A stretch of DNA of 57,002 nucleotides from Bacteroidales bacterium (GTDB lineage: Bacteria > Bacteroidota > Bacteroidia > Bacteroidales > WCHB1-69): the NCBI GenBank assembly GCA_017615795.1, contig JAFZZK010000027.1, forward strand, positions 1 to 57,002, written 5' to 3'. Below the pieces are notes generated by a model that saw only the letters and a list, made by a program, of their open reading frames with translations, was not told where the DNA came from and searched no databases. A program made the translations under genes and the position numbers. Positions 1-57,002 of this stretch are shown here, one piece after another. The number at the start of each line of letters is the position of its first letter. The stretch's first letter is position 1.

Positions 1-36
1 CACCCCTTCCTTTTTAACCACGTGCCCCCCGCACCA

Positions 37-59
37 TTCCGCCAGCTCCGCTGGCGGAA
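37..59. repeat. Perfect inverted repeat (10-bp stem, 3-base loop)
   Basis: Two 10-base arms (37-46 and 50-59) are perfectly complementary around the loop TCC. The repeat lies 3' of the first minus-strand gene. There is no clear U-tract on either strand, so it may be a weak terminator or simply a structured intergenic element. The gene it belongs to could be outside the window. Confidence 0.5.
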
Positions 60-111
60 CCCCATGCCCCGCTGTCGGAACCTCAACATATTGCGTACCC
101 CTCTCCGTATC

Positions 112-1791
112 TTATTGACTAATCTTACATTGGAAAGGTACCCCGTTTTGGCATTCGCCGGCAGCGGTAAGGATGCGCTTCGGGGCATCGGAACGCCATA
201 GTACAGTGACGGTGTTGCCCTCTTGTCCTACAATAAACCCGCCTTCAATTTGCCAGTTGCTCCAGGCAACATCTTTAGCAGGGAGGCGATAGATGCGCGG
301 ATCTTTCTTGTCATGTTCGATGGATTTTCCCTTGCATAGGATTTTATAGAAGAAACTCTGGAGCTTGTTCTGGATGAAAAAATAGGTGGCGTTGGGTTTG
401 CCGCTGTGATCTTCGTAAGGTGCGTGCTTGGCTTCGGCAATAGGGTAGAAACGATTGAGGACATTCAGCGAGTCAAGGCGCTCGTGGATGGCCTTGGAGC
501 CGTACATCTTGTCGTACAGGCGCTCTCCGATTTTGCTTTTAAGCTCGGAGAAGGGGAACCCTTGGTCGTAGGGCACGAGATTGTCGTCAGTGCCGTGGAA
601 GGAAATGACGGGGATGTTGTGACCGTCGAGCTCGTCGAGATCATATACGGCTCCCCACATGTTGGCGATGGCCTTGATTTTGGGCTTGCGTTTGCAGTTG
701 TTCCCAGATGCCTCGAATCCGCCGACCTTCTCTTTTAACCCCAACTCATCCACAAAGCCCGGGTGCTTGCGGTCGGTCATGTAAACAGAACCGAGGGCGG
801 TGATGGAGCCGGCACTCGTGCCGCCAATAAAGAAATTGTTGGTGTCGATGCCGTATTCCTCGGCATGGGTGAGCAGGAAACGCAGGGCGGCGTTGGCATC
901 CTGGATGGCCTCGTACCCGCACTCTTGGATGGCCTCCTTCGAGAGCTTGAATCCCAAGCGGTAGTTGACAGATGCCGTGACATAACCGATGCTTGCAAAA
1001 TGTTCGCACCAGGTGGTGGAGGTCGGCGCTGCCTTGTCGCCGACAAGGAACGCCCCGCCATGGAAGAGCACGATGATCGGCCTCTGTTTGACAGCCGTGT
1101 CGTTGGGCAAGTAGAGGTCAAGGGTGAGATTCTGCTCCTTCTTTCTGGCCGAAGCCGTTTTAAGGATGCTTTGCACCACCGTCTTGCCCATCTTCTCGTG
1201 CTGAATGGGCTTGGATGTCCAATACCCTTTGGCCTTGCCGTAAACCACGTCCGCTTTTTTGGTGAATGTCAGCAAATCTGACGGACAATCGGGCGCATAG
1301 CGCTTGCTCTCGGAAATCCGGAAGTCGGGATCATGATATTTTTCAAAGGTGAGATGCTCCTTCTCGCGGCCAAAGTTGGCGGGCTTGTACCATCCCACCA
1401 CATGGTCGGCATCCATCGAAATCTCGAACTCTATGGGGATGTCATTGTCCGGAGTGCAGAAAAGATATTCGCTGTTTTTGTGCTCCACCTCGAACTTGTG
1501 TGCCGTGAGCTTGTTCGACCCTTTGACGACAGGGTAGTAGCGTCCAGAGACCCGGTTGTGCTCGGTGTGTTCGATGATGATGAAATAGCTGTTGTCACCC
1601 ACTTCGCCAAAGTAGAAGTCCTTGGTCTTGATGGTGGACAGGTCGAAATCTTTGTCAGCCTTGAAAACAGCGGCGTCCTTGCTGAGCTCGACTTGCTGGC
1701 CACGCTTTTCGGCCTTGGTTGCCTCTTTTTTGCGACACGAGGCTACCAAGCATGCCAGAGCCAACAGATAGACGAGCGTCCTTGTTTTCAT
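112..1791 (-). CDS. Alpha/beta-hydrolase (carboxylesterase-type) lipoprotein
   Basis: A 559-residue protein with a lipoprotein signal (lipobox LVASC, Cys19), so probably anchored in an outer or periplasmic membrane. Residues about 30-190 form an unassigned N-terminal region. Residues about 200-530 are an esterase/lipase-type alpha/beta-hydrolase domain: the oxyanion-hole motif HGGAF starts at H244, and the nucleophile elbow GGTSAGS places the serine at S326. A late FHGTDDNLVPY stretch can supply the catalytic acid and AKHAPYED the histidine. The fold supports hydrolysis of an ester, but the substrate cannot be told. It starts 23 bases after the porX stop, on the same strand, and is probably co-transcribed with it. 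Acetyl-xylan or feruloyl esterase activity is possible but not shown. Confidence 0.85.
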   Translation of the reverse strand: MKTRTLVYLLALACLVASCRKKEATKAEKRGQQVELSKDAAVFKADKDFDLSTIKTKDFYFGEVGDNSYFIIIEHTEHNRVSGRYYPVVKGSNKLTAHKFEVEHKNSEYLFCTPDNDIPIEFEISMDADHVVGWYKPANFGREKEHLTFEKYHDPDFRISESKRYAPDCPSDLLTFTKKADVVYGKAKGYWTSKPIQHEKMGKTVVQSILKTASARKKEQNLTLDLYLPNDTAVKQRPIIVLFHGGAFLVGDKAAPTSTTWCEHFASIGYVTASVNYRLGFKLSKEAIQECGYEAIQDANAALRFLLTHAEEYGIDTNNFFIGGTSAGSITALGSVYMTDRKHPGFVDELGLKEKVGGFEASGNNCKRKPKIKAIANMWGAVYDLDELDGHNIPVISFHGTDDNLVPYDQGFPFSELKSKIGERLYDKMYGSKAIHERLDSLNVLNRFYPIAEAKHAPYEDHSGKPNATYFFIQNKLQSFFYKILCKGKSIEHDKKDPRIYRLPAKDVAWSNWQIEGGFIVGQEGNTVTVLWRSDAPKRILTAAGECQNGVPFQCKISQ

Positions 1792-1814
1792 GACTGGACA
1801 TTTTGACAGGGTTT

Positions 1815-3371
1815 CTATTTGGGTAGTAGTTTGACAAACGGAATCATCATCTCCTCCATGGAGATACCGCCATGCTGGAAGGTGTTCTTGTAGAGGTTGA
1901 CGTATTGGTTGAAATTGTTCTGGTAGGCGAAGAAGTCGTTGCGTGTGGCGAAGATGAAGCGTTGGGTCATGCTCTCCTTGGGAAGGAATGCTTCGTCGGG
2001 GTTTTTGATTTCAAAGACCTCGCGAGTGGGGTAGTCCATGCTGCTGCGCCCCACCTTATACCGCAGGTTGGTGTTCAGGTCGCGTTCGCCGATCATCTTG
2101 AGGGGGCGGTTGACCTTGATGGTGCCATGGTCGGTGGTGAGAAACACGGGCACTTTCTTCTCGGAGAGGTATTTGAGCATGTCGAAGAGGATGGAGTTCT
2201 CGAACCAGGAGGCGGTGACGCTGCGGTAGGATTTCTCATCGTCGGCAAGCTCGCGAACCACATTCACGTCAGTGCCTGCATGGGAAAGCATGTCAACAAA
2301 ATTGAAGACAATGACGTTCAACGGGTTGCGCATCAGCTGATGGAAGTTTTCGAAGACTTTCTTGCCAAAGTCGGCGTTCAGGATCTTGGCATATGAGTAT
2401 TTGATATTCTTGCCGAAACGTTTGAGATATTCGCCGAGCAGCTGCTCCTCATATTGGTTCTTGCCGCCTTGGTCGCCCTCGTTAAGCCATAGCTGCGGGT
2501 ATTTTTTTGCAATGACGGAGGGCATCAGGCCGGAGAAGAGTGCATTGCGCGCGTAGTGCGTGGCCGTGGGCAGAATGCTGAAGCAGATGGTCTCGTCATC
2601 TGCATAATAGTAGTCATGCAGAATAGGGTAGATGCTGCGCCATTGGTCGTAACGAAGGTTGTCGATGACGAACAGGAAGGCGGTCTTGTTCTCTTCTAAG
2701 TAGGGGAACATCTTGTCTTTCAGTATGGTGTGCGACTGGATGGGCTTCTCGCTGCCTCGTCCGTTGACCCAGTTCAGATAATGGGCTTGCACGAACTTGG
2801 AGAACTGGATGTTTGCCTCCTCCTTTTGTGCCGCCAACATCTCCGCAACACTCTCGTCTTCGATTTTCTCGATTTGCAGTTCCCAGTTGACGAGTTCCTT
2901 GTACAGGTCAGACCACTCTTGGATGGAGAGATGGTCGGAAATGCGCATCGACAATTCGCGGAATGCCTGTTGGTAGTCGACGGTCACTTTGGTGGTCACC
3001 AGGTTTCTCTTGTCAATGTTCTTTTTGAGACACAGCAGGATCTGGTTGGGGTTGACGGGCTTGATCAAATAGTCTGCGATATTGGAGCCGATGGCGTCTT
3101 CCATGATATGCTCCTCCTCGCTCTTGGTGATCATGACGATGGGAATATGCGGATGCGATTTTTTGATGCGCTGAAGTGTTTCCAGGCCGCTGAGTCCTGG
3201 CATGTTCTCGTCGAGGAAAATGATATTGATGAATTCTTTTTCCAGAATATCGATGGCTTCACGGCCGCTTAACGCGGGAATGACGTCGTAGCCCTTGGCT
3301 TTGAGAAAAAGAATATGGGGTTTTAAAAGGTCGATTTCGTCATCGGCCCAAAGAATTTTCGTATTCATCAT
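1815..3371 (-). CDS. porX: PorX: response regulator with PglZ phosphatase-like domain
   Basis: A 518-residue protein. Residues 1-125 are a receiver domain with acidic pair D10/D11, phospho-acceptor D54 (IIFLDENMPG) and a conserved lysine in DYLIKP. A helical linker follows, then from about residue 200 a PglZ/alkaline-phosphatase-like domain with metal-ligand-type motifs VIDNLRYDQW, DMLSHAGTD and TTDHGT. This architecture is that of PorX, which in Porphyromonas gingivalis works with the kinase PorY and the ECF factor SigP to control T9SS genes. No PorY is visible here. The window does hold T9SS cargo genes and an ECF sigma operon at 14.4-19.2 kb. The second codon is also ATG, so translation may start one residue later. 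Confidence 0.93.
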   Translation of the reverse strand: MMNTKILWADDEIDLLKPHILFLKAKGYDVIPALSGREAIDILEKEFINIIFLDENMPGLSGLETLQRIKKSHPHIPIVMITKSEEEHIMEDAIGSNIADYLIKPVNPNQILLCLKKNIDKRNLVTTKVTVDYQQAFRELSMRISDHLSIQEWSDLYKELVNWELQIEKIEDESVAEMLAAQKEEANIQFSKFVQAHYLNWVNGRGSEKPIQSHTILKDKMFPYLEENKTAFLFVIDNLRYDQWRSIYPILHDYYYADDETICFSILPTATHYARNALFSGLMPSVIAKKYPQLWLNEGDQGGKNQYEEQLLGEYLKRFGKNIKYSYAKILNADFGKKVFENFHQLMRNPLNVIVFNFVDMLSHAGTDVNVVRELADDEKSYRSVTASWFENSILFDMLKYLSEKKVPVFLTTDHGTIKVNRPLKMIGERDLNTNLRYKVGRSSMDYPTREVFEIKNPDEAFLPKESMTQRFIFATRNDFFAYQNNFNQYVNLYKNTFQHGGISMEEMMIPFVKLLPK

Positions 3372-3463
3372 TTGTATTTATTGGTTAACAAAGGATAAAC
3401 GGAACGAATGGGCTTTTATTATATCAATGGCGTGAAAGATTTTGGTTTAGGCGATGTCTTATA

Positions 3464-3883
3464 TTATAGTATCGGGGGCACGAAGGGATTTCCTTTCTCG
3501 GGGGCGATAGGGGTGGACAGGGAGTCGGGGACGTTCAACTCCTTTCGCATTTCGGAAAGGCGTGTGGAAACGTCCGTGAGCAGTTTCTCGGCGGAATTCT
3601 CCTCGCCGATATAGTAGTCGATGGAGCGCACGAATTGTGCTCGCGTGACATTGTGCCGAGTGAAGAGCTCTTTGTAGTAGTCGCGGGTTAAGTAGAGGCG
3701 GTTGACGGAGTCGGGTGCCAAATGCACGGTACTTTCGATGATGAAGCTCTCTGCAATGATATCCACCATCTTGTTCCGGCTGATGAGGTCGGCGGGCTTC
3801 TCCAACACCTGTTTCTTGCTCTTGCATCCGGAAAGGAGCAGCAAGGGCAGCAAAAGCAATAGGATTGTCTTTTGGATATTCAT
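3464..3883 (-). CDS. DUF4296 lipoprotein
   Basis: A 139-residue protein with a long hydrophobic signal and lipobox LLSGC (Cys20). The mature part is helical and matches what I know of the DUF4296 family of small Bacteroidota lipoproteins, with features such as RNKMVDIIAE and a YYKELFTRHNV-type segment. Function is unknown. Its ATG follows the TAA stop of the CCA-adding enzyme with no intervening base, so the two are very probably translated from one transcript. Confidence 0.85.
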   Translation of the reverse strand: MNIQKTILLLLLPLLLLSGCKSKKQVLEKPADLISRNKMVDIIAESFIIESTVHLAPDSVNRLYLTRDYYKELFTRHNVTRAQFVRSIDYYIGEENSAEKLLTDVSTRLSEMRKELNVPDSLSTPIAPEKGNPFVPPIL

Positions 3884-5308
3884 TTATTCGGGTTTTTTGA
3901 CGAGCGTGAGCCCCAGTTTTTCACCCTCTTCAACCATGCGCTGAAGGGCGGCAGGGCGTGAATTTTCGATTTCGCCGTCGAGGATGGCGTTGCAGACGGC
4001 CTCCTTGATGATGCCGATTTCGCGACTCGGGTTGATGTTAAAAGCGGTCATGATGTCTTGTCCGTCGAAGGGCGGGCGCCAGTTGCGGAGCTTGTCCTTT
4101 TCCTCGATCTCGACGAGCTTTTCGCGCACCTTGGCGAAGTTGTCGAAGCAGCGCTGTATCTTGGCGGAGTTCTTGGAGGTGACGTCGGCTTCGCAGAGGC
4201 GCATCAGGTCGTCGATGTCGTCGCCGGCCTCGAAGAGCAGACGGCGCACAGCCGAGTCGGTGACCTCGTCCTCCACCAATGCGATGGGGCGGAGGTGCAG
4301 GCCAACGAGCTTCTGCACGTACTTCATCTTCTCGTTGGCGGGCATGTGGAGCCGGCGGAAGATGGAGACCACCATTTTGGCGCCCACGGCATCGTGGCCG
4401 TGGAAGGTCCACCCTGTGCCGGGCACGAAGCGCTTGGTGACGGGCTTGGCGATGTCGTGCAGCAGGGCCGCCCACACGAGCCAGACGTTGGTGGAGGACA
4501 TGGCGATGTTGTCCACCACCTCGAGGGTGTGCAGGTAGTTGTCCTTGTGCCCTTGCCCGTTGATGTGCTCCACGCCTTTGAGGGCCTCCATTTCGGGCAG
4601 GAATCGTTCGAGCAGTCCGCACTCGTCCAGCAGCTTGATGCCGCGCGAGGGGCGGATGCAGCGGAGTATCTTGTTGAACTCCTCGATGATGCGTTCGTTG
4701 GAGATGATTTCCAAGCGGTAGGCGTTGCGCTTGATGGAGGCAAGTGTGTCGGGGTGTATGTCGAAGTTGAGCTGGGTGGCGAAGCGCACGGCGCGCATCA
4801 TCCGCAGCGGGTCGTCGGAGAAGGTCTTGTCGGGGTCGCAGGGGGTGCGGATGATCTTGGCTTGCAGGTCGCCGATGCCGTTGAAGGGGTCGATGAGCTG
4901 GAAGGCCTGTTCGCCGTTGAGGGCGATGGCCAAGGCGTTGATGGTGAAGTCGCGCCGCAGCTGGTCGTCCTCCAGGGTGCCGTCTTCTACCACGGGTTTG
5001 CGGGAGTCGTGGCTGTACGACTCGCGGCGGGCGCCCACGAACTCCACGTCGCACTCCTCGTAGGGAAACTGGGCGGTGCCGAAGTTCTTATAGACGTTGA
5101 CGTGCAGGTCGGGGGAGATGAGTGCGGCGGCGGCCTTGGCCAGCTGGATGCCGCTGCCAACGGTGACGATGTCGATGTCAGTGTTGTGGCGGCGCAGCAG
5201 GATGTCGCGCACCACTCCGCCCACCACGTACGCTGTCAGGCCGAGCTGGTCGGCGGCCTTCGCCACGATGGCGTATATGGGGTGTGTCAGCTGCTTTTCG
5301 TAGGTCAT
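3884..5308 (-). CDS. cca: CCA-adding tRNA nucleotidyltransferase with HD domain
   Basis: A 474-residue protein of the class II poly(A) polymerase/CCA-adding family, which adds or repairs the 3' CCA end of tRNAs. The head domain has the nucleotidyltransferase motif GGVVRDILLRR followed by the DxD-type NTDIDIVT. The neck has RRDFTINALA and DDPLRMMRAVRFA. A C-terminal HD-type domain (residues about 260-390, LLHDIAKP) is common in Bacteroidota versions. I chose the ATG at 5308. An in-frame ATG further upstream would add 19 residues that start inside the -7 promoter region and do not look like this family. A -7 element lies 47 bases upstream of the chosen start. Confidence 0.93.
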   Translation of the reverse strand: MTYEKQLTHPIYAIVAKAADQLGLTAYVVGGVVRDILLRRHNTDIDIVTVGSGIQLAKAAAALISPDLHVNVYKNFGTAQFPYEECDVEFVGARRESYSHDSRKPVVEDGTLEDDQLRRDFTINALAIALNGEQAFQLIDPFNGIGDLQAKIIRTPCDPDKTFSDDPLRMMRAVRFATQLNFDIHPDTLASIKRNAYRLEIISNERIIEEFNKILRCIRPSRGIKLLDECGLLERFLPEMEALKGVEHINGQGHKDNYLHTLEVVDNIAMSSTNVWLVWAALLHDIAKPVTKRFVPGTGWTFHGHDAVGAKMVVSIFRRLHMPANEKMKYVQKLVGLHLRPIALVEDEVTDSAVRRLLFEAGDDIDDLMRLCEADVTSKNSAKIQRCFDNFAKVREKLVEIEEKDKLRNWRPPFDGQDIMTAFNINPSREIGIIKEAVCNAILDGEIENSRPAALQRMVEEGEKLGLTLVKKPE

Positions 5309-5354
5309 CTTGGTGGTTTTGAGGGCGCGTGCCCGCGAGCACGCAAAATCGCTG

Positions 5355-5362
5355 CAAAAGTA
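5355..5362 (-). promoter_or_regulatory. -7 promoter element for cca
   Basis: On the minus strand this reads TACTTTTG, matching the Bacteroidota TAnnTTTG element. It is preceded by G and an 8-T tract that also serves as the U-tract of the upstream terminator. No clear -33 TTTG at standard spacing. Confidence 0.7.
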
Positions 5363-5363
5363 C

Positions 5364-5384
5364 AAAAAAAAGTGATGTCACTTT
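5364..5384 (-). terminator. Terminator of the PNGase F-like gene
   Basis: On the minus strand, AAAGTG and CACTTT form a 6-bp stem with a 4-base loop, followed by a run of eight U. It overlaps the 3' end of the gene and abuts the cca -7 element. Confidence 0.55.
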
Positions 5385-7081
5385 TTCACCCCCACCAGCA
5401 CTCCTGACACGTTCCAGGCACTGAAGCTGCCACCCTCGGGCGCGCCTTGCGGGATGGCCACCGTGAGTGTGTGCCGGCCGGGCTTCAGGTCGGAGAGGTC
5501 GAAGTATGTGGGCTGCGTGGCCGTGCCCGGACACCAGCCCGAGCGCGAGTAGTCGGAGGAGGAAAGCCCGTTCCAGAAGTTGCCGGAGGCCGGGTTCAGT
5601 GCACGGTGCGTGCCGCAGTCGCAGCGCCACGGCGTGTAGATGTAGCGCACCTGCCCGTCAATGAGGATGGTGTTGGCTTTGGGCACGAACTCGTCGCCGT
5701 TGTCCCAGCCGCCGTGCCCCGTGGTGATGTACCGCAAGGTGAGCTGCTCCGTCCCCTCGGGCACGTCGAAGCTGACCGTCAGCGAGTCGGTGCGGAAGAA
5801 ACGGCCATAGTTCTGTCCCGCCATCTCCATCACATTGCAGGTGTTGAAGAGCGGGAGTACAAACCGCTTGTGCAGTCCTGCCGTGTCCCAGGTCTCCTCC
5901 TCAGGGTATGCCTTCAAGGTAAGCGACAGCTTGTGCCCGCCGCCATCGTAGTTGCCGATGAAGGCGCCGATGAGCACCTCGTCGCCAAAGGCGGCCTGCA
6001 GGTCGCTGATGTCCTGCTTGTAACGGGTTTCGGTGGCCCAATCGCGGTCGCCGAGCGAGCGGTATTGGTTATAATGCCGGATGCCGAAGGGTGTGAAGAA
6101 GCGGATGAGCTCCACCAAGGGCTGGTAGCGTTCGGTCAGCACCATACCCTGGTACTTGCCGCCCTCTTTGTCCGTGAAGGAGGGCAGCACGTCCGCCCCA
6201 TTGGCCTTGAGGGCATCAAGGAAACTCTGCCCGCGCCTGGTGGGGATGAGGAAGATGGAGCCCGTGCGGTCGTAGGCGTCGCCGTTGGAGTATTGCGTCA
6301 CCTCGGCGAAGAGCCTGTAGTGGGCGGGCAACTGCCGCCAATGGAGGCGCTTGAGCACGACTGTGCCGTTGGCAAACGACAGGGTGGTATCGAAGCCGAC
6401 CGTCTGCGGCACGGCAATCCTGGGGTTGAAGCAGATCTGCGCCTCGTCGAAGATCGGCACGGTGATGACCAACTTCTCCTTCTCCAGGTTGCCGAGCTGT
6501 GCGCGGGTGAGCACCTCTCCGAAGTGGTGGAGGTCGTTGCCCGGGAAGAGCGGCTCCTTGAAGGGGCGCAGCTTCTGCACCTCGGCGAGTTGCATCACGG
6601 CGTTGCCGTTGCGTCGGTACTGCACCAGAACGCCCGGCAGGTCGGCGAACGAGGCGATGGGCGTGGCCCGGAGTCTCAGGTCGCGGGTGACCCACAGCTC
6701 TATCGTGTTCGAGAAGAGCACAATCTTATATTTGGTACATTGGTATCCGTTGATTTTCTCGGTGCCCTCTTCGCTGTATTCGTTGGAGGGAAGGTCACTG
6801 CCGCAGCAGTACTGCTCCGCGGGGGAATAGACCAGCTGGCTGATGATGGTGTCGGCGGCGTAGTCGATGTAGGTGTAGTGGGTGGCCGTGCCGGGGACGG
6901 GGTTCGCCACGGGGTCGTTGCCCGACTCTATTCGCACGCGCTCCCCCTCCGCCAGGACTTTGGTCAGGGAGGTGTCGCCGTCGCCGCCGAGGGTGAAGGC
7001 GCGGTAGATCAGTTGGTGCTGGGCGCTTGCATATCCGCAAAGCATCCAGAGTGTGATGAGAAATAGGGATATCCTCTTCAT
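5378..7081 (-). CDS. PNGase F-like peptide-N-glycosidase with N-terminal extra domain
   Basis: A 567-residue secreted protein. The signal peptide ends near CGYASA (about residue 20), and the ATG at 7081 was chosen because an upstream in-frame start adds 82 low-quality residues. The C-terminal half (about 255-567) resembles peptide-N4-(N-acetyl-glucosaminyl)asparagine amidase F, which removes N-glycans from glycoproteins. D271 in AYDRTG corresponds by eye to catalytic D60 of the Elizabethkingia enzyme. E464 in NGDEF corresponds to E206, and the SGNF...GWCPG block is shared. The equivalent of E118 is not obvious. Residues about 21-180 form a beta-rich domain resembling the DUF4412/GLPGLI type; longer PNGases of Bacteroidota are known to carry an extra N-terminal domain. 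It follows murD by 37 bases. No T9SS tail is visible. Confidence 0.85.
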   Translation of the reverse strand: MKRISLFLITLWMLCGYASAQHQLIYRAFTLGGDGDTSLTKVLAEGERVRIESGNDPVANPVPGTATHYTYIDYAADTIISQLVYSPAEQYCCGSDLPSNEYSEEGTEKINGYQCTKYKIVLFSNTIELWVTRDLRLRATPIASFADLPGVLVQYRRNGNAVMQLAEVQKLRPFKEPLFPGNDLHHFGEVLTRAQLGNLEKEKLVITVPIFDEAQICFNPRIAVPQTVGFDTTLSFANGTVVLKRLHWRQLPAHYRLFAEVTQYSNGDAYDRTGSIFLIPTRRGQSFLDALKANGADVLPSFTDKEGGKYQGMVLTERYQPLVELIRFFTPFGIRHYNQYRSLGDRDWATETRYKQDISDLQAAFGDEVLIGAFIGNYDGGGHKLSLTLKAYPEEETWDTAGLHKRFVLPLFNTCNVMEMAGQNYGRFFRTDSLTVSFDVPEGTEQLTLRYITTGHGGWDNGDEFVPKANTILIDGQVRYIYTPWRCDCGTHRALNPASGNFWNGLSSSDYSRSGWCPGTATQPTYFDLSDLKPGRHTLTVAIPQGAPEGGSFSAWNVSGVLVGVKK

Positions 7082-7118
7082 GAATACAGTGGTTAGGGGA
7101 ACAGGGAGTTGAGAGAGC

Positions 7119-8507
7119 CTATTTGTTCGTGTGTTCGCGCACGAGCTGTGTGAAGACGCGTCCTCGCTCCTCGAAGTTCTTGAATTGGTCGTAAGAGGCG
7201 GCGGCAGGGGAGAGAAGAACGATTTTGCCTGCTTCAGTCTTCTTGAAGGCGAAATCGACGATTTTGCGGAAGTCGTTTTCGAGGATATGGTTCTTCGGCA
7301 TCGGGGTGTCGGAGGCCTGCCATTCATGGAGGATGCGTTCGCCGGCGGGACCGGTGAAGGCGATGTTGGTCATGGGGTTCTCCTTGAAGAAGTCGAGCAG
7401 GAGTCCGTATTCGATGCCGCGGTCATAGCCGCCGAGAATGAGGGTGTCCACATGGCGCAGGGCTTTCACGGCGGCGACAGTGGCCTCGGGGATGGTGGAG
7501 ATGCTGTCGTTGTAAAAGGCGATGCCGTTGTGGTGCCCGATGTATTCAATTCGGTTGGGCAGGCCATGGAAGGTGTTGAGGCCTTGCATGATTTGGTTAT
7601 GGTCGAGGCCGAGTTTGCGGCAGATGGCAATGGCGGCCATGATGTTGTAATAGTTGTGGGTTCCGGGCAGGTTGTGATAGTGCGAGAGATCGTACTCGTC
7701 TTCCAGATGGCCGGAGATGGCGAAATGGACGATGCCGTCGCGGCAGCAGGCGTACGGGCCGTCTTGTGGCTCGCTGCCGAAGATGCAGCGGTCCCGGTTG
7801 AGGTTGTAGCTCTTGATGAGAGCGGGGATATGCTCATCGTCGCCATTGTAGACCAGAAATTGACGCTCTTCCTGGAAACGGGTGATGTTGAGTTTCGCGA
7901 TCTGGTAGTTGTTGAAGGAGTTGAAATGGTCGAGGTGCTCTTGGTAGAGGTTGAGCAGCACGGCGTAGTCGGGCGAGCGGTGGATGAACTCTAACTGGTG
8001 GGCGGAGAGTTCTGCCACGACGATGGTCTGGTCGTCGAGACTTTCAAGGATGTCGAAGAACGGGACGCCGATGTTGCCAGCGAGGACGGCCTTGCGCCCG
8101 GCATGTCGCAGCAGGTGGTGGATGAGCGAGGCGGTGGTGCTTTTGCCCTTCGTGCCCGTGACACCGACGACCTGTTTGTGGTAGGCCTTTAGGAAAAGGT
8201 CTGTTTGCGAGGTGATCCGGTTGGGCTCGATGAAGTAGTTGACGTGGTTGAAGCTGACCCCGGGTGTCTTGAGGATGAGGTCGTAGTCGTTCAGGTTCTG
8301 GTCGTAGCCCGTTCCTTTGACGAAAGTCAACTTGGGATCAACGAACTCATCGGTTTTCAGGTTTGCGTTAGCATCTGCCACGGTGAGTGGCATGTCGGGG
8401 AAATATCTGCGGATGAAACGATAAGTGGAAACGCCCTCCTTGCCGAATCCGAGGATGATGATCTTGCGGTTGTCGAGGGTGTTGAGGATTTGTTCGATAG
8501 GGTGCAT
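7119..8507 (-). CDS. murD: MurD-family UDP-MurNAc-L-Ala:glutamate ligase, divergent type
   Basis: A 462-residue cytoplasmic Mur ligase. It has an N-terminal UMP-binding fold (IIILGFGKEG), a central ATPase domain with P-loop VTGTKGKSTT (residues 116-125), and a C-terminal domain with SPAAASYDQFKNFEERG. Mur ligases of this group add glutamate to UDP-MurNAc-L-Ala in peptidoglycan synthesis. Several positions differ from classical MurD. The E. coli DSKATN motif is DSISTI here (334-339, so the lysine is lost), the serine-leucine of ASLDQF is S438-Y439, and the DHLDRH region reads YQEHLDHF. The gene also lies outside any division/cell wall cluster. It may be a second, specialised MurD, including the possibility of an L-glutamate-adding (MurD2-like) enzyme. 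Confidence 0.82.
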   Translation of the reverse strand: MHPIEQILNTLDNRKIIILGFGKEGVSTYRFIRRYFPDMPLTVADANANLKTDEFVDPKLTFVKGTGYDQNLNDYDLILKTPGVSFNHVNYFIEPNRITSQTDLFLKAYHKQVVGVTGTKGKSTTASLIHHLLRHAGRKAVLAGNIGVPFFDILESLDDQTIVVAELSAHQLEFIHRSPDYAVLLNLYQEHLDHFNSFNNYQIAKLNITRFQEERQFLVYNGDDEHIPALIKSYNLNRDRCIFGSEPQDGPYACCRDGIVHFAISGHLEDEYDLSHYHNLPGTHNYYNIMAAIAICRKLGLDHNQIMQGLNTFHGLPNRIEYIGHHNGIAFYNDSISTIPEATVAAVKALRHVDTLILGGYDRGIEYGLLLDFFKENPMTNIAFTGPAGERILHEWQASDTPMPKNHILENDFRKIVDFAFKKTEAGKIVLLSPAAASYDQFKNFEERGRVFTQLVREHTNK

Positions 8508-8527
8508 AGGTCGTTTGTTTAGGGCGG

Positions 8528-8535
8528 CAAACTTA
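8528..8535 (-). promoter_or_regulatory. -7 promoter element for murD
   Basis: Minus-strand TAAGTTTG preceded by G and an 8-T tract, 20 bases upstream of the murD ATG. The 5' leader would be very short. Confidence 0.65.
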
Positions 8536-8570
8536 CAAAAAAAACGGATAGCCGACCCTTATGGAAGGGC

Positions 8571-8600
8571 ATAAAAAAAGATGCGTTAAACAACGCATCT
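8571..8600 (-). terminator. Terminator of the tRNA operon
   Basis: A 9-bp perfect stem (8579-8587 with 8592-8600) and a 4-base loop. On the minus strand it is followed by a run of U (8573-8579). It lies 50 bases downstream of tRNA-Gly. Confidence 0.85.
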
Positions 8601-8649
8601 CGGAGCAAAACAAATAATGTAATTAAATATAATGATATGAAAAATGTGA

Positions 8650-8721
8650 GCGGAAAACGGGGCTCGAACCCGCCACCTACAGCTTGGAAGGCTGTCGCTC
8701 TACCAAATGAGCTACTTCCGC
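8650..8721 (-). tRNA. tRNA-Gly (anticodon UCC)
   Basis: A 72-base cloverleaf. The acceptor arm is GCGGAAG with TTTCCGC (one G-U pair), the D arm GCTC/GAGC, and the anticodon stem ACAGC/GCTGT with loop CTTCCAA. The T arm has loop TTCGAGC. CCA is not encoded. Last of three co-oriented tRNA genes. Confidence 0.97.
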
Positions 8722-8736
8722 AGCGGAGAAAAAAAG

Positions 8737-8819
8737 TGGGAGAGGAAGGATTCGAACCTCCGAAGGCTTAGCCAGCAGATTTACAGTCTGTCCCATTTGA
8801 CCGCTCTGGAACTCTCCCA
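8737..8819 (-). tRNA. tRNA-Tyr (anticodon GUA)
   Basis: An 83-base class II tRNA with acceptor arm TGGGAGA/TCTCCCA. The anticodon loop is CTGTAAA in stem ACAGA/TCTGC, where the outermost pair is an A-C mismatch. It has a long variable arm (GGCTAAGCC) and T loop TTCGAAT. The length and variable arm fit Tyr. CCA is not encoded. Confidence 0.96.
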
Positions 8820-8843
8820 TTTTGTGTTTCTTGGTGCCGAAGA

Positions 8844-8915
8844 GCCGATAGAGGGACTTGAACCCACGACCGGCTGATTACAAATCAGCTGCTCTACCAA
8901 CTGAGCTATATCGGC
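8844..8915 (-). tRNA. tRNA-Thr (anticodon UGU)
   Basis: A 72-base cloverleaf with acceptor arm GCCGATA/TATCGGC, anticodon stem GCTGA/TCAGC with loop TTTGTAA, and T loop TTCAAGT. CCA is not encoded. First gene of the Thr-Tyr-Gly transcript. Confidence 0.97.
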
Positions 8916-8953
8916 ACTGCATTTGTCAAAGAACTCGCTTTGTTTTGAGGCTG

Positions 8954-8961
8954 CAAAAATA
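8954..8961 (-). promoter_or_regulatory. -7 promoter element of the tRNA operon
   Basis: Minus-strand TATTTTTG followed by CAG, 38 bases upstream of the tRNA-Thr gene. Confidence 0.65.
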
Positions 8962-9224
8962 CGTTTTTTTTAATTCCAAGCCATGTATTTGGCGTAATTT
9001 TTTTTATTTTTATCAAATGGCTGATATTCAGAATGATAAAATCGCTTTTTTAGTCCGATTCAACTTTTTTGACGAGGCTGACGGGTGGTTAAGGGCGTCT
9101 TCCAGGGTCTGTTTTGGAGAAAAAATGGATTGTTTTGGAAAAAAGACACGCGCAATGGAAGGAATGGGTTTGAGGTTTTGCAATATCATTTTTGGAGTGG
9201 TGTGCATTGGTTTTATTTTTTTTG
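8962..9224. other. Divergent intergenic region, AT-rich, no gene seen
   Basis: About 260 bases between the tRNA promoter and the acpP promoter. Short open frames exist on both strands but lack family features, and T/A homopolymers are frequent. I see no tRNA, riboswitch or convincing small gene. Confidence 0.5.
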
Positions 9225-9232
9225 TATTTTTG
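9225..9232 (+). promoter_or_regulatory. -7 promoter element for acpP-fabF-rnc
   Basis: TATTTTTG followed by CCGCC and preceded by an 8-T tract and G, 25 bases before the acpP ATG. Confidence 0.7.
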
Positions 9233-9256
9233 CCGCCCATTTTAAAATGAAATACT

Positions 9257-9499
9257 ATGTCAGAAATTTTAGAAAAAGTACAGTCAATCATTGCGGATAG
9301 ACTTAGTTACGATGCCGCTGAAGTGACGCCAGAAAAGAGCTTCGCCAACGATCTTGGAGCTGACTCCTTGGATCAGGTCGAGCTGATTATGGAATTCGAG
9401 AACGTCTTTGGCGTGAAGATTCCGGACGAAGATGCTGAAAAGATTCAGACTGTCGGTGATGCTGTCACTTACATTGAGGAACACTTGAAAGAGGCATAA
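9257..9499 (+). CDS. acpP: Acyl carrier protein
   Basis: An 80-residue acidic protein with the four-helix ACP pattern and the phosphopantetheine attachment motif GADSLDQVE (Ser37). It carries growing acyl chains in type II fatty acid synthesis in the cytoplasm. Length is typical. It is the first gene of an acpP-fabF-rnc cluster, an order conserved in Bacteroidota. The gap to fabF is 57 bases. Confidence 0.98.
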
Positions 9500-9556
9500 A
9501 AGCCTTCGACATCTTCCCGTCTACCCTGTACATTATATATCCCCCTCGTAGGATAA

Positions 9557-10810
9557 ATGGACCTCAAACGAGTAGTTGTTACCGGTTTGGGTGCTCTTAC
9601 GCCAATAGGTTTGACTGTTGAGACCTATTGGGATGCATTGCTGAAAGGCGTTTCAGGTGCAGGCCCCATTACCCGTTTCGATGCAGAGAATTTCAGGACT
9701 CAGTTCGCTTGCGAGCTGAAGGATTTTGACGTGTTGAACTACCTGCCACGCAAAGAGGCGCAGCGGATGGATCCCTGCGCCCAATATGCTATTGTCGCAA
9801 CTCTCGAAGCCCTGCAGGATTCAGGGCTGGATTTGGAGACGGTCGACAAGGATCGCGTGGGCGTCATCATGGGCACGGGCGTGGGCGGTTTCACTTCCAT
9901 GATGGAGACGGCAAACGTCTTCGTCGAAAATGGAAGAATCCCCAGATTCAGTCCTTATCTTCTGTTGAAAGTGCTGGCCGACATGGTGACGGGATACATC
10001 TCGTTGCGCTTCGGATTCCGTGGCCCCAACTACGTGACCACGTCGGCCTGCGCTTCCGCAGGCAATGCCATCGGCGATGCCTTGCACATGCTTCAACTTG
10101 GCAAGGCCGATGTCATTATAACGGGTGGCTCCGAAGCCGCTGTCGTGGAAGGCGCTGTGGGCGGCTTCAACTCCATGCGCGCCCTTTCGACCCGCAACGA
10201 CGATCCCCTGCATGCCTCGCGCCCGTTTGACACTGGGCGTGACGGCTTTGTCATCGGAGAAGGCGCGGGCGTGCTGGTCTTGGAAACCCTCGACCATGCC
10301 TTGGCCCGCAATGCCCATATATACTGCGAATTGTGTGGCGTGGGCATGTCGGCGGACGCATACAATGCCACCGCCCCGGACCCGCATGGCTCCGGCGCAG
10401 TCATGTCGATGCGCTTGGCTTTGCAAGATGCTCAGATGTCGCCCGATGAAATTGACTATGTGAACATGCACGGCACCTCCACTCCATTGGGCGACCTAGC
10501 CGAATGCTTTGCCGTCCGCGAGGTCTTTGGCGAACATGTGACCCGAATGGTGCTCAACTCCACCAAGTCCATGATCGGCCATCTGATGGGTGCCGGCCCC
10601 GCCGTGGAGAGCATCGCCATACTGATGTCCATGCGAGATGGCATGGTCCATCCCACCATTAACCTTGAAAACCTCGATCCCCAAATCCCGCAGGATTGGA
10701 ATTTCGCAGCCCACGGCCCCGTGCGATGCGAAGTCAATGCCGCCATTTCCAACTCTTTCGGCTTCGGCGGCCATAATGTGACCCTTTTGTATAAAAAGTT
10801 CCACCAGTAG
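9557..10810 (+). CDS. fabF: 3-oxoacyl-ACP synthase II (KAS II)
   Basis: A 417-residue thiolase-fold condensing enzyme that elongates acyl-ACP with malonyl-ACP. The catalytic triad is visible: C165 in TTSACASAGN, H305 in MHGTSTPLGD and H342 in IGHLMGAGPAVE. The glycine-rich GEGAGVLVLE and the C-terminal NSFGFGGHN are typical. The usual GAAGAVE segment reads GAGPAVE, a minor variation. It sits between acpP and rnc. Confidence 0.97.
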   Translation: MDLKRVVVTGLGALTPIGLTVETYWDALLKGVSGAGPITRFDAENFRTQFACELKDFDVLNYLPRKEAQRMDPCAQYAIVATLEALQDSGLDLETVDKDRVGVIMGTGVGGFTSMMETANVFVENGRIPRFSPYLLLKVLADMVTGYISLRFGFRGPNYVTTSACASAGNAIGDALHMLQLGKADVIITGGSEAAVVEGAVGGFNSMRALSTRNDDPLHASRPFDTGRDGFVIGEGAGVLVLETLDHALARNAHIYCELCGVGMSADAYNATAPDPHGSGAVMSMRLALQDAQMSPDEIDYVNMHGTSTPLGDLAECFAVREVFGEHVTRMVLNSTKSMIGHLMGAGPAVESIAILMSMRDGMVHPTINLENLDPQIPQDWNFAAHGPVRCEVNAAISNSFGFGGHNVTLLYKKFHQ

Positions 10811-10813
10811 AAT

Positions 10814-11506
10814 ATGGAACATACGGACAGGGAGATAAAGCGATACTTCCGAAATATTTTCGGTTTCCGTGTTCGGAACGTGGATCCTTTCAAGATCGCC
10901 CTCACCCACAGATCCGCATCTGCCAATGATGCGGTTGCAGGTCGTTTGAATAATGAACGGCTTGAATATCTCGGCGACGCCATCCTCGGTACCATCATCG
11001 CCGATTTTCTCTATCATAAATACCCGCTTGAGTCGGAAGGCGTGCTCACGCGCATGCGCTCCAAGCTCGTCAACCGCAATCGCCTCAACAACCTGGCCCG
11101 GAAGATCGGCTTGCCGGAAATGATGCGCATGGATAACCACATATCCTCCAATACCCCCAACGGGAACGCTTTCGAGGCCGTGGTCGGCGCTATTTACATC
11201 GACCAGGGCTTTAAGAAAACTTACGACATCATCCTCCGCAACATTTTCTTGGCACACCTTGACATGGATGCTGTCTATCAAGAGGACGACGATTACAAAA
11301 GCCGGCTATTCATCTGGGCGCAGCACAACCACCATAAGGTTTCGTTCGAGGTCCAATCTTCCGACAGCCGAAAAGATCCTCATTATATGGCGGTTCTCTC
11401 CTTGGATGGCAAAAAACTGACGCAGGGACTGGGCAAGTCCGTGAAGCAGGCCGAGCAAGCTGCCGCGGAAAAGGCTTTGGCTGCGCTTAAGGAAAAAGGG
11501 GAGTGA
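10814..11506 (+). CDS. rnc: Ribonuclease III
   Basis: A 230-residue endonuclease for double-stranded RNA (rRNA and mRNA processing). The N-terminal RNase III domain contains the signature NERLEYLGDAILGTIIADF with its metal-binding acidic residues. The C-terminal third (about 160-228) is a dsRNA-binding domain ending in KQAEQAAAEKALAAL. The ATG follows the fabF stop by 3 bases, suggesting translational coupling. Confidence 0.97.
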   Translation: MEHTDREIKRYFRNIFGFRVRNVDPFKIALTHRSASANDAVAGRLNNERLEYLGDAILGTIIADFLYHKYPLESEGVLTRMRSKLVNRNRLNNLARKIGLPEMMRMDNHISSNTPNGNAFEAVVGAIYIDQGFKKTYDIILRNIFLAHLDMDAVYQEDDDYKSRLFIWAQHNHHKVSFEVQSSDSRKDPHYMAVLSLDGKKLTQGLGKSVKQAEQAAAEKALAALKEKGE

Positions 11507-11539
11507 CGTTGTCTTCTGAATGTTATATTTATTTTTTTG

Positions 11540-11566
11540 AAGAGATGATTGTCGTCTCTTTTTTTT
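11540..11566 (+). terminator. Terminator after rnc
   Basis: A 9-bp stem with one G-U pair (11540-11548 with 11552-11560) and a 3-base loop, followed by a run of T. The T-run continues directly into the next gene's -7 element. Confidence 0.85.
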
Positions 11567-11567
11567 G

Positions 11568-11575
11568 TATCTTTG
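11568..11575 (+). promoter_or_regulatory. -7 promoter element for the Omp28-type gene
   Basis: TATCTTTG followed by CG and preceded by T-tract plus G. It is 57 bases before the ATG at 11632. Confidence 0.75.
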
Positions 11576-11631
11576 CGCTCGTTAAAAACGAAAAAAAAGA
11601 ATTAAAATTAATAATCTAAAACACGTTTTTT

Positions 11632-13326
11632 ATGAAAAAAATTTTATCTATTATTGCTTTAGGACTGCTTTCTGTGACGATGTTGTCTGCGCAGTCGGAT
11701 CAATTCGTGTCCACAACCCCCTCTAACAAGAAGGTTGTTTTGGAAGAATACACGGGTATAAACTGCACGTGGTGCCCTGATGGACACAGAATGGCCAATG
11801 AACTTGCGGCCCAGCATCCGGGAGAGGTCTTTGTGATCAATGTTCACGCAGGCTCTTATGCCGCCAACACCTACACAACCCAGTTCGGTACCGCATTGGC
11901 CAATCAGACCCAACTTGACGGCTATCCCTCTGGTACGGTGAACCGCCATGTTTTCTCTGGCAGTGCAACTGCATTGAGCAGAAGTGCCTGGGCTTCGGCT
12001 GCCAACCAGATCCTAAGCATGTCATCCCCGGTCAACATTGCGGCACAGGGCACCTTGGATTGGTCCACCCGTCAACTGACCCTTACTGTTCAGCTTTACT
12101 ACACTGCCAATGAGGCTAATCCAACCAATATGCTCAATGTGGCTATTATTCAAGACAATGTCTTGGGTAATCAAGTTGGCATGAGCTTGAATCCCGATCA
12201 AGTCGTGGGCAACCAATACCGCCACATGCACATGTTGCGCCACCTCATCACGGGCCAGTGGGGCGAGGAAATCACCACCACGACCCAAGGCTCTTTTGTG
12301 GAAAAGGTGTACAACTACACCATTCCTGCCAACCTTGGCTCTCCCAATGCCATTCCGGCCCTTCTGGAAGACCTTCATTTCATCGCTTTCGTGGCCCAAG
12401 GCCATCAAGAGATCCTGACGGGTTGCGAGGCTCAGATCACCCATCTCAATATGCCGGCTATTTATCCGCGTCTTAATGCTGTGACCAACACAACAGCTTT
12501 GGACTGCTCTGACAATGCAAGTGTCAATGTCGCAGTGTTGAACTCCGGCTCCGAGAGTCTTACCTCCTTGTCTTTTGAATATATTGTTGCCAATGGAACT
12601 CCCCAAGCCTATAATTGGACGGGCGATATTCCGTCCATGCAAACTGCAACCATCGACCTGCCGGCTTTCACCGTGAGCACGAATGTGAACCAACAGGTGA
12701 AAGTCCGTATCACGTCAGCCAACGGACAGTCGTACGATGGCACGCAAATGAGCACAACCATTAAGAAAGTGTTGGCGGAAGGCAGTGGAACCATGACGAT
12801 CAAGATCAAGACAGATGGTTATGCAAGTGAGACATCTTATAAGGTTTATGGTCCTGACGGCAATGTTTTCCAATCAAGCAGCAACTTTACGAACAACACT
12901 GTGCATGAATTTCCGTTCACACCGACTCAAACGGGTTGCTATCGTATTCAGGTACTCGACTCCTACGGCGACGGCATCACCAACGGCTACTTGCGTCTAT
13001 ATGGTGCAGACGGAACACTGCTTTTCAACATCACGGGCAGCAGCTTCACCAGCGAAGCCAGCGGCATGTGCTCTGTGACTACCGTGGGTATCGATGATGT
13101 TGAAGACGAAGATATCGTTGTTTATCCTAACCCTGCATCCGACAGGGTCCAGATTTCCGGCAACGACATTCAAATGGTGGAGATTTATAACCTGCAGGGA
13201 CAAAAAGTCTCCTCTGTAGCTGGTGACGTGCACGAGGTTTCGCTCAGCGGCCTCGCCAATGGAATGTACATTTTCCGTGTCACCACGGAAAAGGGTGTCA
13301 GTTCCATCAGAGTTGCGAAAAACTAA
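11632..13326 (+). CDS. Omp28-related protein with T9SS type A sorting domain
   Basis: A 564-residue secreted protein. The signal peptide ends at SAQ (about residue 21). Residues about 33-270 resemble Omp28-related outer membrane proteins and carry a CxxC motif, NCTWCPDGH (C45, C48), in a thioredoxin-like context. The middle (about 285-380) is beta-rich. Residues about 385-480 contain a DSYGDGI segment of the kind found in beta-sandwich domains of secreted Bacteroidota proteins. Residues about 493-564 are a type A T9SS C-terminal domain, beginning VVYPNPASD and ending in a basic RVAKN tail. The protein is predicted to cross the outer membrane through T9SS and be attached to the surface or released. 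It has its own promoter and terminator, so it is probably monocistronic. Confidence 0.92.
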   Translation: MKKILSIIALGLLSVTMLSAQSDQFVSTTPSNKKVVLEEYTGINCTWCPDGHRMANELAAQHPGEVFVINVHAGSYAANTYTTQFGTALANQTQLDGYPSGTVNRHVFSGSATALSRSAWASAANQILSMSSPVNIAAQGTLDWSTRQLTLTVQLYYTANEANPTNMLNVAIIQDNVLGNQVGMSLNPDQVVGNQYRHMHMLRHLITGQWGEEITTTTQGSFVEKVYNYTIPANLGSPNAIPALLEDLHFIAFVAQGHQEILTGCEAQITHLNMPAIYPRLNAVTNTTALDCSDNASVNVAVLNSGSESLTSLSFEYIVANGTPQAYNWTGDIPSMQTATIDLPAFTVSTNVNQQVKVRITSANGQSYDGTQMSTTIKKVLAEGSGTMTIKIKTDGYASETSYKVYGPDGNVFQSSSNFTNNTVHEFPFTPTQTGCYRIQVLDSYGDGITNGYLRLYGADGTLLFNITGSSFTSEASGMCSVTTVGIDDVEDEDIVVYPNPASDRVQISGNDIQMVEIYNLQGQKVSSVAGDVHEVSLSGLANGMYIFRVTTEKGVSSIRVAKN

Positions 13327-13349
13327 GGATTATTCACTGACAAGAATAC

Positions 13350-13389
13350 AAAAGGCGTCAGGCAAGCTGTTGACTTGACGCCTTTTCTC
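13350..13389 (+). terminator. Terminator after the Omp28-type gene
   Basis: An 11-base arm (13350-13360) is complementary to 13376-13386 and ends in TTTT. The loop is 15 bases and may hold a second small stem. The arms are AT-rich at the base, so it could work in both directions. Confidence 0.8.
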
Positions 13390-13403
13390 ATTTGTTTCAT
13401 ACT

Positions 13404-14357
13404 ATGGATTTTTGCAACTTTAGTGTTCTTGACTATACGTGGCATGTCATCATCAACCCCAATGCTCTCGAAGGCAAGTGCATGAAACATTGGGCAAAGG
13501 TGGCGACACGGTTGGATGCGGAGCGTGTGCGGTATGAGATGCACCCCACGGCTGCGCGGGGTGACGCCATCGTGATTGCCAAACAACTCTGCGATGCAGG
13601 TTCGCACCACTTGTTAGTGGTCGGCGGAGACGGATCTATCAATGAAGTTGTTGACGGCATCATGCGCTCTAATGCCGACATCCATGATGTTTGTTTAGCC
13701 GTGATTCCTTTGGGACGAGGCAACGACTGGGCCCGCACCCATCAGTATCCCACCCGATTGGACGATTGTGTTGAGGTCTTTCTCAAAGGCAAATTTATGC
13801 GCCATGATGTGGGTCATGTGCAGACCCTGCGCGGGGGTGTCTCCGTGGCAGACCGTTTCTTTATCAACATCGCGGGCTTTGGCTTCGATGCAGAAGTGAT
13901 TTATGACACACAACAAAGCAAGCCCCATTTTCTTGGCCTCTCTGTCTACATTGTGAGTCTGTTCCGCTGTCTGTTTGGCTATAAAAGCGTGCCTGTTAAA
14001 ATTGAAACACCAGGTTTTTCGTTTCAAGACAAGACTTTCCTTGCTGTCGCGGCTAATTGCCAGTACAATGGCGGCGGCATGCGTCAGGCTCCAGACGCCC
14101 AGCCCGATGATGGCTTGCTGGATGTCGTGATTATCCCTCATCTCAGCTATCTGCGCTTGTTTTGGCTGATGTTGTCTGTTTTTTCCGGCAAACACATCAA
14201 GAAATCCAAAGGCCTCATCAAAACATGTCGTGCAAAAAGTGTTGATATCATTTGCGACACCCTGTGTCGTGGTGAGGTGGAGGGCGAAATGCTCGAAAGT
14301 GGAAACTACCACGTCACTGTCCAACCGGCTGTGTTTTGGATGCTGACTAACCAGTGA
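13404..14357 (+). CDS. Diacylglycerol/lipid kinase family protein
   Basis: A 317-residue protein of the DagK/YegS lipid kinase family, which transfers phosphate from ATP to a lipid hydroxyl at the inner membrane. It has the N-terminal strand WHVIINPNALEGK, the nucleotide-binding motif GGDGSINEVVDG (usual GGDGT), and PLGRGNDWAR (usual GTGNDFAR). The substrate could be diacylglycerol, a sphingoid base or another lipid. I used the ATG at 13404; a TTG four codons upstream is also in frame. The bases just inside the start (GATTTTTGC) resemble a -7 element, but no later start would keep the conserved NPNA strand. Confidence 0.9.
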   Translation: MDFCNFSVLDYTWHVIINPNALEGKCMKHWAKVATRLDAERVRYEMHPTAARGDAIVIAKQLCDAGSHHLLVVGGDGSINEVVDGIMRSNADIHDVCLAVIPLGRGNDWARTHQYPTRLDDCVEVFLKGKFMRHDVGHVQTLRGGVSVADRFFINIAGFGFDAEVIYDTQQSKPHFLGLSVYIVSLFRCLFGYKSVPVKIETPGFSFQDKTFLAVAANCQYNGGGMRQAPDAQPDDGLLDVVIIPHLSYLRLFWLMLSVFSGKHIKKSKGLIKTCRAKSVDIICDTLCRGEVEGEMLESGNYHVTVQPAVFWMLTNQ

Positions 14358-14408
14358 CGACTGCCATAGCCTTCGTCATTCTTTCTGCATAAAAGAGAGT
14401 GGTACGAA

Positions 14409-16457
14409 CTACCACAGGAGTGTCACGGTTCCCGTTTTCTCGAAAAGTGTGCCGTCCGGGCGCGTGTAGTTCAACTTGTAAATGTACACGCCGGTGTGGC
14501 AGAGTTTGCCCTTTGCACGGCCGTCCCAGCCTATGTTGGGATCACGGGATATGAAAATGAGTTCCCCCGTGCGGGTGTAAATGCGTAAGTAATATTGATC
14601 CCCGGAGACAAACGTGTTGGCGGGCAGGAAAACGTTGTTATATGCTTCCAACGGCGTAAAGGCGTTGGGAATGTATGTGTTAGGCATTTGTTGCAGCGTG
14701 ACGTGGTTCGATACGCTGAGGTCGTTGAACCCATATTCATCCGGCTCGGGTTGTGCTGTCACGAAGTAGGTGAACTTTGACCCGCTCTCGAACAGGGCTG
14801 ACACGTCGTCATGGAACGTGTTGATGGATGACGGCGACAAAAATACGGGTAACTCGTTGAAAACAGGGTCGAACTCAGTGCATCTTGAGATGGTGTATTG
14901 CTGCACGTCGTTGGGACCGTCGCCGTAGTTGACCCATTGCAGGACATTCTCTTGCGCAGTGGTGGCTTCGCCTTGCAGCAGGATGTTGTGCTCCACGTTG
15001 GAGAAGCCGCCCTCCGTGTTGCAGGAATTGAGCACACAAGTGCGATAATAGTAGGTATGTTTTTTGAAATCTGCGGTTGCGTCTGTAAATGTGTAGCCAC
15101 TTTCAGGGTGATACGGCTGGGTGAGGATGGTGGTGAAGTCCGAAGCATTGTCGCTGCGTTGCAGGTATATCTCGCTGAAGGGCAGCGTGTCGCCGCTGGT
15201 GTGAACAACAACCTCAATATGATGGTTGTTGACGACCGAGACGGAACGGATGTGCGTCATGTCGGCGGAAACCGTTGATTCCAATGTGAAGTTCTTTCGA
15301 TTGCTGGAGGCTGAAATCGTATGGCCGGTGTTGTGTACGCGCACGAATGCTCTATAATCAGTGTTGAGTTGCAAGTTCGCGAGCGTGTAACTGTTGCCCG
15401 TGAGGGTTGCGACACTCTGGTAATGGGCTCCGTTGTCGGTGCTGAGGAAAACCTCGTACTCGCCGATGCCACCCTGCAAATGGGAATAGCTGCTCCAGCT
15501 GAGGGTTGCCGTCTTGTTACAGGCATCTATCTGATCAACGCGCAGGTTGATATTGCACTGCTCGTCTATGGTTATGGAAGAGCTGTTGAAACAAGAGTCG
15601 AGTACGGCAAGGCGGTAGCAGCGTTGACTGCCGTCAGGGTCGATCCAATAGGTGGTGTTGAAAATGGTGTCGATGGGCACCCATCCGTTGTTGCCTTCAT
15701 AATAGGTGATGAAACCGTACATGGCAGGATCGGGCGCGTGAAATCCAAGACCCACGCGGTTCTGCTCGTCCACCGTGACGCTGTCCAACACAGGCGGGTT
15801 GGGTTGGGTGCGGTCTACGACGTAGGCCGAGCCGATGGAGGTCGAAAAGGGACAGGTGCTGAACAGGGAGTCTCCGATCTGATATCGGTTAGAAATGCTG
15901 ACGCGATAGTAGACGTTGTTGTAGCAAACATCTGCGGCATCGGTGTATGTGGTGATGGAGTTGGGTACGGTTGCGAATGGGAGCTGTGGGAACTCGTTCT
16001 CGTAATAGTGACGTTTGAAAATCTGGAACGAATCGCCCCACGTGCCGCCCAATGTCCCTGACGATGGAGACTCCCAGTCGAGGGTCACCAACGAGCTGTC
16101 GGTGCTGACCGTGACGGTCAAGTTCGGCATTTGCAAGGTGTTGGATTGCCATGAGCCACCGGTTGAGTCGCGTGCAACAATGTAGCAGGAGTAAATTGCT
16201 GCCGGTGTGACCAGAACATCGCGACCGCTGTAGTTGCAGAGGGTGTAGGGGAGACTGGCTGTATAGGATTCACAGAAAGTCCCGTTGACGTAAAAGTCAT
16301 AGGAGATGAACTGGCTGCAATCTGCGGAATTGCTCCATGTAACATGCAAGTGTGTGGCATCGTTGAGTTGCAAGCATTGCAGTGTGGGTGGCTCAAAGCC
16401 GAGTACCGCTTGTGCCACAGCGACCAATAGCAAAACCATACATAGAACTTTCCGCAT
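14409..16457 (-). CDS. Fibronectin-type protein with T9SS type B (gliding-type) C-terminal domain
   Basis: A 682-residue secreted protein. The signal peptide ends near residue 20 (VAQAVLG). The body is a chain of roughly five or six fibronectin III-like/Ig-like beta domains, with repeated patterns such as VTLDWESPSSG, ATLSWSSYSHLQGG and NVLQWVNYGDG. Residues 593-682 are a type B sorting domain (gliding-motility-associated CTD type): YIPNAFTP, LRIYTRTGELIF, GWDGRAKG and VYIYKLNYTRPDG. The protein is therefore a probable T9SS cargo exposed at the cell surface. It is the last gene of a four-gene minus-strand run, 12 bases after the M16-like gene. No PorP/SprF partner is visible in the window. 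Confidence 0.9.
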   Translation of the reverse strand: MRKVLCMVLLLVAVAQAVLGFEPPTLQCLQLNDATHLHVTWSNSADCSQFISYDFYVNGTFCESYTASLPYTLCNYSGRDVLVTPAAIYSCYIVARDSTGGSWQSNTLQMPNLTVTVSTDSSLVTLDWESPSSGTLGGTWGDSFQIFKRHYYENEFPQLPFATVPNSITTYTDAADVCYNNVYYRVSISNRYQIGDSLFSTCPFSTSIGSAYVVDRTQPNPPVLDSVTVDEQNRVGLGFHAPDPAMYGFITYYEGNNGWVPIDTIFNTTYWIDPDGSQRCYRLAVLDSCFNSSSITIDEQCNINLRVDQIDACNKTATLSWSSYSHLQGGIGEYEVFLSTDNGAHYQSVATLTGNSYTLANLQLNTDYRAFVRVHNTGHTISASSNRKNFTLESTVSADMTHIRSVSVVNNHHIEVVVHTSGDTLPFSEIYLQRSDNASDFTTILTQPYHPESGYTFTDATADFKKHTYYYRTCVLNSCNTEGGFSNVEHNILLQGEATTAQENVLQWVNYGDGPNDVQQYTISRCTEFDPVFNELPVFLSPSSINTFHDDVSALFESGSKFTYFVTAQPEPDEYGFNDLSVSNHVTLQQMPNTYIPNAFTPLEAYNNVFLPANTFVSGDQYYLRIYTRTGELIFISRDPNIGWDGRAKGKLCHTGVYIYKLNYTRPDGTLFEKTGTVTLLW

Positions 16458-16469
16458 AATCCTTTGTTG

Positions 16470-17759
16470 TTATAAAATATTACCAACGATGATTTTGGTG
16501 AATTTATTGTATTCAAAGAATTTTTTTGATAATTCTTGAATCTGTTCCGCCGTGATGTCGTTAACGTGTCGGAGCATGGTCTGGAATTCTTTTTCGTCGA
16601 GTCCGCGGGCGTGCCAATGTGCAATTTTTCTCATGTAAGATACCGAGTTCTCCACATCGCGAAGAAGGCTCCCTTCGATATGTCGTCGCACTAGGCTGAG
16701 TTCCTCTTCACCGACGGGCTCCTGGCAGAGTATCGCCATCTCCTCGAAGCAGGCGTCGACGGCTGCGCGGGTGTCTTGGGCATTCACGTCGCTGCTGATG
16801 GAGAAGAGCGACTGGTTGCCGAAGAAGGTGAGGTCTGCGTATGCGCCGTAGGTGTAGCCCTCTTTTTCGCGAAGCCGCTGCATGAGGCGGGACCCGAAAT
16901 ATCCTCCGGTGAGCGTGGACAGGATGGTCAAGTCACGGCGGCTTGGATCTGCGAAACCGATGGCAGGGCGGCAGATCATGATGGAGGATTGTATGCTGTC
17001 GTGCCGCTCTTCCTGAATGAGGGGCTTGCTCTCCTTGAAAAGGGCGAGGTCGTGAATGCGAGGTGCGGGCGTGCCATGAGGCGTTTGACTGAACAGTTCG
17101 TCGATGCAGCGCTCCAAGGTGCCGTCGAAATTGCCTGTGGCATAGATGCGCATGTTCTCCGCGCAGAATGTGGCGCGGTGGCACGCCTCCATCTGCTCAA
17201 TGGTCACCGCCCGCATGGTCTCAGGGGTCGAAAACCGTCCCGCAGCTAAGGCGTCTCCAAAAAGTGCATGCAAGGCTAATTGCGAGCAACGTACGTCCAT
17301 CTTTTGGGAAGAGTATTCTAAATCCTTGATTTTTCGTTCTTTGTATAACTCAAGGTTCTCTTCTCGATAGGTGGGGGACGAAATAAACTCGAAGATGGCC
17401 GGCAGAATGTGCGGCACAGTCTTTTTGGGAATGGTTATCTTGAGCTGGATTCTGTCGAGGGTGACCGAAACGCCGTAGGTGGCCCCGTGAAAGTCGAGCA
17501 GCCCGTCCATCTCGGCGGCTGTGTGGCGGGGAGAGCTTTCCTTGAGCAGGAAATAGGCGAAGCGTAGAGCGTGCTTGACAGTCTCATGCAACGACCCCAC
17601 CGAGAGCTCAATGTTCAGATGGATGAGGTCGAGGGTGGGGTTGTCGATGATGAAAACAGGTATCCCGTTGGGCAGGTTATGGCGTTGGGGAGGGACGAGG
17701 CTTATGTTCGTGACAGGATGCCGTTCGGGAGCAATGCTTCTGTCTAAGTGTGTTGTCAT
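16470..17759 (-). CDS. M16 (insulinase/pitrilysin)-family protein lacking the zinc motif
   Basis: A 429-residue protein with the two-domain M16 fold: an N-terminal half beginning RHNLPNGIPVFIIDNP and a C-terminal half containing GGYFGSRLMQRLREKEGYTYGAYA, the conserved arginine/tyrosine segment of the family. The zinc site HxxEH, normally in a GLAHFLEHMLFKGT-type stretch, is absent; the matching region reads HALRFAYFLLKESSP. It is therefore predicted to be catalytically inactive. Single inactive M16 chains are known to pair with an active chain, but none is in the window. There is no signal peptide, so it is probably cytoplasmic. It lies 6 bases after the type-B-domain membrane protein and 12 bases before the fibronectin-type cargo gene. 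Confidence 0.85.
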   Translation of the reverse strand: MTTHLDRSIAPERHPVTNISLVPPQRHNLPNGIPVFIIDNPTLDLIHLNIELSVGSLHETVKHALRFAYFLLKESSPRHTAAEMDGLLDFHGATYGVSVTLDRIQLKITIPKKTVPHILPAIFEFISSPTYREENLELYKERKIKDLEYSSQKMDVRCSQLALHALFGDALAAGRFSTPETMRAVTIEQMEACHRATFCAENMRIYATGNFDGTLERCIDELFSQTPHGTPAPRIHDLALFKESKPLIQEERHDSIQSSIMICRPAIGFADPSRRDLTILSTLTGGYFGSRLMQRLREKEGYTYGAYADLTFFGNQSLFSISSDVNAQDTRAAVDACFEEMAILCQEPVGEEELSLVRRHIEGSLLRDVENSVSYMRKIAHWHARGLDEKEFQTMLRHVNDITAEQIQELSKKFFEYNKFTKIIVGNIL

Positions 17760-17765
17760 GTTATT

Positions 17766-18632
17766 TTACCGGATGAGCATTACTTGACCGCGCCGGTTCA
17801 GCAACTTGCCGTCCGGGTCGGTGTATTTGATGATGTAGGTGTATATTTCACCGGCGAGTTCCTTCCCTTGCGAGGTTCCGTCCCAGCCGGCCTCGAGATC
17901 GCGTGTGTGGAAAACCATCTCCCCGCGGCGGTTGTAGACGGCCATTTCGTAGGTCTTCGGCTCAAAATTGGCCGTGATGTATAATTTGTCATTCAGACCG
18001 TCATGGTTTGGAGTGAAAGCGTTGGGTACAAAGAAGACAAACTCTGATTCGCTGACGGGTTCCTCAGGCTCGACTTCCTGACTCTTCTGCTCGTCAAGGG
18101 TGATTTCGGGAGTTGATGGGGTGGGGGTGTCGCCAAAGCTCTCCGTCTGTTTGGCAGAAGGTGCAGGTTTTAAGTCCACGACAGCGGGGATGGTGACATT
18201 CGGGTTTTGCTGCAACTCGTTTGTAGACTTGGATTTTGGGCTTTGTGTTTCGGCGTCCGCAGGTGCACTGACAGTGCGGGGCGATTCAGGTTCGCCAAAG
18301 AAGGATGTGGTGGATGAGGGAATGTCGGGGGTGCTTGTGGTGGACGGCGTGAGGGTCTTTGTTGTTGGGGCCGGGGTTGCGGCGGGCGCGGGTGCGGCTT
18401 GCGGGGTGGGAGTGGGGACTTCCGACGCAGGCGTTTCGGCATGGCGCATGCCCAGGGTTAGCGCAGTGACGAGGGCGGCGGTAACCACGGCGGCGGGGAT
18501 GCCGTAACCGCAGATACGGCGTAGGGCTCTTCCCCGATTGTATTTCACCAACGCGGGGTCTTGGGAGATGGCTTCCCATCCGGACTCGTCCACCGGTTGA
18601 GTGTATTTCTCGAATTGGTCTTTCAGCTTCAT
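17766..18632 (-). CDS. Putative anti-sigma-like membrane protein with periplasmic T9SS type B domain
   Basis: A 288-residue protein in three parts. Residues 1-39 are a short cytoplasmic segment with the pattern FEKYTQPVDESGWEAI, like the N-termini of Bacteroidota membrane proteins encoded beside ECF sigma factors. Residues about 41-61 are one transmembrane helix, with basic RALRR before it. Residues about 65-199 are a linker rich in P, T, A and S. Residues 200-288 are a complete type B (gliding-type) CTD: VPNAFTPNHDGLND, MAVYNRRGEMVF, GWDGTSQG and YTYIIKYTDPDG. It follows the sigma gene by 48 bases. Fusing an inner-membrane anchor to a T9SS sorting domain is odd, because such domains normally ride on exported cargo. 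The anti-sigma role is inferred from position and topology. The start is the ATG at 18632; a TTG 11 codons upstream is in frame. Confidence 0.8.
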   Translation of the reverse strand: MKLKDQFEKYTQPVDESGWEAISQDPALVKYNRGRALRRICGYGIPAAVVTAALVTALTLGMRHAETPASEVPTPTPQAAPAPAATPAPTTKTLTPSTTSTPDIPSSTTSFFGEPESPRTVSAPADAETQSPKSKSTNELQQNPNVTIPAVVDLKPAPSAKQTESFGDTPTPSTPEITLDEQKSQEVEPEEPVSESEFVFFVPNAFTPNHDGLNDKLYITANFEPKTYEMAVYNRRGEMVFHTRDLEAGWDGTSQGKELAGEIYTYIIKYTDPDGKLLNRRGQVMLIR

Positions 18633-18680
18633 GTCTTTGTCGTTATGATCGTGTCGTTGTTTCAAGATTCAGTTTCTATC

Positions 18681-19238
18681 CTACAATTCAAACTCCTCAT
18701 GGTTGAGGTATCCCCGTATGCGTTCCCGCAGACGGTTCTTGGCGCGGAAAACCAGTGTCCGCACGTTGGTGCCGCTCTCCTCCAGAATATCCTCCATCTC
18801 CTTTTGCGAGTACCCGTCGATATAGAACAAGTTGAACGCCAAACGCTGTCGGTCTGGCAGCTCGTTGATGAACGTCACCAGTTGCTCCATGGACAGTATT
18901 TCCGGCACGGGAGACGAAAGGCTGGGACTGGGGTAATCCTCGTCTTCAACTGCTTGCGTCTTTTGTCGTGAACGCTTGCGGCAGTAATCCAACGCTTTGT
19001 TCACCGTGATCTGGTATATCCATCCGCCGAGCGAGGTGATGTTCGTGTAGTCTTTGAAGTGGGTGAGGATGAAGACAAAGGTGTCATGGAACAGATCTTC
19101 GGCCTCGTCCGCATTGGGGGCATAGCGCCGGCAGATGCCTTTGACCATCGGACCATATTCAAGGTACAACTGCTTCTGGCACGCGCTGTTGCCCCGGATA
19201 CATCCATCTATCAGCTTTTGTTCTTCTTTTGTCACCAT
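18681..19238 (-). CDS. ECF-family RNA polymerase sigma factor
   Basis: A 185-residue sigma-70 family factor of the extracytoplasmic-function type. Region 2 runs from about residue 20 to 90 (EAEDLFHDTFVFILTHF, then GGWIYQITVNKALDYCRK). Region 4 runs from about 115 to 180 (LPDRQRLAFNLFYIDGYSQKEMEDIL, then VRTLVFRAKNRLRERI). It would direct RNA polymerase to a specific set of promoters. It heads the four-gene run ending at 14409. Its downstream neighbour, a one-helix membrane protein, is the likely partner. I find no TAnnTTTG element in the 89 bases between it and the divergent glycosylase gene, so it may be self-regulated. Kinship to P. gingivalis SigP is possible but not shown. Confidence 0.93.
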   Translation of the reverse strand: MVTKEEQKLIDGCIRGNSACQKQLYLEYGPMVKGICRRYAPNADEAEDLFHDTFVFILTHFKDYTNITSLGGWIYQITVNKALDYCRKRSRQKTQAVEDEDYPSPSLSSPVPEILSMEQLVTFINELPDRQRLAFNLFYIDGYSQKEMEDILEESGTNVRTLVFRAKNRLRERIRGYLNHEEFEL

Positions 19239-19327
19239 ACTGTCGCAGACATGTACAAGACGTTTTTCGTCGAAAAATGTTGCAGTCTATGAAATTTTTT
19301 TTTTATTTTGCCGAAAATTCATCTTCC

Positions 19328-19918
19328 ATGAATCGGCTGCAAAAATCGTATTTTTTACGAAACGAAGTGCTTTCCGTTGCCCGCGATTTGTTGGGGAAGT
19401 ATCTTTTTACCATAAAGGATGGGCAATTGGCCGGCGGGATCATTACGGAAGTGGAGGCCTACAAAGGTGTTGACGACCGTGCCTCGCATGCCTTTGGCGG
19501 TCGTCGGACGCAACGCAACGAGATGATGTACCACGAGGGCGGGGTGGTCTACATGTTCCTCTGCTATGGCATGCACTCGATGCTCAATTTCGTCACCAAT
19601 GCGGAAGGTGTTCCCGACGCCGTCCTGGTGCGCGGCATTTTGCCCACGCATGGCGAGGAACTGATGTTGCAGCGCACGGGGAAAAAACGCGTGACCCCGG
19701 CCCTGACCGACGGCCCTGGAAAACTCTGCAAGGCTCTTGGCTTGACGCTGGCCGACAATGGCACATCTTTGGATGGAAATACTGTCTGGCTGGAAGACAG
19801 AGGGATGGTCGTTCCGGATAACTCCGTGGAGATTACTCCGCGCATCGGTGTGGACTATGCCGGTGAGGATGCAAAAAGGTTGTATCGTTTTTATTTGAAT
19901 CCCAAAAGGTTACAGTAA
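19328..19918 (+). CDS. 3-methyladenine DNA glycosylase (AAG/MPG family)
   Basis: A 196-residue base-excision repair enzyme that removes alkylated purines from DNA. Family features are the N-terminal YFLRNEVLSVARDLLGKYL, TEVEAYKGVDDRASHAF (catalytic glutamate in EVEAY), RNEMMYHEGG, VYMFLCYGMHSMLNFVT and LTDGPGKLCKALGL. I used the ATG at 19328, which starts 10 residues before the conserved LLGK. An upstream in-frame ATG would overlap the divergent sigma gene. It converges on the TerC-family gene with a 35-base gap. Confidence 0.95.
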   Translation: MNRLQKSYFLRNEVLSVARDLLGKYLFTIKDGQLAGGIITEVEAYKGVDDRASHAFGGRRTQRNEMMYHEGGVVYMFLCYGMHSMLNFVTNAEGVPDAVLVRGILPTHGEELMLQRTGKKRVTPALTDGPGKLCKALGLTLADNGTSLDGNTVWLEDRGMVVPDNSVEITPRIGVDYAGEDAKRLYRFYLNPKRLQ

Positions 19919-19953
19919 TATCACCCTTTGTTCGGGTTTTGCATGGAGCATGC

Positions 19954-20994
19954 TCATGCCGTTCTCCTCTTGGGGAATAGCATCGAAATGAGGATGCTCA
20001 AGACGAGAATGCCAACAATCACGAAGAGGGAAACCAGTGTGTCTATATGTACGTGCACCAGTGGCAGCAGCATCTTGACGCCGATAAAGGTAAGCAGGAT
20101 GGAAAGACCGATCCTGAGGAACCAGAATTTGTCGAGGATGCTTTCCAGCATGAAGAAGAGGGAACGTAGTCCCATGATGGCGAAGATGTTGGAGAAGAAT
20201 ACGATGTAGGGGTCGTTGGTCACGGAGAAGACGGCGGGCACGGAGTCGAAGGCGAAGATGATGTCGGAGAACTCGATGATGAGCAGGACGATGAACAGCG
20301 GGGTGCAAAGCCATTTCCCATCGACTTTCGAGAAGAAGTTGTGACCGTCGAAGTTGGGGGTGCTCCAGTGGCGTTTGGTGAAGAATTTGACGACGGGGTG
20401 GCTCTCTACGTCGATGTGCTCGTCCTTGTTCCGTTCGAGAAACATCTTGATACCCGAATAGATCAGCACACCACCGAAGAGGAAGAGGATCCATCGGAAT
20501 TTCTGGATGAGGGCCGCCGCTGCGAAAATGAAGATGAACCGCAGCACAATGGCTCCGAGGATGCCGTAGAAAAGCACCCGGTGATAGTATTTTTTCTCCA
20601 CCCCGAACGACATGAGAATCATGATCATCACGAAGATGTTGTCGATGGAGAGGGTCTCCTCCATGGCATAGCCCGTGATGTATTCGAGGGCGAGGTTCTT
20701 GTTATATGATTTCACATTCTCCTCAAAGGGAGCCGAGGGGTCAATTTTCAGGTCGTCGTGGTATTTCTGGCTGAGTTCCACGATTTTTTCGTTGTCATGG
20801 ATGTTGTGGATGAGATGGCCGCCGAACCGGATGAAAAAGAAGAAGGCGAGGGCCAGCGTGACCCAAATGCCGGTTTGTACGGCGGATTCCTTAAAGGTGA
20901 CCTCCTTGTCCTTCTTGTGCATGACACCTAAGTCGAAGGCGAGCAGGCCTGCGATGAGGATGATGAATCCAATGAAGAAGATTGTCTCGCTCAT
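19954..20994 (-). CDS. TerC/Alx-family integral membrane protein
   Basis: A 346-residue polytopic membrane protein with about seven to nine hydrophobic helices. The TerC-family signatures are present: EYITGYAMEETLSIDNIFV and IIEFSDIIFAFDSVPAVF, with paired acidic residues inside membrane segments. Family members are linked to tellurite resistance and to manganese or other metal export. The acidic loop after helix 2 (about residues 70-100) is charged and soluble. I used the ATG at 20994; an earlier start would overlap the -7 element and terminator. It has its own promoter. Confidence 0.92.
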   Translation of the reverse strand: MSETIFFIGFIILIAGLLAFDLGVMHKKDKEVTFKESAVQTGIWVTLALAFFFFIRFGGHLIHNIHDNEKIVELSQKYHDDLKIDPSAPFEENVKSYNKNLALEYITGYAMEETLSIDNIFVMIMILMSFGVEKKYYHRVLFYGILGAIVLRFIFIFAAAALIQKFRWILFLFGGVLIYSGIKMFLERNKDEHIDVESHPVVKFFTKRHWSTPNFDGHNFFSKVDGKWLCTPLFIVLLIIEFSDIIFAFDSVPAVFSVTNDPYIVFFSNIFAIMGLRSLFFMLESILDKFWFLRIGLSILLTFIGVKMLLPLVHVHIDTLVSLFVIVGILVLSILISMLFPKRRTA

Positions 20995-21016
20995 TTTTTC
21001 TCTTTTTTTGGGGGCG

Positions 21017-21024
21017 CAAAGATA
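21017..21024 (-). promoter_or_regulatory. -7 promoter element for the TerC-family gene
   Basis: Minus-strand TATCTTTG followed by CGCC. It is preceded by C and an 8-T tract that belongs to the upstream terminator, and lies 23 bases from the ATG. Confidence 0.75.
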
Positions 21025-21025
21025 G

Positions 21026-21060
21026 AAAAAAAATGGCATCCGCGAAGGGATGCCATTTTT
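21026..21060 (-). terminator. Terminator of the 2-oxoacid:ferredoxin oxidoreductase operon
   Basis: Stem of 12 bp (arms 21029-21040 and 21049-21060) with an 8-base loop. On the minus strand it is followed by a run of U that reaches the next gene's -7 element. Confidence 0.85.
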
Positions 21061-21078
21061 GGGAAATCCATTATATTA

Positions 21079-21630
21079 TTATAATGTATTGAAGGGTTTG
21101 AGAATGCTCTTGCCGATTTCGACAGCCTCCTCGTTCTTGGGGATGAGGTGGTGGTGACGTTCGGGCAGGGATTTTTCAAGACCCTTGTGAAGCATTTCGG
21201 GGGTGACGAGGGGTTTAACCTTGAGGAAACCGCCGAGGACGATCATGTTGAACAGTTTGGCGATGCCCAGTTCGTTGGCCTTGTCGGCAGCAGCCACCTG
21301 ATAGATGTTGATGTCTTTGCGGGTGGGGTGATGGGAGATGCCGTTGGGGTCGTAGATAAGGAGGCCGCCAGGTTTGACGGCGCTTTCGAACTTGTCCATC
21401 GACTGTTGGTTGAGGATGATGGCGGTGTCGAATTGGTTGAGGTAGGGGGAGCAGATGCGCTCGTCGCTGAGGATGACGGTGACATTGGAGGTGCCGCCGC
21501 GCATTTCAGGACCGTATGAGGGCAACCAGCTCACTTCTTTATCTTGCATGATGCCGGCGTATGCGAGGATCTTGCCCATCGAGAGCACACCTTGTCCGCC
21601 GAAGCCTGCTATGATTATTTCTTCTGTCAT
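21079..21630 (-). CDS. 2-oxoacid:ferredoxin oxidoreductase, gamma subunit
   Basis: A 183-residue protein of the pyruvate/ketoisovalerate oxidoreductase catalytic-domain (gamma) type. It opens with IIIAGFGGQGVLSMGKIL and has the conserved SYGPEMRGGTSNVTV. It is the last gene of a four-gene operon in the order ferredoxin, alpha, beta, gamma. The complex decarboxylates a 2-oxoacid to acyl-CoA and passes electrons to ferredoxin, or works in the reverse, CO2-fixing direction. A gap of 23 bases separates it from the beta subunit. Confidence 0.94.
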   Translation of the reverse strand: MTEEIIIAGFGGQGVLSMGKILAYAGIMQDKEVSWLPSYGPEMRGGTSNVTVILSDERICSPYLNQFDTAIILNQQSMDKFESAVKPGGLLIYDPNGISHHPTRKDINIYQVAAADKANELGIAKLFNMIVLGGFLKVKPLVTPEMLHKGLEKSLPERHHHLIPKNEEAVEIGKSILKPFNTL

Positions 21631-21653
21631 TGCTTTGTGAGTTTAGGTGATTA

Positions 21654-22496
21654 CTATTTTTTTCTCAAGGAATAGATGGTCTCGTTGGGTTGATCGAAGG
21701 TGGCGACGCGTTCGATGAACTTGGGGTCGAACTTGCCGTCGACCTTCATGTCGCCGAGCGGGAAGTACTTGAGGGTGTTCTCTTCCATCCATTTGTTGGC
21801 TTGGACGGGGGTCATCTTCCAACCGGAGTTGCAGTTGGAGGTCACCTCAACGAAGGAGACGCCCTTGTTGAGTTTCTGGTTCTCGAAGGCCATGCGGATG
21901 GCTTTTTTGCACTTGCGGGCGAGTGCCGGGGTGTAGACGGCCTGGCGGGTCACATAGTAGGTGCCGGGCAGTTGGGCCAAGGCCTCGGTGATGCGCATGG
22001 TGTGTCCCATGATCTTGGGGTCACGGCCGTAGGGGGAGGTGACGGTCTCCATACCCTCGAGAGTGGTGGGGGCCATCTGGCCGCCGGTCATGCCGTAGAT
22101 ACCGTTGTTGATGAAGATCATGGTGATGTTCTCTCCGCGGTTGCAGGCGTGCATGACTTCGCCGCAGCCGATGGAGGCCAAGTCGCCGTCGCCCTGGTAG
22201 GAGAACACGTAGGTGTCGGGGCGCAGACGCTTGATGGCGGAGGCGCAGGCGGGAGCACGGCCGTGGGCGGCTTCCACGAAGTCCACGTCGAAATAGTTGT
22301 ATGCCAACACGGAGCAGCCGACCGGGGAGATGCCGATGACATTGTCTTGAATGCCCATTTCCTCGATCACCTCGGCGATGATTCTGTGGACGACGCCGTG
22401 GCCGCAGCCGGGACAATAGTGCATGGTGGCATCGGTCAGGACCGGGGTGCGCTTGTACACTAAGTTTTCGGGTTTTATGATGTCTTCTCTTGTCAT
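21654..22496 (-). CDS. 2-oxoacid:ferredoxin oxidoreductase, beta subunit (TPP-binding)
   Basis: A 280-residue subunit that binds thiamine pyrophosphate. The CPGCGHG motif near residue 28 and the TPP/metal motif GDGDLASIG...NNGIYGMTGGQ (about residues 101-140) are intact. Substrate may be a branched-chain 2-oxoacid (Vor), 2-oxoglutarate (Kor) or another 2-oxoacid. Subunit sizes and order fit Vor/Kor types, but this alone does not decide the substrate. Confidence 0.95.
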   Translation of the reverse strand: MTREDIIKPENLVYKRTPVLTDATMHYCPGCGHGVVHRIIAEVIEEMGIQDNVIGISPVGCSVLAYNYFDVDFVEAAHGRAPACASAIKRLRPDTYVFSYQGDGDLASIGCGEVMHACNRGENITMIFINNGIYGMTGGQMAPTTLEGMETVTSPYGRDPKIMGHTMRITEALAQLPGTYYVTRQAVYTPALARKCKKAIRMAFENQKLNKGVSFVEVTSNCNSGWKMTPVQANKWMEENTLKYFPLGDMKVDGKFDPKFIERVATFDQPNETIYSLRKK

Positions 22497-22513
22497 AATT
22501 TCAAGTGCTTTAA

Positions 22514-23593
22514 TTATTTAACCATTTTTTTGAGGGCCTCGAAAATCTCGACCGGGGTGGGGATGACACCACCATAGCGGCCGTAGTGTTCAACGGGGAC
22601 CTTGCAGCCGACGGCGAGTTTCACGTCCTCGATCATCTGGCCTGCGTTCATTTCGACGCTGAGGATCTTCTTCATGCGTCCACCGATTTCGCCAACAGCC
22701 TTGGTCGGGAACGGCCACAGGGTGATGGGGCGCACAAGACCGACCTTGATGCCTTCGGCGCGGGCCAGCTCGACAGCCTTCATGCAGATACGTGCGGCGG
22801 AGCCGTAAGCGACGAAGAGATATTCGGCGTCTTCGCATTGGATGGCCTCGTGACGGGCGTCTTCAGCCTCGCATCTGCGGTATTTCTCCTGGATGCGGTT
22901 GTTGATGCCTTCTTGCTTGAGAGCCTCGAGCTCGAGGGAGGTGACGATGCGGTGTTTGCCGGTGGAACGGTGTCCGGTGGCAGCCCACGGGCAGGTCTTC
23001 TCAATGTATTCGTCCGTCCAGCGGGGCTTGTAGTCGTCAACCATGACTTTCTCCATGACCTGGCCGATGACACCGTCGGAGAGGATGGCGGCCGGGTTGC
23101 GGTATTTGAAGGCAAGGTCGAAGCCGAGTTCCACGAAGTCGTACATTTCCTGCACGGATGCGGGGGCGAGGGTGATGAGACGATAGTCGCCGTGACCGCC
23201 GCCCTTGGTGGTCTGGAAATAGTCGGACTGGGAAGGTTGGATGGTGCCGAGGCCTGGGCCGCCGCGCACCACGTTGACGCACAATGCGGGAAGTTCCGCG
23301 CCAGCGATGTAGGAGAGACCCTCCTGCATCAGCGAGAATCCGGGAGAAGAGGAAGAGGTCATGACACGCTTGCCCGTGGAGGCACCGGCGTACACCATGT
23401 TGATGGAGGCCAGCTCGCTCTCAGCTTGCAACACAACCATTCCAGTTGTCAGATATGGTCTCTCGGCCATCAAATGCTCAAGCACCTCGCTCTGCGGAGT
23501 GATGGGATATCCGAAATAACCGTCGGCACCGCAGCGGATGGCAGCCTCAGCAATGGCTTCATTACCCTTCATTAATTTTAATTCTTTTGCCAT
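22514..23593 (-). CDS. 2-oxoacid:ferredoxin oxidoreductase, alpha subunit (VorB/KorA-like)
   Basis: A 359-residue subunit containing the pyrimidine-binding and transketolase C-terminal-like domains. It has GNEAIAEAAIRCGADGYFGYPITPQ at the N-terminus, TSSSSPGFSLMQEGLSYIAGAELP in the middle, and ILSVEMNAGQMIEDVKLAVG near the end. Bacteroidota proteins of this length are usually annotated as 3-methyl-2-oxobutanoate dehydrogenase subunit VorB. It lies 56 bases after the ferredoxin gene and 17 bases before the beta subunit. Confidence 0.94.
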   Translation of the reverse strand: MAKELKLMKGNEAIAEAAIRCGADGYFGYPITPQSEVLEHLMAERPYLTTGMVVLQAESELASINMVYAGASTGKRVMTSSSSPGFSLMQEGLSYIAGAELPALCVNVVRGGPGLGTIQPSQSDYFQTTKGGGHGDYRLITLAPASVQEMYDFVELGFDLAFKYRNPAAILSDGVIGQVMEKVMVDDYKPRWTDEYIEKTCPWAATGHRSTGKHRIVTSLELEALKQEGINNRIQEKYRRCEAEDARHEAIQCEDAEYLFVAYGSAARICMKAVELARAEGIKVGLVRPITLWPFPTKAVGEIGGRMKKILSVEMNAGQMIEDVKLAVGCKVPVEHYGRYGGVIPTPVEIFEALKKMVK

Positions 23594-23649
23594 TTTACGA
23601 AGTTGTTTAGTTTGTAATTGATTTTTTGATTCTACTGGTTGCGCTAAGG

Positions 23650-23871
23650 TTATTCTTTTGCGCGGTACACCTCAATCACGCCGTCGGGGCAGATCACTGC
23701 GCAGCTTGCGCAGCCGATGCACTTGTCCTCATCCGTCATCTCAAGGTAATTGTAACCCTTTGCATTCACTTTCTTGGAAAGCCCTATGCATTGGTTGGGG
23801 CAGCCTGTGATGCACACGCCGCATCCCTTGCACTTTTCAGTGTCAATAATTAAAGCTCCTTTAAATGCCAT
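23650..23871 (-). CDS. Ferredoxin-type 2x[4Fe-4S] subunit of the oxidoreductase
   Basis: A 73-residue protein with two cluster-binding motifs, CKGCGVCITGCP and CIGCASCAVICP. It should carry electrons from the TPP-dependent core to free ferredoxin. It is the first gene of the operon, directly behind a strong -7 element. Confidence 0.95.
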   Translation of the reverse strand: MAFKGALIIDTEKCKGCGVCITGCPNQCIGLSKKVNAKGYNYLEMTDEDKCIGCASCAVICPDGVIEVYRAKE

Positions 23872-23950
23872 AATTTTTTATTTTTACAAGTTATTAATTT
23901 GGTTGTTAAGTTGTTTCTGTAGTTTTCTGCACGCTTGAAATAAGCGTCGG

Positions 23951-23958
23951 CAAAGATA
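23951..23958 (-). promoter_or_regulatory. -7 promoter element of the oxidoreductase operon
   Basis: Minus-strand TATCTTTG followed by CCGAC, 79 bases upstream of the ferredoxin ATG. The leader is AT-rich and holds no clear structured element. Confidence 0.7.
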
Positions 23959-24083
23959 TGATTTTTTTTTGTTCCTGTCAATATCTTTTTCAGGGGATCT
24001 CCAAACTTTTTTCTCCCTAATATAAGGAATGTTCGATGCGTTTTTTTTATGCCTGACTTGGCACTACAACCATAATTATTTTG

Positions 24084-24091
24084 TATTTTTG
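24084..24091 (+). promoter_or_regulatory. -7 promoter element for the M49-like gene
   Basis: TATTTTTG followed by CC, preceded by TTTTG, 37 bases before the ATG at 24129. Confidence 0.7.
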
Positions 24092-24128
24092 CCACTCGTT
24101 TCAGATTGTACCACTAAATCCCATACCA

Positions 24129-25775
24129 ATGAAAAAACTGACTACCATGATTGTCGCCTTTGGCTGCATTGCCATGTTGATGCCGGCCTGCAAGAACAAG
24201 CCCGCGGAACCCAAAGAGGAAGCCCCCAAGAGCGAACTCCAGCTCAAGGTTGAAGAGTACGCGACCTTCGACCTCACGACGGACATCTCCAAACTGAGCG
24301 CCAACGACAAGGAACTTATCCCCATCTTCTTCGAGATCGGACAGATTATGGACGACCTGTTCTGGAAACAGACTTTCGGCAACAAAAAGAAAATGACCGG
24401 CCTTAAGGATCCTTGGATGCGCGAGTTCGCCCTCCTTAACTATGGCCCTTGGGACCGCCTGGACGACGACAAGCCCTTCGTGCCTGACTATAAGGAGAAA
24501 CCCCTCACGGCACGCTACTATCCGCAAGACTTGACCCTGGAGGAGTATAATGCGTACGACGACCCCAACAAAGGCTCCCACTATACAATCCTCACCCGCG
24601 ACGAGAACGGCGCCCTCAAGACGGTATGGTATCACGAATACTACCAGGAGGAAATCTCCAAGGTGTGCGACCTCCTCGACAAGGCCATCGACATCTGTGA
24701 GAATGCTTCCATGAAGAAATATCTCGCCGAACGCAAGAAAGCCCTCCTCACCGATGACTATTTCCAAAGCGACCTCGCCTGGATGGACATGAAGGATTCC
24801 AAACTCGACTTTGTCTTCGGACCTATCGAAAACTACGACGACAAACTGAATTCCGTGAAGACTTCATACGAGGCTTTCGTGCTGGTGAAGGACGAGGAGG
24901 AGAGCGGCAAACTCTCCAAGTTCGTGGCCATGCTGCCGCAACTCCAGAAAGAGCTACCGTGCGACCCGAAATACAAAAACTACGTTCCGGGCACCTCTTC
25001 CGACATGAATGTCTATGATGTCATTTTCTATGGCGGCGATTGCAATGCCGGAGGCAAGACTATCGCCATCAACCTGCCTAATGACGACAAGGTGCAGGCA
25101 CTGAAGGGCTCTCGCCGCTTCCAGCTGCGCAATGCCATGCGCGCCAAGTTCGACATGATCATGAAGCCCATCGGCGAAATCGTCATTGAACCTTCACAAC
25201 AGAACCATATCAACTTCGACGCCTTCTTCTGGAATGTCACCTTCCACGAAGTGGGACATGGCCTGGGTGTCAAGCAGACCATCAACGGCAAAGGCTCCGT
25301 GGATGCCGCCATGCGCACCGAGAACTCCAACTGGGAAGAGGCCAAGGCCGACATCATCGGCTTGCACCTCGTGCTCAGCCTTATCGAAAAGGGTGAAATC
25401 GACAACATCACAGTCGAAGATGCCATCACCACTTATATTGTCGGCCTGCTGCGTTCCGTGCGTTTCGGCGCAGGTGATGCCCACGGCGTCGCCAACATGA
25501 TGTGCTACAATTTCTTCGAGGATGCCGGCGCTTTCACCCGCAACGGGAACGACACCTACCATATCAATTACGACAAGGCACAAAAGGCTGTTAATGACTG
25601 GATTGCCACCATCCTCAAGACTCAGGCCGAAGGCAATTTCGAGTATGCTTCCCAATTCAGCAGCGAGCACGGCACCATTCCGCCAACGCTCCAGAAAGAC
25701 CTCGACCGCATCAACAAGGCCGGTATCCCCCGTGACATCCGCTTCAACCAGGGACTCCGTGTACTCGGTCTCTAA
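24129..25775 (+). CDS. M49-like (dipeptidyl peptidase III-type) zinc peptidase lipoprotein
   Basis: A 548-residue lipoprotein (lipobox LMPAC, Cys near residue 20). The zinc site is H373-E374-V-G-H377 in the stretch FHEVGHGLG. The second motif EEAKAD (403-408) would supply the third ligand, probably E404. This matches the M49 arrangement, except that classical DPP III has the longer HExxGH motif. Family members cleave dipeptides from peptide N-termini. The N-terminal third has a helical region (about 40-160) and a loosely conserved middle. I used the ATG at 24129 because it gives a proper signal; the upstream in-frame start lies before the -7 element. It is probably monocistronic. Confidence 0.85.
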   Translation: MKKLTTMIVAFGCIAMLMPACKNKPAEPKEEAPKSELQLKVEEYATFDLTTDISKLSANDKELIPIFFEIGQIMDDLFWKQTFGNKKKMTGLKDPWMREFALLNYGPWDRLDDDKPFVPDYKEKPLTARYYPQDLTLEEYNAYDDPNKGSHYTILTRDENGALKTVWYHEYYQEEISKVCDLLDKAIDICENASMKKYLAERKKALLTDDYFQSDLAWMDMKDSKLDFVFGPIENYDDKLNSVKTSYEAFVLVKDEEESGKLSKFVAMLPQLQKELPCDPKYKNYVPGTSSDMNVYDVIFYGGDCNAGGKTIAINLPNDDKVQALKGSRRFQLRNAMRAKFDMIMKPIGEIVIEPSQQNHINFDAFFWNVTFHEVGHGLGVKQTINGKGSVDAAMRTENSNWEEAKADIIGLHLVLSLIEKGEIDNITVEDAITTYIVGLLRSVRFGAGDAHGVANMMCYNFFEDAGAFTRNGNDTYHINYDKAQKAVNDWIATILKTQAEGNFEYASQFSSEHGTIPPTLQKDLDRINKAGIPRDIRFNQGLRVLGL

Positions 25776-25800
25776 TGCGTGAACAACATACGATTCTGTC

Positions 25801-25833
25801 CGAGAGTTGGCGCCCGCGCCAACTCTCGTTTTA
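25801..25833 (+). terminator. Terminator after the M49-like gene
   Basis: A perfect 12-bp GC-rich stem (25801-25812 with 25817-25828) and 4-base loop, followed by TTTTAT. It ends 15 bases before the recF ATG. Confidence 0.9.
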
Positions 25834-25847
25834 TCCATTAATAATAT

Positions 25848-26930
25848 ATGTATCTTAAAAATCTGCAACTCACCAATTTCAAGAGCTACGAATCAGCTGA
25901 CTTTGATCTTGACCCCAACGTCAACGGCATCGTAGGGCCGAACGGCAGCGGCAAGACCAACTTGCTGGATGCCATCTATTATCTCTCTTATTGCAAAAGC
26001 TATTTCTCCGCCCAAGATATTTTTTCCGTGCGATTCGACACTGATTTCTTCGCCATACATGGTGAATTTTTCAGTTATGAGACACAGAACAGCACCGCCG
26101 TGAGTTGCACATACAAGAATGGCCACAAGTCGATGCGCGCCAACAAGAAGGAGTACCCGCGCCTGAGCGCCCATATCGGCCTGTTCCCTGTGGTCATGGT
26201 CTCCCCTTACGACAGCGATATCATTAACGAAGGCAGCGAGGTGAGACGCAAGTTCTTCGACATGATCATCTCCCAATTTGACAAGGAGTACTTGCAACAG
26301 ATCATCACCTACCGCAAGCTGCTGCAGCAACGAAACGCGGTGCTCAGACAGTTCGCCGAAAGCGCACACTTCGAACCTGAATTGCTTCAAATCATCGACG
26401 ACCAGATGATGCCTCTGGGCACCTGTATCTTTGGGAAGCGGCGTGATTTCATCGCGGACATGCAGTCTATTTTCCAAAACCATTATGCCCGTCTCGCGGG
26501 CGACCGCGAGCAGGTGGAAGTCGTCTATCAGTCGGGCCTGCTTGACACATCCTATCCCGACGGCTTGCGGGACAACGCCGCCAATGACGCACGCAGTGGA
26601 TTCTCCAACTTCGGGGTGCACAAAGACGACTTCGCCCTCCTTATCAATGGCCAGCCCGTCAAGCGCTTTGGCTCGCAAGGACAGCAGAAATCGTTCTCCT
26701 TGGCCCTGCGGCTTGCCCAGTTCGACTACTCCTACCAGCGCAAGCAGGTCAAACCCATTCTTCTCTTGGATGATATTTTCGACAAACTCGACAAAACCCG
26801 AATCTCCGCCCTCCTGCAAATGGTGGGGCAAGACCATTTCGGACAGGTCTTCCTGACCGACACCGACGAGACCCGCGTGAGCCAGATTCTTACGGAACGC
26901 GGTATCCCGCACAAGATAATTAGAAGTTAG
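25848..26930 (+). CDS. recF: DNA replication and repair protein RecF
   Basis: A 360-residue ABC/SMC-like ATPase that helps load RecA at gaps. The Walker A motif GPNGSGKT is at residues 30-37, the signature-type stretch is GSQGQQKSFSLALRLAQ, and the Walker B motif is LLLDDIFDKLD. Length is normal. No partner gene (dnaN, dnaA or the DUF721 gene) lies beside it. Its last 11 bases overlap the 3' end of the convergent Fur-family gene. Confidence 0.96.
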   Translation: MYLKNLQLTNFKSYESADFDLDPNVNGIVGPNGSGKTNLLDAIYYLSYCKSYFSAQDIFSVRFDTDFFAIHGEFFSYETQNSTAVSCTYKNGHKSMRANKKEYPRLSAHIGLFPVVMVSPYDSDIINEGSEVRRKFFDMIISQFDKEYLQQIITYRKLLQQRNAVLRQFAESAHFEPELLQIIDDQMMPLGTCIFGKRRDFIADMQSIFQNHYARLAGDREQVEVVYQSGLLDTSYPDGLRDNAANDARSGFSNFGVHKDDFALLINGQPVKRFGSQGQQKSFSLALRLAQFDYSYQRKQVKPILLLDDIFDKLDKTRISALLQMVGQDHFGQVFLTDTDETRVSQILTERGIPHKIIRS

Positions 26931-27360
26931 GAGTAGGATTAGAGGATTTGCATTTTGGGCATAGTCCCTTGACTGTGAGATTTGCTGATACGGGTTGATA
27001 ACCTTCGGGTAGTTGCACGGGAGGTATGGGAATCTCTTCCAAACAAAATGTCTGTCCGCACCGTTCGCATTGGAAATGAACGTGCAAGTCGTCGTCGTGG
27101 TCATCGTCGTGGCTGCGGCACAATTCGTAGCGTGTCCCGTTGCCGTCGGCGATGGCATGGACAAGATGCTGCTCGTGAAACAATGTCAGCGTGCGGAAAA
27201 TCCCGGATTTGTCAATGGTGAAGATCTTCTCCTCGAGCTCGGAGAGCGAGAGGGGACATGCGGCTTCGGAGAGCGCTTTGGCTATCAGGATGCGGTTGGC
27301 CGTCGGCTTGATGCCGTGACGCTCCATCAAGTCGATGCACTCGTTTTGCGTCAGGGTCAT
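26920..27360 (-). CDS. Fur-family transcriptional regulator
   Basis: A 146-residue protein with an N-terminal winged helix (RHGIKPTANRILIAKAL, then SGIFRTLTLFHEQHLV). The C-terminal metal/dimer domain contains a histidine/aspartate-rich segment (HDDDHDDDLHVHFQCERCG) and two CxxC motifs, CERC and CPKC. These suit a zinc- or iron-sensing repressor; Fur, Zur and PerR types cannot be separated here. It lies 70 bases behind a very large secreted-protein gene, separated by a strong terminator. No -7 element is seen in the short gap. Confidence 0.92.
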   Translation of the reverse strand: MTLTQNECIDLMERHGIKPTANRILIAKALSEAACPLSLSELEEKIFTIDKSGIFRTLTLFHEQHLVHAIADGNGTRYELCRSHDDDHDDDLHVHFQCERCGQTFCLEEIPIPPVQLPEGYQPVSANLTVKGLCPKCKSSNPTPNF

Positions 27361-27378
27361 GATAGAGGTTCTGTATGG

Positions 27379-27424
27379 AAAAAATGATGGCGTGGACGCG
27401 CATGGTTGTGCGTGCCCACGCCAT
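27379..27424 (-). terminator. Long-hairpin terminator after the large T9SS cargo gene
   Basis: A stem of 16 pairs (27387-27402 with 27407-27424, one G-U pair and a 2-base bulge) and a 4-base loop. On the minus strand it is followed by CATTTTTT. It is unusually long and GC-rich, and separates the 1534-residue cargo gene from the Fur-family gene. Confidence 0.85.
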
Positions 27425-27430
27425 AGGGGT

Positions 27431-30400
27431 TTATTTTTTCACAACTTTCATCACCGCGTTGCCATGGTCGGTGGAAACGTGCAGGAAGTAGGTGCCCGGA
27501 CGGAGCTGGGTGAGGTCGATGTCAGAAGTCATGTCGTTGATGCCGAGCTTGTAGACCAGCTGTCCGTTGATATCATACACCATCACGTTGTTCATGGTGA
27601 AACGTTCGCTGTTGAGCGTAACTTTGTCCGCGGTGGGGTTGGGGTAGATGCTGATGGTCTCCAAAAGCTCGCGGTCGCAGATGCCGCTGTTGGTGGCGGA
27701 AACCACGTGGCTGCTGCACATGCCATCCTTCATGGCGATGGCCTTGATGGTGAAGACGCCGGAGTAGGAGAGGATGTCGTTGTAGACGTCAGAGTTCTCG
27801 TCGGGCGTGGTGCCGTCGAAGGTATAGTGGATGGTGGCACCGGGGGTAGCGCAGGTGATGGTGATGGAGGACATGTCGTTGGTGAGCGGTTGGATCTCGA
27901 TGACCGGGTCGGCAACGGTGTCCATCGTCGCGGTCTGCAACGTGATGTCGTTGTTGTCACGCGGGGCGATTTGGTAGGTGCCGTTGTATTGGAGCACGAA
28001 GCCCGTCACGTCGGCGATGCTGCCGGCAGGGACGGTCATGTCCACAGTCTTGTGCACGTTGCGCACTACCATGGTTTCACCGTTCTGTTCGATGTTGAGG
28101 TTCGTGGCACTGGCCGTGGTGAACTGGCCTCCGGCGGGGAAGGTGACGCCTGTGAGGGTGACTAACTTGGACTCGTATTGATAGTAGAAAGCTGCAATGT
28201 CTTCAATGGAAGCGTTCACTGGAGAGACCGTGCCGGTGTTCTGTGTGGAGGCGGCCCAGTCGTGGGTGGGAACCAGTTCCACCAGATCGTTATAGAGTGT
28301 GTAGCTGCCGAAGATGCCGCCGCTGATAACGTCACCCTCCGCATAGTTGCCCGTGATGACACCTTGGTTGTCGAACACCAGCAATCCTGCGGTATTGTCC
28401 TGCACATAGATGTTGCTTCCACTCTTGAAGACGAAGGTCACGTCGCCGGCAATCCGATAAACAGTGGAGTTGGTGGCGCTGTTGGCGGCCTTGAAGGCGG
28501 CAATGTCGGCCACGGTGACAGGGAAATCGTAGGTGGCAGTGGCTACCATGCTGGGCACGTCGCCCGACTTGAAGGCCTTGGCCTTGACAGTAGTGGTGCT
28601 GTCAATGGTGAAGGGAACTGTATAGAGTGTGGAATTCTGTGTCGGGGTGGTGCCGTCGGTGGTGTAGTAGATGCTGGCGCCGGGGGTGGCACAGGTGATG
28701 GTGACCGTTTGCGAGGCGGTGTAGACAAATCCACTGGCAGGGGTGATCTCGGGCGTGGCCACGTTGTTGTGTACGATGCCGGGGATGCCGAAGACGGTCA
28801 CGCTGTCAATATAAACCCTGGATGTGCCCGTGGGAGCGGGATTGGGCAGGGAAACGGCGAAGCGCAGACGCACGAAGGCGGCATTCTCGCCGGAGTCGCT
28901 GACTGTGTATGAGTAGGTCTGGGCCGCTGTTGTCAGTGTGATAATCTGCTCGTTGATGAACGTGTTGCCGCCATCGTTGGAGTAGGAGACGGCCACGTTG
29001 AGACCGTTCGTGCTCTTGGCCGAGAATGTGACGCGGGTGACGTCGTTGAGGTCGAAATTGGTGTAGGTGTAACCAATATGGCCGCCGTGTGAGGCATTGG
29101 TGTAGTAGCGCATCTGCATGGACTGGTCGCCGCAGATGGCATTGACGGTGCTCGGGGTGCCGTGGATGGTGCCCCACTGCTGGCCGGTCGGACCGGATAA
29201 GGCCAAGACATCGTTGTCGTAAACGCTGCCGCCGACGAACTGTTGTGTGGAATCGAAGCTGGTGTAGTAGATGACGGTGTCGTTATAGACAGGAGCAGGT
29301 GGCTCGGGCACGGTGATGGTGTAGGTGGCGGTGGCCACGTCACTGTTGTCCCAGCCGTTCAGGATGGCGATGGCGTTGACCGTATAGGTGCCGGGCGTGT
29401 TCAGCACAACAGGTGCTGTGTACAAGGCAGCGGAAGCCGTGGGCGTGGTGCCGTCCGTAGTGTAATGAATGTTGGCATTGCTGTTAGCACAGCTCATCGT
29501 GACGGCAACCATCGTGTCCGTAGTTCCCGTGGCGGGCGTGATGACTGGAGCGGGCAGCGTGGCCGTGGCGGTCAGGGCGACCTGCGCGGTGAGCGTGTCG
29601 CTGGTGAAGGTGACCGTGCCCGTGGCGGGCTCGGTGCCGTCAAAGGTCACCGTGACCTGTGCGGACGTGTTGTTCGCCGGGATGGAGGTTGCTGAGAGAG
29701 TGAAATGCGTGTCGTTGCATGTTACCGCGATGGGGCTCGTGAGGAATGCGGAAGTGATGTTGATAGTGCCAGTCAGCGTGCTGCTATTGAAGGTCAGGGC
29801 GTTGGGTGTGACGGCGAGGGCTGCCTCATGTGCGATGGTGTAGGTCGCGGTGACCATATCGCTGGCCGTCCAGTTTGTCTTGAAAGCCTTGGCTTTGAGC
29901 GTTGTGTTGGCAGTCAATGTGATGGGCGCAGTGTAGAGCGTTGCAGTAACAGTCGGCTCAGAGCCATCCGTGGTGTAGCGGATTTGAGCGTCTGTGGTGG
30001 CGCAGTCCATCGTCACGACTACGCTGTCAGCGTAAGTGCCCGTGCCCGGCGTCAAGGTCGGCGTGGCAACCGTAGGGATGGCAATGGTGATATTTTGGGT
30101 GGCCACGTCGCTGTTGGCATAGTGAGCCTTCAGAGCCATAGCCTTGACCGTGCAGGTAGAGGTTACATCGAAAGGCGTCGTGTAGAGCGTGGAGGTGGCT
30201 GTTGGGGTGGAGCCGTCCGTGGTGTAGCGGATTTCAGCACCGGGCTCGGTCACGGATAAGGTCACGTTTGCAGTGAAATAATAGGTGTCTGTGCCGGCGG
30301 CATCACCCGTGACGGTAATGGTCGGGGTGGGCAGCACGGGAGCTGTGACGGTGAAGTCCGTGGTGGCGCTGACAGCGGGTGTCAATGGCAGGGAGTCCAT

Positions 30401-32035
30401 GCCCACCAAGGAAATGGTTGCGTTGAAGGAACCTGCTGGCAGCGGGGAGAAAGCCATGTTCTGGAAAAGTGCCCATGCCATTGCGTCGAGATAGCTGGGA
30501 TTGGGCATGTTGATGGCGGTGAGGAGGTTTGACTCAATCTTGAGCAATCCGTCTGTGCCAATGGTGAAGTTGCCGATGTTGAGCGTCACTTCCAGCGTGT
30601 CGAGTGTGGAATAGTTGCTGCCGTCGGCAGGGGAGACGATGGCAAGGGTGGGTTGCGGCGTGGGAGCCGTGGCGGCTGCCAGGTCTGAGTTGTAGCGCGG
30701 ATAAATCTGGACGGTGGTTTCATAAATGGCGGCAAAGCCCGTTACATCGGTCACGGTGCCAGCAGCCAAGGTGGTGTCTATATTAAAGCGGTTGTATATG
30801 TCGCAGGTGCTGCTGCCTTGTGTGATGGAGGTGGTGCTGCCGGAGAATCCCGAGGGGAATGTCACACCCTGCAACGTGATAAGCTGCGCGTCATATTGGT
30901 CGTAGTTGGCCAAGAGCTCTGCCATTGTCACCACGATAGGTGCTACCGCACCGGTGTTGGAGGTGGCAGCAGGAGTGTTTGCCGTCGGCGTCAACTCGAT
31001 TTGGCTGTGATAAACGGAGCGTGTTCCCATGAGGCCGCTGATTTGGTCGCCTTCCTGATAGGATGTCGTTATCTGGCTACCGTAAAGAAGCAGCCCGCCG
31101 GTGGCATCCTTTACGTAGGTGTAGGGATTCTGCTTGAAGACGTAGGTGACATCATTACTGAAATAGTATGGCATGCTGTTGTCTGTCAGAGCCTTGAAAG
31201 CAGCGATATTGGCCACCGTGGCCGGGAAGGTGTATGTCGCAGAAGCCATAAAGCTGGTGTCGGTGCCGGAGACGGCGATGGCCTTTACCGTCGTGGTGGT
31301 GGAAATCGTCAGGGGAGAGGAGTAAACCTGCCCGTTGGTGGCAGGGTTAGTGTTGTCGGTGGTGTAGAGAATGGTAGCACCGGTTGTGGCACAGCTGATG
31401 GACACCGTTTGCGGAGTGGTGTAAATGCCCGTGGGGATGGAGAATGTCGGTGTGGCCACCGTAAAGTTGCCCAATTCGACATATTTGTATATGGCGACAA
31501 GGTTTACAACGCTGCTTGTACTCGCATAACAACTGAAGAGGGAATTGTTGCTGTTAAAACGCATGTGGGTGCGGTCGGTTTCCGTGGTCTGCGCCACAAC
31601 AGTGGTCGCGCCGTTAGCGTCGATGGTGATGAGGAAAGAGCCTCTGGAGTCCAGGGTGGCTTTGGTGCGGAGATAGTTGTTGTTTCCTGTAGCGGCTGCG
31701 TAGAGGTAACCAGAACCGGTGTTGAAAGCGAAGGTGCCCGCACTCACGCCGGCTTCCAACGTCAGAATCTGAACATCGCTGGTGATGACGGCGATGTTGC
31801 CCGACTTGGTGATGGCCGTGGCGGCTCTGTTGTTGCTGTTCTGCGTGGTACTCAAGGCAAAGTCGAAGTCGGCAGCCACGATGATGACGCTGTCGCCCGC
31901 GCTCAGCGAGCTGACATTTGTGACCTTTTGCCAGCCCTTTTCAGCCTGGACTGTGCCCATGGCGAAAAACAATAAACAAAGGACGGCTAATAGACCCTTG
32001 ATTTTTTCATTGATGCGTAATTTTTTCATTTCCAT
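27431..32035 (-). CDS. Very large repeat-rich surface protein with T9SS type A domain
   Basis: A 1534-residue secreted protein. The signal peptide ends at TVQA (about residue 34). A lectin/OB-like N-terminal module is followed by six chitobiase C-terminal/Fn3-associated-type repeats carrying the theme YTTDGTTPT...LYT.P. Two DUF5689-like blocks interrupt these, beginning VANIAAFKAL and VADIAAFKAA and containing ...YVKDATGGLLLY or ...YVQDNTAGLLVF. A jelly-roll-like segment (about residues 925-1080) precedes the fifth repeat. Residues 1461-1534 are a type A T9SS sorting domain (ISIYPNPTADKV, then YDINGQLVY, ending KVVKK). It is therefore a predicted exported surface or adhesin-like protein; no catalytic motif is seen. 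Starts at 32029 or 32062 are also in frame. Confidence 0.88.
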   Translation of the reverse strand: MEMKKLRINEKIKGLLAVLCLLFFAMGTVQAEKGWQKVTNVSSLSAGDSVIIVAADFDFALSTTQNSNNRAATAITKSGNIAVITSDVQILTLEAGVSAGTFAFNTGSGYLYAAATGNNNYLRTKATLDSRGSFLITIDANGATTVVAQTTETDRTHMRFNSNNSLFSCYASTSSVVNLVAIYKYVELGNFTVATPTFSIPTGIYTTPQTVSISCATTGATILYTTDNTNPATNGQVYSSPLTISTTTTVKAIAVSGTDTSFMASATYTFPATVANIAAFKALTDNSMPYYFSNDVTYVFKQNPYTYVKDATGGLLLYGSQITTSYQEGDQISGLMGTRSVYHSQIELTPTANTPAATSNTGAVAPIVVTMAELLANYDQYDAQLITLQGVTFPSGFSGSTTSITQGSSTCDIYNRFNIDTTLAAGTVTDVTGFAAIYETTVQIYPRYNSDLAAATAPTPQPTLAIVSPADGSNYSTLDTLEVTLNIGNFTIGTDGLLKIESNLLTAINMPNPSYLDAMAWALFQNMAFSPLPAGSFNATISLVGMDSLPLTPAVSATTDFTVTAPVLPTPTITVTGDAAGTDTYYFTANVTLSVTEPGAEIRYTTDGSTPTATSTLYTTPFDVTSTCTVKAMALKAHYANSDVATQNITIAIPTVATPTLTPGTGTYADSVVVTMDCATTDAQIRYTTDGSEPTVTATLYTAPITLTANTTLKAKAFKTNWTASDMVTATYTIAHEAALAVTPNALTFNSSTLTGTINITSAFLTSPIAVTCNDTHFTLSATSIPANNTSAQVTVTFDGTEPATGTVTFTSDTLTAQVALTATATLPAPVITPATGTTDTMVAVTMSCANSNANIHYTTDGTTPTASAALYTAPVVLNTPGTYTVNAIAILNGWDNSDVATATYTITVPEPPAPVYNDTVIYYTSFDSTQQFVGGSVYDNDVLALSGPTGQQWGTIHGTPSTVNAICGDQSMQMRYYTNASHGGHIGYTYTNFDLNDVTRVTFSAKSTNGLNVAVSYSNDGGNTFINEQIITLTTAAQTYSYTVSDSGENAAFVRLRFAVSLPNPAPTGTSRVYIDSVTVFGIPGIVHNNVATPEITPASGFVYTASQTVTITCATPGASIYYTTDGTTPTQNSTLYTVPFTIDSTTTVKAKAFKSGDVPSMVATATYDFPVTVADIAAFKAANSATNSTVYRIAGDVTFVFKSGSNIYVQDNTAGLLVFDNQGVITGNYAEGDVISGGIFGSYTLYNDLVELVPTHDWAASTQNTGTVSPVNASIEDIAAFYYQYESKLVTLTGVTFPAGGQFTTASATNLNIEQNGETMVVRNVHKTVDMTVPAGSIADVTGFVLQYNGTYQIAPRDNNDITLQTATMDTVADPVIEIQPLTNDMSSITITCATPGATIHYTFDGTTPDENSDVYNDILSYSGVFTIKAIAMKDGMCSSHVVSATNSGICDRELLETISIYPNPTADKVTLNSERFTMNNVMVYDINGQLVYKLGINDMTSDIDLTQLRPGTYFLHVSTDHGNAVMKVVKK
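27700..31460 (-). repeat. Six protein-level tandem-type repeats within the large cargo gene
   Basis: Each repeat is about 75-85 codons and contains (I/T)xYTTDG(T/S)xPT and a TVKA(I/M/K)A strand. The cores lie near 31350, 30210, 29966, 29452, 28650 and 27817. They are diverged at DNA level, so recent amplification is unlikely. Confidence 0.8.
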
Positions 32036-32132
32036 ATTGATGTGTTTTAATTGAATTAGCATTTAATTATTTCTTTATCAGAAAGATGTGAAAAACAAGC
32101 CGTAATAATAACTACTCTTCTTCAAAAGAGTG

Positions 32133-32140
32133 CAAAAGTA
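32133..32140 (-). promoter_or_regulatory. -7 promoter element for the large cargo gene
   Basis: Minus-strand TACTTTTG followed by CAC. The leader to the chosen ATG is about 90 bases, AT-rich, with no strong hairpin. Confidence 0.7.
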
Positions 32141-32230
32141 ACTTTTTTTTCGAAATAAACAATAGTGTGTGAATAAGTATCCGAAGAAATGGGTCTGGTG
32201 AAATGATTTCTGATGTAACCAAAAAAACAC

Positions 32231-32238
32231 TATTTTTG
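32231..32238 (+). promoter_or_regulatory. -7 promoter element for the subtilase gene
   Basis: TATTTTTG followed by CA, 24 bases upstream of the ATG. Confidence 0.7.
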
Positions 32239-32262
32239 CATTCGTTATGAAATAATGGCAGC

Positions 32263-34029
32263 ATGTCTACGAAAAACTTGTTTTTTTATATTATTACGAT
32301 ACTTTTGACGGCCTTGATGGTTGTTCCAGAACAGATGAATGCCCAGCATCCCGCCAAGTATTGGGTGCAGTTCAAGGACAAGGCAGGCTCTCCCTATTCG
32401 CTGCTCCGTCCGCAGGAATTCCTCTCCCCGCGTGCGTTGGAATTGCGCCAGCGCCATCACATTCCGGTCGATGAAATGGATATTCCGGTCAACGAATCCT
32501 ATATTCGGCAAGTGCTCGCTTTGGATTCCCAAATGCGTCTGCTCACCCGCTCCAAGTGGATGAATGGCATTACGGTGTATTCTGATCAGGACAGCATCCT
32601 CGCCCGTATTTTGGAACTCCCCTGTGTGGCTTTCGCGGAGCAAACCGTCGCGATGAAATATCCTGAAATCTATCTCGATTCGGTGTTCTCTTTCAAGCCT
32701 CAAGGTGATGTGGCACAAAGTGTTCCTTCGAAATGGGATTATGGCAAGGGCGATGAGCAAATCCGTATGAATCACGCGCATTGGCTCCATCGTCTGGGCT
32801 ACCATGGCGAGGGCATCTTGATGATGGTGTTAGATGCGGGATTCTATCATGTCGACACCCTTCATTTTTTCCGTGACCTCTTTGACGACAACCGTGTGCT
32901 GGGGGTGCGCAATTATGTGCAGATGGGCAAGTCTCCCTTCAACACGGGTACGCACGGCACGAATGTGCTCTCCTGTATCGCTTCCTCTTCGCCAGGCGAA
33001 CTCATGGGCACGGCCCCGATGGCGATGTTTTACCTCTGTCAGACCGAGGATGGCCGTTCGGAGCACAAAGTGGAGGAGGATAATTGGGTGGCAGGCATAG
33101 AGCTGGCGGACAGCCTCGGCTGCCAGGTGCTCAACTCCTCCTTGGGCTACACAAAATTTGACGATACGGTACATGTGCGCACACGTGATTCCCTCACTGG
33201 GAAAGTGAGCCGTGCTTCCCGTGCCGCCACCATCGCCGCCTCCAAGGGAATGCTTGTCTGCAACAGTGCTGGCAACGAAGGGGGTGGAAGATGGAATTAT
33301 ATCGGCTGTCCGGCCGATGCCGAGGGCATCCTTTCTGTGGCAGCCGTGAACACGATGGGCAAAAAGGCCATGTTTAGTTCTGTGGGCCCCACCGCCGACG
33401 GACGCATCAAGCCTGATGTGGCTGCAATAGGAGCTGGCTGCTATGTGGGTGGCATCAACGGTACGGTGAACCCCTCTGCCGGCACCTCGTTTTCGTCCCC
33501 CATCATGGCGGGCATGGTCGCCTGCCTTTGGCAAGCATTTCCTAGCAAGTCCAACTACGAAATTATGGATGCCGTGCGCGCAAGCGGTTCCCAAGCTGCA
33601 AGCCCCGATACGGCGCTCGGCTACGGCATTCCCGATTTTCTGAAGGCATACAACTACCTCCGCCAACCCCAACCGAAATCTTTTGGCATCGACTTTGACG
33701 CTTTCGACACCCAAAACGATACTATCATCTTCCATGTCCGTGCCAATGGCGACGAACGTTTTGATTTTAAACGGTTCTCTTCCAGTAGCGTATGTCTCGA
33801 CCCTGCAATGTCTTCCAAAATAACAATTGTCGAGAAACAAACCATAACCAAAACCATTGATTTGGAACGGCGCGAAATAACAAAAGATACGACCAGACTG
33901 TACAAGATTGTCTTTCCCCGCTTGAAAAAGAAAACTCCTTATTTACTCTTTGAACTTGAATTTGAATACAATGGCGAAAAACTGCACTACATCGTCGGGC
34001 AGGAACAACACCCCAAGAGAAAGAAATAA
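32263..34029 (+). CDS. Subtilisin-family (S8) serine protease, secreted
   Basis: A 588-residue protein. The signal peptide ends at MNAQ (about 28). A prodomain-like region spans about 29-160. The S8 catalytic domain spans about 165-475, with Asp191 (VLDAGF), His231 (GTHGTNV), the oxyanion asparagine N338 (SAGNEG) and Ser409 (AGTSFSSP). The last 110 residues form a beta-rich tail without a recognisable T9SS sorting domain, so it may stay in the periplasm or use another route. Substrate is unknown. Its 3' end overlaps a small lipoprotein gene by 59 bases. Confidence 0.93.
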   Translation: MSTKNLFFYIITILLTALMVVPEQMNAQHPAKYWVQFKDKAGSPYSLLRPQEFLSPRALELRQRHHIPVDEMDIPVNESYIRQVLALDSQMRLLTRSKWMNGITVYSDQDSILARILELPCVAFAEQTVAMKYPEIYLDSVFSFKPQGDVAQSVPSKWDYGKGDEQIRMNHAHWLHRLGYHGEGILMMVLDAGFYHVDTLHFFRDLFDDNRVLGVRNYVQMGKSPFNTGTHGTNVLSCIASSSPGELMGTAPMAMFYLCQTEDGRSEHKVEEDNWVAGIELADSLGCQVLNSSLGYTKFDDTVHVRTRDSLTGKVSRASRAATIAASKGMLVCNSAGNEGGGRWNYIGCPADAEGILSVAAVNTMGKKAMFSSVGPTADGRIKPDVAAIGAGCYVGGINGTVNPSAGTSFSSPIMAGMVACLWQAFPSKSNYEIMDAVRASGSQAASPDTALGYGIPDFLKAYNYLRQPQPKSFGIDFDAFDTQNDTIIFHVRANGDERFDFKRFSSSSVCLDPAMSSKITIVEKQTITKTIDLERREITKDTTRLYKIVFPRLKKKTPYLLFELEFEYNGEKLHYIVGQEQHPKRKK

Positions 34030-34237
34030 TGTCGGATTTTTGATTGTCGTATCCTTGCTGATGGCCGGAAGCCTGTCGCTTGCCTCTTGCGAGACCATGG
34101 AACATTGGCTTTTCGATGCCTCCGACTACTCCCTCATTCCTTCCAAAAACGACCAGGAGACGGACATGAGCCGCACCGACCAATATTGGGACGACCTGGA
34201 TTATGACATTTGGTACGAGGAGAATGAATACGACTGA
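33971..34237 (+). CDS. Small acidic lipoprotein overlapping the subtilase gene
   Basis: An 88-residue protein, starting at the ATG at 33971, in a different frame from the subtilase. It has a basic N-terminus, a hydrophobic stretch (VGFLIVVSLLMAGSLSLASC) and a lipobox LASC. The mature part is about 50 residues, very acidic and rich in Tyr, Asp and Trp. The signal needs this start, because the only later methionine before the lipobox leaves too short a leader. A protease inhibitor or partner role is possible but is only inferred from the overlap. No family is recognised. Confidence 0.65.
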   Translation: MAKNCTTSSGRNNTPRERNNVGFLIVVSLLMAGSLSLASCETMEHWLFDASDYSLIPSKNDQETDMSRTDQYWDDLDYDIWYEENEYD

Positions 34238-34299
34238 AGATCCTATTGATCTCCAACTCCAAAGAACTGTTATGATTTAGGTTTCGATTGTTGTGAGTG

Positions 34300-34341
34300 G
34301 TTTCAAGTTTCAAGTTTCAGGTTTCAAGTTTCAGGTTTCAA
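34300..34341. repeat. Tandem 7-base repeat (GTTTCAA/GTTTCAG), six copies
   Basis: Six uninterrupted copies in the order A, A, G, A, G, A at the variable last base, between the convergent small lipoprotein and DUF4249 genes. It lies in a 131-base gap with no other feature seen. Confidence 0.9.
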
Positions 34342-34368
34342 GTGTGGGACTTGCAAAACTATTAACTA

Positions 34369-35337
34369 TTAATAGTATCCCACAGTGTCTTCCCAGAATA
34401 TCCTTTTGGTGGTGGAGGCGAAGCCGCACCAGGCGCCGAGGACGTTCTCTCCCTCGATGTTGGAGATGACGGGTGCGGGGTTGAGGAACGGGTTGGTGCC
34501 CATGATGGCTTCCGTGCCGCCCGTTATCATGAAACGGTAGCTGTTGTAGTCCATTAAGCTGCATTTGACGTACACCGTGTCGCCGGGACGGAAGGTGAGC
34601 CGCCGGGCAGCCTCGCTTTGTGCTTCGCTCATGCCCAGGGTGTGCAGCATGGTGACGCCATAGCGCTCCAGCTCGAAATTGAAGGTGATGCCGCTGAAGG
34701 TCTTGTCGTCAAAGGCGACGGGCACGGGACTGACCCACAGTCGGTCCGTGAATTTGGGACAGGCCACTTTCACGGCGAAGCTGTAGTAGCTGGACTCGGC
34801 GGGGTCGTCGGTGAGTTGGATGCGCACGGTGCGCATGGTGTCCTTGTCGAGGATGTCGGAGAGGTGGCTGAACCAGGCAGAGTCGATGTCGAAGGTGTGC
34901 GGGATGGTCGTGGTGGCATGGTATTCTTTGCCCTTGCTGCGAACCGTGAGGGTGTAAGTGGTGTTTTCCCGCCCTCTCAAGTTCGGGCTGACGTAGGCGA
35001 GGAACAAGGGCGCGTCGGGGCAGAACTGGAGAACCAGCGAGTCGCGCTCCCCGTCGGAGGAGGTTACAATCACCTCCGCGTCACTCACCAGCAGGTTGTT
35101 TTGGATATATTCCATGGTGAAATCCTGGAAATAGGGGATGCTGTTCGTCAGCGTCACGATGGCCGGCTGGCCATTCTCGATGGTGCCTTCAATCACCAGC
35201 TTGGGGCCGTAGCCGGGCAGGTCCACGTCGATCTCGGTCTCGCAAGCCCCCAAAAGCAAGGCTGCGGCGATCAACAGCGAGGGCATCCAAAAATGACAGG
35301 AAGAAGTCTTGGTGATATGATGCATGAGTTTGAGCAT
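34369..35337 (-). CDS. DUF4249 lipoprotein, partner of the TonB-dependent receptor
   Basis: A 322-residue lipoprotein (lipobox LLGAC). It starts ETEIDVDLPGYGPKLVIEGTIENG, the typical opening of DUF4249 proteins, whose members are encoded directly after TonB-dependent receptors in Bacteroidota. It is probably an outer-membrane lipoprotein that helps the receptor capture its ligand. The ligand is unknown. It follows the receptor gene by 36 bases. Confidence 0.9.
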   Translation of the reverse strand: MLKLMHHITKTSSCHFWMPSLLIAAALLLGACETEIDVDLPGYGPKLVIEGTIENGQPAIVTLTNSIPYFQDFTMEYIQNNLLVSDAEVIVTSSDGERDSLVLQFCPDAPLFLAYVSPNLRGRENTTYTLTVRSKGKEYHATTTIPHTFDIDSAWFSHLSDILDKDTMRTVRIQLTDDPAESSYYSFAVKVACPKFTDRLWVSPVPVAFDDKTFSGITFNFELERYGVTMLHTLGMSEAQSEAARRLTFRPGDTVYVKCSLMDYNSYRFMITGGTEAIMGTNPFLNPAPVISNIEGENVLGAWCGFASTTKRIFWEDTVGYY

Positions 35338-35373
35338 ACGTTTGTCTGATTAATGATGATTGTTGCCGGCAAA

Positions 35374-37770
35374 TTAGAATTTGAAGGTCCAGGTGATGGA
35401 TGGGATAATGGGGAAGAGGCTCATTTGGAAGGCTTTGTTCTCGATGGCAAAATTCATGCTGTTGGCATCGATGTTGGTGTTGGTTTCCAAATAGATGAAG
35501 AAAGGGTTCTTGCGGTTATAGACATTGTAGATGGAGAAGTTGAGCCCGGTCTCGAACTTGCTGGTTTTCTTGATGGTCCAGTTGACGGCTATGTCGAGGC
35601 GGTGGTAGGGGGGCATGCGATACCCATTGCGTTCGCTGAATTCGGTGATATAGGAGCCCATATAGAAATAGTAGCCGATGGGAATGGTCATGGTGTTGCC
35701 GGTCTGGTAGACCCAGAGGGCGGAGACGCTCAGCTTATGGGGCAGGATGTCGTAGGTCAGACTGATGGAGACGTCGTGGCGGCGGTCGTACTTGGCCCAG
35801 TAGGGGTTGCCGTTGTTAAGCTCGTCGAATTGGCGGCGGGTGAAGCCTAACGTGTAGCCGATGAAGCCCGTGAAGCGGCCACGCGCCTTCTTGACGAAGA
35901 ACTCCGCGCCGGCGGACCAGCCTTGGCCAAAGGTGTAGAGTTGGTCGGGGTTGATCATCAACACGCTGAAATCGAGGCCGTCGCGGTATTCGGCCAAGTT
36001 GTACATCTTTTTGTAATAAAGGTCCACGTAGGTCTCGAACATGTTGTGGTAGAAATTGCGGAACACCCCTAAGGAGAACTGCATCACCATTTGCGGTTTC
36101 ATCAGGTCTGTGCTGGGCATCCACACGTCGGTGGGCAGCGAGATGGTGGCCATGGAGATTTGGTGCATGAACTGATGGTTCAACGTTGCGGATGCTTTGA
36201 GGGAGGTCATCGAGTCGATGAGGAAGCGCACGGAGAGACGCGGTTCCACACGGTTGTACTGGCTGACAATCTCCCCTGGTCGGTAGAGGATGGAGTCGGA
36301 GACAGCTCCGAAGTCGTCGAGCACGTAGCGCGTGAAGGCGCCGAGATGCATGAAGTTGGTATAGCGCACGCCCATGTTGAGTTTCCAACGTCGTGAGATG
36401 TCGAACTCGTCATGTGCGTAAATGCTCAGCTCGTTGGCAAAATAGGGCTTCTGCGTGGGAAAGGGGAAGTTGTTGTCGATGCCCGCTTGTGCCGCAATCT
36501 GACCGGGCAGGCATTGGTGGAAGACGTTGTGAACGCCAAAGCGGATGTTGTGTTTCGGGGTCGGCATCCAGGTGAGCTCGCTCTTGAGCGCATAGTCGCG
36601 GATGCCGGAGCCGAGCTTGAACTTGAAAACATCCATGCCCATTTCGGTGCTGAAATCATAGTAGCTGAAGGTGGCGGAGGTGTTGAGGAAAAGTTTGGGC
36701 GAGATGATGTAGTTCCACCGCGCCGATGCGGTTGCGTTGCTCCACTTGAACTGCGCCTTGGTCATCCCGGACGACGACTTGAACCCGTAGGTGTCCGTGC
36801 CATAGTAGGCCCCGAAATAGAGACGGTGCTTGTCGTTGATGACCACGTTGAACTTGGCGTTGAGGTCGTAAAAGTAGAAAGCCATGCCTTTCAGCGGCGA
36901 TGTGGGTTTGAGGAAAGGCTGGATGAGCAGGTCGGCATAGGTGCGCCGTCCTGAAATGAGGAAGGAGGCCTTGTTCTTCTTGAAGGGTCCCTGCACGGTG
37001 AGATGCGAGAAAATCAGTCCGATGCCGCCGTCCACCTCGTATTTTTTCATGTTGCCCTCCTTTTGGTAGACATTCAGGATGGAGGCGGCGCGACCGCCGT
37101 AGTAGGCCGGCATGCCCGACTTGACAAGGTCAACGTTCTTGACGGCGTCGGCGTTGAAGATGGAGAAGAACCCGAACAGGTGGCTGGTGTTGTAGACCGT
37201 GGCCTCGTCGAGGAGGACGAGGTTCTGGTCGGTGCCGCCGCCGCGGACGTAGTAGCCGCTGTTGCCCTCGCCGCCCGACATGACTCCCGGCAGCATCTGT
37301 ATGGACTTGATGACATCGGCCTCGCCCATCAGCGCAGGCATCGCCTTGATAGCCTCGATTTTCATCTCCATGCGCCCCACGTCCGCCGAGGCTATGTTGT
37401 GGTCGGCACGCTCGCCCTGGATGATCACCTCGTCGCCTGCAATGATGTCGGACTCAAGCTCAAAATCGCGCTTGACGGACTTGTCTAAGGTGATGTGTTC
37501 TTCTATTGTTTTAAAAGATAGATAGTTGATGGTCAGCTTGTAGGTGCCGCGCGGCACGGAAACCGAGTAAAAACCAGCCTGGTTGGTGACGCACCCCTGC
37601 TTGTCTTGTGGCTTTGCAGTGTCCGTGAGGATTACGTAGGCTCCCATCAGCGACTCGCCGTTGGTGGCGTCGCGCACCGTACCCGACAGCGTCACACGCT
37701 GCCCATGCACCTGCATGAACGGCAGTAAGCAATATATAATCAGTAAGATAATGCCGTGACGCTTTCCCAT
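35374..37770 (-). CDS. TonB-dependent outer-membrane receptor
   Basis: A 798-residue protein. The signal peptide ends at VHGQ. A carboxypeptidase-regulatory-like domain follows (LSGTVRDATNGESLMGAYV, about 25-105), then a TonB-box-like DEVIIQGERAD, a plug domain (about 115-225, with GGGTDQNLVLLDEATVYN) and a beta-barrel ending in WTFKF with C-terminal phenylalanine. It imports an unknown ligand across the outer membrane using TonB energy. The ATG at 37770 was chosen; an upstream in-frame ATG would add 13 residues before the signal. Paired with the DUF4249 gene downstream. Confidence 0.94.
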   Translation of the reverse strand: MGKRHGIILLIIYCLLPFMQVHGQRVTLSGTVRDATNGESLMGAYVILTDTAKPQDKQGCVTNQAGFYSVSVPRGTYKLTINYLSFKTIEEHITLDKSVKRDFELESDIIAGDEVIIQGERADHNIASADVGRMEMKIEAIKAMPALMGEADVIKSIQMLPGVMSGGEGNSGYYVRGGGTDQNLVLLDEATVYNTSHLFGFFSIFNADAVKNVDLVKSGMPAYYGGRAASILNVYQKEGNMKKYEVDGGIGLIFSHLTVQGPFKKNKASFLISGRRTYADLLIQPFLKPTSPLKGMAFYFYDLNAKFNVVINDKHRLYFGAYYGTDTYGFKSSSGMTKAQFKWSNATASARWNYIISPKLFLNTSATFSYYDFSTEMGMDVFKFKLGSGIRDYALKSELTWMPTPKHNIRFGVHNVFHQCLPGQIAAQAGIDNNFPFPTQKPYFANELSIYAHDEFDISRRWKLNMGVRYTNFMHLGAFTRYVLDDFGAVSDSILYRPGEIVSQYNRVEPRLSVRFLIDSMTSLKASATLNHQFMHQISMATISLPTDVWMPSTDLMKPQMVMQFSLGVFRNFYHNMFETYVDLYYKKMYNLAEYRDGLDFSVLMINPDQLYTFGQGWSAGAEFFVKKARGRFTGFIGYTLGFTRRQFDELNNGNPYWAKYDRRHDVSISLTYDILPHKLSVSALWVYQTGNTMTIPIGYYFYMGSYITEFSERNGYRMPPYHRLDIAVNWTIKKTSKFETGLNFSIYNVYNRKNPFFIYLETNTNIDANSMNFAIENKAFQMSLFPIIPSITWTFKF

Positions 37771-37806
37771 GTTTCCCTCTGTGAAAACTCTTGACGTATA
37801 ACCCTG

Positions 37807-37814
37807 CAAAATTA
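37807..37814 (-). promoter_or_regulatory. -7 promoter element for the receptor/DUF4249 pair
   Basis: Minus-strand TAATTTTG followed by CAG and preceded by a long T-tract, 37 bases upstream of the receptor ATG. Confidence 0.65.
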
Positions 37815-37920
37815 AAAAAAAATTATTAATCGTATGAACAAAAAATCAACGAGTGCCTTGACTCTGTAATGGCCTTGTTGTTTAATCATACACCCCCATA
37901 ATCAGCTAAATAGTTTTTTG

Positions 37921-37928
37921 TATCTTTG
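37921..37928 (+). promoter_or_regulatory. -7 promoter element for parC
   Basis: TATCTTTG followed by CAGCC and preceded by TTTTTTG, 24 bases before the ATG. Confidence 0.75.
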
Positions 37929-37952
37929 CAGCCTTAGAATAAAACCAACAGA

Positions 37953-40664
37953 ATGGCAGACGAAATCCTTGAAAATAACGAAGAAGTTCTTGTCCCGGAA
38001 GACGAGCAAACCTCTGATTTACATAAAGTCATATTCGTGCAGTCCATGTATCGCGAATGGTTTTTGGATTACGCTTCCTACGTGATCCTTGACCGCGCTT
38101 TCCCGGACGTCTATGACGGATTGAAACCCGTACAACGCCGTATCCTCCACTCTATGGACGAACTGGAAGACGGACGCTACAACAAGGTCGCCGGCATCGT
38201 CGGCAATACCATGAAGTACCATCCGCATGGCGACCAGTCCATCTACTCCGCATTGGTGGCGTTAGGGCAGAAAAACTACGTCATCGATACCCAGGGAAAC
38301 TGGGGTAATATCCTGACCGGCGACCCTGCCGCCGCCTCCCGTTATATCGAGGCACGGCTTTCCAAGTTCGCCCTCGACGTGGTGTTCAACCACAAGACCA
38401 CTGAGTGGCAGGTCTCCTATGACGGGCGCAACAAGGAGCCTATCGCGTTGCCCATCAAGTTCCCGCTCTTGCTTGCGCAAGGCGTGGATGGTGTGGGCGT
38501 CGGCATGTCCACCAAGATCCTTCCCCACAACTTCAATGAGCTTATAGATGCTTCCATCCATATCCTGCGGGGCGAGGATTTTGAGATTTATCCGGATTTC
38601 CCCACGGGGGGCATGGCCGACGTGAGCCGCTATATGGATGGCGCACAGGGCGGCAAGGTCCGCAACCGCGCCAAAATCAGCATTGTGGATAATAAAACCT
38701 TGGTCATCACGGAAATCCCGTATGGCACAACGACCCTCAAGCTGATCACGGAGTCCAAGAACTCCATCACCGCCGCCGTCGACGCCGGCAAACTCAAAAT
38801 CAAGAAAATCGACGACAACACGGCCGAGCATGTGGAAATCTACCTCCATCTCCAGCCCGGCGTCTCCCCGGACCAGACCATTGACGCCCTGTATGCCTTC
38901 ACGGACTGCGAAATCACCTATTCGACCAACGCCTGCGTCATCTGGAACGGGCACCCGACATTCACCAATGTCAAAGAGATTCTCAAGATCAACACCGAGA
39001 ACACACTCAACCTCCTGCGTCGCGAACTGGAGATTGAACTTGATGAATTAGGCGCCAAATGGCACAAGATCTCCCTCGAAAAGATATTCTTCGAAAAACG
39101 TATCTATAAAGAATTGGAGAAGGATGTCGATTCCTGGGAGCTCCAAATCGACAACATTGAACACGCTTTCGACCCCTATCGGCCACTGTTTCATCAGGAA
39201 ATCACGCGTGACGATGTACTGGCACTCTGTGAAAAGCCGGTCCGCAAGATCTCCAAGTTCGACATCAAGAAAGCGGAACAGGATATTGCTGACATTGAAC
39301 TCGCCATCGAAGAGGTGCAGAATCATCTGGACCATATTGTGGACTATACCGTCAACTTTTTCCGGCATCTTAAGAAAAAATACGGCGCCGCCTATCCGCG
39401 TCATACGGAACTCAAGAATTTCGACAACATCGTGGCTGCAACCGTGGCCGTCGCCAATCAAAAGCTCTATATGAATAGGAAAGAGGGCTTCATCGGCACC
39501 TCGCTCAAGAAAGACGATGACGTGGAGTATTGCTGCGATTGCTCCGATTTGGACGAAGTGATTGTCTTCCATGAGGACGGCAAGTTCATCATCACCAAGG
39601 TCGCTGACAAGAAATTCGTGGGCAAGAACATTCTCCTTGTCGAGGTGTTCAAGCGCGGTGACGACAGGCACATTTACAATATGTGTTATATGAACGGCAC
39701 GGGGGGGTCCACCATGGTGAAGCGTTTTGCCGTCGGCGGTGTCTCCCGCGACAAGGAGTACGACCTGACCAAAGGCAAGGCCGGCTCCCGGGTGCTCTAT
39801 TTCACCTCCAACCCCAATGGCGAGGCTGAGGTGGTGCGCGTGAAACTCAAGCCCAAGGCCAAGCTCAAGAAACGCGAGTTTGACTATGACTTCAGCCAAC
39901 TTGCGGTCAAGAGCCGCTCTGCATTAGGAAACTTGTTGACGCACTATCCGGTGGCCTCCATCACAATGAGCCAAAAGGGTATCTCCACGCTTAGCGCCAT
40001 CAATATCTACTTTGAAGAGTCTGTGATGCGTCTGAACACGGAAGAACGTGGTACCCTGTTGGGCGCTTTCAAGGAGGATGACAAGATTTTGAGTGTTTAC
40101 AAGTCAGGCAACTATCGCGTCACGGGATTTGAACTCAACACCCATTTCGATGACGACTTGGGTGCCATTCGCAAATGGAACAAGCACCTTGTGATCACGG
40201 TGGTCTATTATCAGAAGAAAGAGGACAAGTATTACATGAAACGCTTCGCCCCCGACACCTTCAACAAAAAAATCGAGTTCGTGCCCGACGACGGCGCTTC
40301 CTCCATTGTCGGCATCTCCATAGACTATTTGCCGCAAGTGAAGGTTGTCTATCGGGCCAAGAAGGCTACCGAGGATTCCGAAGAAATCCTGTCGTGTGCT
40401 GAGTTTGTGGAAATCATGACCTTCCGGGCCCGGGGCAAACGTATCAACTTCCCGGGAATCAAGAAAGTGGTCTTTATAGAACCTTTGCCGTATGAAGAAC
40501 CGGAGGAGGAACCCGAGGAGGTGCAGCCCGACGAGCTTGAGGAGGATGTGGAGAGTTTGGACGAGGCCATTGCCAAAGACATCTTTGATGACATCACGGT
40601 CGACAGGCCGGACGACAAGCCCTCCGGAATCGACGAAGGCGGCGACCAACTGTCACTTTTCTGA
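37953..40664 (+). CDS. parC: DNA topoisomerase IV subunit A
   Basis: A 903-residue type IIA topoisomerase subunit that cuts and rejoins DNA. It has the winged-helix catalytic domain with tyrosine Y131 (AASRYIEARLS), a tower/coiled-coil region and a C-terminal beta-pinwheel. It lacks the gyrase QRRGGKG box and has the Bacteroidota ParC segment SRYIEARLSKFA. The C-terminus is very acidic and ends LSLF. The quinolone-determining loop reads HPHGDQSIYSAL (90-101). The E. coli GyrA Ser83 and Asp87 positions are Gln95 and Ser99 here, which may be natural for the lineage. The peroxidase gene follows 3 bases after the stop. Confidence 0.93.
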   Translation: MADEILENNEEVLVPEDEQTSDLHKVIFVQSMYREWFLDYASYVILDRAFPDVYDGLKPVQRRILHSMDELEDGRYNKVAGIVGNTMKYHPHGDQSIYSALVALGQKNYVIDTQGNWGNILTGDPAAASRYIEARLSKFALDVVFNHKTTEWQVSYDGRNKEPIALPIKFPLLLAQGVDGVGVGMSTKILPHNFNELIDASIHILRGEDFEIYPDFPTGGMADVSRYMDGAQGGKVRNRAKISIVDNKTLVITEIPYGTTTLKLITESKNSITAAVDAGKLKIKKIDDNTAEHVEIYLHLQPGVSPDQTIDALYAFTDCEITYSTNACVIWNGHPTFTNVKEILKINTENTLNLLRRELEIELDELGAKWHKISLEKIFFEKRIYKELEKDVDSWELQIDNIEHAFDPYRPLFHQEITRDDVLALCEKPVRKISKFDIKKAEQDIADIELAIEEVQNHLDHIVDYTVNFFRHLKKKYGAAYPRHTELKNFDNIVAATVAVANQKLYMNRKEGFIGTSLKKDDDVEYCCDCSDLDEVIVFHEDGKFIITKVADKKFVGKNILLVEVFKRGDDRHIYNMCYMNGTGGSTMVKRFAVGGVSRDKEYDLTKGKAGSRVLYFTSNPNGEAEVVRVKLKPKAKLKKREFDYDFSQLAVKSRSALGNLLTHYPVASITMSQKGISTLSAINIYFEESVMRLNTEERGTLLGAFKEDDKILSVYKSGNYRVTGFELNTHFDDDLGAIRKWNKHLVITVVYYQKKEDKYYMKRFAPDTFNKKIEFVPDDGASSIVGISIDYLPQVKVVYRAKKATEDSEEILSCAEFVEIMTFRARGKRINFPGIKKVVFIEPLPYEEPEEEPEEVQPDELEEDVESLDEAIAKDIFDDITVDRPDDKPSGIDEGGDQLSLF

Positions 40665-40667
40665 CCT

Positions 40668-41777
40668 ATGAAGCCGCGATGTGTTGTCGGGTGCCTGCTT
40701 CTTGCCGGCTCGTTGCTGGCAATGTGCGCGTGCAGGGAGCGTGTGAAGCCCCCCACACCCTATACGATAGAAGTGCCCCGCGGTTTCCCCACGCGGCTCA
40801 ACATCCCGCCCGACAACCCCATGACCGTGGAGGGCGTGGCACTCGGCGAGCTCCTGTTCCACGACCCGCATCTCTGCGGCTATCGTGGCGACACCCCGGA
40901 TTCGCTTATGACCTGCGCCACCTGCCATGTGCGGGAGCATAACTATGACATCGGCCTCGACAATGCCCGATTCCCCGATGCTGTGGCGCGTGGACGCAGC
41001 ACGGGCAAGGCAACCCGCCACAACGTGATGCCTCTCACCAACCTTGTCTTCAATTCCGAGGGCTATTTTTGGAACGGCAGTGTCCACGGACAAAACCTCA
41101 ATACGGAGGCGCGCACGATAGAGGATATCGTGCGCATGGCTATCCTCGCCGATGACGAGATGTGCTCTACACCCGAGCGCACATTGGCGGCCCTGCGCTC
41201 CGACAGCCGCTATCCCCAATATTTCAAGGCAGCGTTTGGCAGCGAGGAGATTACGATGGACAGGGTGGAGAAGGCCATCGCGCAGTACGTGCGCTCGTTA
41301 GTCTCTGCCCATAGCAAGTTTGATCGCTATCTTGACGGGAGTGAGCAGCTCACTCCGCAGGAACTGCGCGGCTATGTCCTCTTCGCCACGGAAGAGGGCG
41401 CCGACTGCTTTCACTGTCACGGCGGCGACGGCACCCCGCTCTTCACCACCAATCTTTTTTACAACAATGGTCTCGACGATGTCTTCACGGACGACCATGA
41501 CCGCTCTTTCGTCACGGGCAATCCGATGGACATAGGGGCATACCGCGCGCCGTCGCTGAGGAATGTGGCTGTCTCCGCCCCCTATATGCACGATGGCCGC
41601 TATCGTACACTGGACGAAGTTCTTGCGTTTTACAATGAGGGCTTGCACCCATCACCTTACATCAGCCCGTTGATGCACAAGGTCAACGAGGGAGGAGCGC
41701 ATCTCACACCATCGGATTTGGATGCAATAAAAGCCTTCCTGCTTACGTTAACGGATGACGAATTTTTGCAAAAATGA
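40668..41777 (+). CDS. Di-heme cytochrome c peroxidase lipoprotein (CcpA/MauG family)
   Basis: A 369-residue protein with a lipoprotein-like signal (Cys20 or Cys22). Two c-type heme sites are visible, CATCH (C83, C86, H87) and CFHCH (C247, C250, H251). The family residues in the MPLTNLVFN and APSLRNVAVSAPYMHDGRY stretches are kept. It would reduce H2O2 in the periplasm using electrons from a small cytochrome or quinol-linked donor, and needs a cytochrome c maturation system. It starts 3 bases after parC, so the two are probably one transcript, an unusual pairing. Confidence 0.93.
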   Translation: MKPRCVVGCLLLAGSLLAMCACRERVKPPTPYTIEVPRGFPTRLNIPPDNPMTVEGVALGELLFHDPHLCGYRGDTPDSLMTCATCHVREHNYDIGLDNARFPDAVARGRSTGKATRHNVMPLTNLVFNSEGYFWNGSVHGQNLNTEARTIEDIVRMAILADDEMCSTPERTLAALRSDSRYPQYFKAAFGSEEITMDRVEKAIAQYVRSLVSAHSKFDRYLDGSEQLTPQELRGYVLFATEEGADCFHCHGGDGTPLFTTNLFYNNGLDDVFTDDHDRSFVTGNPMDIGAYRAPSLRNVAVSAPYMHDGRYRTLDEVLAFYNEGLHPSPYISPLMHKVNEGGAHLTPSDLDAIKAFLLTLTDDEFLQK

Positions 41778-41794
41778 GTGTGTCACTTTTTTTG

Positions 41795-41802
41795 TATTTT
41801 TG
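41795..41802 (+). promoter_or_regulatory. -7 promoter element for the DUF4412-type gene
   Basis: TATTTTTG followed by CGCCC and preceded by TTTTTTTG, 47 bases before the ATG. A weak 4-5 bp hairpin just upstream could end the parC-peroxidase transcript. Confidence 0.7.
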
Positions 41803-41849
41803 CGCCCTGAACTTGAATTTGAATATTTTTAACTTAAATCTTTAGAAAA

Positions 41850-42557
41850 ATGAAAAAACAAATTTCCTTATGGCTTGCCGTGATCATGGTTTTCGGTGCT
41901 GTCGCTACCTTCGCACAGAAACCTTTTGCGGGTACCATTACTTTCGCCACCACTGCCGAGGGTACTGACGACCCCAATGTGGCAGCCGAACTCGCCGACA
42001 TGACCCAGGAGGTCATCGTCATGGGCAACAACACCAAGACTGTCATCAACCAAAGTGGCGTGGGAATCATCAATATCGCCAATGGCGATTACAAACTGGT
42101 GACCACAGTCATCGACATTCCCGGCTATGGCAAGTATTACATCGAACGTGACGAGAACGACATCAAGAAGAGCTTCGAGACCAACAAGTTGGATTTCAAC
42201 TATTCCGACGAGAAGATGACGATTGCCGGCTATGAGTGCAAGAAGGTCACAGTTAAGGTTACGGACTTGGAAACGGACGAGGACAACACAGTCGTCATTT
42301 GGGTTACCGACGGCCTGATGACGGGCGATGCCATTAATTTCTCCTCTTATCCCGGACTCAAGGGTTATCCCATGCGTACCGAAGTGAAACGTGACATTAA
42401 TGGTGAGGAGGTCACGCTGATCTCTTCTGCCACCAAGGTGACCCCGAGCAAGAAGATCAAATCTACGGAGTTCCTTCGTCCTTCCGATGCCACCAATATT
42501 AAGGATGCTCCTGCCGATCTCAAGGCCATGCTCGGCTTAGGCGAGGAGGAAGAGTAA
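41850..42557 (+). CDS. DUF4412-like secreted protein
   Basis: A 235-residue protein with a signal peptide ending at TFAQ (about residue 23). The mature part has the pattern of DUF4412/GLPGLI-type beta domains of Bacteroidota: FAGTITFATTAEG, IAGYECKKVTVKV, VIWVTDGL. It ends in an acidic tail. Function is unknown; it is probably periplasmic or outer-membrane associated. It has its own promoter and a strong downstream terminator. Confidence 0.82.
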   Translation: MKKQISLWLAVIMVFGAVATFAQKPFAGTITFATTAEGTDDPNVAAELADMTQEVIVMGNNTKTVINQSGVGIINIANGDYKLVTTVIDIPGYGKYYIERDENDIKKSFETNKLDFNYSDEKMTIAGYECKKVTVKVTDLETDEDNTVVIWVTDGLMTGDAINFSSYPGLKGYPMRTEVKRDINGEEVTLISSATKVTPSKKIKSTEFLRPSDATNIKDAPADLKAMLGLGEEEE

Positions 42558-42576
42558 ACAGAACAATTTATTGACT

Positions 42577-42612
42577 AAAAAAATAGCCCGCAATACCGCG
42601 GGCTATTTTTTT
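42577..42612. terminator. Bidirectional terminator between convergent genes
   Basis: A 15-bp stem, seven A-T pairs and a GC-rich part, with arms 42577-42591 and 42598-42612 and a 6-base loop. T-runs on both strands serve the DUF4412-type gene (+) and the FKBP gene (-). Confidence 0.93.
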
Positions 42613-42632
42613 AGAGTGTTGTTAGAAAGATG

Positions 42633-43676
42633 CTACTGCTTTTGTTGCATTTCCGATTCGGGTACGATGCGAAGGAACTCGACATCGAACACTAACGGGG
42701 AGTAGGGAGGAATGCTGTAGCTGCCGCGTTCTCCGTAGGCCATGCTGGAGGGAAGCAGGATCGTGGCTTTTTCGCCAACGTGCATCTTGCTGAGGGCTAT
42801 TTCCCAACCCGGGATAACCTCGTGGTTGCCGAGGGTGAAGACGAACGGCTCGTTGCGGGGCAGAGAGCTGTCGAAGACAGTGCCGTCGAGCAGTTTGCCC
42901 GTGTAGTGGACTTCGAGGTTGTCGCCGTTCTTGGGCAGCGCGCCCGTGCCTTTCTTGGTGGTGGTGATGTAGATGCCTTCGGGGGTCGGAGTGGCCTTGA
43001 TGTTGTTCTCTTTCACATACTCTTCGATTTTCTCGGCCTCTTGACTGGCACTTTCGCGCATCATTTGCTCATATTCGGCCTGCATCTGCTCAAATTCAGC
43101 CTTGGGCATCAGTCCGTATAGTTTTACGTCGGAGTAGAGCGGGGTGTCGCCGAAAGGATACTCCTGGCCTTGCATGAAGTTCTGGAAGAACTCCTGGCCG
43201 TTGAAGATGAAGGTGGCGCTGTCGCCGACGTGCATCATGCGAAGGGCGCTGTAGAAGTCGCCTTTGTAGATGGAGTCGATGATCATCTGGTTGGGCATCA
43301 TGGGGATGAGCAGGGAGTCGCCGGCGCGCAGATTGAACAGAACACCTACGAGGTCGCCCGTCTGGGGCATGGCGGCGGTATCGTTGATGTCACCGTAGAA
43401 TTGGTAGTACAGCCCGGTCTGCCGGTCCTTCTTGAAGCCTTTGTACTTGCTGAAGGCACCGGTGGCGGCGAGGATGCCGCAGATGATGCCTGCCAGCACT
43501 AAGATGCCGCAGATGATGCCGATGACAAGACCGGTCTTTTTCTTTTCGGTCGGCTTCGGAGATGTTTCTTCCACATTCTCGTGGACAGTGTTTTCAGCGT
43601 TCTCCTGGGCAGGGTTCTCCTGAGGGGTGACGTTTTCTTGGATTTCTTCTTGTTCTTGATTTTCGAATTCTGACAT
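42633..43676 (-). CDS. Membrane-anchored FKBP-type peptidyl-prolyl isomerase
   Basis: A 347-residue protein with a Glu-rich cytoplasmic N-terminus (1-46), one transmembrane helix (about 49-71) and a periplasmic part. The latter has a degenerate first FKBP-like domain (about 95-200), a Glu-rich helical spacer and a complete C-terminal FKBP domain (about 240-340). The complete domain contains EVHYTGKLLDGTVFDSS, EVIPGWEIALSKMHVGEKA and PSSMAYGERG. It should help fold exported proteins. It lies 14 bases after the GldI-like gene and is the last gene of the NrnA-GldI-FKBP run. Confidence 0.9.
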   Translation of the reverse strand: MSEFENQEQEEIQENVTPQENPAQENAENTVHENVEETSPKPTEKKKTGLVIGIICGILVLAGIICGILAATGAFSKYKGFKKDRQTGLYYQFYGDINDTAAMPQTGDLVGVLFNLRAGDSLLIPMMPNQMIIDSIYKGDFYSALRMMHVGDSATFIFNGQEFFQNFMQGQEYPFGDTPLYSDVKLYGLMPKAEFEQMQAEYEQMMRESASQEAEKIEEYVKENNIKATPTPEGIYITTTKKGTGALPKNGDNLEVHYTGKLLDGTVFDSSLPRNEPFVFTLGNHEVIPGWEIALSKMHVGEKATILLPSSMAYGERGSYSIPPYSPLVFDVEFLRIVPESEMQQKQ

Positions 43677-43690
43677 GTTGTTGTTATTTT

Positions 43691-44242
43691 TTAGTTATGT
43701 GAATGCAGGATAATGGTGTCGATGGTGATGGCGACGGGCACTCTGCCGATGATCCTGTTGCCGTCGCCGGCCACGCCATAGGCGAGGTGCGAAGGGATTA
43801 CGAGCCGGGCCTTGGCGCCGGGGCGCAGCATTTGCACGGCTTCGTGCAACCCGGCAATCTCCTCGGAACGCCCCACGGTGAACTCCTTGACCCCGTCTTG
43901 GCCGGAGCTGTACACCAGCTCGCCCGACAGCAGGAAGGTCTTGTACTGGAGCTCCACGCGGTCGCCCTCTTGGAAGAGGTCGCCTTCGCCGGCCCTGAGA
44001 ATCTCAATACGCAGTCCCGTGCCGGTCTTGGTTGTGTTCCATCCATATCGCTTGATGAAGAGGTCGATTTCTTCGCTTTCCCACTGCACGATCTTTTTGT
44101 TGCCCTCCACGTAGGGGGCATTCTTGTCGGTGGCCGCCTCTTGTGTGGTGGTCACAACCTGACCGGTCTGACGGTCATGGCAGGCGTATGACAGAGAGAG
44201 CAGTAGCAGCAGGGACAATATGGTTCGCGGACTGGCCTTCAA
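43691..44242 (-). CDS. gldI: GldI-like FKBP-type isomerase lipoprotein
   Basis: A 183-residue lipoprotein (lipobox LSYAC) with a pre-domain EEIDLFIKRYGW, as in gliding-associated GldI, and a C-terminal FKBP domain (VELQYKTFLLSGELVYSS, then IPSHLAYGVAGDG). GldI is needed for gliding and T9SS function in Flavobacterium. Here the role is inferred as folding of T9SS or outer-membrane proteins. The start codon is TTG at 44242; no ATG lies upstream in frame, and this start gives a good signal peptide. It is 36 bases after the nrnA gene. Confidence 0.8.
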   Translation of the reverse strand: MKASPRTILSLLLLLSLSYACHDRQTGQVVTTTQEAATDKNAPYVEGNKKIVQWESEEIDLFIKRYGWNTTKTGTGLRIEILRAGEGDLFQEGDRVELQYKTFLLSGELVYSSGQDGVKEFTVGRSEEIAGLHEAVQMLRPGAKARLVIPSHLAYGVAGDGNRIIGRVPVAITIDTIILHSHN

Positions 44243-44278
44243 AGTGTGGATTCTGCGGATGGGTGGGGGACAAGGTTG

Positions 44279-45301
44279 CTAAATGGAGAAATTTTTTTCC
44301 GCCAATTCGCGGGCAGCCTTCTCAAAATGCTCGCAGGCCTCCTCTATGGAGCCGTTGAAGAATGCGCCGGCGGCGTTGTGGTGACCGCCGCCGTTGTAGT
44401 ATTTGCGGGCGAACTTGTTGACGTCGACAGGCCCCATGGAGCGGAAGGAGACACGGATGCGGTTCTCGCGTTCCACGAAGAAGGCGGTGTAGTGGATGTC
44501 CTGTATGGAAAGGCCATAGTTGACGAACCCTTCGGTGTCACCGATCTGGAAGTTGTTGTCAATAAGGTCTTGTTTGCTGAGATACATGTAGGAGACGCCG
44601 AGCTCAGGCATGACTTTCATGCGCTGGGAGAGGGCCAAGCCAAGCAGTTTCATGCGGCTGATCGTGTAGTTGTCATACACCTTGCGGTGGATGGCCTCGC
44701 CGTTGACGCCGGAGGCGATGATCTTGCGGAGCACATCGTAGGTGCTGGGCTGGTCGCACGCGTAGGTCACGGAGCCTGTGTCGGTGATGATGCCCACGTA
44801 GAGGGCTTCGGCAATGGGTCTGGTGAATTTGCGTTTGGGGGCGAGGTACTTGTAGAGGAAATTGTAGACTAATTCTGCCGCGGAGCTGGTCTTGGCGGTA
44901 GAGTACATGATGTCGCACTCAATGTCGGGCTGCACATGGTGGTCAATGAGCACTTTGAAGCCTTTGGCCTTGATGATGGTCTTTTCGAGGTCTTGTCCGG
45001 CGCGGTGCGGCATGTTCATGTCAACCACGAAGAGGATGTCTGCCTCTTTGATGGCTTTGCGTGCAGCGGTGAGATGCTCCTGAGCCACAATGATCTCCTT
45101 CGCGCCCTCCATCCAGTGCAGGAAGTCCGGGAACGGGTTGGGGGAGATGACGGACACTTCGTAGCCGTCGTCCTTGAAATAGTGGTACAGAGCCAAAGCC
45201 GAGCCCACTGCATCCCCATCAGGGTTGAAATGAAAGACGATGGCAATTTTGCGAGCCTCTTTCAGAGTGTTCTTGAATAGTTGAATTTCCTGTTTCTTCA
45301 A
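44279..45301 (-). CDS. nrnA: DHH-family phosphoesterase (NrnA-like)
   Basis: A 340-residue cytoplasmic enzyme of the DHH/DHHA1 family that degrades very short RNAs and/or phosphoadenosine phosphate. Motifs seen are FNPDGDAVGSALAL, FVVDMNMPHR, VLIDHHVQ and a C-terminal DHHA1 part with NGGGHHNAAGA-like YYNGGGHHNAAGA. The start is TTG at 45301, because no in-frame ATG precedes it; the leader from the predicted promoter is about 17 bases. First gene of the NrnA-GldI-FKBP operon. Confidence 0.92.
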   Translation of the reverse strand: MKKQEIQLFKNTLKEARKIAIVFHFNPDGDAVGSALALYHYFKDDGYEVSVISPNPFPDFLHWMEGAKEIIVAQEHLTAARKAIKEADILFVVDMNMPHRAGQDLEKTIIKAKGFKVLIDHHVQPDIECDIMYSTAKTSSAAELVYNFLYKYLAPKRKFTRPIAEALYVGIITDTGSVTYACDQPSTYDVLRKIIASGVNGEAIHRKVYDNYTISRMKLLGLALSQRMKVMPELGVSYMYLSKQDLIDNNFQIGDTEGFVNYGLSIQDIHYTAFFVERENRIRVSFRSMGPVDVNKFARKYYNGGGHHNAAGAFFNGSIEEACEHFEKAARELAEKNFSI

Positions 45302-45322
45302 AACATCGATGTTTAAGGCTGC

Positions 45323-45330
45323 AAAAGTAC
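45323..45330 (-). promoter_or_regulatory. -7 promoter element for the NrnA-GldI-FKBP operon
   Basis: Minus-strand TACTTTTG followed by CAGCC. It is preceded by G and the 8-base U-tract of the upstream terminator. Confidence 0.72.
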
Positions 45331-45331
45331 A

Positions 45332-45362
45332 AAAAAAAGGGACACCGATAAAGTGCCCCTTG
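45332..45362 (-). terminator. Terminator of the glycine-rich/FISUMP gene
   Basis: A 9-bp stem with one G-U pair (minus arms 45354-45362 and 45338-45346), a 7-base loop, then eight U. It abuts the next gene's -7 element. Confidence 0.8.
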
Positions 45363-45388
45363 TGGTTTTGAATTATAAATGTTCAGAT

Positions 45389-46882
45389 TTAGTTGGCTCT
45401 CTTTACGCAGCGTACACTAAAGCCACGGCCCTTGTCGTACGTTTTGGTGATGGATTGCGGGCAGGTATGCGTGATCTCAGAGCAGACACCGTTTTGCACG
45501 ATGGCACCGGTAGAGACGGTCCAGAAGTCGGTTTGGCTGAGAATGTTCTCGTAGCGATCGATGTCGTTGTTGTAGAAGCCGGAACCTTTGGCATTGAATC
45601 CAGAACCAGGGTTGTTGCCGGCATAGCCGGGCAACCAGGTGGTGCCATCAGGCACGATGGAGCCCTCGGTGGGGTTGCAGGTGTAAGATACGACAGGGTT
45701 GCTGCATGTGGAGGAAGCCGCGGATTTGATGACAGCTTCCAGGTTGGGGACAACACAGTTGCTGCCCACAAGGGTTGCGCTTTGTTCCGGCACGGTGCTG
45801 AATGTGACGGTCGGGGAAAGAGTGGTGAAAGAACCATTTTTCACATCGCTCTCGCAACCGAATCCGTCCTTTACTTTCAAAGAATAATCGTATTTGGAGC
45901 CGCAGTTGGGTGTTGTTGCAGACACGGTGGCGTTGGCATTTGTGCCGGTGGCACCGGTCCATGTGTATTCCGTGATGGTGCCAGATGAGGTGGGGCTGGC
46001 CGTCAAAGGATAGGATGTCTGTCCAGGACAGAGGTCTGTCGGTGTTGTAATGCTGTTTACAACAGGCTTGTCTTTCGCATTGACCGAATAGATGTTTGCG
46101 GATGTTCGTTTACATGTCGAAGAATAGTCGGCCATATAGCGTATCTTGTAGTATTGGTTCACCGTGAGCGTATAGGGGGATGTGATGTTGGACCACGTGG
46201 AACCATTGTCGTCAGACATCTGCCAGGTTACGTTATAAGAGGTGTTCTCTGTTAAGTCAAGGGTTACGGAGCTTCCTGTGCAAACATTTGTATCTGTTTT
46301 ACCATCAACGGTTACGATGCCATAGTCGGCCTCGTCGGGATGTATTACATGGACAACATTGGTGTAAACGAGGTCGCAGCCGGAACGGGAATAGACTCTT
46401 CTGTAGTAGCCGGAATTGTTTGTGGTGTTGGTTTCGCTTGTCCCCGACATGGTGGTCCAGTTGTTTCCGTCGGTGGAAGATTGCCAAGAATAGTTGCAAA
46501 CGCCTGTACCTGTGGCTGCAGTGATATTGGTGAGGGTTACGATAGGTGTGGAGGAGCAGTTCCATGCTGATTGTGATATTTCACCCGGGGTCAGGTCGCA
46601 GGCTGCTACCGTGTAGGAGATGCGGACAACACCTGCATGGCCGTAGCCGCCAGTATGCCACTGGTATGCCACGCCGCCTTTGGAACCGCCGCCACCGCCA
46701 CCGGAAACAGTGTAGTCTGCATCCGATTTCCCTTCCACAAATCCGCCGGCTCCACCGCCGCCAATGGCTTCGATGGTAATCTTGTAAACGTTAGTAGGCA
46801 CGGTCCAAGTGCCGCTGCTGGTAAAAGTTTGTGATTGTGCCATCAAGAGGTTTGCGAGGCCTCCCAGCAGCACAAAAGCCAT
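45389..46882 (-). CDS. Secreted glycine-rich / FISUMP-tailed protein (signal peptide frameshifted)
   Basis: A 497-residue reading frame from the ATG at 46882. It has a short hydrophobic leader ending LLMAQ, then a glycine-rich fold (FTSSGTWTVPTNVYKITIEAIGGGG), Ig-like/fibronectin-like beta domains, and a C-terminal part of Fibrobacter major paralogous (FISUMP) type (SGFNAKGSGF, then KGRGFSVRCVK). No T9SS tail is seen. The leader lacks a basic n-region. An ATG at 46921 starts MNFKLFAEKFR in another frame and stops at TAA. Adding one base in a T5 or A5 run would join it to the long frame and give a full signal peptide. The gene is thus frameshifted at its 5' end, phase-variable or misassembled. 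Confidence 0.75.
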   Translation of the reverse strand: MAFVLLGGLANLLMAQSQTFTSSGTWTVPTNVYKITIEAIGGGGAGGFVEGKSDADYTVSGGGGGGSKGGVAYQWHTGGYGHAGVVRISYTVAACDLTPGEISQSAWNCSSTPIVTLTNITAATGTGVCNYSWQSSTDGNNWTTMSGTSETNTTNNSGYYRRVYSRSGCDLVYTNVVHVIHPDEADYGIVTVDGKTDTNVCTGSSVTLDLTENTSYNVTWQMSDDNGSTWSNITSPYTLTVNQYYKIRYMADYSSTCKRTSANIYSVNAKDKPVVNSITTPTDLCPGQTSYPLTASPTSSGTITEYTWTGATGTNANATVSATTPNCGSKYDYSLKVKDGFGCESDVKNGSFTTLSPTVTFSTVPEQSATLVGSNCVVPNLEAVIKSAASSTCSNPVVSYTCNPTEGSIVPDGTTWLPGYAGNNPGSGFNAKGSGFYNNDIDRYENILSQTDFWTVSTGAIVQNGVCSEITHTCPQSITKTYDKGRGFSVRCVKRAN

Positions 46883-46921
46883 GATTAACGAAATTTTTCC
46901 GCAAAAAGTTTGAAATTCATT
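46883..46921 (-). other. Out-of-frame start of the signal peptide
   Basis: ATG at 46921 followed by 10 more codons and TAA. The two homopolymers that could restore the frame are at 46904-46908 (A5 on plus) and 46895-46899 (T5 on plus). Confidence 0.6.
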
Positions 46922-47010
46922 TTTTTAAGTTTTTGATATCAAATTAGTAATTGTATTCCATTAACAGTTAGATATTTATAAACACCATTGGCTTTTTGGC
47001 GCGAAGTCGG

Positions 47011-47018
47011 CAAAGATA
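47011..47018 (-). promoter_or_regulatory. -7 promoter element for the glycine-rich/FISUMP gene
   Basis: Minus-strand TATCTTTG followed by CCGAC. It lies 89 bases upstream of the ATG at 46921, supporting that ATG as the original start. Confidence 0.68.
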
Positions 47019-47156
47019 TGTTTTTTAATTAATTGCTATATGCAAATATTTTTTGTTACTTTATTTATTAAAACAAAGTAAAATGTTGATTTATAGAAAT
47101 GTATGAGTGCTGAAAATGAGACAGCCTGTGGCGTCGTGCGATGTCTTGTTTCCCAA

Positions 47157-48527
47157 TTATTTTCCAATGCAGAACTTCCCGAAGATGTTGTCCAACAGCT
47201 CGTCGGTGGAGACGCTCCCCGTAAGGGTACCGATGTCGTACAAGGCTACGCGTATCTCCTCGGCAACCAAGTCAGTGGACAGCTGTGATGCAAGTCCGTC
47301 GCGGATGCGGGCGAGTGTGTCGCCAATGCCGCTCAGCAGCGCGTAGTGCCGCTCGTTGGTCAGCAGCGAGAGATCCTGTATGCGGTGTGCCCGCACATAT
47401 TGTGCCAACCGCTCCTCAATGTCGCCGAGGTTCACGCGCCGCTTGGCGGAGATGAACAGGGTGCCGCCGTCGTGCCACTCCTTGTAGTCGGAGGGCAGGC
47501 TCTCTAACTCGTCAATCTTGTTGGCGACGACGATGAACTCTTTGTCGATGAGGGCATGGTCGCGTTTGAAACCTTCAATCTCTGCCTGGCATTCATGAAG
47601 GTCCGTGTCGGTGGCGTCCACGAGGTAGAGCACCACGGAGGCTTGTTCCACGGCTTGGCGCGTGCGCTCGATGCCGATGGCCTCCACGGTGTCGTCCGAT
47701 TCCCGCAGGCCGGCGGTGTCGATGAAGCGGAAGAGCGTGCCGTCGATGGTGAAGGTCTCCTCCACGGTGTCGCGGGTGGTGCCGGGCACGGGCGACACGA
47801 TGGCGCGCTCGTGTTGCAGGATGGCGTTGAGTAGCGTGGACTTGCCCACGTTGGGTTTGCCCACAATGGCAACGGGGATGCCGCGCTTCAGCACGTTCCC
47901 CAATTTGAAGGATTGGACCAGGCGCGACACTTCGCCCTCCATCTCGTCCAACAAAGCCATCAGTTCGCTGCGGTCGGCGAACTCCACGTCCTCCTCGCTG
48001 AAATCGAGTTCCAGTTCCAGCAGGGAGGCCATCTGCACGAAGCGGTCGCGGAGCTGGCGCATGCGTTTGGAGAAATCGCCCCGCAGTTGGCGGATGGCCA
48101 GCCGGTGGGTGGTTTCCGACTGCGACTCGATGAGGTCTGCCACGGCTTCGGCCTGAGGGAGGTCGAGTTTGCCGTGCAGGAAGGCGCGCTGCGTGAATTC
48201 GCCGGGTTCGGCCAGACGGCAGCCTTGTTCGACCAACAGCTCCAATATGCGCTTCTGGACGAAGAGCGAGCCGTGGCACGCAATCTCCACCATGTCCTCG
48301 CCCGTGTAGGAGCGGGGCGACGAGAACTTGGTCACCACCACCTCATCCAGCAGTTGCCCGTTGTCGTATAGTTGGGCGAAGCGGGCGTTCTGCGCCGGCA
48401 GTGACAGAATGTCTATGTGGGGGAAGAGTTGTGCCGCGATGGGGAAGGAGTTTTCACCGGAGGTGCGGACGATGGCGATGGCCCCGATACCCGAGGGGGT
48501 GGAAATGGCGCAGATGGTCGTTGACAT
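47157..48527 (-). CDS. mnmE: tRNA modification GTPase MnmE (TrmE)
   Basis: A 456-residue protein that works with MnmG to modify the wobble uridine (position 34) of some tRNAs. The N-terminal tetrahydrofolate-binding domain starts STTICAISTPSGIGAIAIVR. The G domain (about 215-370) holds GKPNVGKSTLLNAIL, DTAGLRESDD and NKIDEL. The C-terminus ends in the catalytic-cysteine motif FCIGK. The ATG at 48527 was chosen; the earlier in-frame ATG would overlap the promoter. Monocistronic, with its own promoter. The gap after it, to the glycine-rich gene, is AT-rich, with only a weak 6-bp hairpin. Confidence 0.96.
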   Translation of the reverse strand: MSTTICAISTPSGIGAIAIVRTSGENSFPIAAQLFPHIDILSLPAQNARFAQLYDNGQLLDEVVVTKFSSPRSYTGEDMVEIACHGSLFVQKRILELLVEQGCRLAEPGEFTQRAFLHGKLDLPQAEAVADLIESQSETTHRLAIRQLRGDFSKRMRQLRDRFVQMASLLELELDFSEEDVEFADRSELMALLDEMEGEVSRLVQSFKLGNVLKRGIPVAIVGKPNVGKSTLLNAILQHERAIVSPVPGTTRDTVEETFTIDGTLFRFIDTAGLRESDDTVEAIGIERTRQAVEQASVVLYLVDATDTDLHECQAEIEGFKRDHALIDKEFIVVANKIDELESLPSDYKEWHDGGTLFISAKRRVNLGDIEERLAQYVRAHRIQDLSLLTNERHYALLSGIGDTLARIRDGLASQLSTDLVAEEIRVALYDIGTLTGSVSTDELLDNIFGKFCIGK

Positions 48528-48546
48528 GACATTTTTTTTTGAGCGG

Positions 48547-48554
48547 CAAACATA
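48547..48554 (-). promoter_or_regulatory. -7 promoter element for mnmE
   Basis: Minus-strand TATGTTTG followed by CCGC, preceded by G and the T-run of the upstream terminator, 20 bases before the ATG. Confidence 0.72.
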
Positions 48555-48555
48555 C

Positions 48556-48588
48556 AAAAAAAAAGGCAGCGGGGATGCGCTGCCTTTT
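48556..48588 (-). terminator. Terminator of the small lipoprotein gene
   Basis: A 10-bp stem (48561-48570 with 48579-48588), 8-base loop, and a U-run of nine bases on the minus strand reaching the mnmE -7 element. Confidence 0.88.
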
Positions 48589-48619
48589 GCAATATTTCAT
48601 TGAGTGTTTGTGTCTGGAA

Positions 48620-49030
48620 TTAATCTTCCACGTTGTCTATTTCGTCCACGTATGTGAGGTCGCCGTCTGCATCGAGGTAGAACTTGGTTTTTTCCAAGGG
48701 GGTGTTGTCTTTTCTGTAGAGGGAGTAGTAGAAGTAGTCGTTGGCGCCCATGTGAACTTTAAGTTCGTTGCCGTGGGCAAGAATGGCGAGCTTGGATTCG
48801 GTGAATTTTGTTTCGGCTTTCAGATCGGTGTAGCGTTCGTCGTTGCCATTGAAAGTGTATTCGCCTTCCCAGAACAGGTTGATGGTGCCTAACACAGCGT
48901 TGGCGGCCACTTGGTCGTCATGCTGGGCGAAATTGAAGTCAACGGTAGTGTAGTAGGTGTGCTGGTCTCTGTTGCAGCTTGTGAAGAGCATGGCGCAGCA
49001 AACAATTGCGAATAAAGCGATTTTTTTCAT
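48620..49030 (-). CDS. Small lipoprotein of unknown function
   Basis: A 136-residue lipoprotein (lipobox LFTSC, Cys19). The mature part is rich in Asp, Tyr and Phe with beta-type patterns (TYYTTVDFNFAQ, YFYYSLYRKDNT) and an acidic end. No family is recognised. It lies 72 bases after kbl on the same strand and may be read with it; no separate -7 element is seen. Confidence 0.75.
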   Translation of the reverse strand: MKKIALFAIVCCAMLFTSCNRDQHTYYTTVDFNFAQHDDQVAANAVLGTINLFWEGEYTFNGNDERYTDLKAETKFTESKLAILAHGNELKVHMGANDYFYYSLYRKDNTPLEKTKFYLDADGDLTYVDEIDNVED

Positions 49031-49102
49031 CTTTAGGTGTTGTTTTGTTAGAATAGTGTAGTGTAAACGAAATAGTGATGGAATTATTGTGCTGGCATGT
49101 TT

Positions 49103-50293
49103 TTAGTGGATGACGCCGAGTTCCTTGCCGATCTTGGTGAATGCGGCGATGCACTTGTCGAGGTGCTCGGGCTCGTGAGCGGCGGAGATTTGGACGCGGA
49201 TACGGGCCTGGTCTTTCGGCACGACGGGATAGTAGAAGCCCGTGACGTAGATGCCTTCTTCCTGCAGCTTGGCAGCCATCACCTGGGAGAGTTTCGCGTC
49301 ATAGAGCATGACGGCGCAGATGGCAGACTCGGTCGGCTTGATGTCGAAGCCGGCGGCTTTCATCTTGGCCACGAAATACTCGGTGTTGCTGTGCAGCTTG
49401 TCTTGCAGCTCGTTGGTTTCGGACATGATGTCGACCATCTTGCATCCGGCAGCGGCGACCATGGGAGGAATGGAGTTGGAGAAAAGGTAGGGACGGGAGC
49501 GTTGACGCAGCATGTCGATGATCTCCTTCTTGCCGGTGGTGAAGCCGCCGATGGCGCCACCGAAGGCTTTGCCGAGCGTGCCGGTGAGGATCTCGATCTT
49601 GCCGCGCAGGTTGTAGCGCTCGGTCACGCCGCGGCCGGTCTGGCCGACCACGCCGGCGGAGTGGGACTCGTCGACCATGACCATGGCATCGTATTTCTGG
49701 GCCAGTTCATAGATCTTGTCGAGCGGGCACACGTTGCCGTCCATGGAGAATACGCCGTCGGTGACGATGATGCGGAAGCGTTGGGCCTGGGCTGCCTTGA
49801 GTTGTTCCTCGAGGTCTGCCATGTCGGCATTTTTATAGCGATAGCGCACGGCTTTGCAAAGGCGCACGCCGTCGATGATGGAAGCGTGGTTGAGGGCGTC
49901 GGAGATGATGGCGTCCTGGTCGGTGAGCAGAGGCTCGAACACGCCGCCGTTGGCATCGAAGCAGGCAGCGTAGAGGATGGTGTCCTCAGTGCCGAAGAAC
50001 TCGGCGATTTTCTTCTCCAAGGCCTTGTGCAGGTCGGAGCAGCCGCAGATGAAACGCACGGAGGCCATGCCGTAGCCGTGGGTGTCGAGGGCTTCCTTGG
50101 CAGCGGCAATCAACTTGGGGTTGTTGGCCAAGCCGAGGTAGTTGTTGGCGCAGAAGTTCAGCACGTGGCTGCCGTCTTGCAATACGATCTCGCCGCTTTG
50201 GGGGGAGACGATGATGCGTTCGTTCTTGTACAAGCCAGCATCCTTGATGTCGGCCAATTCTTTCTGAAGATGTTGTTGAAAGTTCGTGTACAT
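49103..50293 (-). CDS. kbl: Glycine C-acetyltransferase (2-amino-3-ketobutyrate CoA ligase)
   Basis: A 396-residue PLP enzyme of the alpha-oxoamine synthase family that cleaves 2-amino-3-oxobutyrate with CoA to glycine and acetyl-CoA, in threonine breakdown. The PLP lysine is K242 in LTGTLGKAFGG, close to K244 of the E. coli enzyme. MVDESHSAGVVG and NFCANNYLGLA are typical. No threonine dehydrogenase gene is adjacent. A candidate -7 element overlaps the end of the GH57 gene upstream. Confidence 0.95.
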   Translation of the reverse strand: MYTNFQQHLQKELADIKDAGLYKNERIIVSPQSGEIVLQDGSHVLNFCANNYLGLANNPKLIAAAKEALDTHGYGMASVRFICGCSDLHKALEKKIAEFFGTEDTILYAACFDANGGVFEPLLTDQDAIISDALNHASIIDGVRLCKAVRYRYKNADMADLEEQLKAAQAQRFRIIVTDGVFSMDGNVCPLDKIYELAQKYDAMVMVDESHSAGVVGQTGRGVTERYNLRGKIEILTGTLGKAFGGAIGGFTTGKKEIIDMLRQRSRPYLFSNSIPPMVAAAGCKMVDIMSETNELQDKLHSNTEYFVAKMKAAGFDIKPTESAICAVMLYDAKLSQVMAAKLQEEGIYVTGFYYPVVPKDQARIRVQISAAHEPEHLDKCIAAFTKIGKELGVIH

Positions 50294-50350
50294 TTCTTTT
50301 GTTGTTTTATTATATTATTGTATAGAGAATACGACTCTGTTGTCTATGCT

Positions 50351-50358
50351 CAAAATTA
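50351..50358 (-). promoter_or_regulatory. Candidate -7 promoter element for kbl
   Basis: Minus-strand TAATTTTG overlapping the TAA stop of the GH57 gene, 57 bases upstream of the kbl ATG. It is followed by A rather than C, unlike the other elements in the window, so it is weaker evidence. Confidence 0.45.
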
Positions 50359-51546
50359 TTTGTTCTCCAACTGAATCTTGATGTCGTTCAATACATTCAT
50401 GTAGTTGATGAATGCCTGGTATGGGGAGGGATAGACTTCGAAATTACGTTTCACGAAGCGGTGTCCGAACCATTTGGAACTCATGAAGTTGAAATGGTCG
50501 GCACCTTGCAGGCGCAGCCAGCTGAGCTTGGCTTCCTTGTTCTTGGACTTCTTGTAGAGGGGTTCGAGCTTGAAGAGCTGGGTGAAAGCCTCCTGTTGCA
50601 GCACGTTGCCGATCCATTCGTTGGTGTCTTTCTCCTCGCCGGAGCAGGAAATGGGCCAGGGGGCGTGCATGGTGGCGGGGTTGATGTCCATCTTAAGAAC
50701 CTCCTTCGGGGTGATGAAGCTGTAGTTGGGGTTGGCGGAGAGCTTGTCGATGAGGCTGCGGAAAAAGTCGAAGATGCCGGTTTCGGCGGTGTAGTGCTCA
50801 CCGATGGTCTCATAGTCCCAGTAGAGGTTGATGAAGGGTGCGTCGCCGTTGGTGTTGGTGTGGTCGAGGAACTTAATGTATTTCTCGGCGGTCAGGGGGT
50901 ACTGGTCCCAGCTGTGGTCGTTGAAGCGAAGCGTGATGTCGTCACAGAGACGGTAGGAACGCAGAAGCAGGCGCACATCGGTCTGGTAGGGGTTGCAATA
51001 GAGATATTGCGGGCTTTTCCATCCGAGGATATGGCGCGCGCCCTCGGTCAGGACCACATCATAGCCGGCTTCGCCGAGCCATTCCCCGATGTCGTCGGAG
51101 TAGATGATCTCGGTATTGCAGAATGAGACGGGCTTCACGCCGAAGGTCTCCTTGAGCAGCTTCTCCTGCAGACGCACTTGTTCGAGAAATGCTTCTTTGT
51201 CGTGCAGGGATGCGATGCTGTGCGTGAAGGTGTTGCCAGTGATTTCGACACATCCCGTCTCGATGAGTTTCTTGAAACTCTCGATCACTTCGGGACAGTA
51301 GCTCTTGAAGAGCATGATGGAGCTGCCGGAAATGCTGTAGCTGAGCTTGAACTTTTTCGGGTGTTTGTGGATGAGGTCCAGCATCATTTTGTTGGCGGGC
51401 AGGTAGCATCTCTCGGCCAGGCGCTGTGCCAGATAATGGTTCTGGTACTCATCGAAGTAGTCGTGGCTTTGGTTTATGTCGAAAAAACGATAGGTGCGCA
51501 ACCGGAAAGGTTGGCTGATCTGGAAGTGGAAGCATATTTTATTCAT
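50356..51546 (-). CDS. GH57-family alpha-glucan-active glycoside hydrolase
   Basis: A 396-residue cytoplasmic protein of glycoside hydrolase family 57 (alpha-amylase/branching type). Family features are CFHFQISQPFRLRTYRFF near the N-terminus (equivalent to the HxHQP motif), a central SFCNTEIIYSDDIGEW and the nucleophile-region motif LYWDYETIGEHY. The start ATG at 51546 overlaps the synthase stop by 8 bases (ATGAATAA), which suggests translational coupling. Together with the debranching enzyme and synthase it belongs to glycogen/alpha-glucan metabolism. Longer in-frame starts run into the synthase gene and are not credible. Confidence 0.88.
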   Translation of the reverse strand: MNKICFHFQISQPFRLRTYRFFDINQSHDYFDEYQNHYLAQRLAERCYLPANKMMLDLIHKHPKKFKLSYSISGSSIMLFKSYCPEVIESFKKLIETGCVEITGNTFTHSIASLHDKEAFLEQVRLQEKLLKETFGVKPVSFCNTEIIYSDDIGEWLGEAGYDVVLTEGARHILGWKSPQYLYCNPYQTDVRLLLRSYRLCDDITLRFNDHSWDQYPLTAEKYIKFLDHTNTNGDAPFINLYWDYETIGEHYTAETGIFDFFRSLIDKLSANPNYSFITPKEVLKMDINPATMHAPWPISCSGEEKDTNEWIGNVLQQEAFTQLFKLEPLYKKSKNKEAKLSWLRLQGADHFNFMSSKWFGHRFVKRNFEVYPSPYQAFINYMNVLNDIKIQLENK

Positions 51547-52825
51547 AGTGGAGCATTTTTTCGTAAATGACTTTGAGTTTCTTGGCAACATTTTCCCATT
51601 TGAGGTTGTTGACTTCTTCCTCGCCCTTGTTCGCGAAGAGGGTGGAGAGGGCAGGGTAGTGCAACAGGCCGTAGATGGCATCGGCGGTGGCGTCGATATC
51701 CCAGAAATCGACCTTGATAGCATGTTGGAGCACTTCGGCGACACCGGACTGTTTGGAGATGATCACGGGCACCTTGGCACGCATGGCCTCCAACGGCGAG
51801 ATGCCGAAAGGCTCTGAAATGGAGGGCATCACATAGACATCGCTCATGCCGAACATCTTGTCGATGTCGGCGCCGCGCAGGAAGCCGGTGAAGTGGAATC
51901 GGTCGGAGATGCCCAGTTCTGCCACGCGTTCGATGATGTGCTGCATCATGTCGCCGTCGCCGGCCAGCACGAAGCGCACGTTGGGGTCTTTGTCGAGCAC
52001 ACGCTTGGCGGTCTCCACAAAGTAGTCCGGGCCTTTCTGGAAGGTGACACGTCCCAGGAAAGTGACGATTTTCTCCTTGACGTTCTTTTCGCGTTCCACC
52101 TTCTTGTCGGTGGGCACGACGGCGTTGTGCAGGGTGTACACTTTATGGGCGGGGATGCCGTATTTCTCGATGACGATGTTGCGGGTAAGGTCACTGACAG
52201 CACATACGGCATCGGCGGCGGACATGCCCTCCTTCTCGATGCCGTAGACGATGTCGTTGCGGTTGTGCTCTCCGGAGCGGTCGAACTCGGTGGCGTGGAT
52301 GTGCACCACCAGGGGCTTGCCGCTGACCTTCTTGGCCGCGATGCCGGCGCGGTAGGTGAGCCAGTCGTGCGCGTGGATGAGGTCGAACTCCTCGTTCCGG
52401 GCGATCTCGGCGGCGACTTGTGCATAAAGGTTGACCTCCTGCATGAGGTTCTTGCCGTAGCCGGAGGAGAAGGTGTGCTTGCGCCGCGCACCCGTGAACT
52501 CCTGCTCCAGCGTGCCGCTGTTCATCTGGTCGATGATGTTGTAGTAGCCTTCCAGCCCCACGTAGGGGACCAGACGGGAGTTGACCTGGATGTAGCTCAC
52601 GCCGGGGAACAGTTCCCGGTAGGTGACGCTGCTTGTGTCGATCTCGACATCGGAGGCGTTGCGAACCTTGACGTAGGTCTCGTCCTCGTCGCCCGATGCG
52701 TGGGGCATCACGAAGGTGACTTCCACCCCGTTGAGGGAAAGCCCCTTTGTCAGGCCGTAGCATGCGGTGCCCAAGCCTCCCGATATATGTGGTGGGAACT
52801 CCCACCCGAACATCAATACTTTCAT
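51539..52825 (-). CDS. Glycogen-synthase-like GT4 glycosyltransferase
   Basis: A 428-residue glycosyltransferase with two Rossmann-like domains. The N-terminus MKVLMFGWEFPPHISGGLGTA holds the KxGGL-like donor loop; LIHAHDWLTYRAG and the C-terminal SISEPFGISPLEAMRAKVPVI (EX7E motif) are typical of family GT4. It probably makes alpha-1,4-glucan from a nucleotide sugar in the cytoplasm. It follows the debranching enzyme by 48 bases and is coupled to the GH57 gene. Confidence 0.9.
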   Translation of the reverse strand: MKVLMFGWEFPPHISGGLGTACYGLTKGLSLNGVEVTFVMPHASGDEDETYVKVRNASDVEIDTSSVTYRELFPGVSYIQVNSRLVPYVGLEGYYNIIDQMNSGTLEQEFTGARRKHTFSSGYGKNLMQEVNLYAQVAAEIARNEEFDLIHAHDWLTYRAGIAAKKVSGKPLVVHIHATEFDRSGEHNRNDIVYGIEKEGMSAADAVCAVSDLTRNIVIEKYGIPAHKVYTLHNAVVPTDKKVEREKNVKEKIVTFLGRVTFQKGPDYFVETAKRVLDKDPNVRFVLAGDGDMMQHIIERVAELGISDRFHFTGFLRGADIDKMFGMSDVYVMPSISEPFGISPLEAMRAKVPVIISKQSGVAEVLQHAIKVDFWDIDATADAIYGLLHYPALSTLFANKGEEEVNNLKWENVAKKLKVIYEKMLHYE

Positions 52826-52873
52826 ATTACAAAATCATAATTCAACGTAGGGCCAACATGCCTGTTGGTCGCT

Positions 52874-54820
52874 TTATTGTTTGGCGGAGGTTTCGATTCT
52901 CCATTTCATATATAATAGTGCGGCAACGCTCCACGCTTGAGAGATGCATCCGTTGGGCTTGTATGGGGGGTCGCCGTCGGTGATCTCGGCAATGGTGGAG
53001 ATGCCGTAGGATGTCATGCAACTGTCAAAGTTGTAGAGTATTTTCTGGAGCACGGGGATGGCTTGGTCTTGATAGACTGCCAACATGCCGTCGGTGAAGG
53101 GGTAGAGCAGCCACGGCCACGCTGTGCCCTGATGGTAGGCGGCGTCGCGCTCGGCCTGGTTGCCGTGGTAATGCCCCTTGTAGTCAGGGTCGTTGGGCGA
53201 GAGGGTGCGGATGCCCTTCTCGATGAGAAGCTCCTCGCAGGTGCGCTTCAGGATGAGCTGGCGGATCTTCTCGCTGACAGGGGAGAAGGGTAGGGAAGCA
53301 GCAATCATCATGTTGGGGCGGACCTGGAAATTCTTGTAGTCGCCGTCCACGTAGTCGGCCAGATAGCCGAGATCCTTGGACCAGAAGGTCTCCTTGAAGA
53401 CGGCGGGGAAGTCATGGATAAGCGGTTCCCACTCCTCGATGAAGGCGGTGTCCTTGGCCACGCGGGCAAGGTCCAGACAGAACTTGATGGCGTTGTACCA
53501 GAGGGCGTTGATCTCGACTTGGCAGCCGGTGCGTGGCGTGACAGGCTGGCCATTGACGATGGCATCCATCCAGGTCAAGGCTAAGCCGGGGCCGCCGGCG
53601 TAGATGAGGCCGTTGTCGAGGCGGTGGATATGGTTGAGGGTACCGTGGCGGTAGGCGTTGAGGATCTTGCACATTACTTCGCCATACTCTTCCCACACTT
53701 TGCGCTTGGAGCGTGTCTTCTCCGAATAGAGCTGCAGGGCGCGGAAGAACCAGAGGGGTGCGTCCACGGAGTTGTAGGCGGCGTTGTCCCCCGTGCCGAT
53801 GTTGGGGAAGAGGCCGTCGTGCATGTCGGCAATCATGTCGTCCAAAATCTCTTTGCAGAGCTGGTGGCGTCCCAAGGCGAGGGTAAGTCCCGGCAGGGCG
53901 ATGAAGGTGTCGCGGCCCCAGCGTCCGAACCACGGGTAGCCGGCGATGATAGAGGTCTTGCCGTTGCGTTGCACGATGAACTGCTCTGCAGCATTCTGCA
54001 GGCAGTTGAAGAAGGAGGAACGCGCGGTGTGGCGTTTACTCTCGGCTTTGTAGAGCTTGGCAATCTCGGTCGGGTCGATGGGCTCGGTGCCCAAGGTGAT
54101 GTAAAGCTCCTTGTTCGCGACCTTGGCCGTGATGCTGCCCGGCACGAACAAATCCTCGTGGCCTTCGTAGCCTCGGTTGAGTTCCTCTTCGTACTCTATG
54201 CCCTCATGCCAATGCGGGTCGTGTTGGTAGGAAATCTCCTCGGAACATTGGATATATACCGGCGTGTAGCCATCGTAGAGACGGAATCCGACACCATGCT
54301 CCACGGGATGCGGCTGGCTGTTGGCGGCATCGTTTTTGTGGGTCAGTGCGTGGATGTTTCGGAATGCCAGCATCGGCTCAAACTGGAAGGCCGCCGACTC
54401 GTAGTCGTCGAGAATGGTGTATTTGATGATCACCCGGTCGGAATCGTTGAGCAGGAGGAACTCCTTGGTGAAGTTGAACTTGCCCACGCGGTATTGGTAG
54501 AGGGGGATGTTGTCGGCTGTGAAATGCTGGAGGTATTTGTTACCTTTGGGGTTGATGGCACCGCCCTTGTATTGGTGTACGCTGACGTGGAAATCCATGT
54601 CGTTGACAACGATGGTCTCGTTGAGGTGAGAGACAAGCAAATGACGCTCTCCTCCGAAGTTGTCTTGAGGGACAATGAACAATCCATGGTATTTGCGGGT
54701 GTTCAAGCCCGCCAACGTGGTGGTGGCGAAGGTGCCCGTGCGGCTGCATCGGAGAATCTCCTTGGTCTTTGTGAAATTGAGGTTTACCAATGCATTTTTG
54801 TCAAATTCAATATAGCTCAT
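52874..54820 (-). CDS. Glycogen debranching enzyme (amylo-alpha-1,6-glucosidase family)
   Basis: A 648-residue protein with an N-terminal domain (ILRCSRTGTFATTTLAGLN, then RKYHGLFIVP) and a C-terminal (alpha/alpha)6 GDE_C domain containing GYPWFGRWGRDTFIALPGL, NALWYNAIKF and GTAWPWLLYPF. It removes alpha-1,6-linked glucose at glycogen branch points. The ATG at 54820 was chosen; a longer start would add 15 residues. First gene of the glucan operon, behind a -7 element. Confidence 0.92.
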   Translation of the reverse strand: MSYIEFDKNALVNLNFTKTKEILRCSRTGTFATTTLAGLNTRKYHGLFIVPQDNFGGERHLLVSHLNETIVVNDMDFHVSVHQYKGGAINPKGNKYLQHFTADNIPLYQYRVGKFNFTKEFLLLNDSDRVIIKYTILDDYESAAFQFEPMLAFRNIHALTHKNDAANSQPHPVEHGVGFRLYDGYTPVYIQCSEEISYQHDPHWHEGIEYEEELNRGYEGHEDLFVPGSITAKVANKELYITLGTEPIDPTEIAKLYKAESKRHTARSSFFNCLQNAAEQFIVQRNGKTSIIAGYPWFGRWGRDTFIALPGLTLALGRHQLCKEILDDMIADMHDGLFPNIGTGDNAAYNSVDAPLWFFRALQLYSEKTRSKRKVWEEYGEVMCKILNAYRHGTLNHIHRLDNGLIYAGGPGLALTWMDAIVNGQPVTPRTGCQVEINALWYNAIKFCLDLARVAKDTAFIEEWEPLIHDFPAVFKETFWSKDLGYLADYVDGDYKNFQVRPNMMIAASLPFSPVSEKIRQLILKRTCEELLIEKGIRTLSPNDPDYKGHYHGNQAERDAAYHQGTAWPWLLYPFTDGMLAVYQDQAIPVLQKILYNFDSCMTSYGISTIAEITDGDPPYKPNGCISQAWSVAALLYMKWRIETSAKQ

Positions 54821-54888
54821 TTTTTTAATGATTTCATAATTAATGAAGTGCAGTTTTAAAGACAAATTGCACCTTTATTTTAAGTGCG

Positions 54889-54896
54889 CAAAAATA
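54889..54896 (-). promoter_or_regulatory. -7 promoter element of the glycogen operon
   Basis: Minus-strand TATTTTTG followed by CGCAC, 69 bases upstream of the ATG. Confidence 0.68.
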
Positions 54897-54942
54897 ATCT
54901 TTTTTTCATTCTTTGTCAAGAGGTGTTTTCAAAATTTTTGTG

Positions 54943-54950
54943 TACATTTG
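54943..54950 (+). promoter_or_regulatory. -7 promoter element for the short-chain dehydrogenase
   Basis: TACATTTG followed by CCGCC, 28 bases before the ATG. It is back-to-back with the glycogen operon promoter. Confidence 0.72.
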
Positions 54951-54977
54951 CCGCCTCATTCTAAAAAAATTGAAAAC

Positions 54978-55733
54978 ATGAAAGTTATATTCATCACGGG
55001 GGCGACGAGTGGCTTTGGGGAAGCCATCGCCCGCACGCTGGCCAAGCAGAATGTGCACATGGTCATCACGGGACGCACGGAGGACAAACTCCGCAAGGTC
55101 GCCGTTGAAATCGAGGCTTCCACACAAACGAAAGTATTGCCGCTGGTCTTTGACGTCCGCGACCCTAAGGCTTGCGAGGAGGCCATCTCTAACATGCCCC
55201 AGGAGTTCCGCGAAGTGGATGTCCTGATCAACAACGCTGGCCTTGCGGTGGAACTCAACCCCGTGCAGAATGGGTTGCTCGACGACTGGGAGCGCATGAT
55301 CGACACCAATGTCAAGGGCTTGCTCTATGTGACGCGCCTCATCTCGCCGGGCATGGTGGAACGCAAGCGCGGGCACATCATCAATATCGGCTCCACCGCC
55401 TCCCATGAGGTTTACTACGGCGGCAACGTCTATTGCGCCACCAAACATGCTGTGCTTGCCCTCACGAAAGCCATGCGCACCGACTTCCTGCCTTATAACA
55501 TTAAGGTCACGCAAATCTCGCCGGGCGCGGCTGAGACGAACTTCTCCCTTGTGCGATTCAAAGGCGACAGCGCACGCGCCGACAAGGTCTACGAGGGCTA
55601 TGACCCGCTCGTGGCACAGGACATCGCCGACGTGGTCGAGTTTGTGCTCTCCCGTCCGCCGCACGTCTGCCTCAACGAGATCATTATGACTCCGACCGCC
55701 CAGTTTAACGGCGTGATACACAAAGAAAAATAA
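54978..55733 (+). CDS. NAD(P)-dependent short-chain dehydrogenase (YdfG-like)
   Basis: A 251-residue classical SDR. The cofactor motif TGATSGFG is at residues 7-14, NNAGLA at 85-90, and the catalytic residues are S139, Y152 and K156 (YCATK). The arginine in TGRTED may favour NADP. It resembles 3-hydroxy acid/serine dehydrogenases of the YdfG type. I used the ATG at 54978; an in-frame ATG 135 bases upstream would lie before the -7 element. Confidence 0.93.
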   Translation: MKVIFITGATSGFGEAIARTLAKQNVHMVITGRTEDKLRKVAVEIEASTQTKVLPLVFDVRDPKACEEAISNMPQEFREVDVLINNAGLAVELNPVQNGLLDDWERMIDTNVKGLLYVTRLISPGMVERKRGHIINIGSTASHEVYYGGNVYCATKHAVLALTKAMRTDFLPYNIKVTQISPGAAETNFSLVRFKGDSARADKVYEGYDPLVAQDIADVVEFVLSRPPHVCLNEIIMTPTAQFNGVIHKEK

Positions 55734-55843
55734 TTTTTTGAAGAAAAATCTGCAACGTTATTCCTTGAAAATCGTTTAGCAGATGTTGTGCTTTGGGCAA
55801 TGTGCCGATTTGCAAATATGTAAAGACAATTAATGCATTGACT

Positions 55844-57002
55844 ATGAGTAATATAGTAAAGAATGTCTGGCTGGTGCTCTTGTTGATGGCCATGCCGTTT
55901 GTCATGCTGGGCCAGTCGCCCTGCGACTTTGACGGAATCCATCCTTTCTGTACGGACGACAATCCGATGGGTATCACGTATTCATCAGGTACAGGAAGTA
56001 ATACTGCACAGACCTTTTTGGGGCAGAATGGTGCAGGATGCCTCGGCTCCACACCGAGGGCCGCGTGGTTCTATATGCAAGTGGCGAACCCAGGCAACTT
56101 GCTTATTTATATTGAACAATACAACTTGGCCGGTACCGGTATCGACGTGGACTTTGCCTGTTGGGGACCTTTCCCGACATACGATGTGACCACGTTCCTT
56201 ACCAATCTTTGCAACAACACCTATACGTTGTTTATATCCACAAGTGATGATCCGGGCTCGCACCGTCCTACTAATGGGGACCACTCCAACGGACAGACCG
56301 GTGGCTATCCTTATCCGGGAAACTGGTCCGGCAACCAGATCCCCATGACGGATTGTAGTTATAACGGGGCGGCCACGGAGTGGTGCTTTATTCCCAATGC
56401 CCAGGTGGGGGAGATTTATTTGTTGCTTATTACGAATTTCAACGGAGGCGCAGGCACCATCACCTTCAATCAGGTGAATACGTCATACACTTCCGCCACT
56501 ACGGACTGCAACATTCTGGCGCAGTTGGAGGACAACGCGCCCCTCTGTGAAGGCCAGACCCTGTTGCTTGAGTATCCGGAGACCGGGAATTTGCCCAATC
56601 TGTCCTATACGTGGATAAGTCCGGACGGCTATGTCGCCACCACCAGCGTGCCGAGCTTTGAACGATTTAACGTAACACCAGCCATGGGCGGTCGCTATAA
56701 GCTGCTCCGTCACAGCGGTGCCAATGTGAGCGACACCATCTTCTCCGATTCAATTGTCGTCACCCCGAGCCCCGACCTCGTATACAGCATACCTCCCGGC
56801 ACGCAGTTCTGTGAGGGCGACAACTTCAACCTCACCATCTCCTCCTCCAACTTCGACCGGCTGTACTATTCCATCAACGGCGCGCCGGTGCCCACCACCA
56901 GCTATACCTCCTATCCCATTCCGCAATTCCAGATTCACAGCGACACCACATTCTATATCTATGCCTCTAACAGTCCCTTCTATGGGGACGGCTGCTATAG
57001 CC
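55844..57002 (+). CDS. Start of a large secreted protein (runs off the window)
   Basis: The first 386 codons of an open frame that continues past the end of the window. The signal peptide ends MLGQ (about 24). The mature N-terminus, CDFDGIHPFCTDDNPMGITY followed by TPRAAWFYMQVANPGNLLIYI and DVDFACWGPF, resembles the opening domain of long adhesin-like Bacteroidota proteins that often end in a T9SS type B domain. Later parts (about 225 onward) look Ig/PKD-like (LCEGQTLLLEYPE, TYTWISPDG-like SYTWISPDG, QFCEGDNFNL). The C-terminus cannot be seen. No convincing -7 element was found in the 110-base gap before it. Confidence 0.85.
   Translation, partial: MSNIVKNVWLVLLLMAMPFVMLGQSPCDFDGIHPFCTDDNPMGITYSSGTGSNTAQTFLGQNGAGCLGSTPRAAWFYMQVANPGNLLIYIEQYNLAGTGIDVDFACWGPFPTYDVTTFLTNLCNNTYTLFISTSDDPGSHRPTNGDHSNGQTGGYPYPGNWSGNQIPMTDCSYNGAATEWCFIPNAQVGEIYLLLITNFNGGAGTITFNQVNTSYTSATTDCNILAQLEDNAPLCEGQTLLLEYPETGNLPNLSYTWISPDGYVATTSVPSFERFNVTPAMGGRYKLLRHSGANVSDTIFSDSIVVTPSPDLVYSIPPGTQFCEGDNFNLTISSSNFDRLYYSINGAPVPTTSYTSYPIPQFQIHSDTTFYIYASNSPFYGDGCYS

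Follow-up and report, generated by a model that had tools for sequence, protein, structure and literature searches.

What does a secretion signal do at the end of a protein that appears to be anchored in the inner membrane, encoded directly behind an ECF sigma factor? This question is raised by an operon in a 57,002-nucleotide stretch of Bacteroidales DNA, the whole of which is called "the window" here. ORF calling places four minus-strand genes at positions 14409..19238, encoding an ECF sigma factor, a protein that ends in a T9SS sorting domain, an M16-fold protein, and a type B cargo. In what follows, "partner" denotes the protein encoded by the gene directly behind a sigma gene, and "CTD" denotes a T9SS type B sorting domain located at a C-terminus. 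We consider it probable that the partner in the window is a trans-envelope anti-sigma factor resembling Dma, in which a T9SS type B signal takes the place of the barrel and the outer anchor is supplied in trans.

Gene content and anatomy of the partner protein

The genes are separated by gaps of 48, 6, and 12 bases in the order from sigma factor to cargo (Table 1). The initial annotation had described the same four genes with the same spacing, and ORF calling, Pfam, and NCBIfam bear it out. The partner's ATG start yields a protein of 288 residues; an in-frame TTG at position 18665 would yield one of 299.

Table 1. Positions in the window of the operon, its promoter-like element, and the segments of the partner protein.
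Feature	Positions	Strand	Basis
ECF-type promoter-like element TGCAAC-N16-CGTC, 20 bases before the sigma start codon	19259..19284	-	Pattern search
ECF sigma factor, 185 aa	18681..19238	-	Pfam Sigma70_r2 7.6e-16, Sigma70_r4_2 1.4e-11; TIGR02937 1.2e-24
Anti-sigma-like membrane protein, 288 aa: cytoplasmic segment, helix, tether, type B CTD	17766..18632	-	
Residues 1-39, presumed sigma-binding segment (FExYxxPVxExGWExI)	18516..18632	-	Alignment, hhalign
Residues 40-58, transmembrane helix, N-in by positive charges	18459..18515	-	Hydropathy only
Residues 59-198, Pro/Thr/Ser/Glu/Ala-rich tether, 140 residues	18039..18458	-	Composition
Residues 199-288, T9SS type B sorting domain	17769..18038	-	PF13585 3.1e-17; TIGR04131 51.1 bits
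M16-fold pseudo-peptidase, 429 aa; accessory seen in genus	16470..17759	-	PF05193 8e-27
Secreted type B cargo with fn3-type domain, 682 aa; accessory seen in genus	14409..16457	-	Pfam, hydropathy

The partner had been characterized as a one-helix protein ending in a complete type B domain, and this description is accurate. By hydropathy, its single hydrophobic stretch (residues 40-58) follows a charged segment. The same analysis revealed no N-terminal stretch resembling a signal peptide, and the protein thus departs from type B substrates in the Sec-signal feature. In the genus, lysine and arginine residues average 5.2 in the 15 residues before the helix versus 1.3 after it. This N-in bias is found in 21 of 22 genus proteins and in 98 of 113 partners without a CTD; it is not clear in CTD-type proteins outside the genus, where 16 of 34 are N-in, six are ties, and 12 have the opposite bias.

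The tether comprises 17% proline, 16% threonine, 12% serine, 11% glutamate, and 10% alanine, and is devoid of tryptophan, tyrosine, and cysteine. Judging by this composition, it is probably disordered and could span the periplasm. The equivalent linkers are 122-155 residues long in the genus (median 143; 22 proteins) and 49-391 residues long in other CTD-type proteins (n = 34).

The Pfam family CHU_C (PF13585) matches residues 202-272 of the partner, and its TIGR04131 score compares with a cut-off of 35 bits; with both models above their cut-offs, the domain qualifies as a type B CTD. No beta-barrel model matched the window partner in the Pfam scan that returned CHU_C. The CTD runs to the last residue of the protein. 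At most one residue follows it in the 22 genus proteins and at most five in the 34 CTD-type proteins elsewhere, with medians of 0-1. Alignments demonstrate that the CTDs of partners retain positions conserved among partner proteins. The two anti-sigma-like CTDs of the window's own genome rank fifth and sixth among its 16 type B matches.

Recurrence of the pair beside related sigma factors

When the phylum was searched with a profile built from nine CTD-type proteins, only one of the 30 loci showed a sigma ORF, namely that of the second pair in the window's own genome (on contig 27); the others look like ordinary cargo. Because this approach yielded mostly cargo, later surveys started from the sigma gene. 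The sigma genes of 247 genomes of the order were ranked by similarity to the window sigma, and the first 26 non-genus loci plus the next 40 listed were taken (66 in all), the contig-27 entry being skipped. CTDs were called with a profile grown from those of the window's own genome at E < 1e-3.

Thirteen of the 66 loci have a partner with a CTD and 42 have one without; in eight the partner is cut by the edge of the locus, two have no sigma ORF, and one has no partner. The arrangement pointed out initially, an inner-membrane protein that bears a T9SS sorting domain and is encoded beside an ECF sigma gene, therefore recurs among related sigma factors of the order. For comparison, type B genes number about eight per genome (189 hits among the matches listed, in 24 non-genus genomes of the order), or about 0.3% of genes if some 3,000 per genome are assumed, versus 13 of 66 behind related sigmas. 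The pair's CTD form is also carried by two cultured organisms, Fluviicola chungangensis MAH-3 (locus L230) and Crocinitomix catalasitica ATCC 23190 (locus L238).

Two further sets were gathered with sigma profiles built solely from CTD-paired sigmas, and their rates lean toward the CTD form. A class-level set (n = 29) contains six CTD partners, nine without a CTD, 13 cut by an edge, and one locus with no sigma ORF; a set of named loci (n = 80) contains 17, 53, and three, respectively, with five loci lacking a partner and two lacking a sigma ORF. These rates are not additive, as the survey sets overlap (one protein is found at both L104 and L227, and L162 and L202 denote a single place). Among the CTDs called, those of L100 and L104 are partial, and that of L263 is without the usual PN motif.

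What do the partners without a CTD carry? All ten that were scanned match OMP_b-brl models at E <= 0.01, seven of them above a curated cut-off. Conversely, all ten scanned CTD partners (nine from outside the genus and the one on contig 27) exceed the CHU_C cut-off in Pfam, and none has a barrel; four of the ten also contain PKD domains. The helix is in the expected place in 40 of the 42 complete non-CTD partners of the order survey, the other two loci (L190 and L213) having other genes there. In partners downstream of homologous Bacteroidia sigmas, it lies mostly at residues 40-75.

The CTD state was mapped onto sigma-factor trees. On a FastTree phylogeny of 135 sigmas, from which 22 edge-cut or duplicate entries had been removed beforehand, it requires 12 changes versus a mean of 36.6 with shuffled labels. 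An 83-row IQ-TREE phylogeny, comprising all 43 CTD rows and a random draw of 40 of the 92 barrel-type rows, requires nine. As the AU test does not reject a single CTD clade (p = 0.162), we claim neither a repeated origin of the CTD form nor repeated exchange of tails.

A common N-terminal segment

If the CTD-type and barrel-type partners belong together, this should be apparent in the part that would face the sigma factor. A profile was built from up to 50 residues before the helix in 113 partners without a detected CTD, edge-cut proteins included. Among CTD-type proteins outside the genus, it matches 33 of 34 at E < 1e-3, along with 112 of the 113 in its own set; of 702 other ORFs encoded at these loci, it matches four. 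The reverse profile, built from those 34 CTD-type proteins, matches 86 of the 113 non-CTD partners and three of the 702 other ORFs. Two CTD partners (L210 and L253) have no helix by the simple hydropathy rule used and were excluded from these counts.

The segment has diverged in the window's genus. There, the non-CTD profile reaches E < 1e-3 in three of 22 proteins and E < 0.05 in six, while the reverse profile reaches these values in one and three, respectively. The hhalign probabilities are 98.9% for CTD-type versus non-CTD partners, 85.6% for genus versus non-CTD, and 89.4% for genus versus CTD-type.

From sequence comparison, this common segment is the main evidence that the partners may be built on one anti-sigma chassis; for the clade to which the window belongs, that evidence is weaker. 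The initial annotation had proposed that the partner controls the sigma factor. An anti-sigma arrangement is the most likely explanation for an inner-membrane CTD protein beside an ECF sigma gene, given the N-terminal segment held in common with barrel-type partners outside the genus; the part of the proposal that concerns the window itself is less secure, the match being weaker in its genus. The comparison with the barrel-ended partners also suggests that the property common to the two kinds of tail is that they reach the outer membrane.

A promoter-like element before the sigma gene

Of the 21 regions upstream of sigma genes in the genus, the window included, 15 contain the pattern TGYAAY-N15..17-CGTC, where mononucleotide shuffling predicts 0.03. 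Elsewhere this pattern is found at four of 34 CTD-type loci (0.02 expected) and one of 112 non-CTD loci (0.16 expected). At L071, the promoter-like element lies inside the frame used, the start of which was placed too far upstream. The conservation of this element suggests that the sigma factor autoregulates its operon.

A search of the window's own genome (87% complete) for other sites with the exact pattern returned five matches versus seven for a reversed control. The only match outside open frames is the one before this operon; because the other four, one of which is in sprA, lie inside open frames, no wider regulon was seen. In Flavobacterium psychrophilum, an ECF/anti-sigma pair and T9SS genes are described as falling into one promoter class with a CGT box (PMC9723704).

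Relation to known systems

Dma, from Bacteroides thetaiotaomicron, is described as having an N-terminal sigma-binding domain, a helix, a disordered tether, and a C-terminal barrel, with its gene beside that of an ECF21 sigma (PMC13088901). Compared by description, Dma with its Das/ECF21 sigmas and the window partner are alike in possessing an N-terminal segment, one helix, a long tether, and a C-terminal module addressed to the outer membrane. They are also alike in adjoining an ECF sigma gene, and the window sigma is related to the sigmas that stand beside barrel-type partners. The C-terminus of Dma is a beta-barrel, whereas that of the window partner is a T9SS type B CTD, and the latter's N-terminal segment has diverged. 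Because the barrel, a defining feature of Dma, is absent, we do not file the window protein as a member of that family. Dependence on the T9SS would be new relative to Dma.

A T9SS CTD protein has been linked to an ECF sigma before. In Porphyromonas gingivalis, the CTD protein PorA is reported to influence the SigP sigma pathway (PMC7712824), and SigP controls T9SS genes. PorA, however, has a signal peptide, resides at the cell surface, and acts on SigP via a two-component system (PorXY), whereas the CTD in the window is within the presumed anti-sigma factor itself. Type B substrates such as SprB and PG1035, with their respective barrels SprF and PorP, have the same C-terminal domain family as the window partner. 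These substrates are surface proteins with a Sec signal peptide, whereas the partner has an inner-membrane anchor and its operon contains no PorP/SprF-like gene; three such genes are found elsewhere in the window's own genome. Type B CTD proteins are reported to bind PorP-like barrels (PMC9143113). SprA is also present in this genome and in each of the 15 genomes tested that have a CTD-type partner; as 13 of 15 comparison genomes have it too, this co-occurrence is little informative. Among the open-licence PMC papers listed, no title or abstract opening describes an anti-sigma factor ending in a T9SS CTD.

A model for the sigma/partner pair and its alternatives

We propose that the first two genes of the operon constitute a sigma/anti-sigma pair. 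The 288-residue protein would sit in the inner membrane, with its ~39 cytoplasmic residues holding the ECF sigma factor. Its presumably disordered tether of ~140 residues would span the periplasm and present the type B signal at its end, where the CTD could dock either on the translocon of the T9SS or on a barrel resembling PorP/SprF; the structure bound would serve as the outer anchor in trans. A change in the outer membrane or altered T9SS engagement would then affect the anti-sigma factor such that the sigma factor is freed, and the freed sigma might transcribe its own operon via the TGYAAY-N16-CGTC element. The nature of the signal is inferential, as is its polarity: the engaged state could be silent or active. 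We hold this reading to be probable; its standing is slightly lowered by the reverse N-terminal profile, which is weaker still for the genus.

It is also possible, if somewhat doubtful, that the protein serves as bait, as the initial annotation suggested: its CTD would occupy a T9SS entry site only if the machine is free and would thereby directly report secretion load, with the sigma factor adjusting envelope genes. The intact CTD on its ~140-residue tether suits this notion, as do the reported location of type A CTDs within the SprA pore during transport (PMC10994853) and the influence of PorA on SigP (PMC7712824). But barrel-ended partners with the common N-terminal segment lack a T9SS signal, which leaves room for the general state of the outer membrane as the input, and no T9SS gene of the window's own genome is preceded by a match to the exact promoter pattern. 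We regard as unlikely the view that the CTD is now a mere periplasmic Ig-like sensor domain of the anti-sigma factor and no longer meets the T9SS. The PKD domains in four of ten scanned CTD-type partners are what ligand-binding periplasmic domains would look like; yet the CTD itself sits at the extreme C-terminus (<=5 residues after it, n = 34; <=1 in the genus, n = 22) and keeps the positions conserved among partner proteins. All five conserved motifs of a Flavobacterium johnsoniae type B CTD are reported to be needed for secretion (PMC12618676; the motif positions are those of F. johnsoniae). Least probable is that the protein is a common type of surface cargo, its signal anchor left uncleaved, and that it lies beside a sigma gene by chance. 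Its CTD does belong to a bona fide secretion-signal family, and the N-terminal segment of the genus matches the anti-sigma profiles weakly. This explanation is at odds with the want of a signal peptide-like N-terminal stretch, with the same gene position behind related sigmas in other families, and with the N-terminal segment that CTD-type and barrel-type partners have in common outside the genus.

A further reading, which we think rather unlikely, is an anti-sigma class in which the T9SS itself is the sensor. The translocon or a PorP-like shuttle would grip the CTD, and the sigma factor would be released when the proton-driven secretion motor pulls on the tether, or when that pull fails. Were this so, the anti-sigma factor would tell cells of the class Bacteroidia how active their secretion is. 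A recurrent sigma/anti-sigma module with a T9SS address tag at its periplasmic end would be a direct and testable link between secretion and transcription. The comparison of tails further suggests that a single anti-sigma chassis can take either outer-membrane module, barrel or CTD, interchangeably.

The M16 and cargo genes

How do the two remaining genes relate to the pair? The genus sample consists of 22 same-genus loci among the matches listed, chosen for a CTD in a frame of up to ~500 aa with very short frames excluded, and therefore depicts gene surroundings rather than frequency across genomes. All four genes are present at 19 of the 22 loci, the sigma gene being recognized by ORF profile in 18 and by tblastn in L072. 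At four of the 19 (L050, L054, L063, and L068), the locus stops inside the cargo gene before the CTD, and the cargo was recognized by its similarity to that of the window. L075 has the sigma/CTD pair alone, as does contig 27 of the window's own genome; neither has M16 or cargo, and the alignment reveals that the L075 pair (genome G024) resembles that of contig 27. The remaining two loci, L080 and L083, encode ordinary-looking CTD proteins with no helix and no sigma gene.

Co-occurrence of the four genes in relatives, posed beforehand as a test of the operon, thus holds within the genus. Beyond the genus, the expectation that M16 and cargo genes travel with the pair as a four-gene unit is not supported: an M16 gene was found near only one of 175 other loci scanned, L214, which belongs to the same genus. 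Many of these loci are short, and the absence of M16 rests on those whose sequence continues downstream for 1,400 bases or more (90 of the 147 partners classified, among them 19 of the 34 CTD-type). Because of this distribution, the core looks like the sigma/partner pair, with M16 and cargo as genus-level additions.

The cargo protein is, as had been claimed, a secreted fibronectin-type protein with the same kind of sorting domain: Pfam identifies fn3 (5.9e-8) and CHU_C (3.6e-7), and a hydrophobic segment occupies residues 4-22. Its CTD exceeds the Pfam cut-off and falls below that of NCBIfam.

The M16 gene is present in one copy each in 37 of 40 genus genomes, and in all 23 of those with a completeness of 90% or more and a contamination of 5% or less. 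Its product matches Peptidase_M16_C, while the N-terminal M16 domain is below its Pfam cut-off. The best NCBIfam match is to YfmF-like M16 proteins, at 56 bits far under the cut-off of 285. The assignment to the M16 fold without the HxxEH zinc motif was sound, in that the motif is missing from the window protein and from all 19 orthologues. No N-terminal hydrophobic helix was found in the window protein or in any of the 19. The window's own genome encodes another M16 protein (L296), which has HxxEH at residue 48 and is likewise without an N-terminal helix; it could be the active partner of the HxxEH-less M16.

Related features in the same genome

Features related to the four-gene operon (CTD, T9SS sorting domain)
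Feature	Contig	Coordinates
Second pair: ECF sigma factor and helix-tether-CTD protein	27	L009:4005-5514
Omp28-like protein with type A sorting domain, close to the operon	the window	11632-13326
M16 peptidase with HxxEH, without N-terminal helix	45	L296:1462-2718

Because the Omp28-like gene lies close to the operon, type A and type B CTDs are both found within 8 kb. M16 and cargo genes are absent beside the second pair; the next gene, on the opposite strand, is one that we take from reading its sequence to be mutS-like. The contig 45 peptidase is possibly an active partner of the operon's inactive M16 protein.

CTD-type pairs in other genomes

The CTD-type pair has similar surroundings at six loci of Crocinitomicaceae-like genomes (L217, L221, L222, L228, L230 and L253). 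The neighbors, named from sequences read by eye, are presumably RpiB-like, glutamyl-tRNA synthetase-like and FolB-like proteins and a large membrane protein, a set that is incomplete at some of these loci. The CTD-type anti-sigma-like proteins of L099, L151, L164 and L238 (Crocinitomix catalasitica) contain a PKD domain, positioned after the tether and before the CTD.
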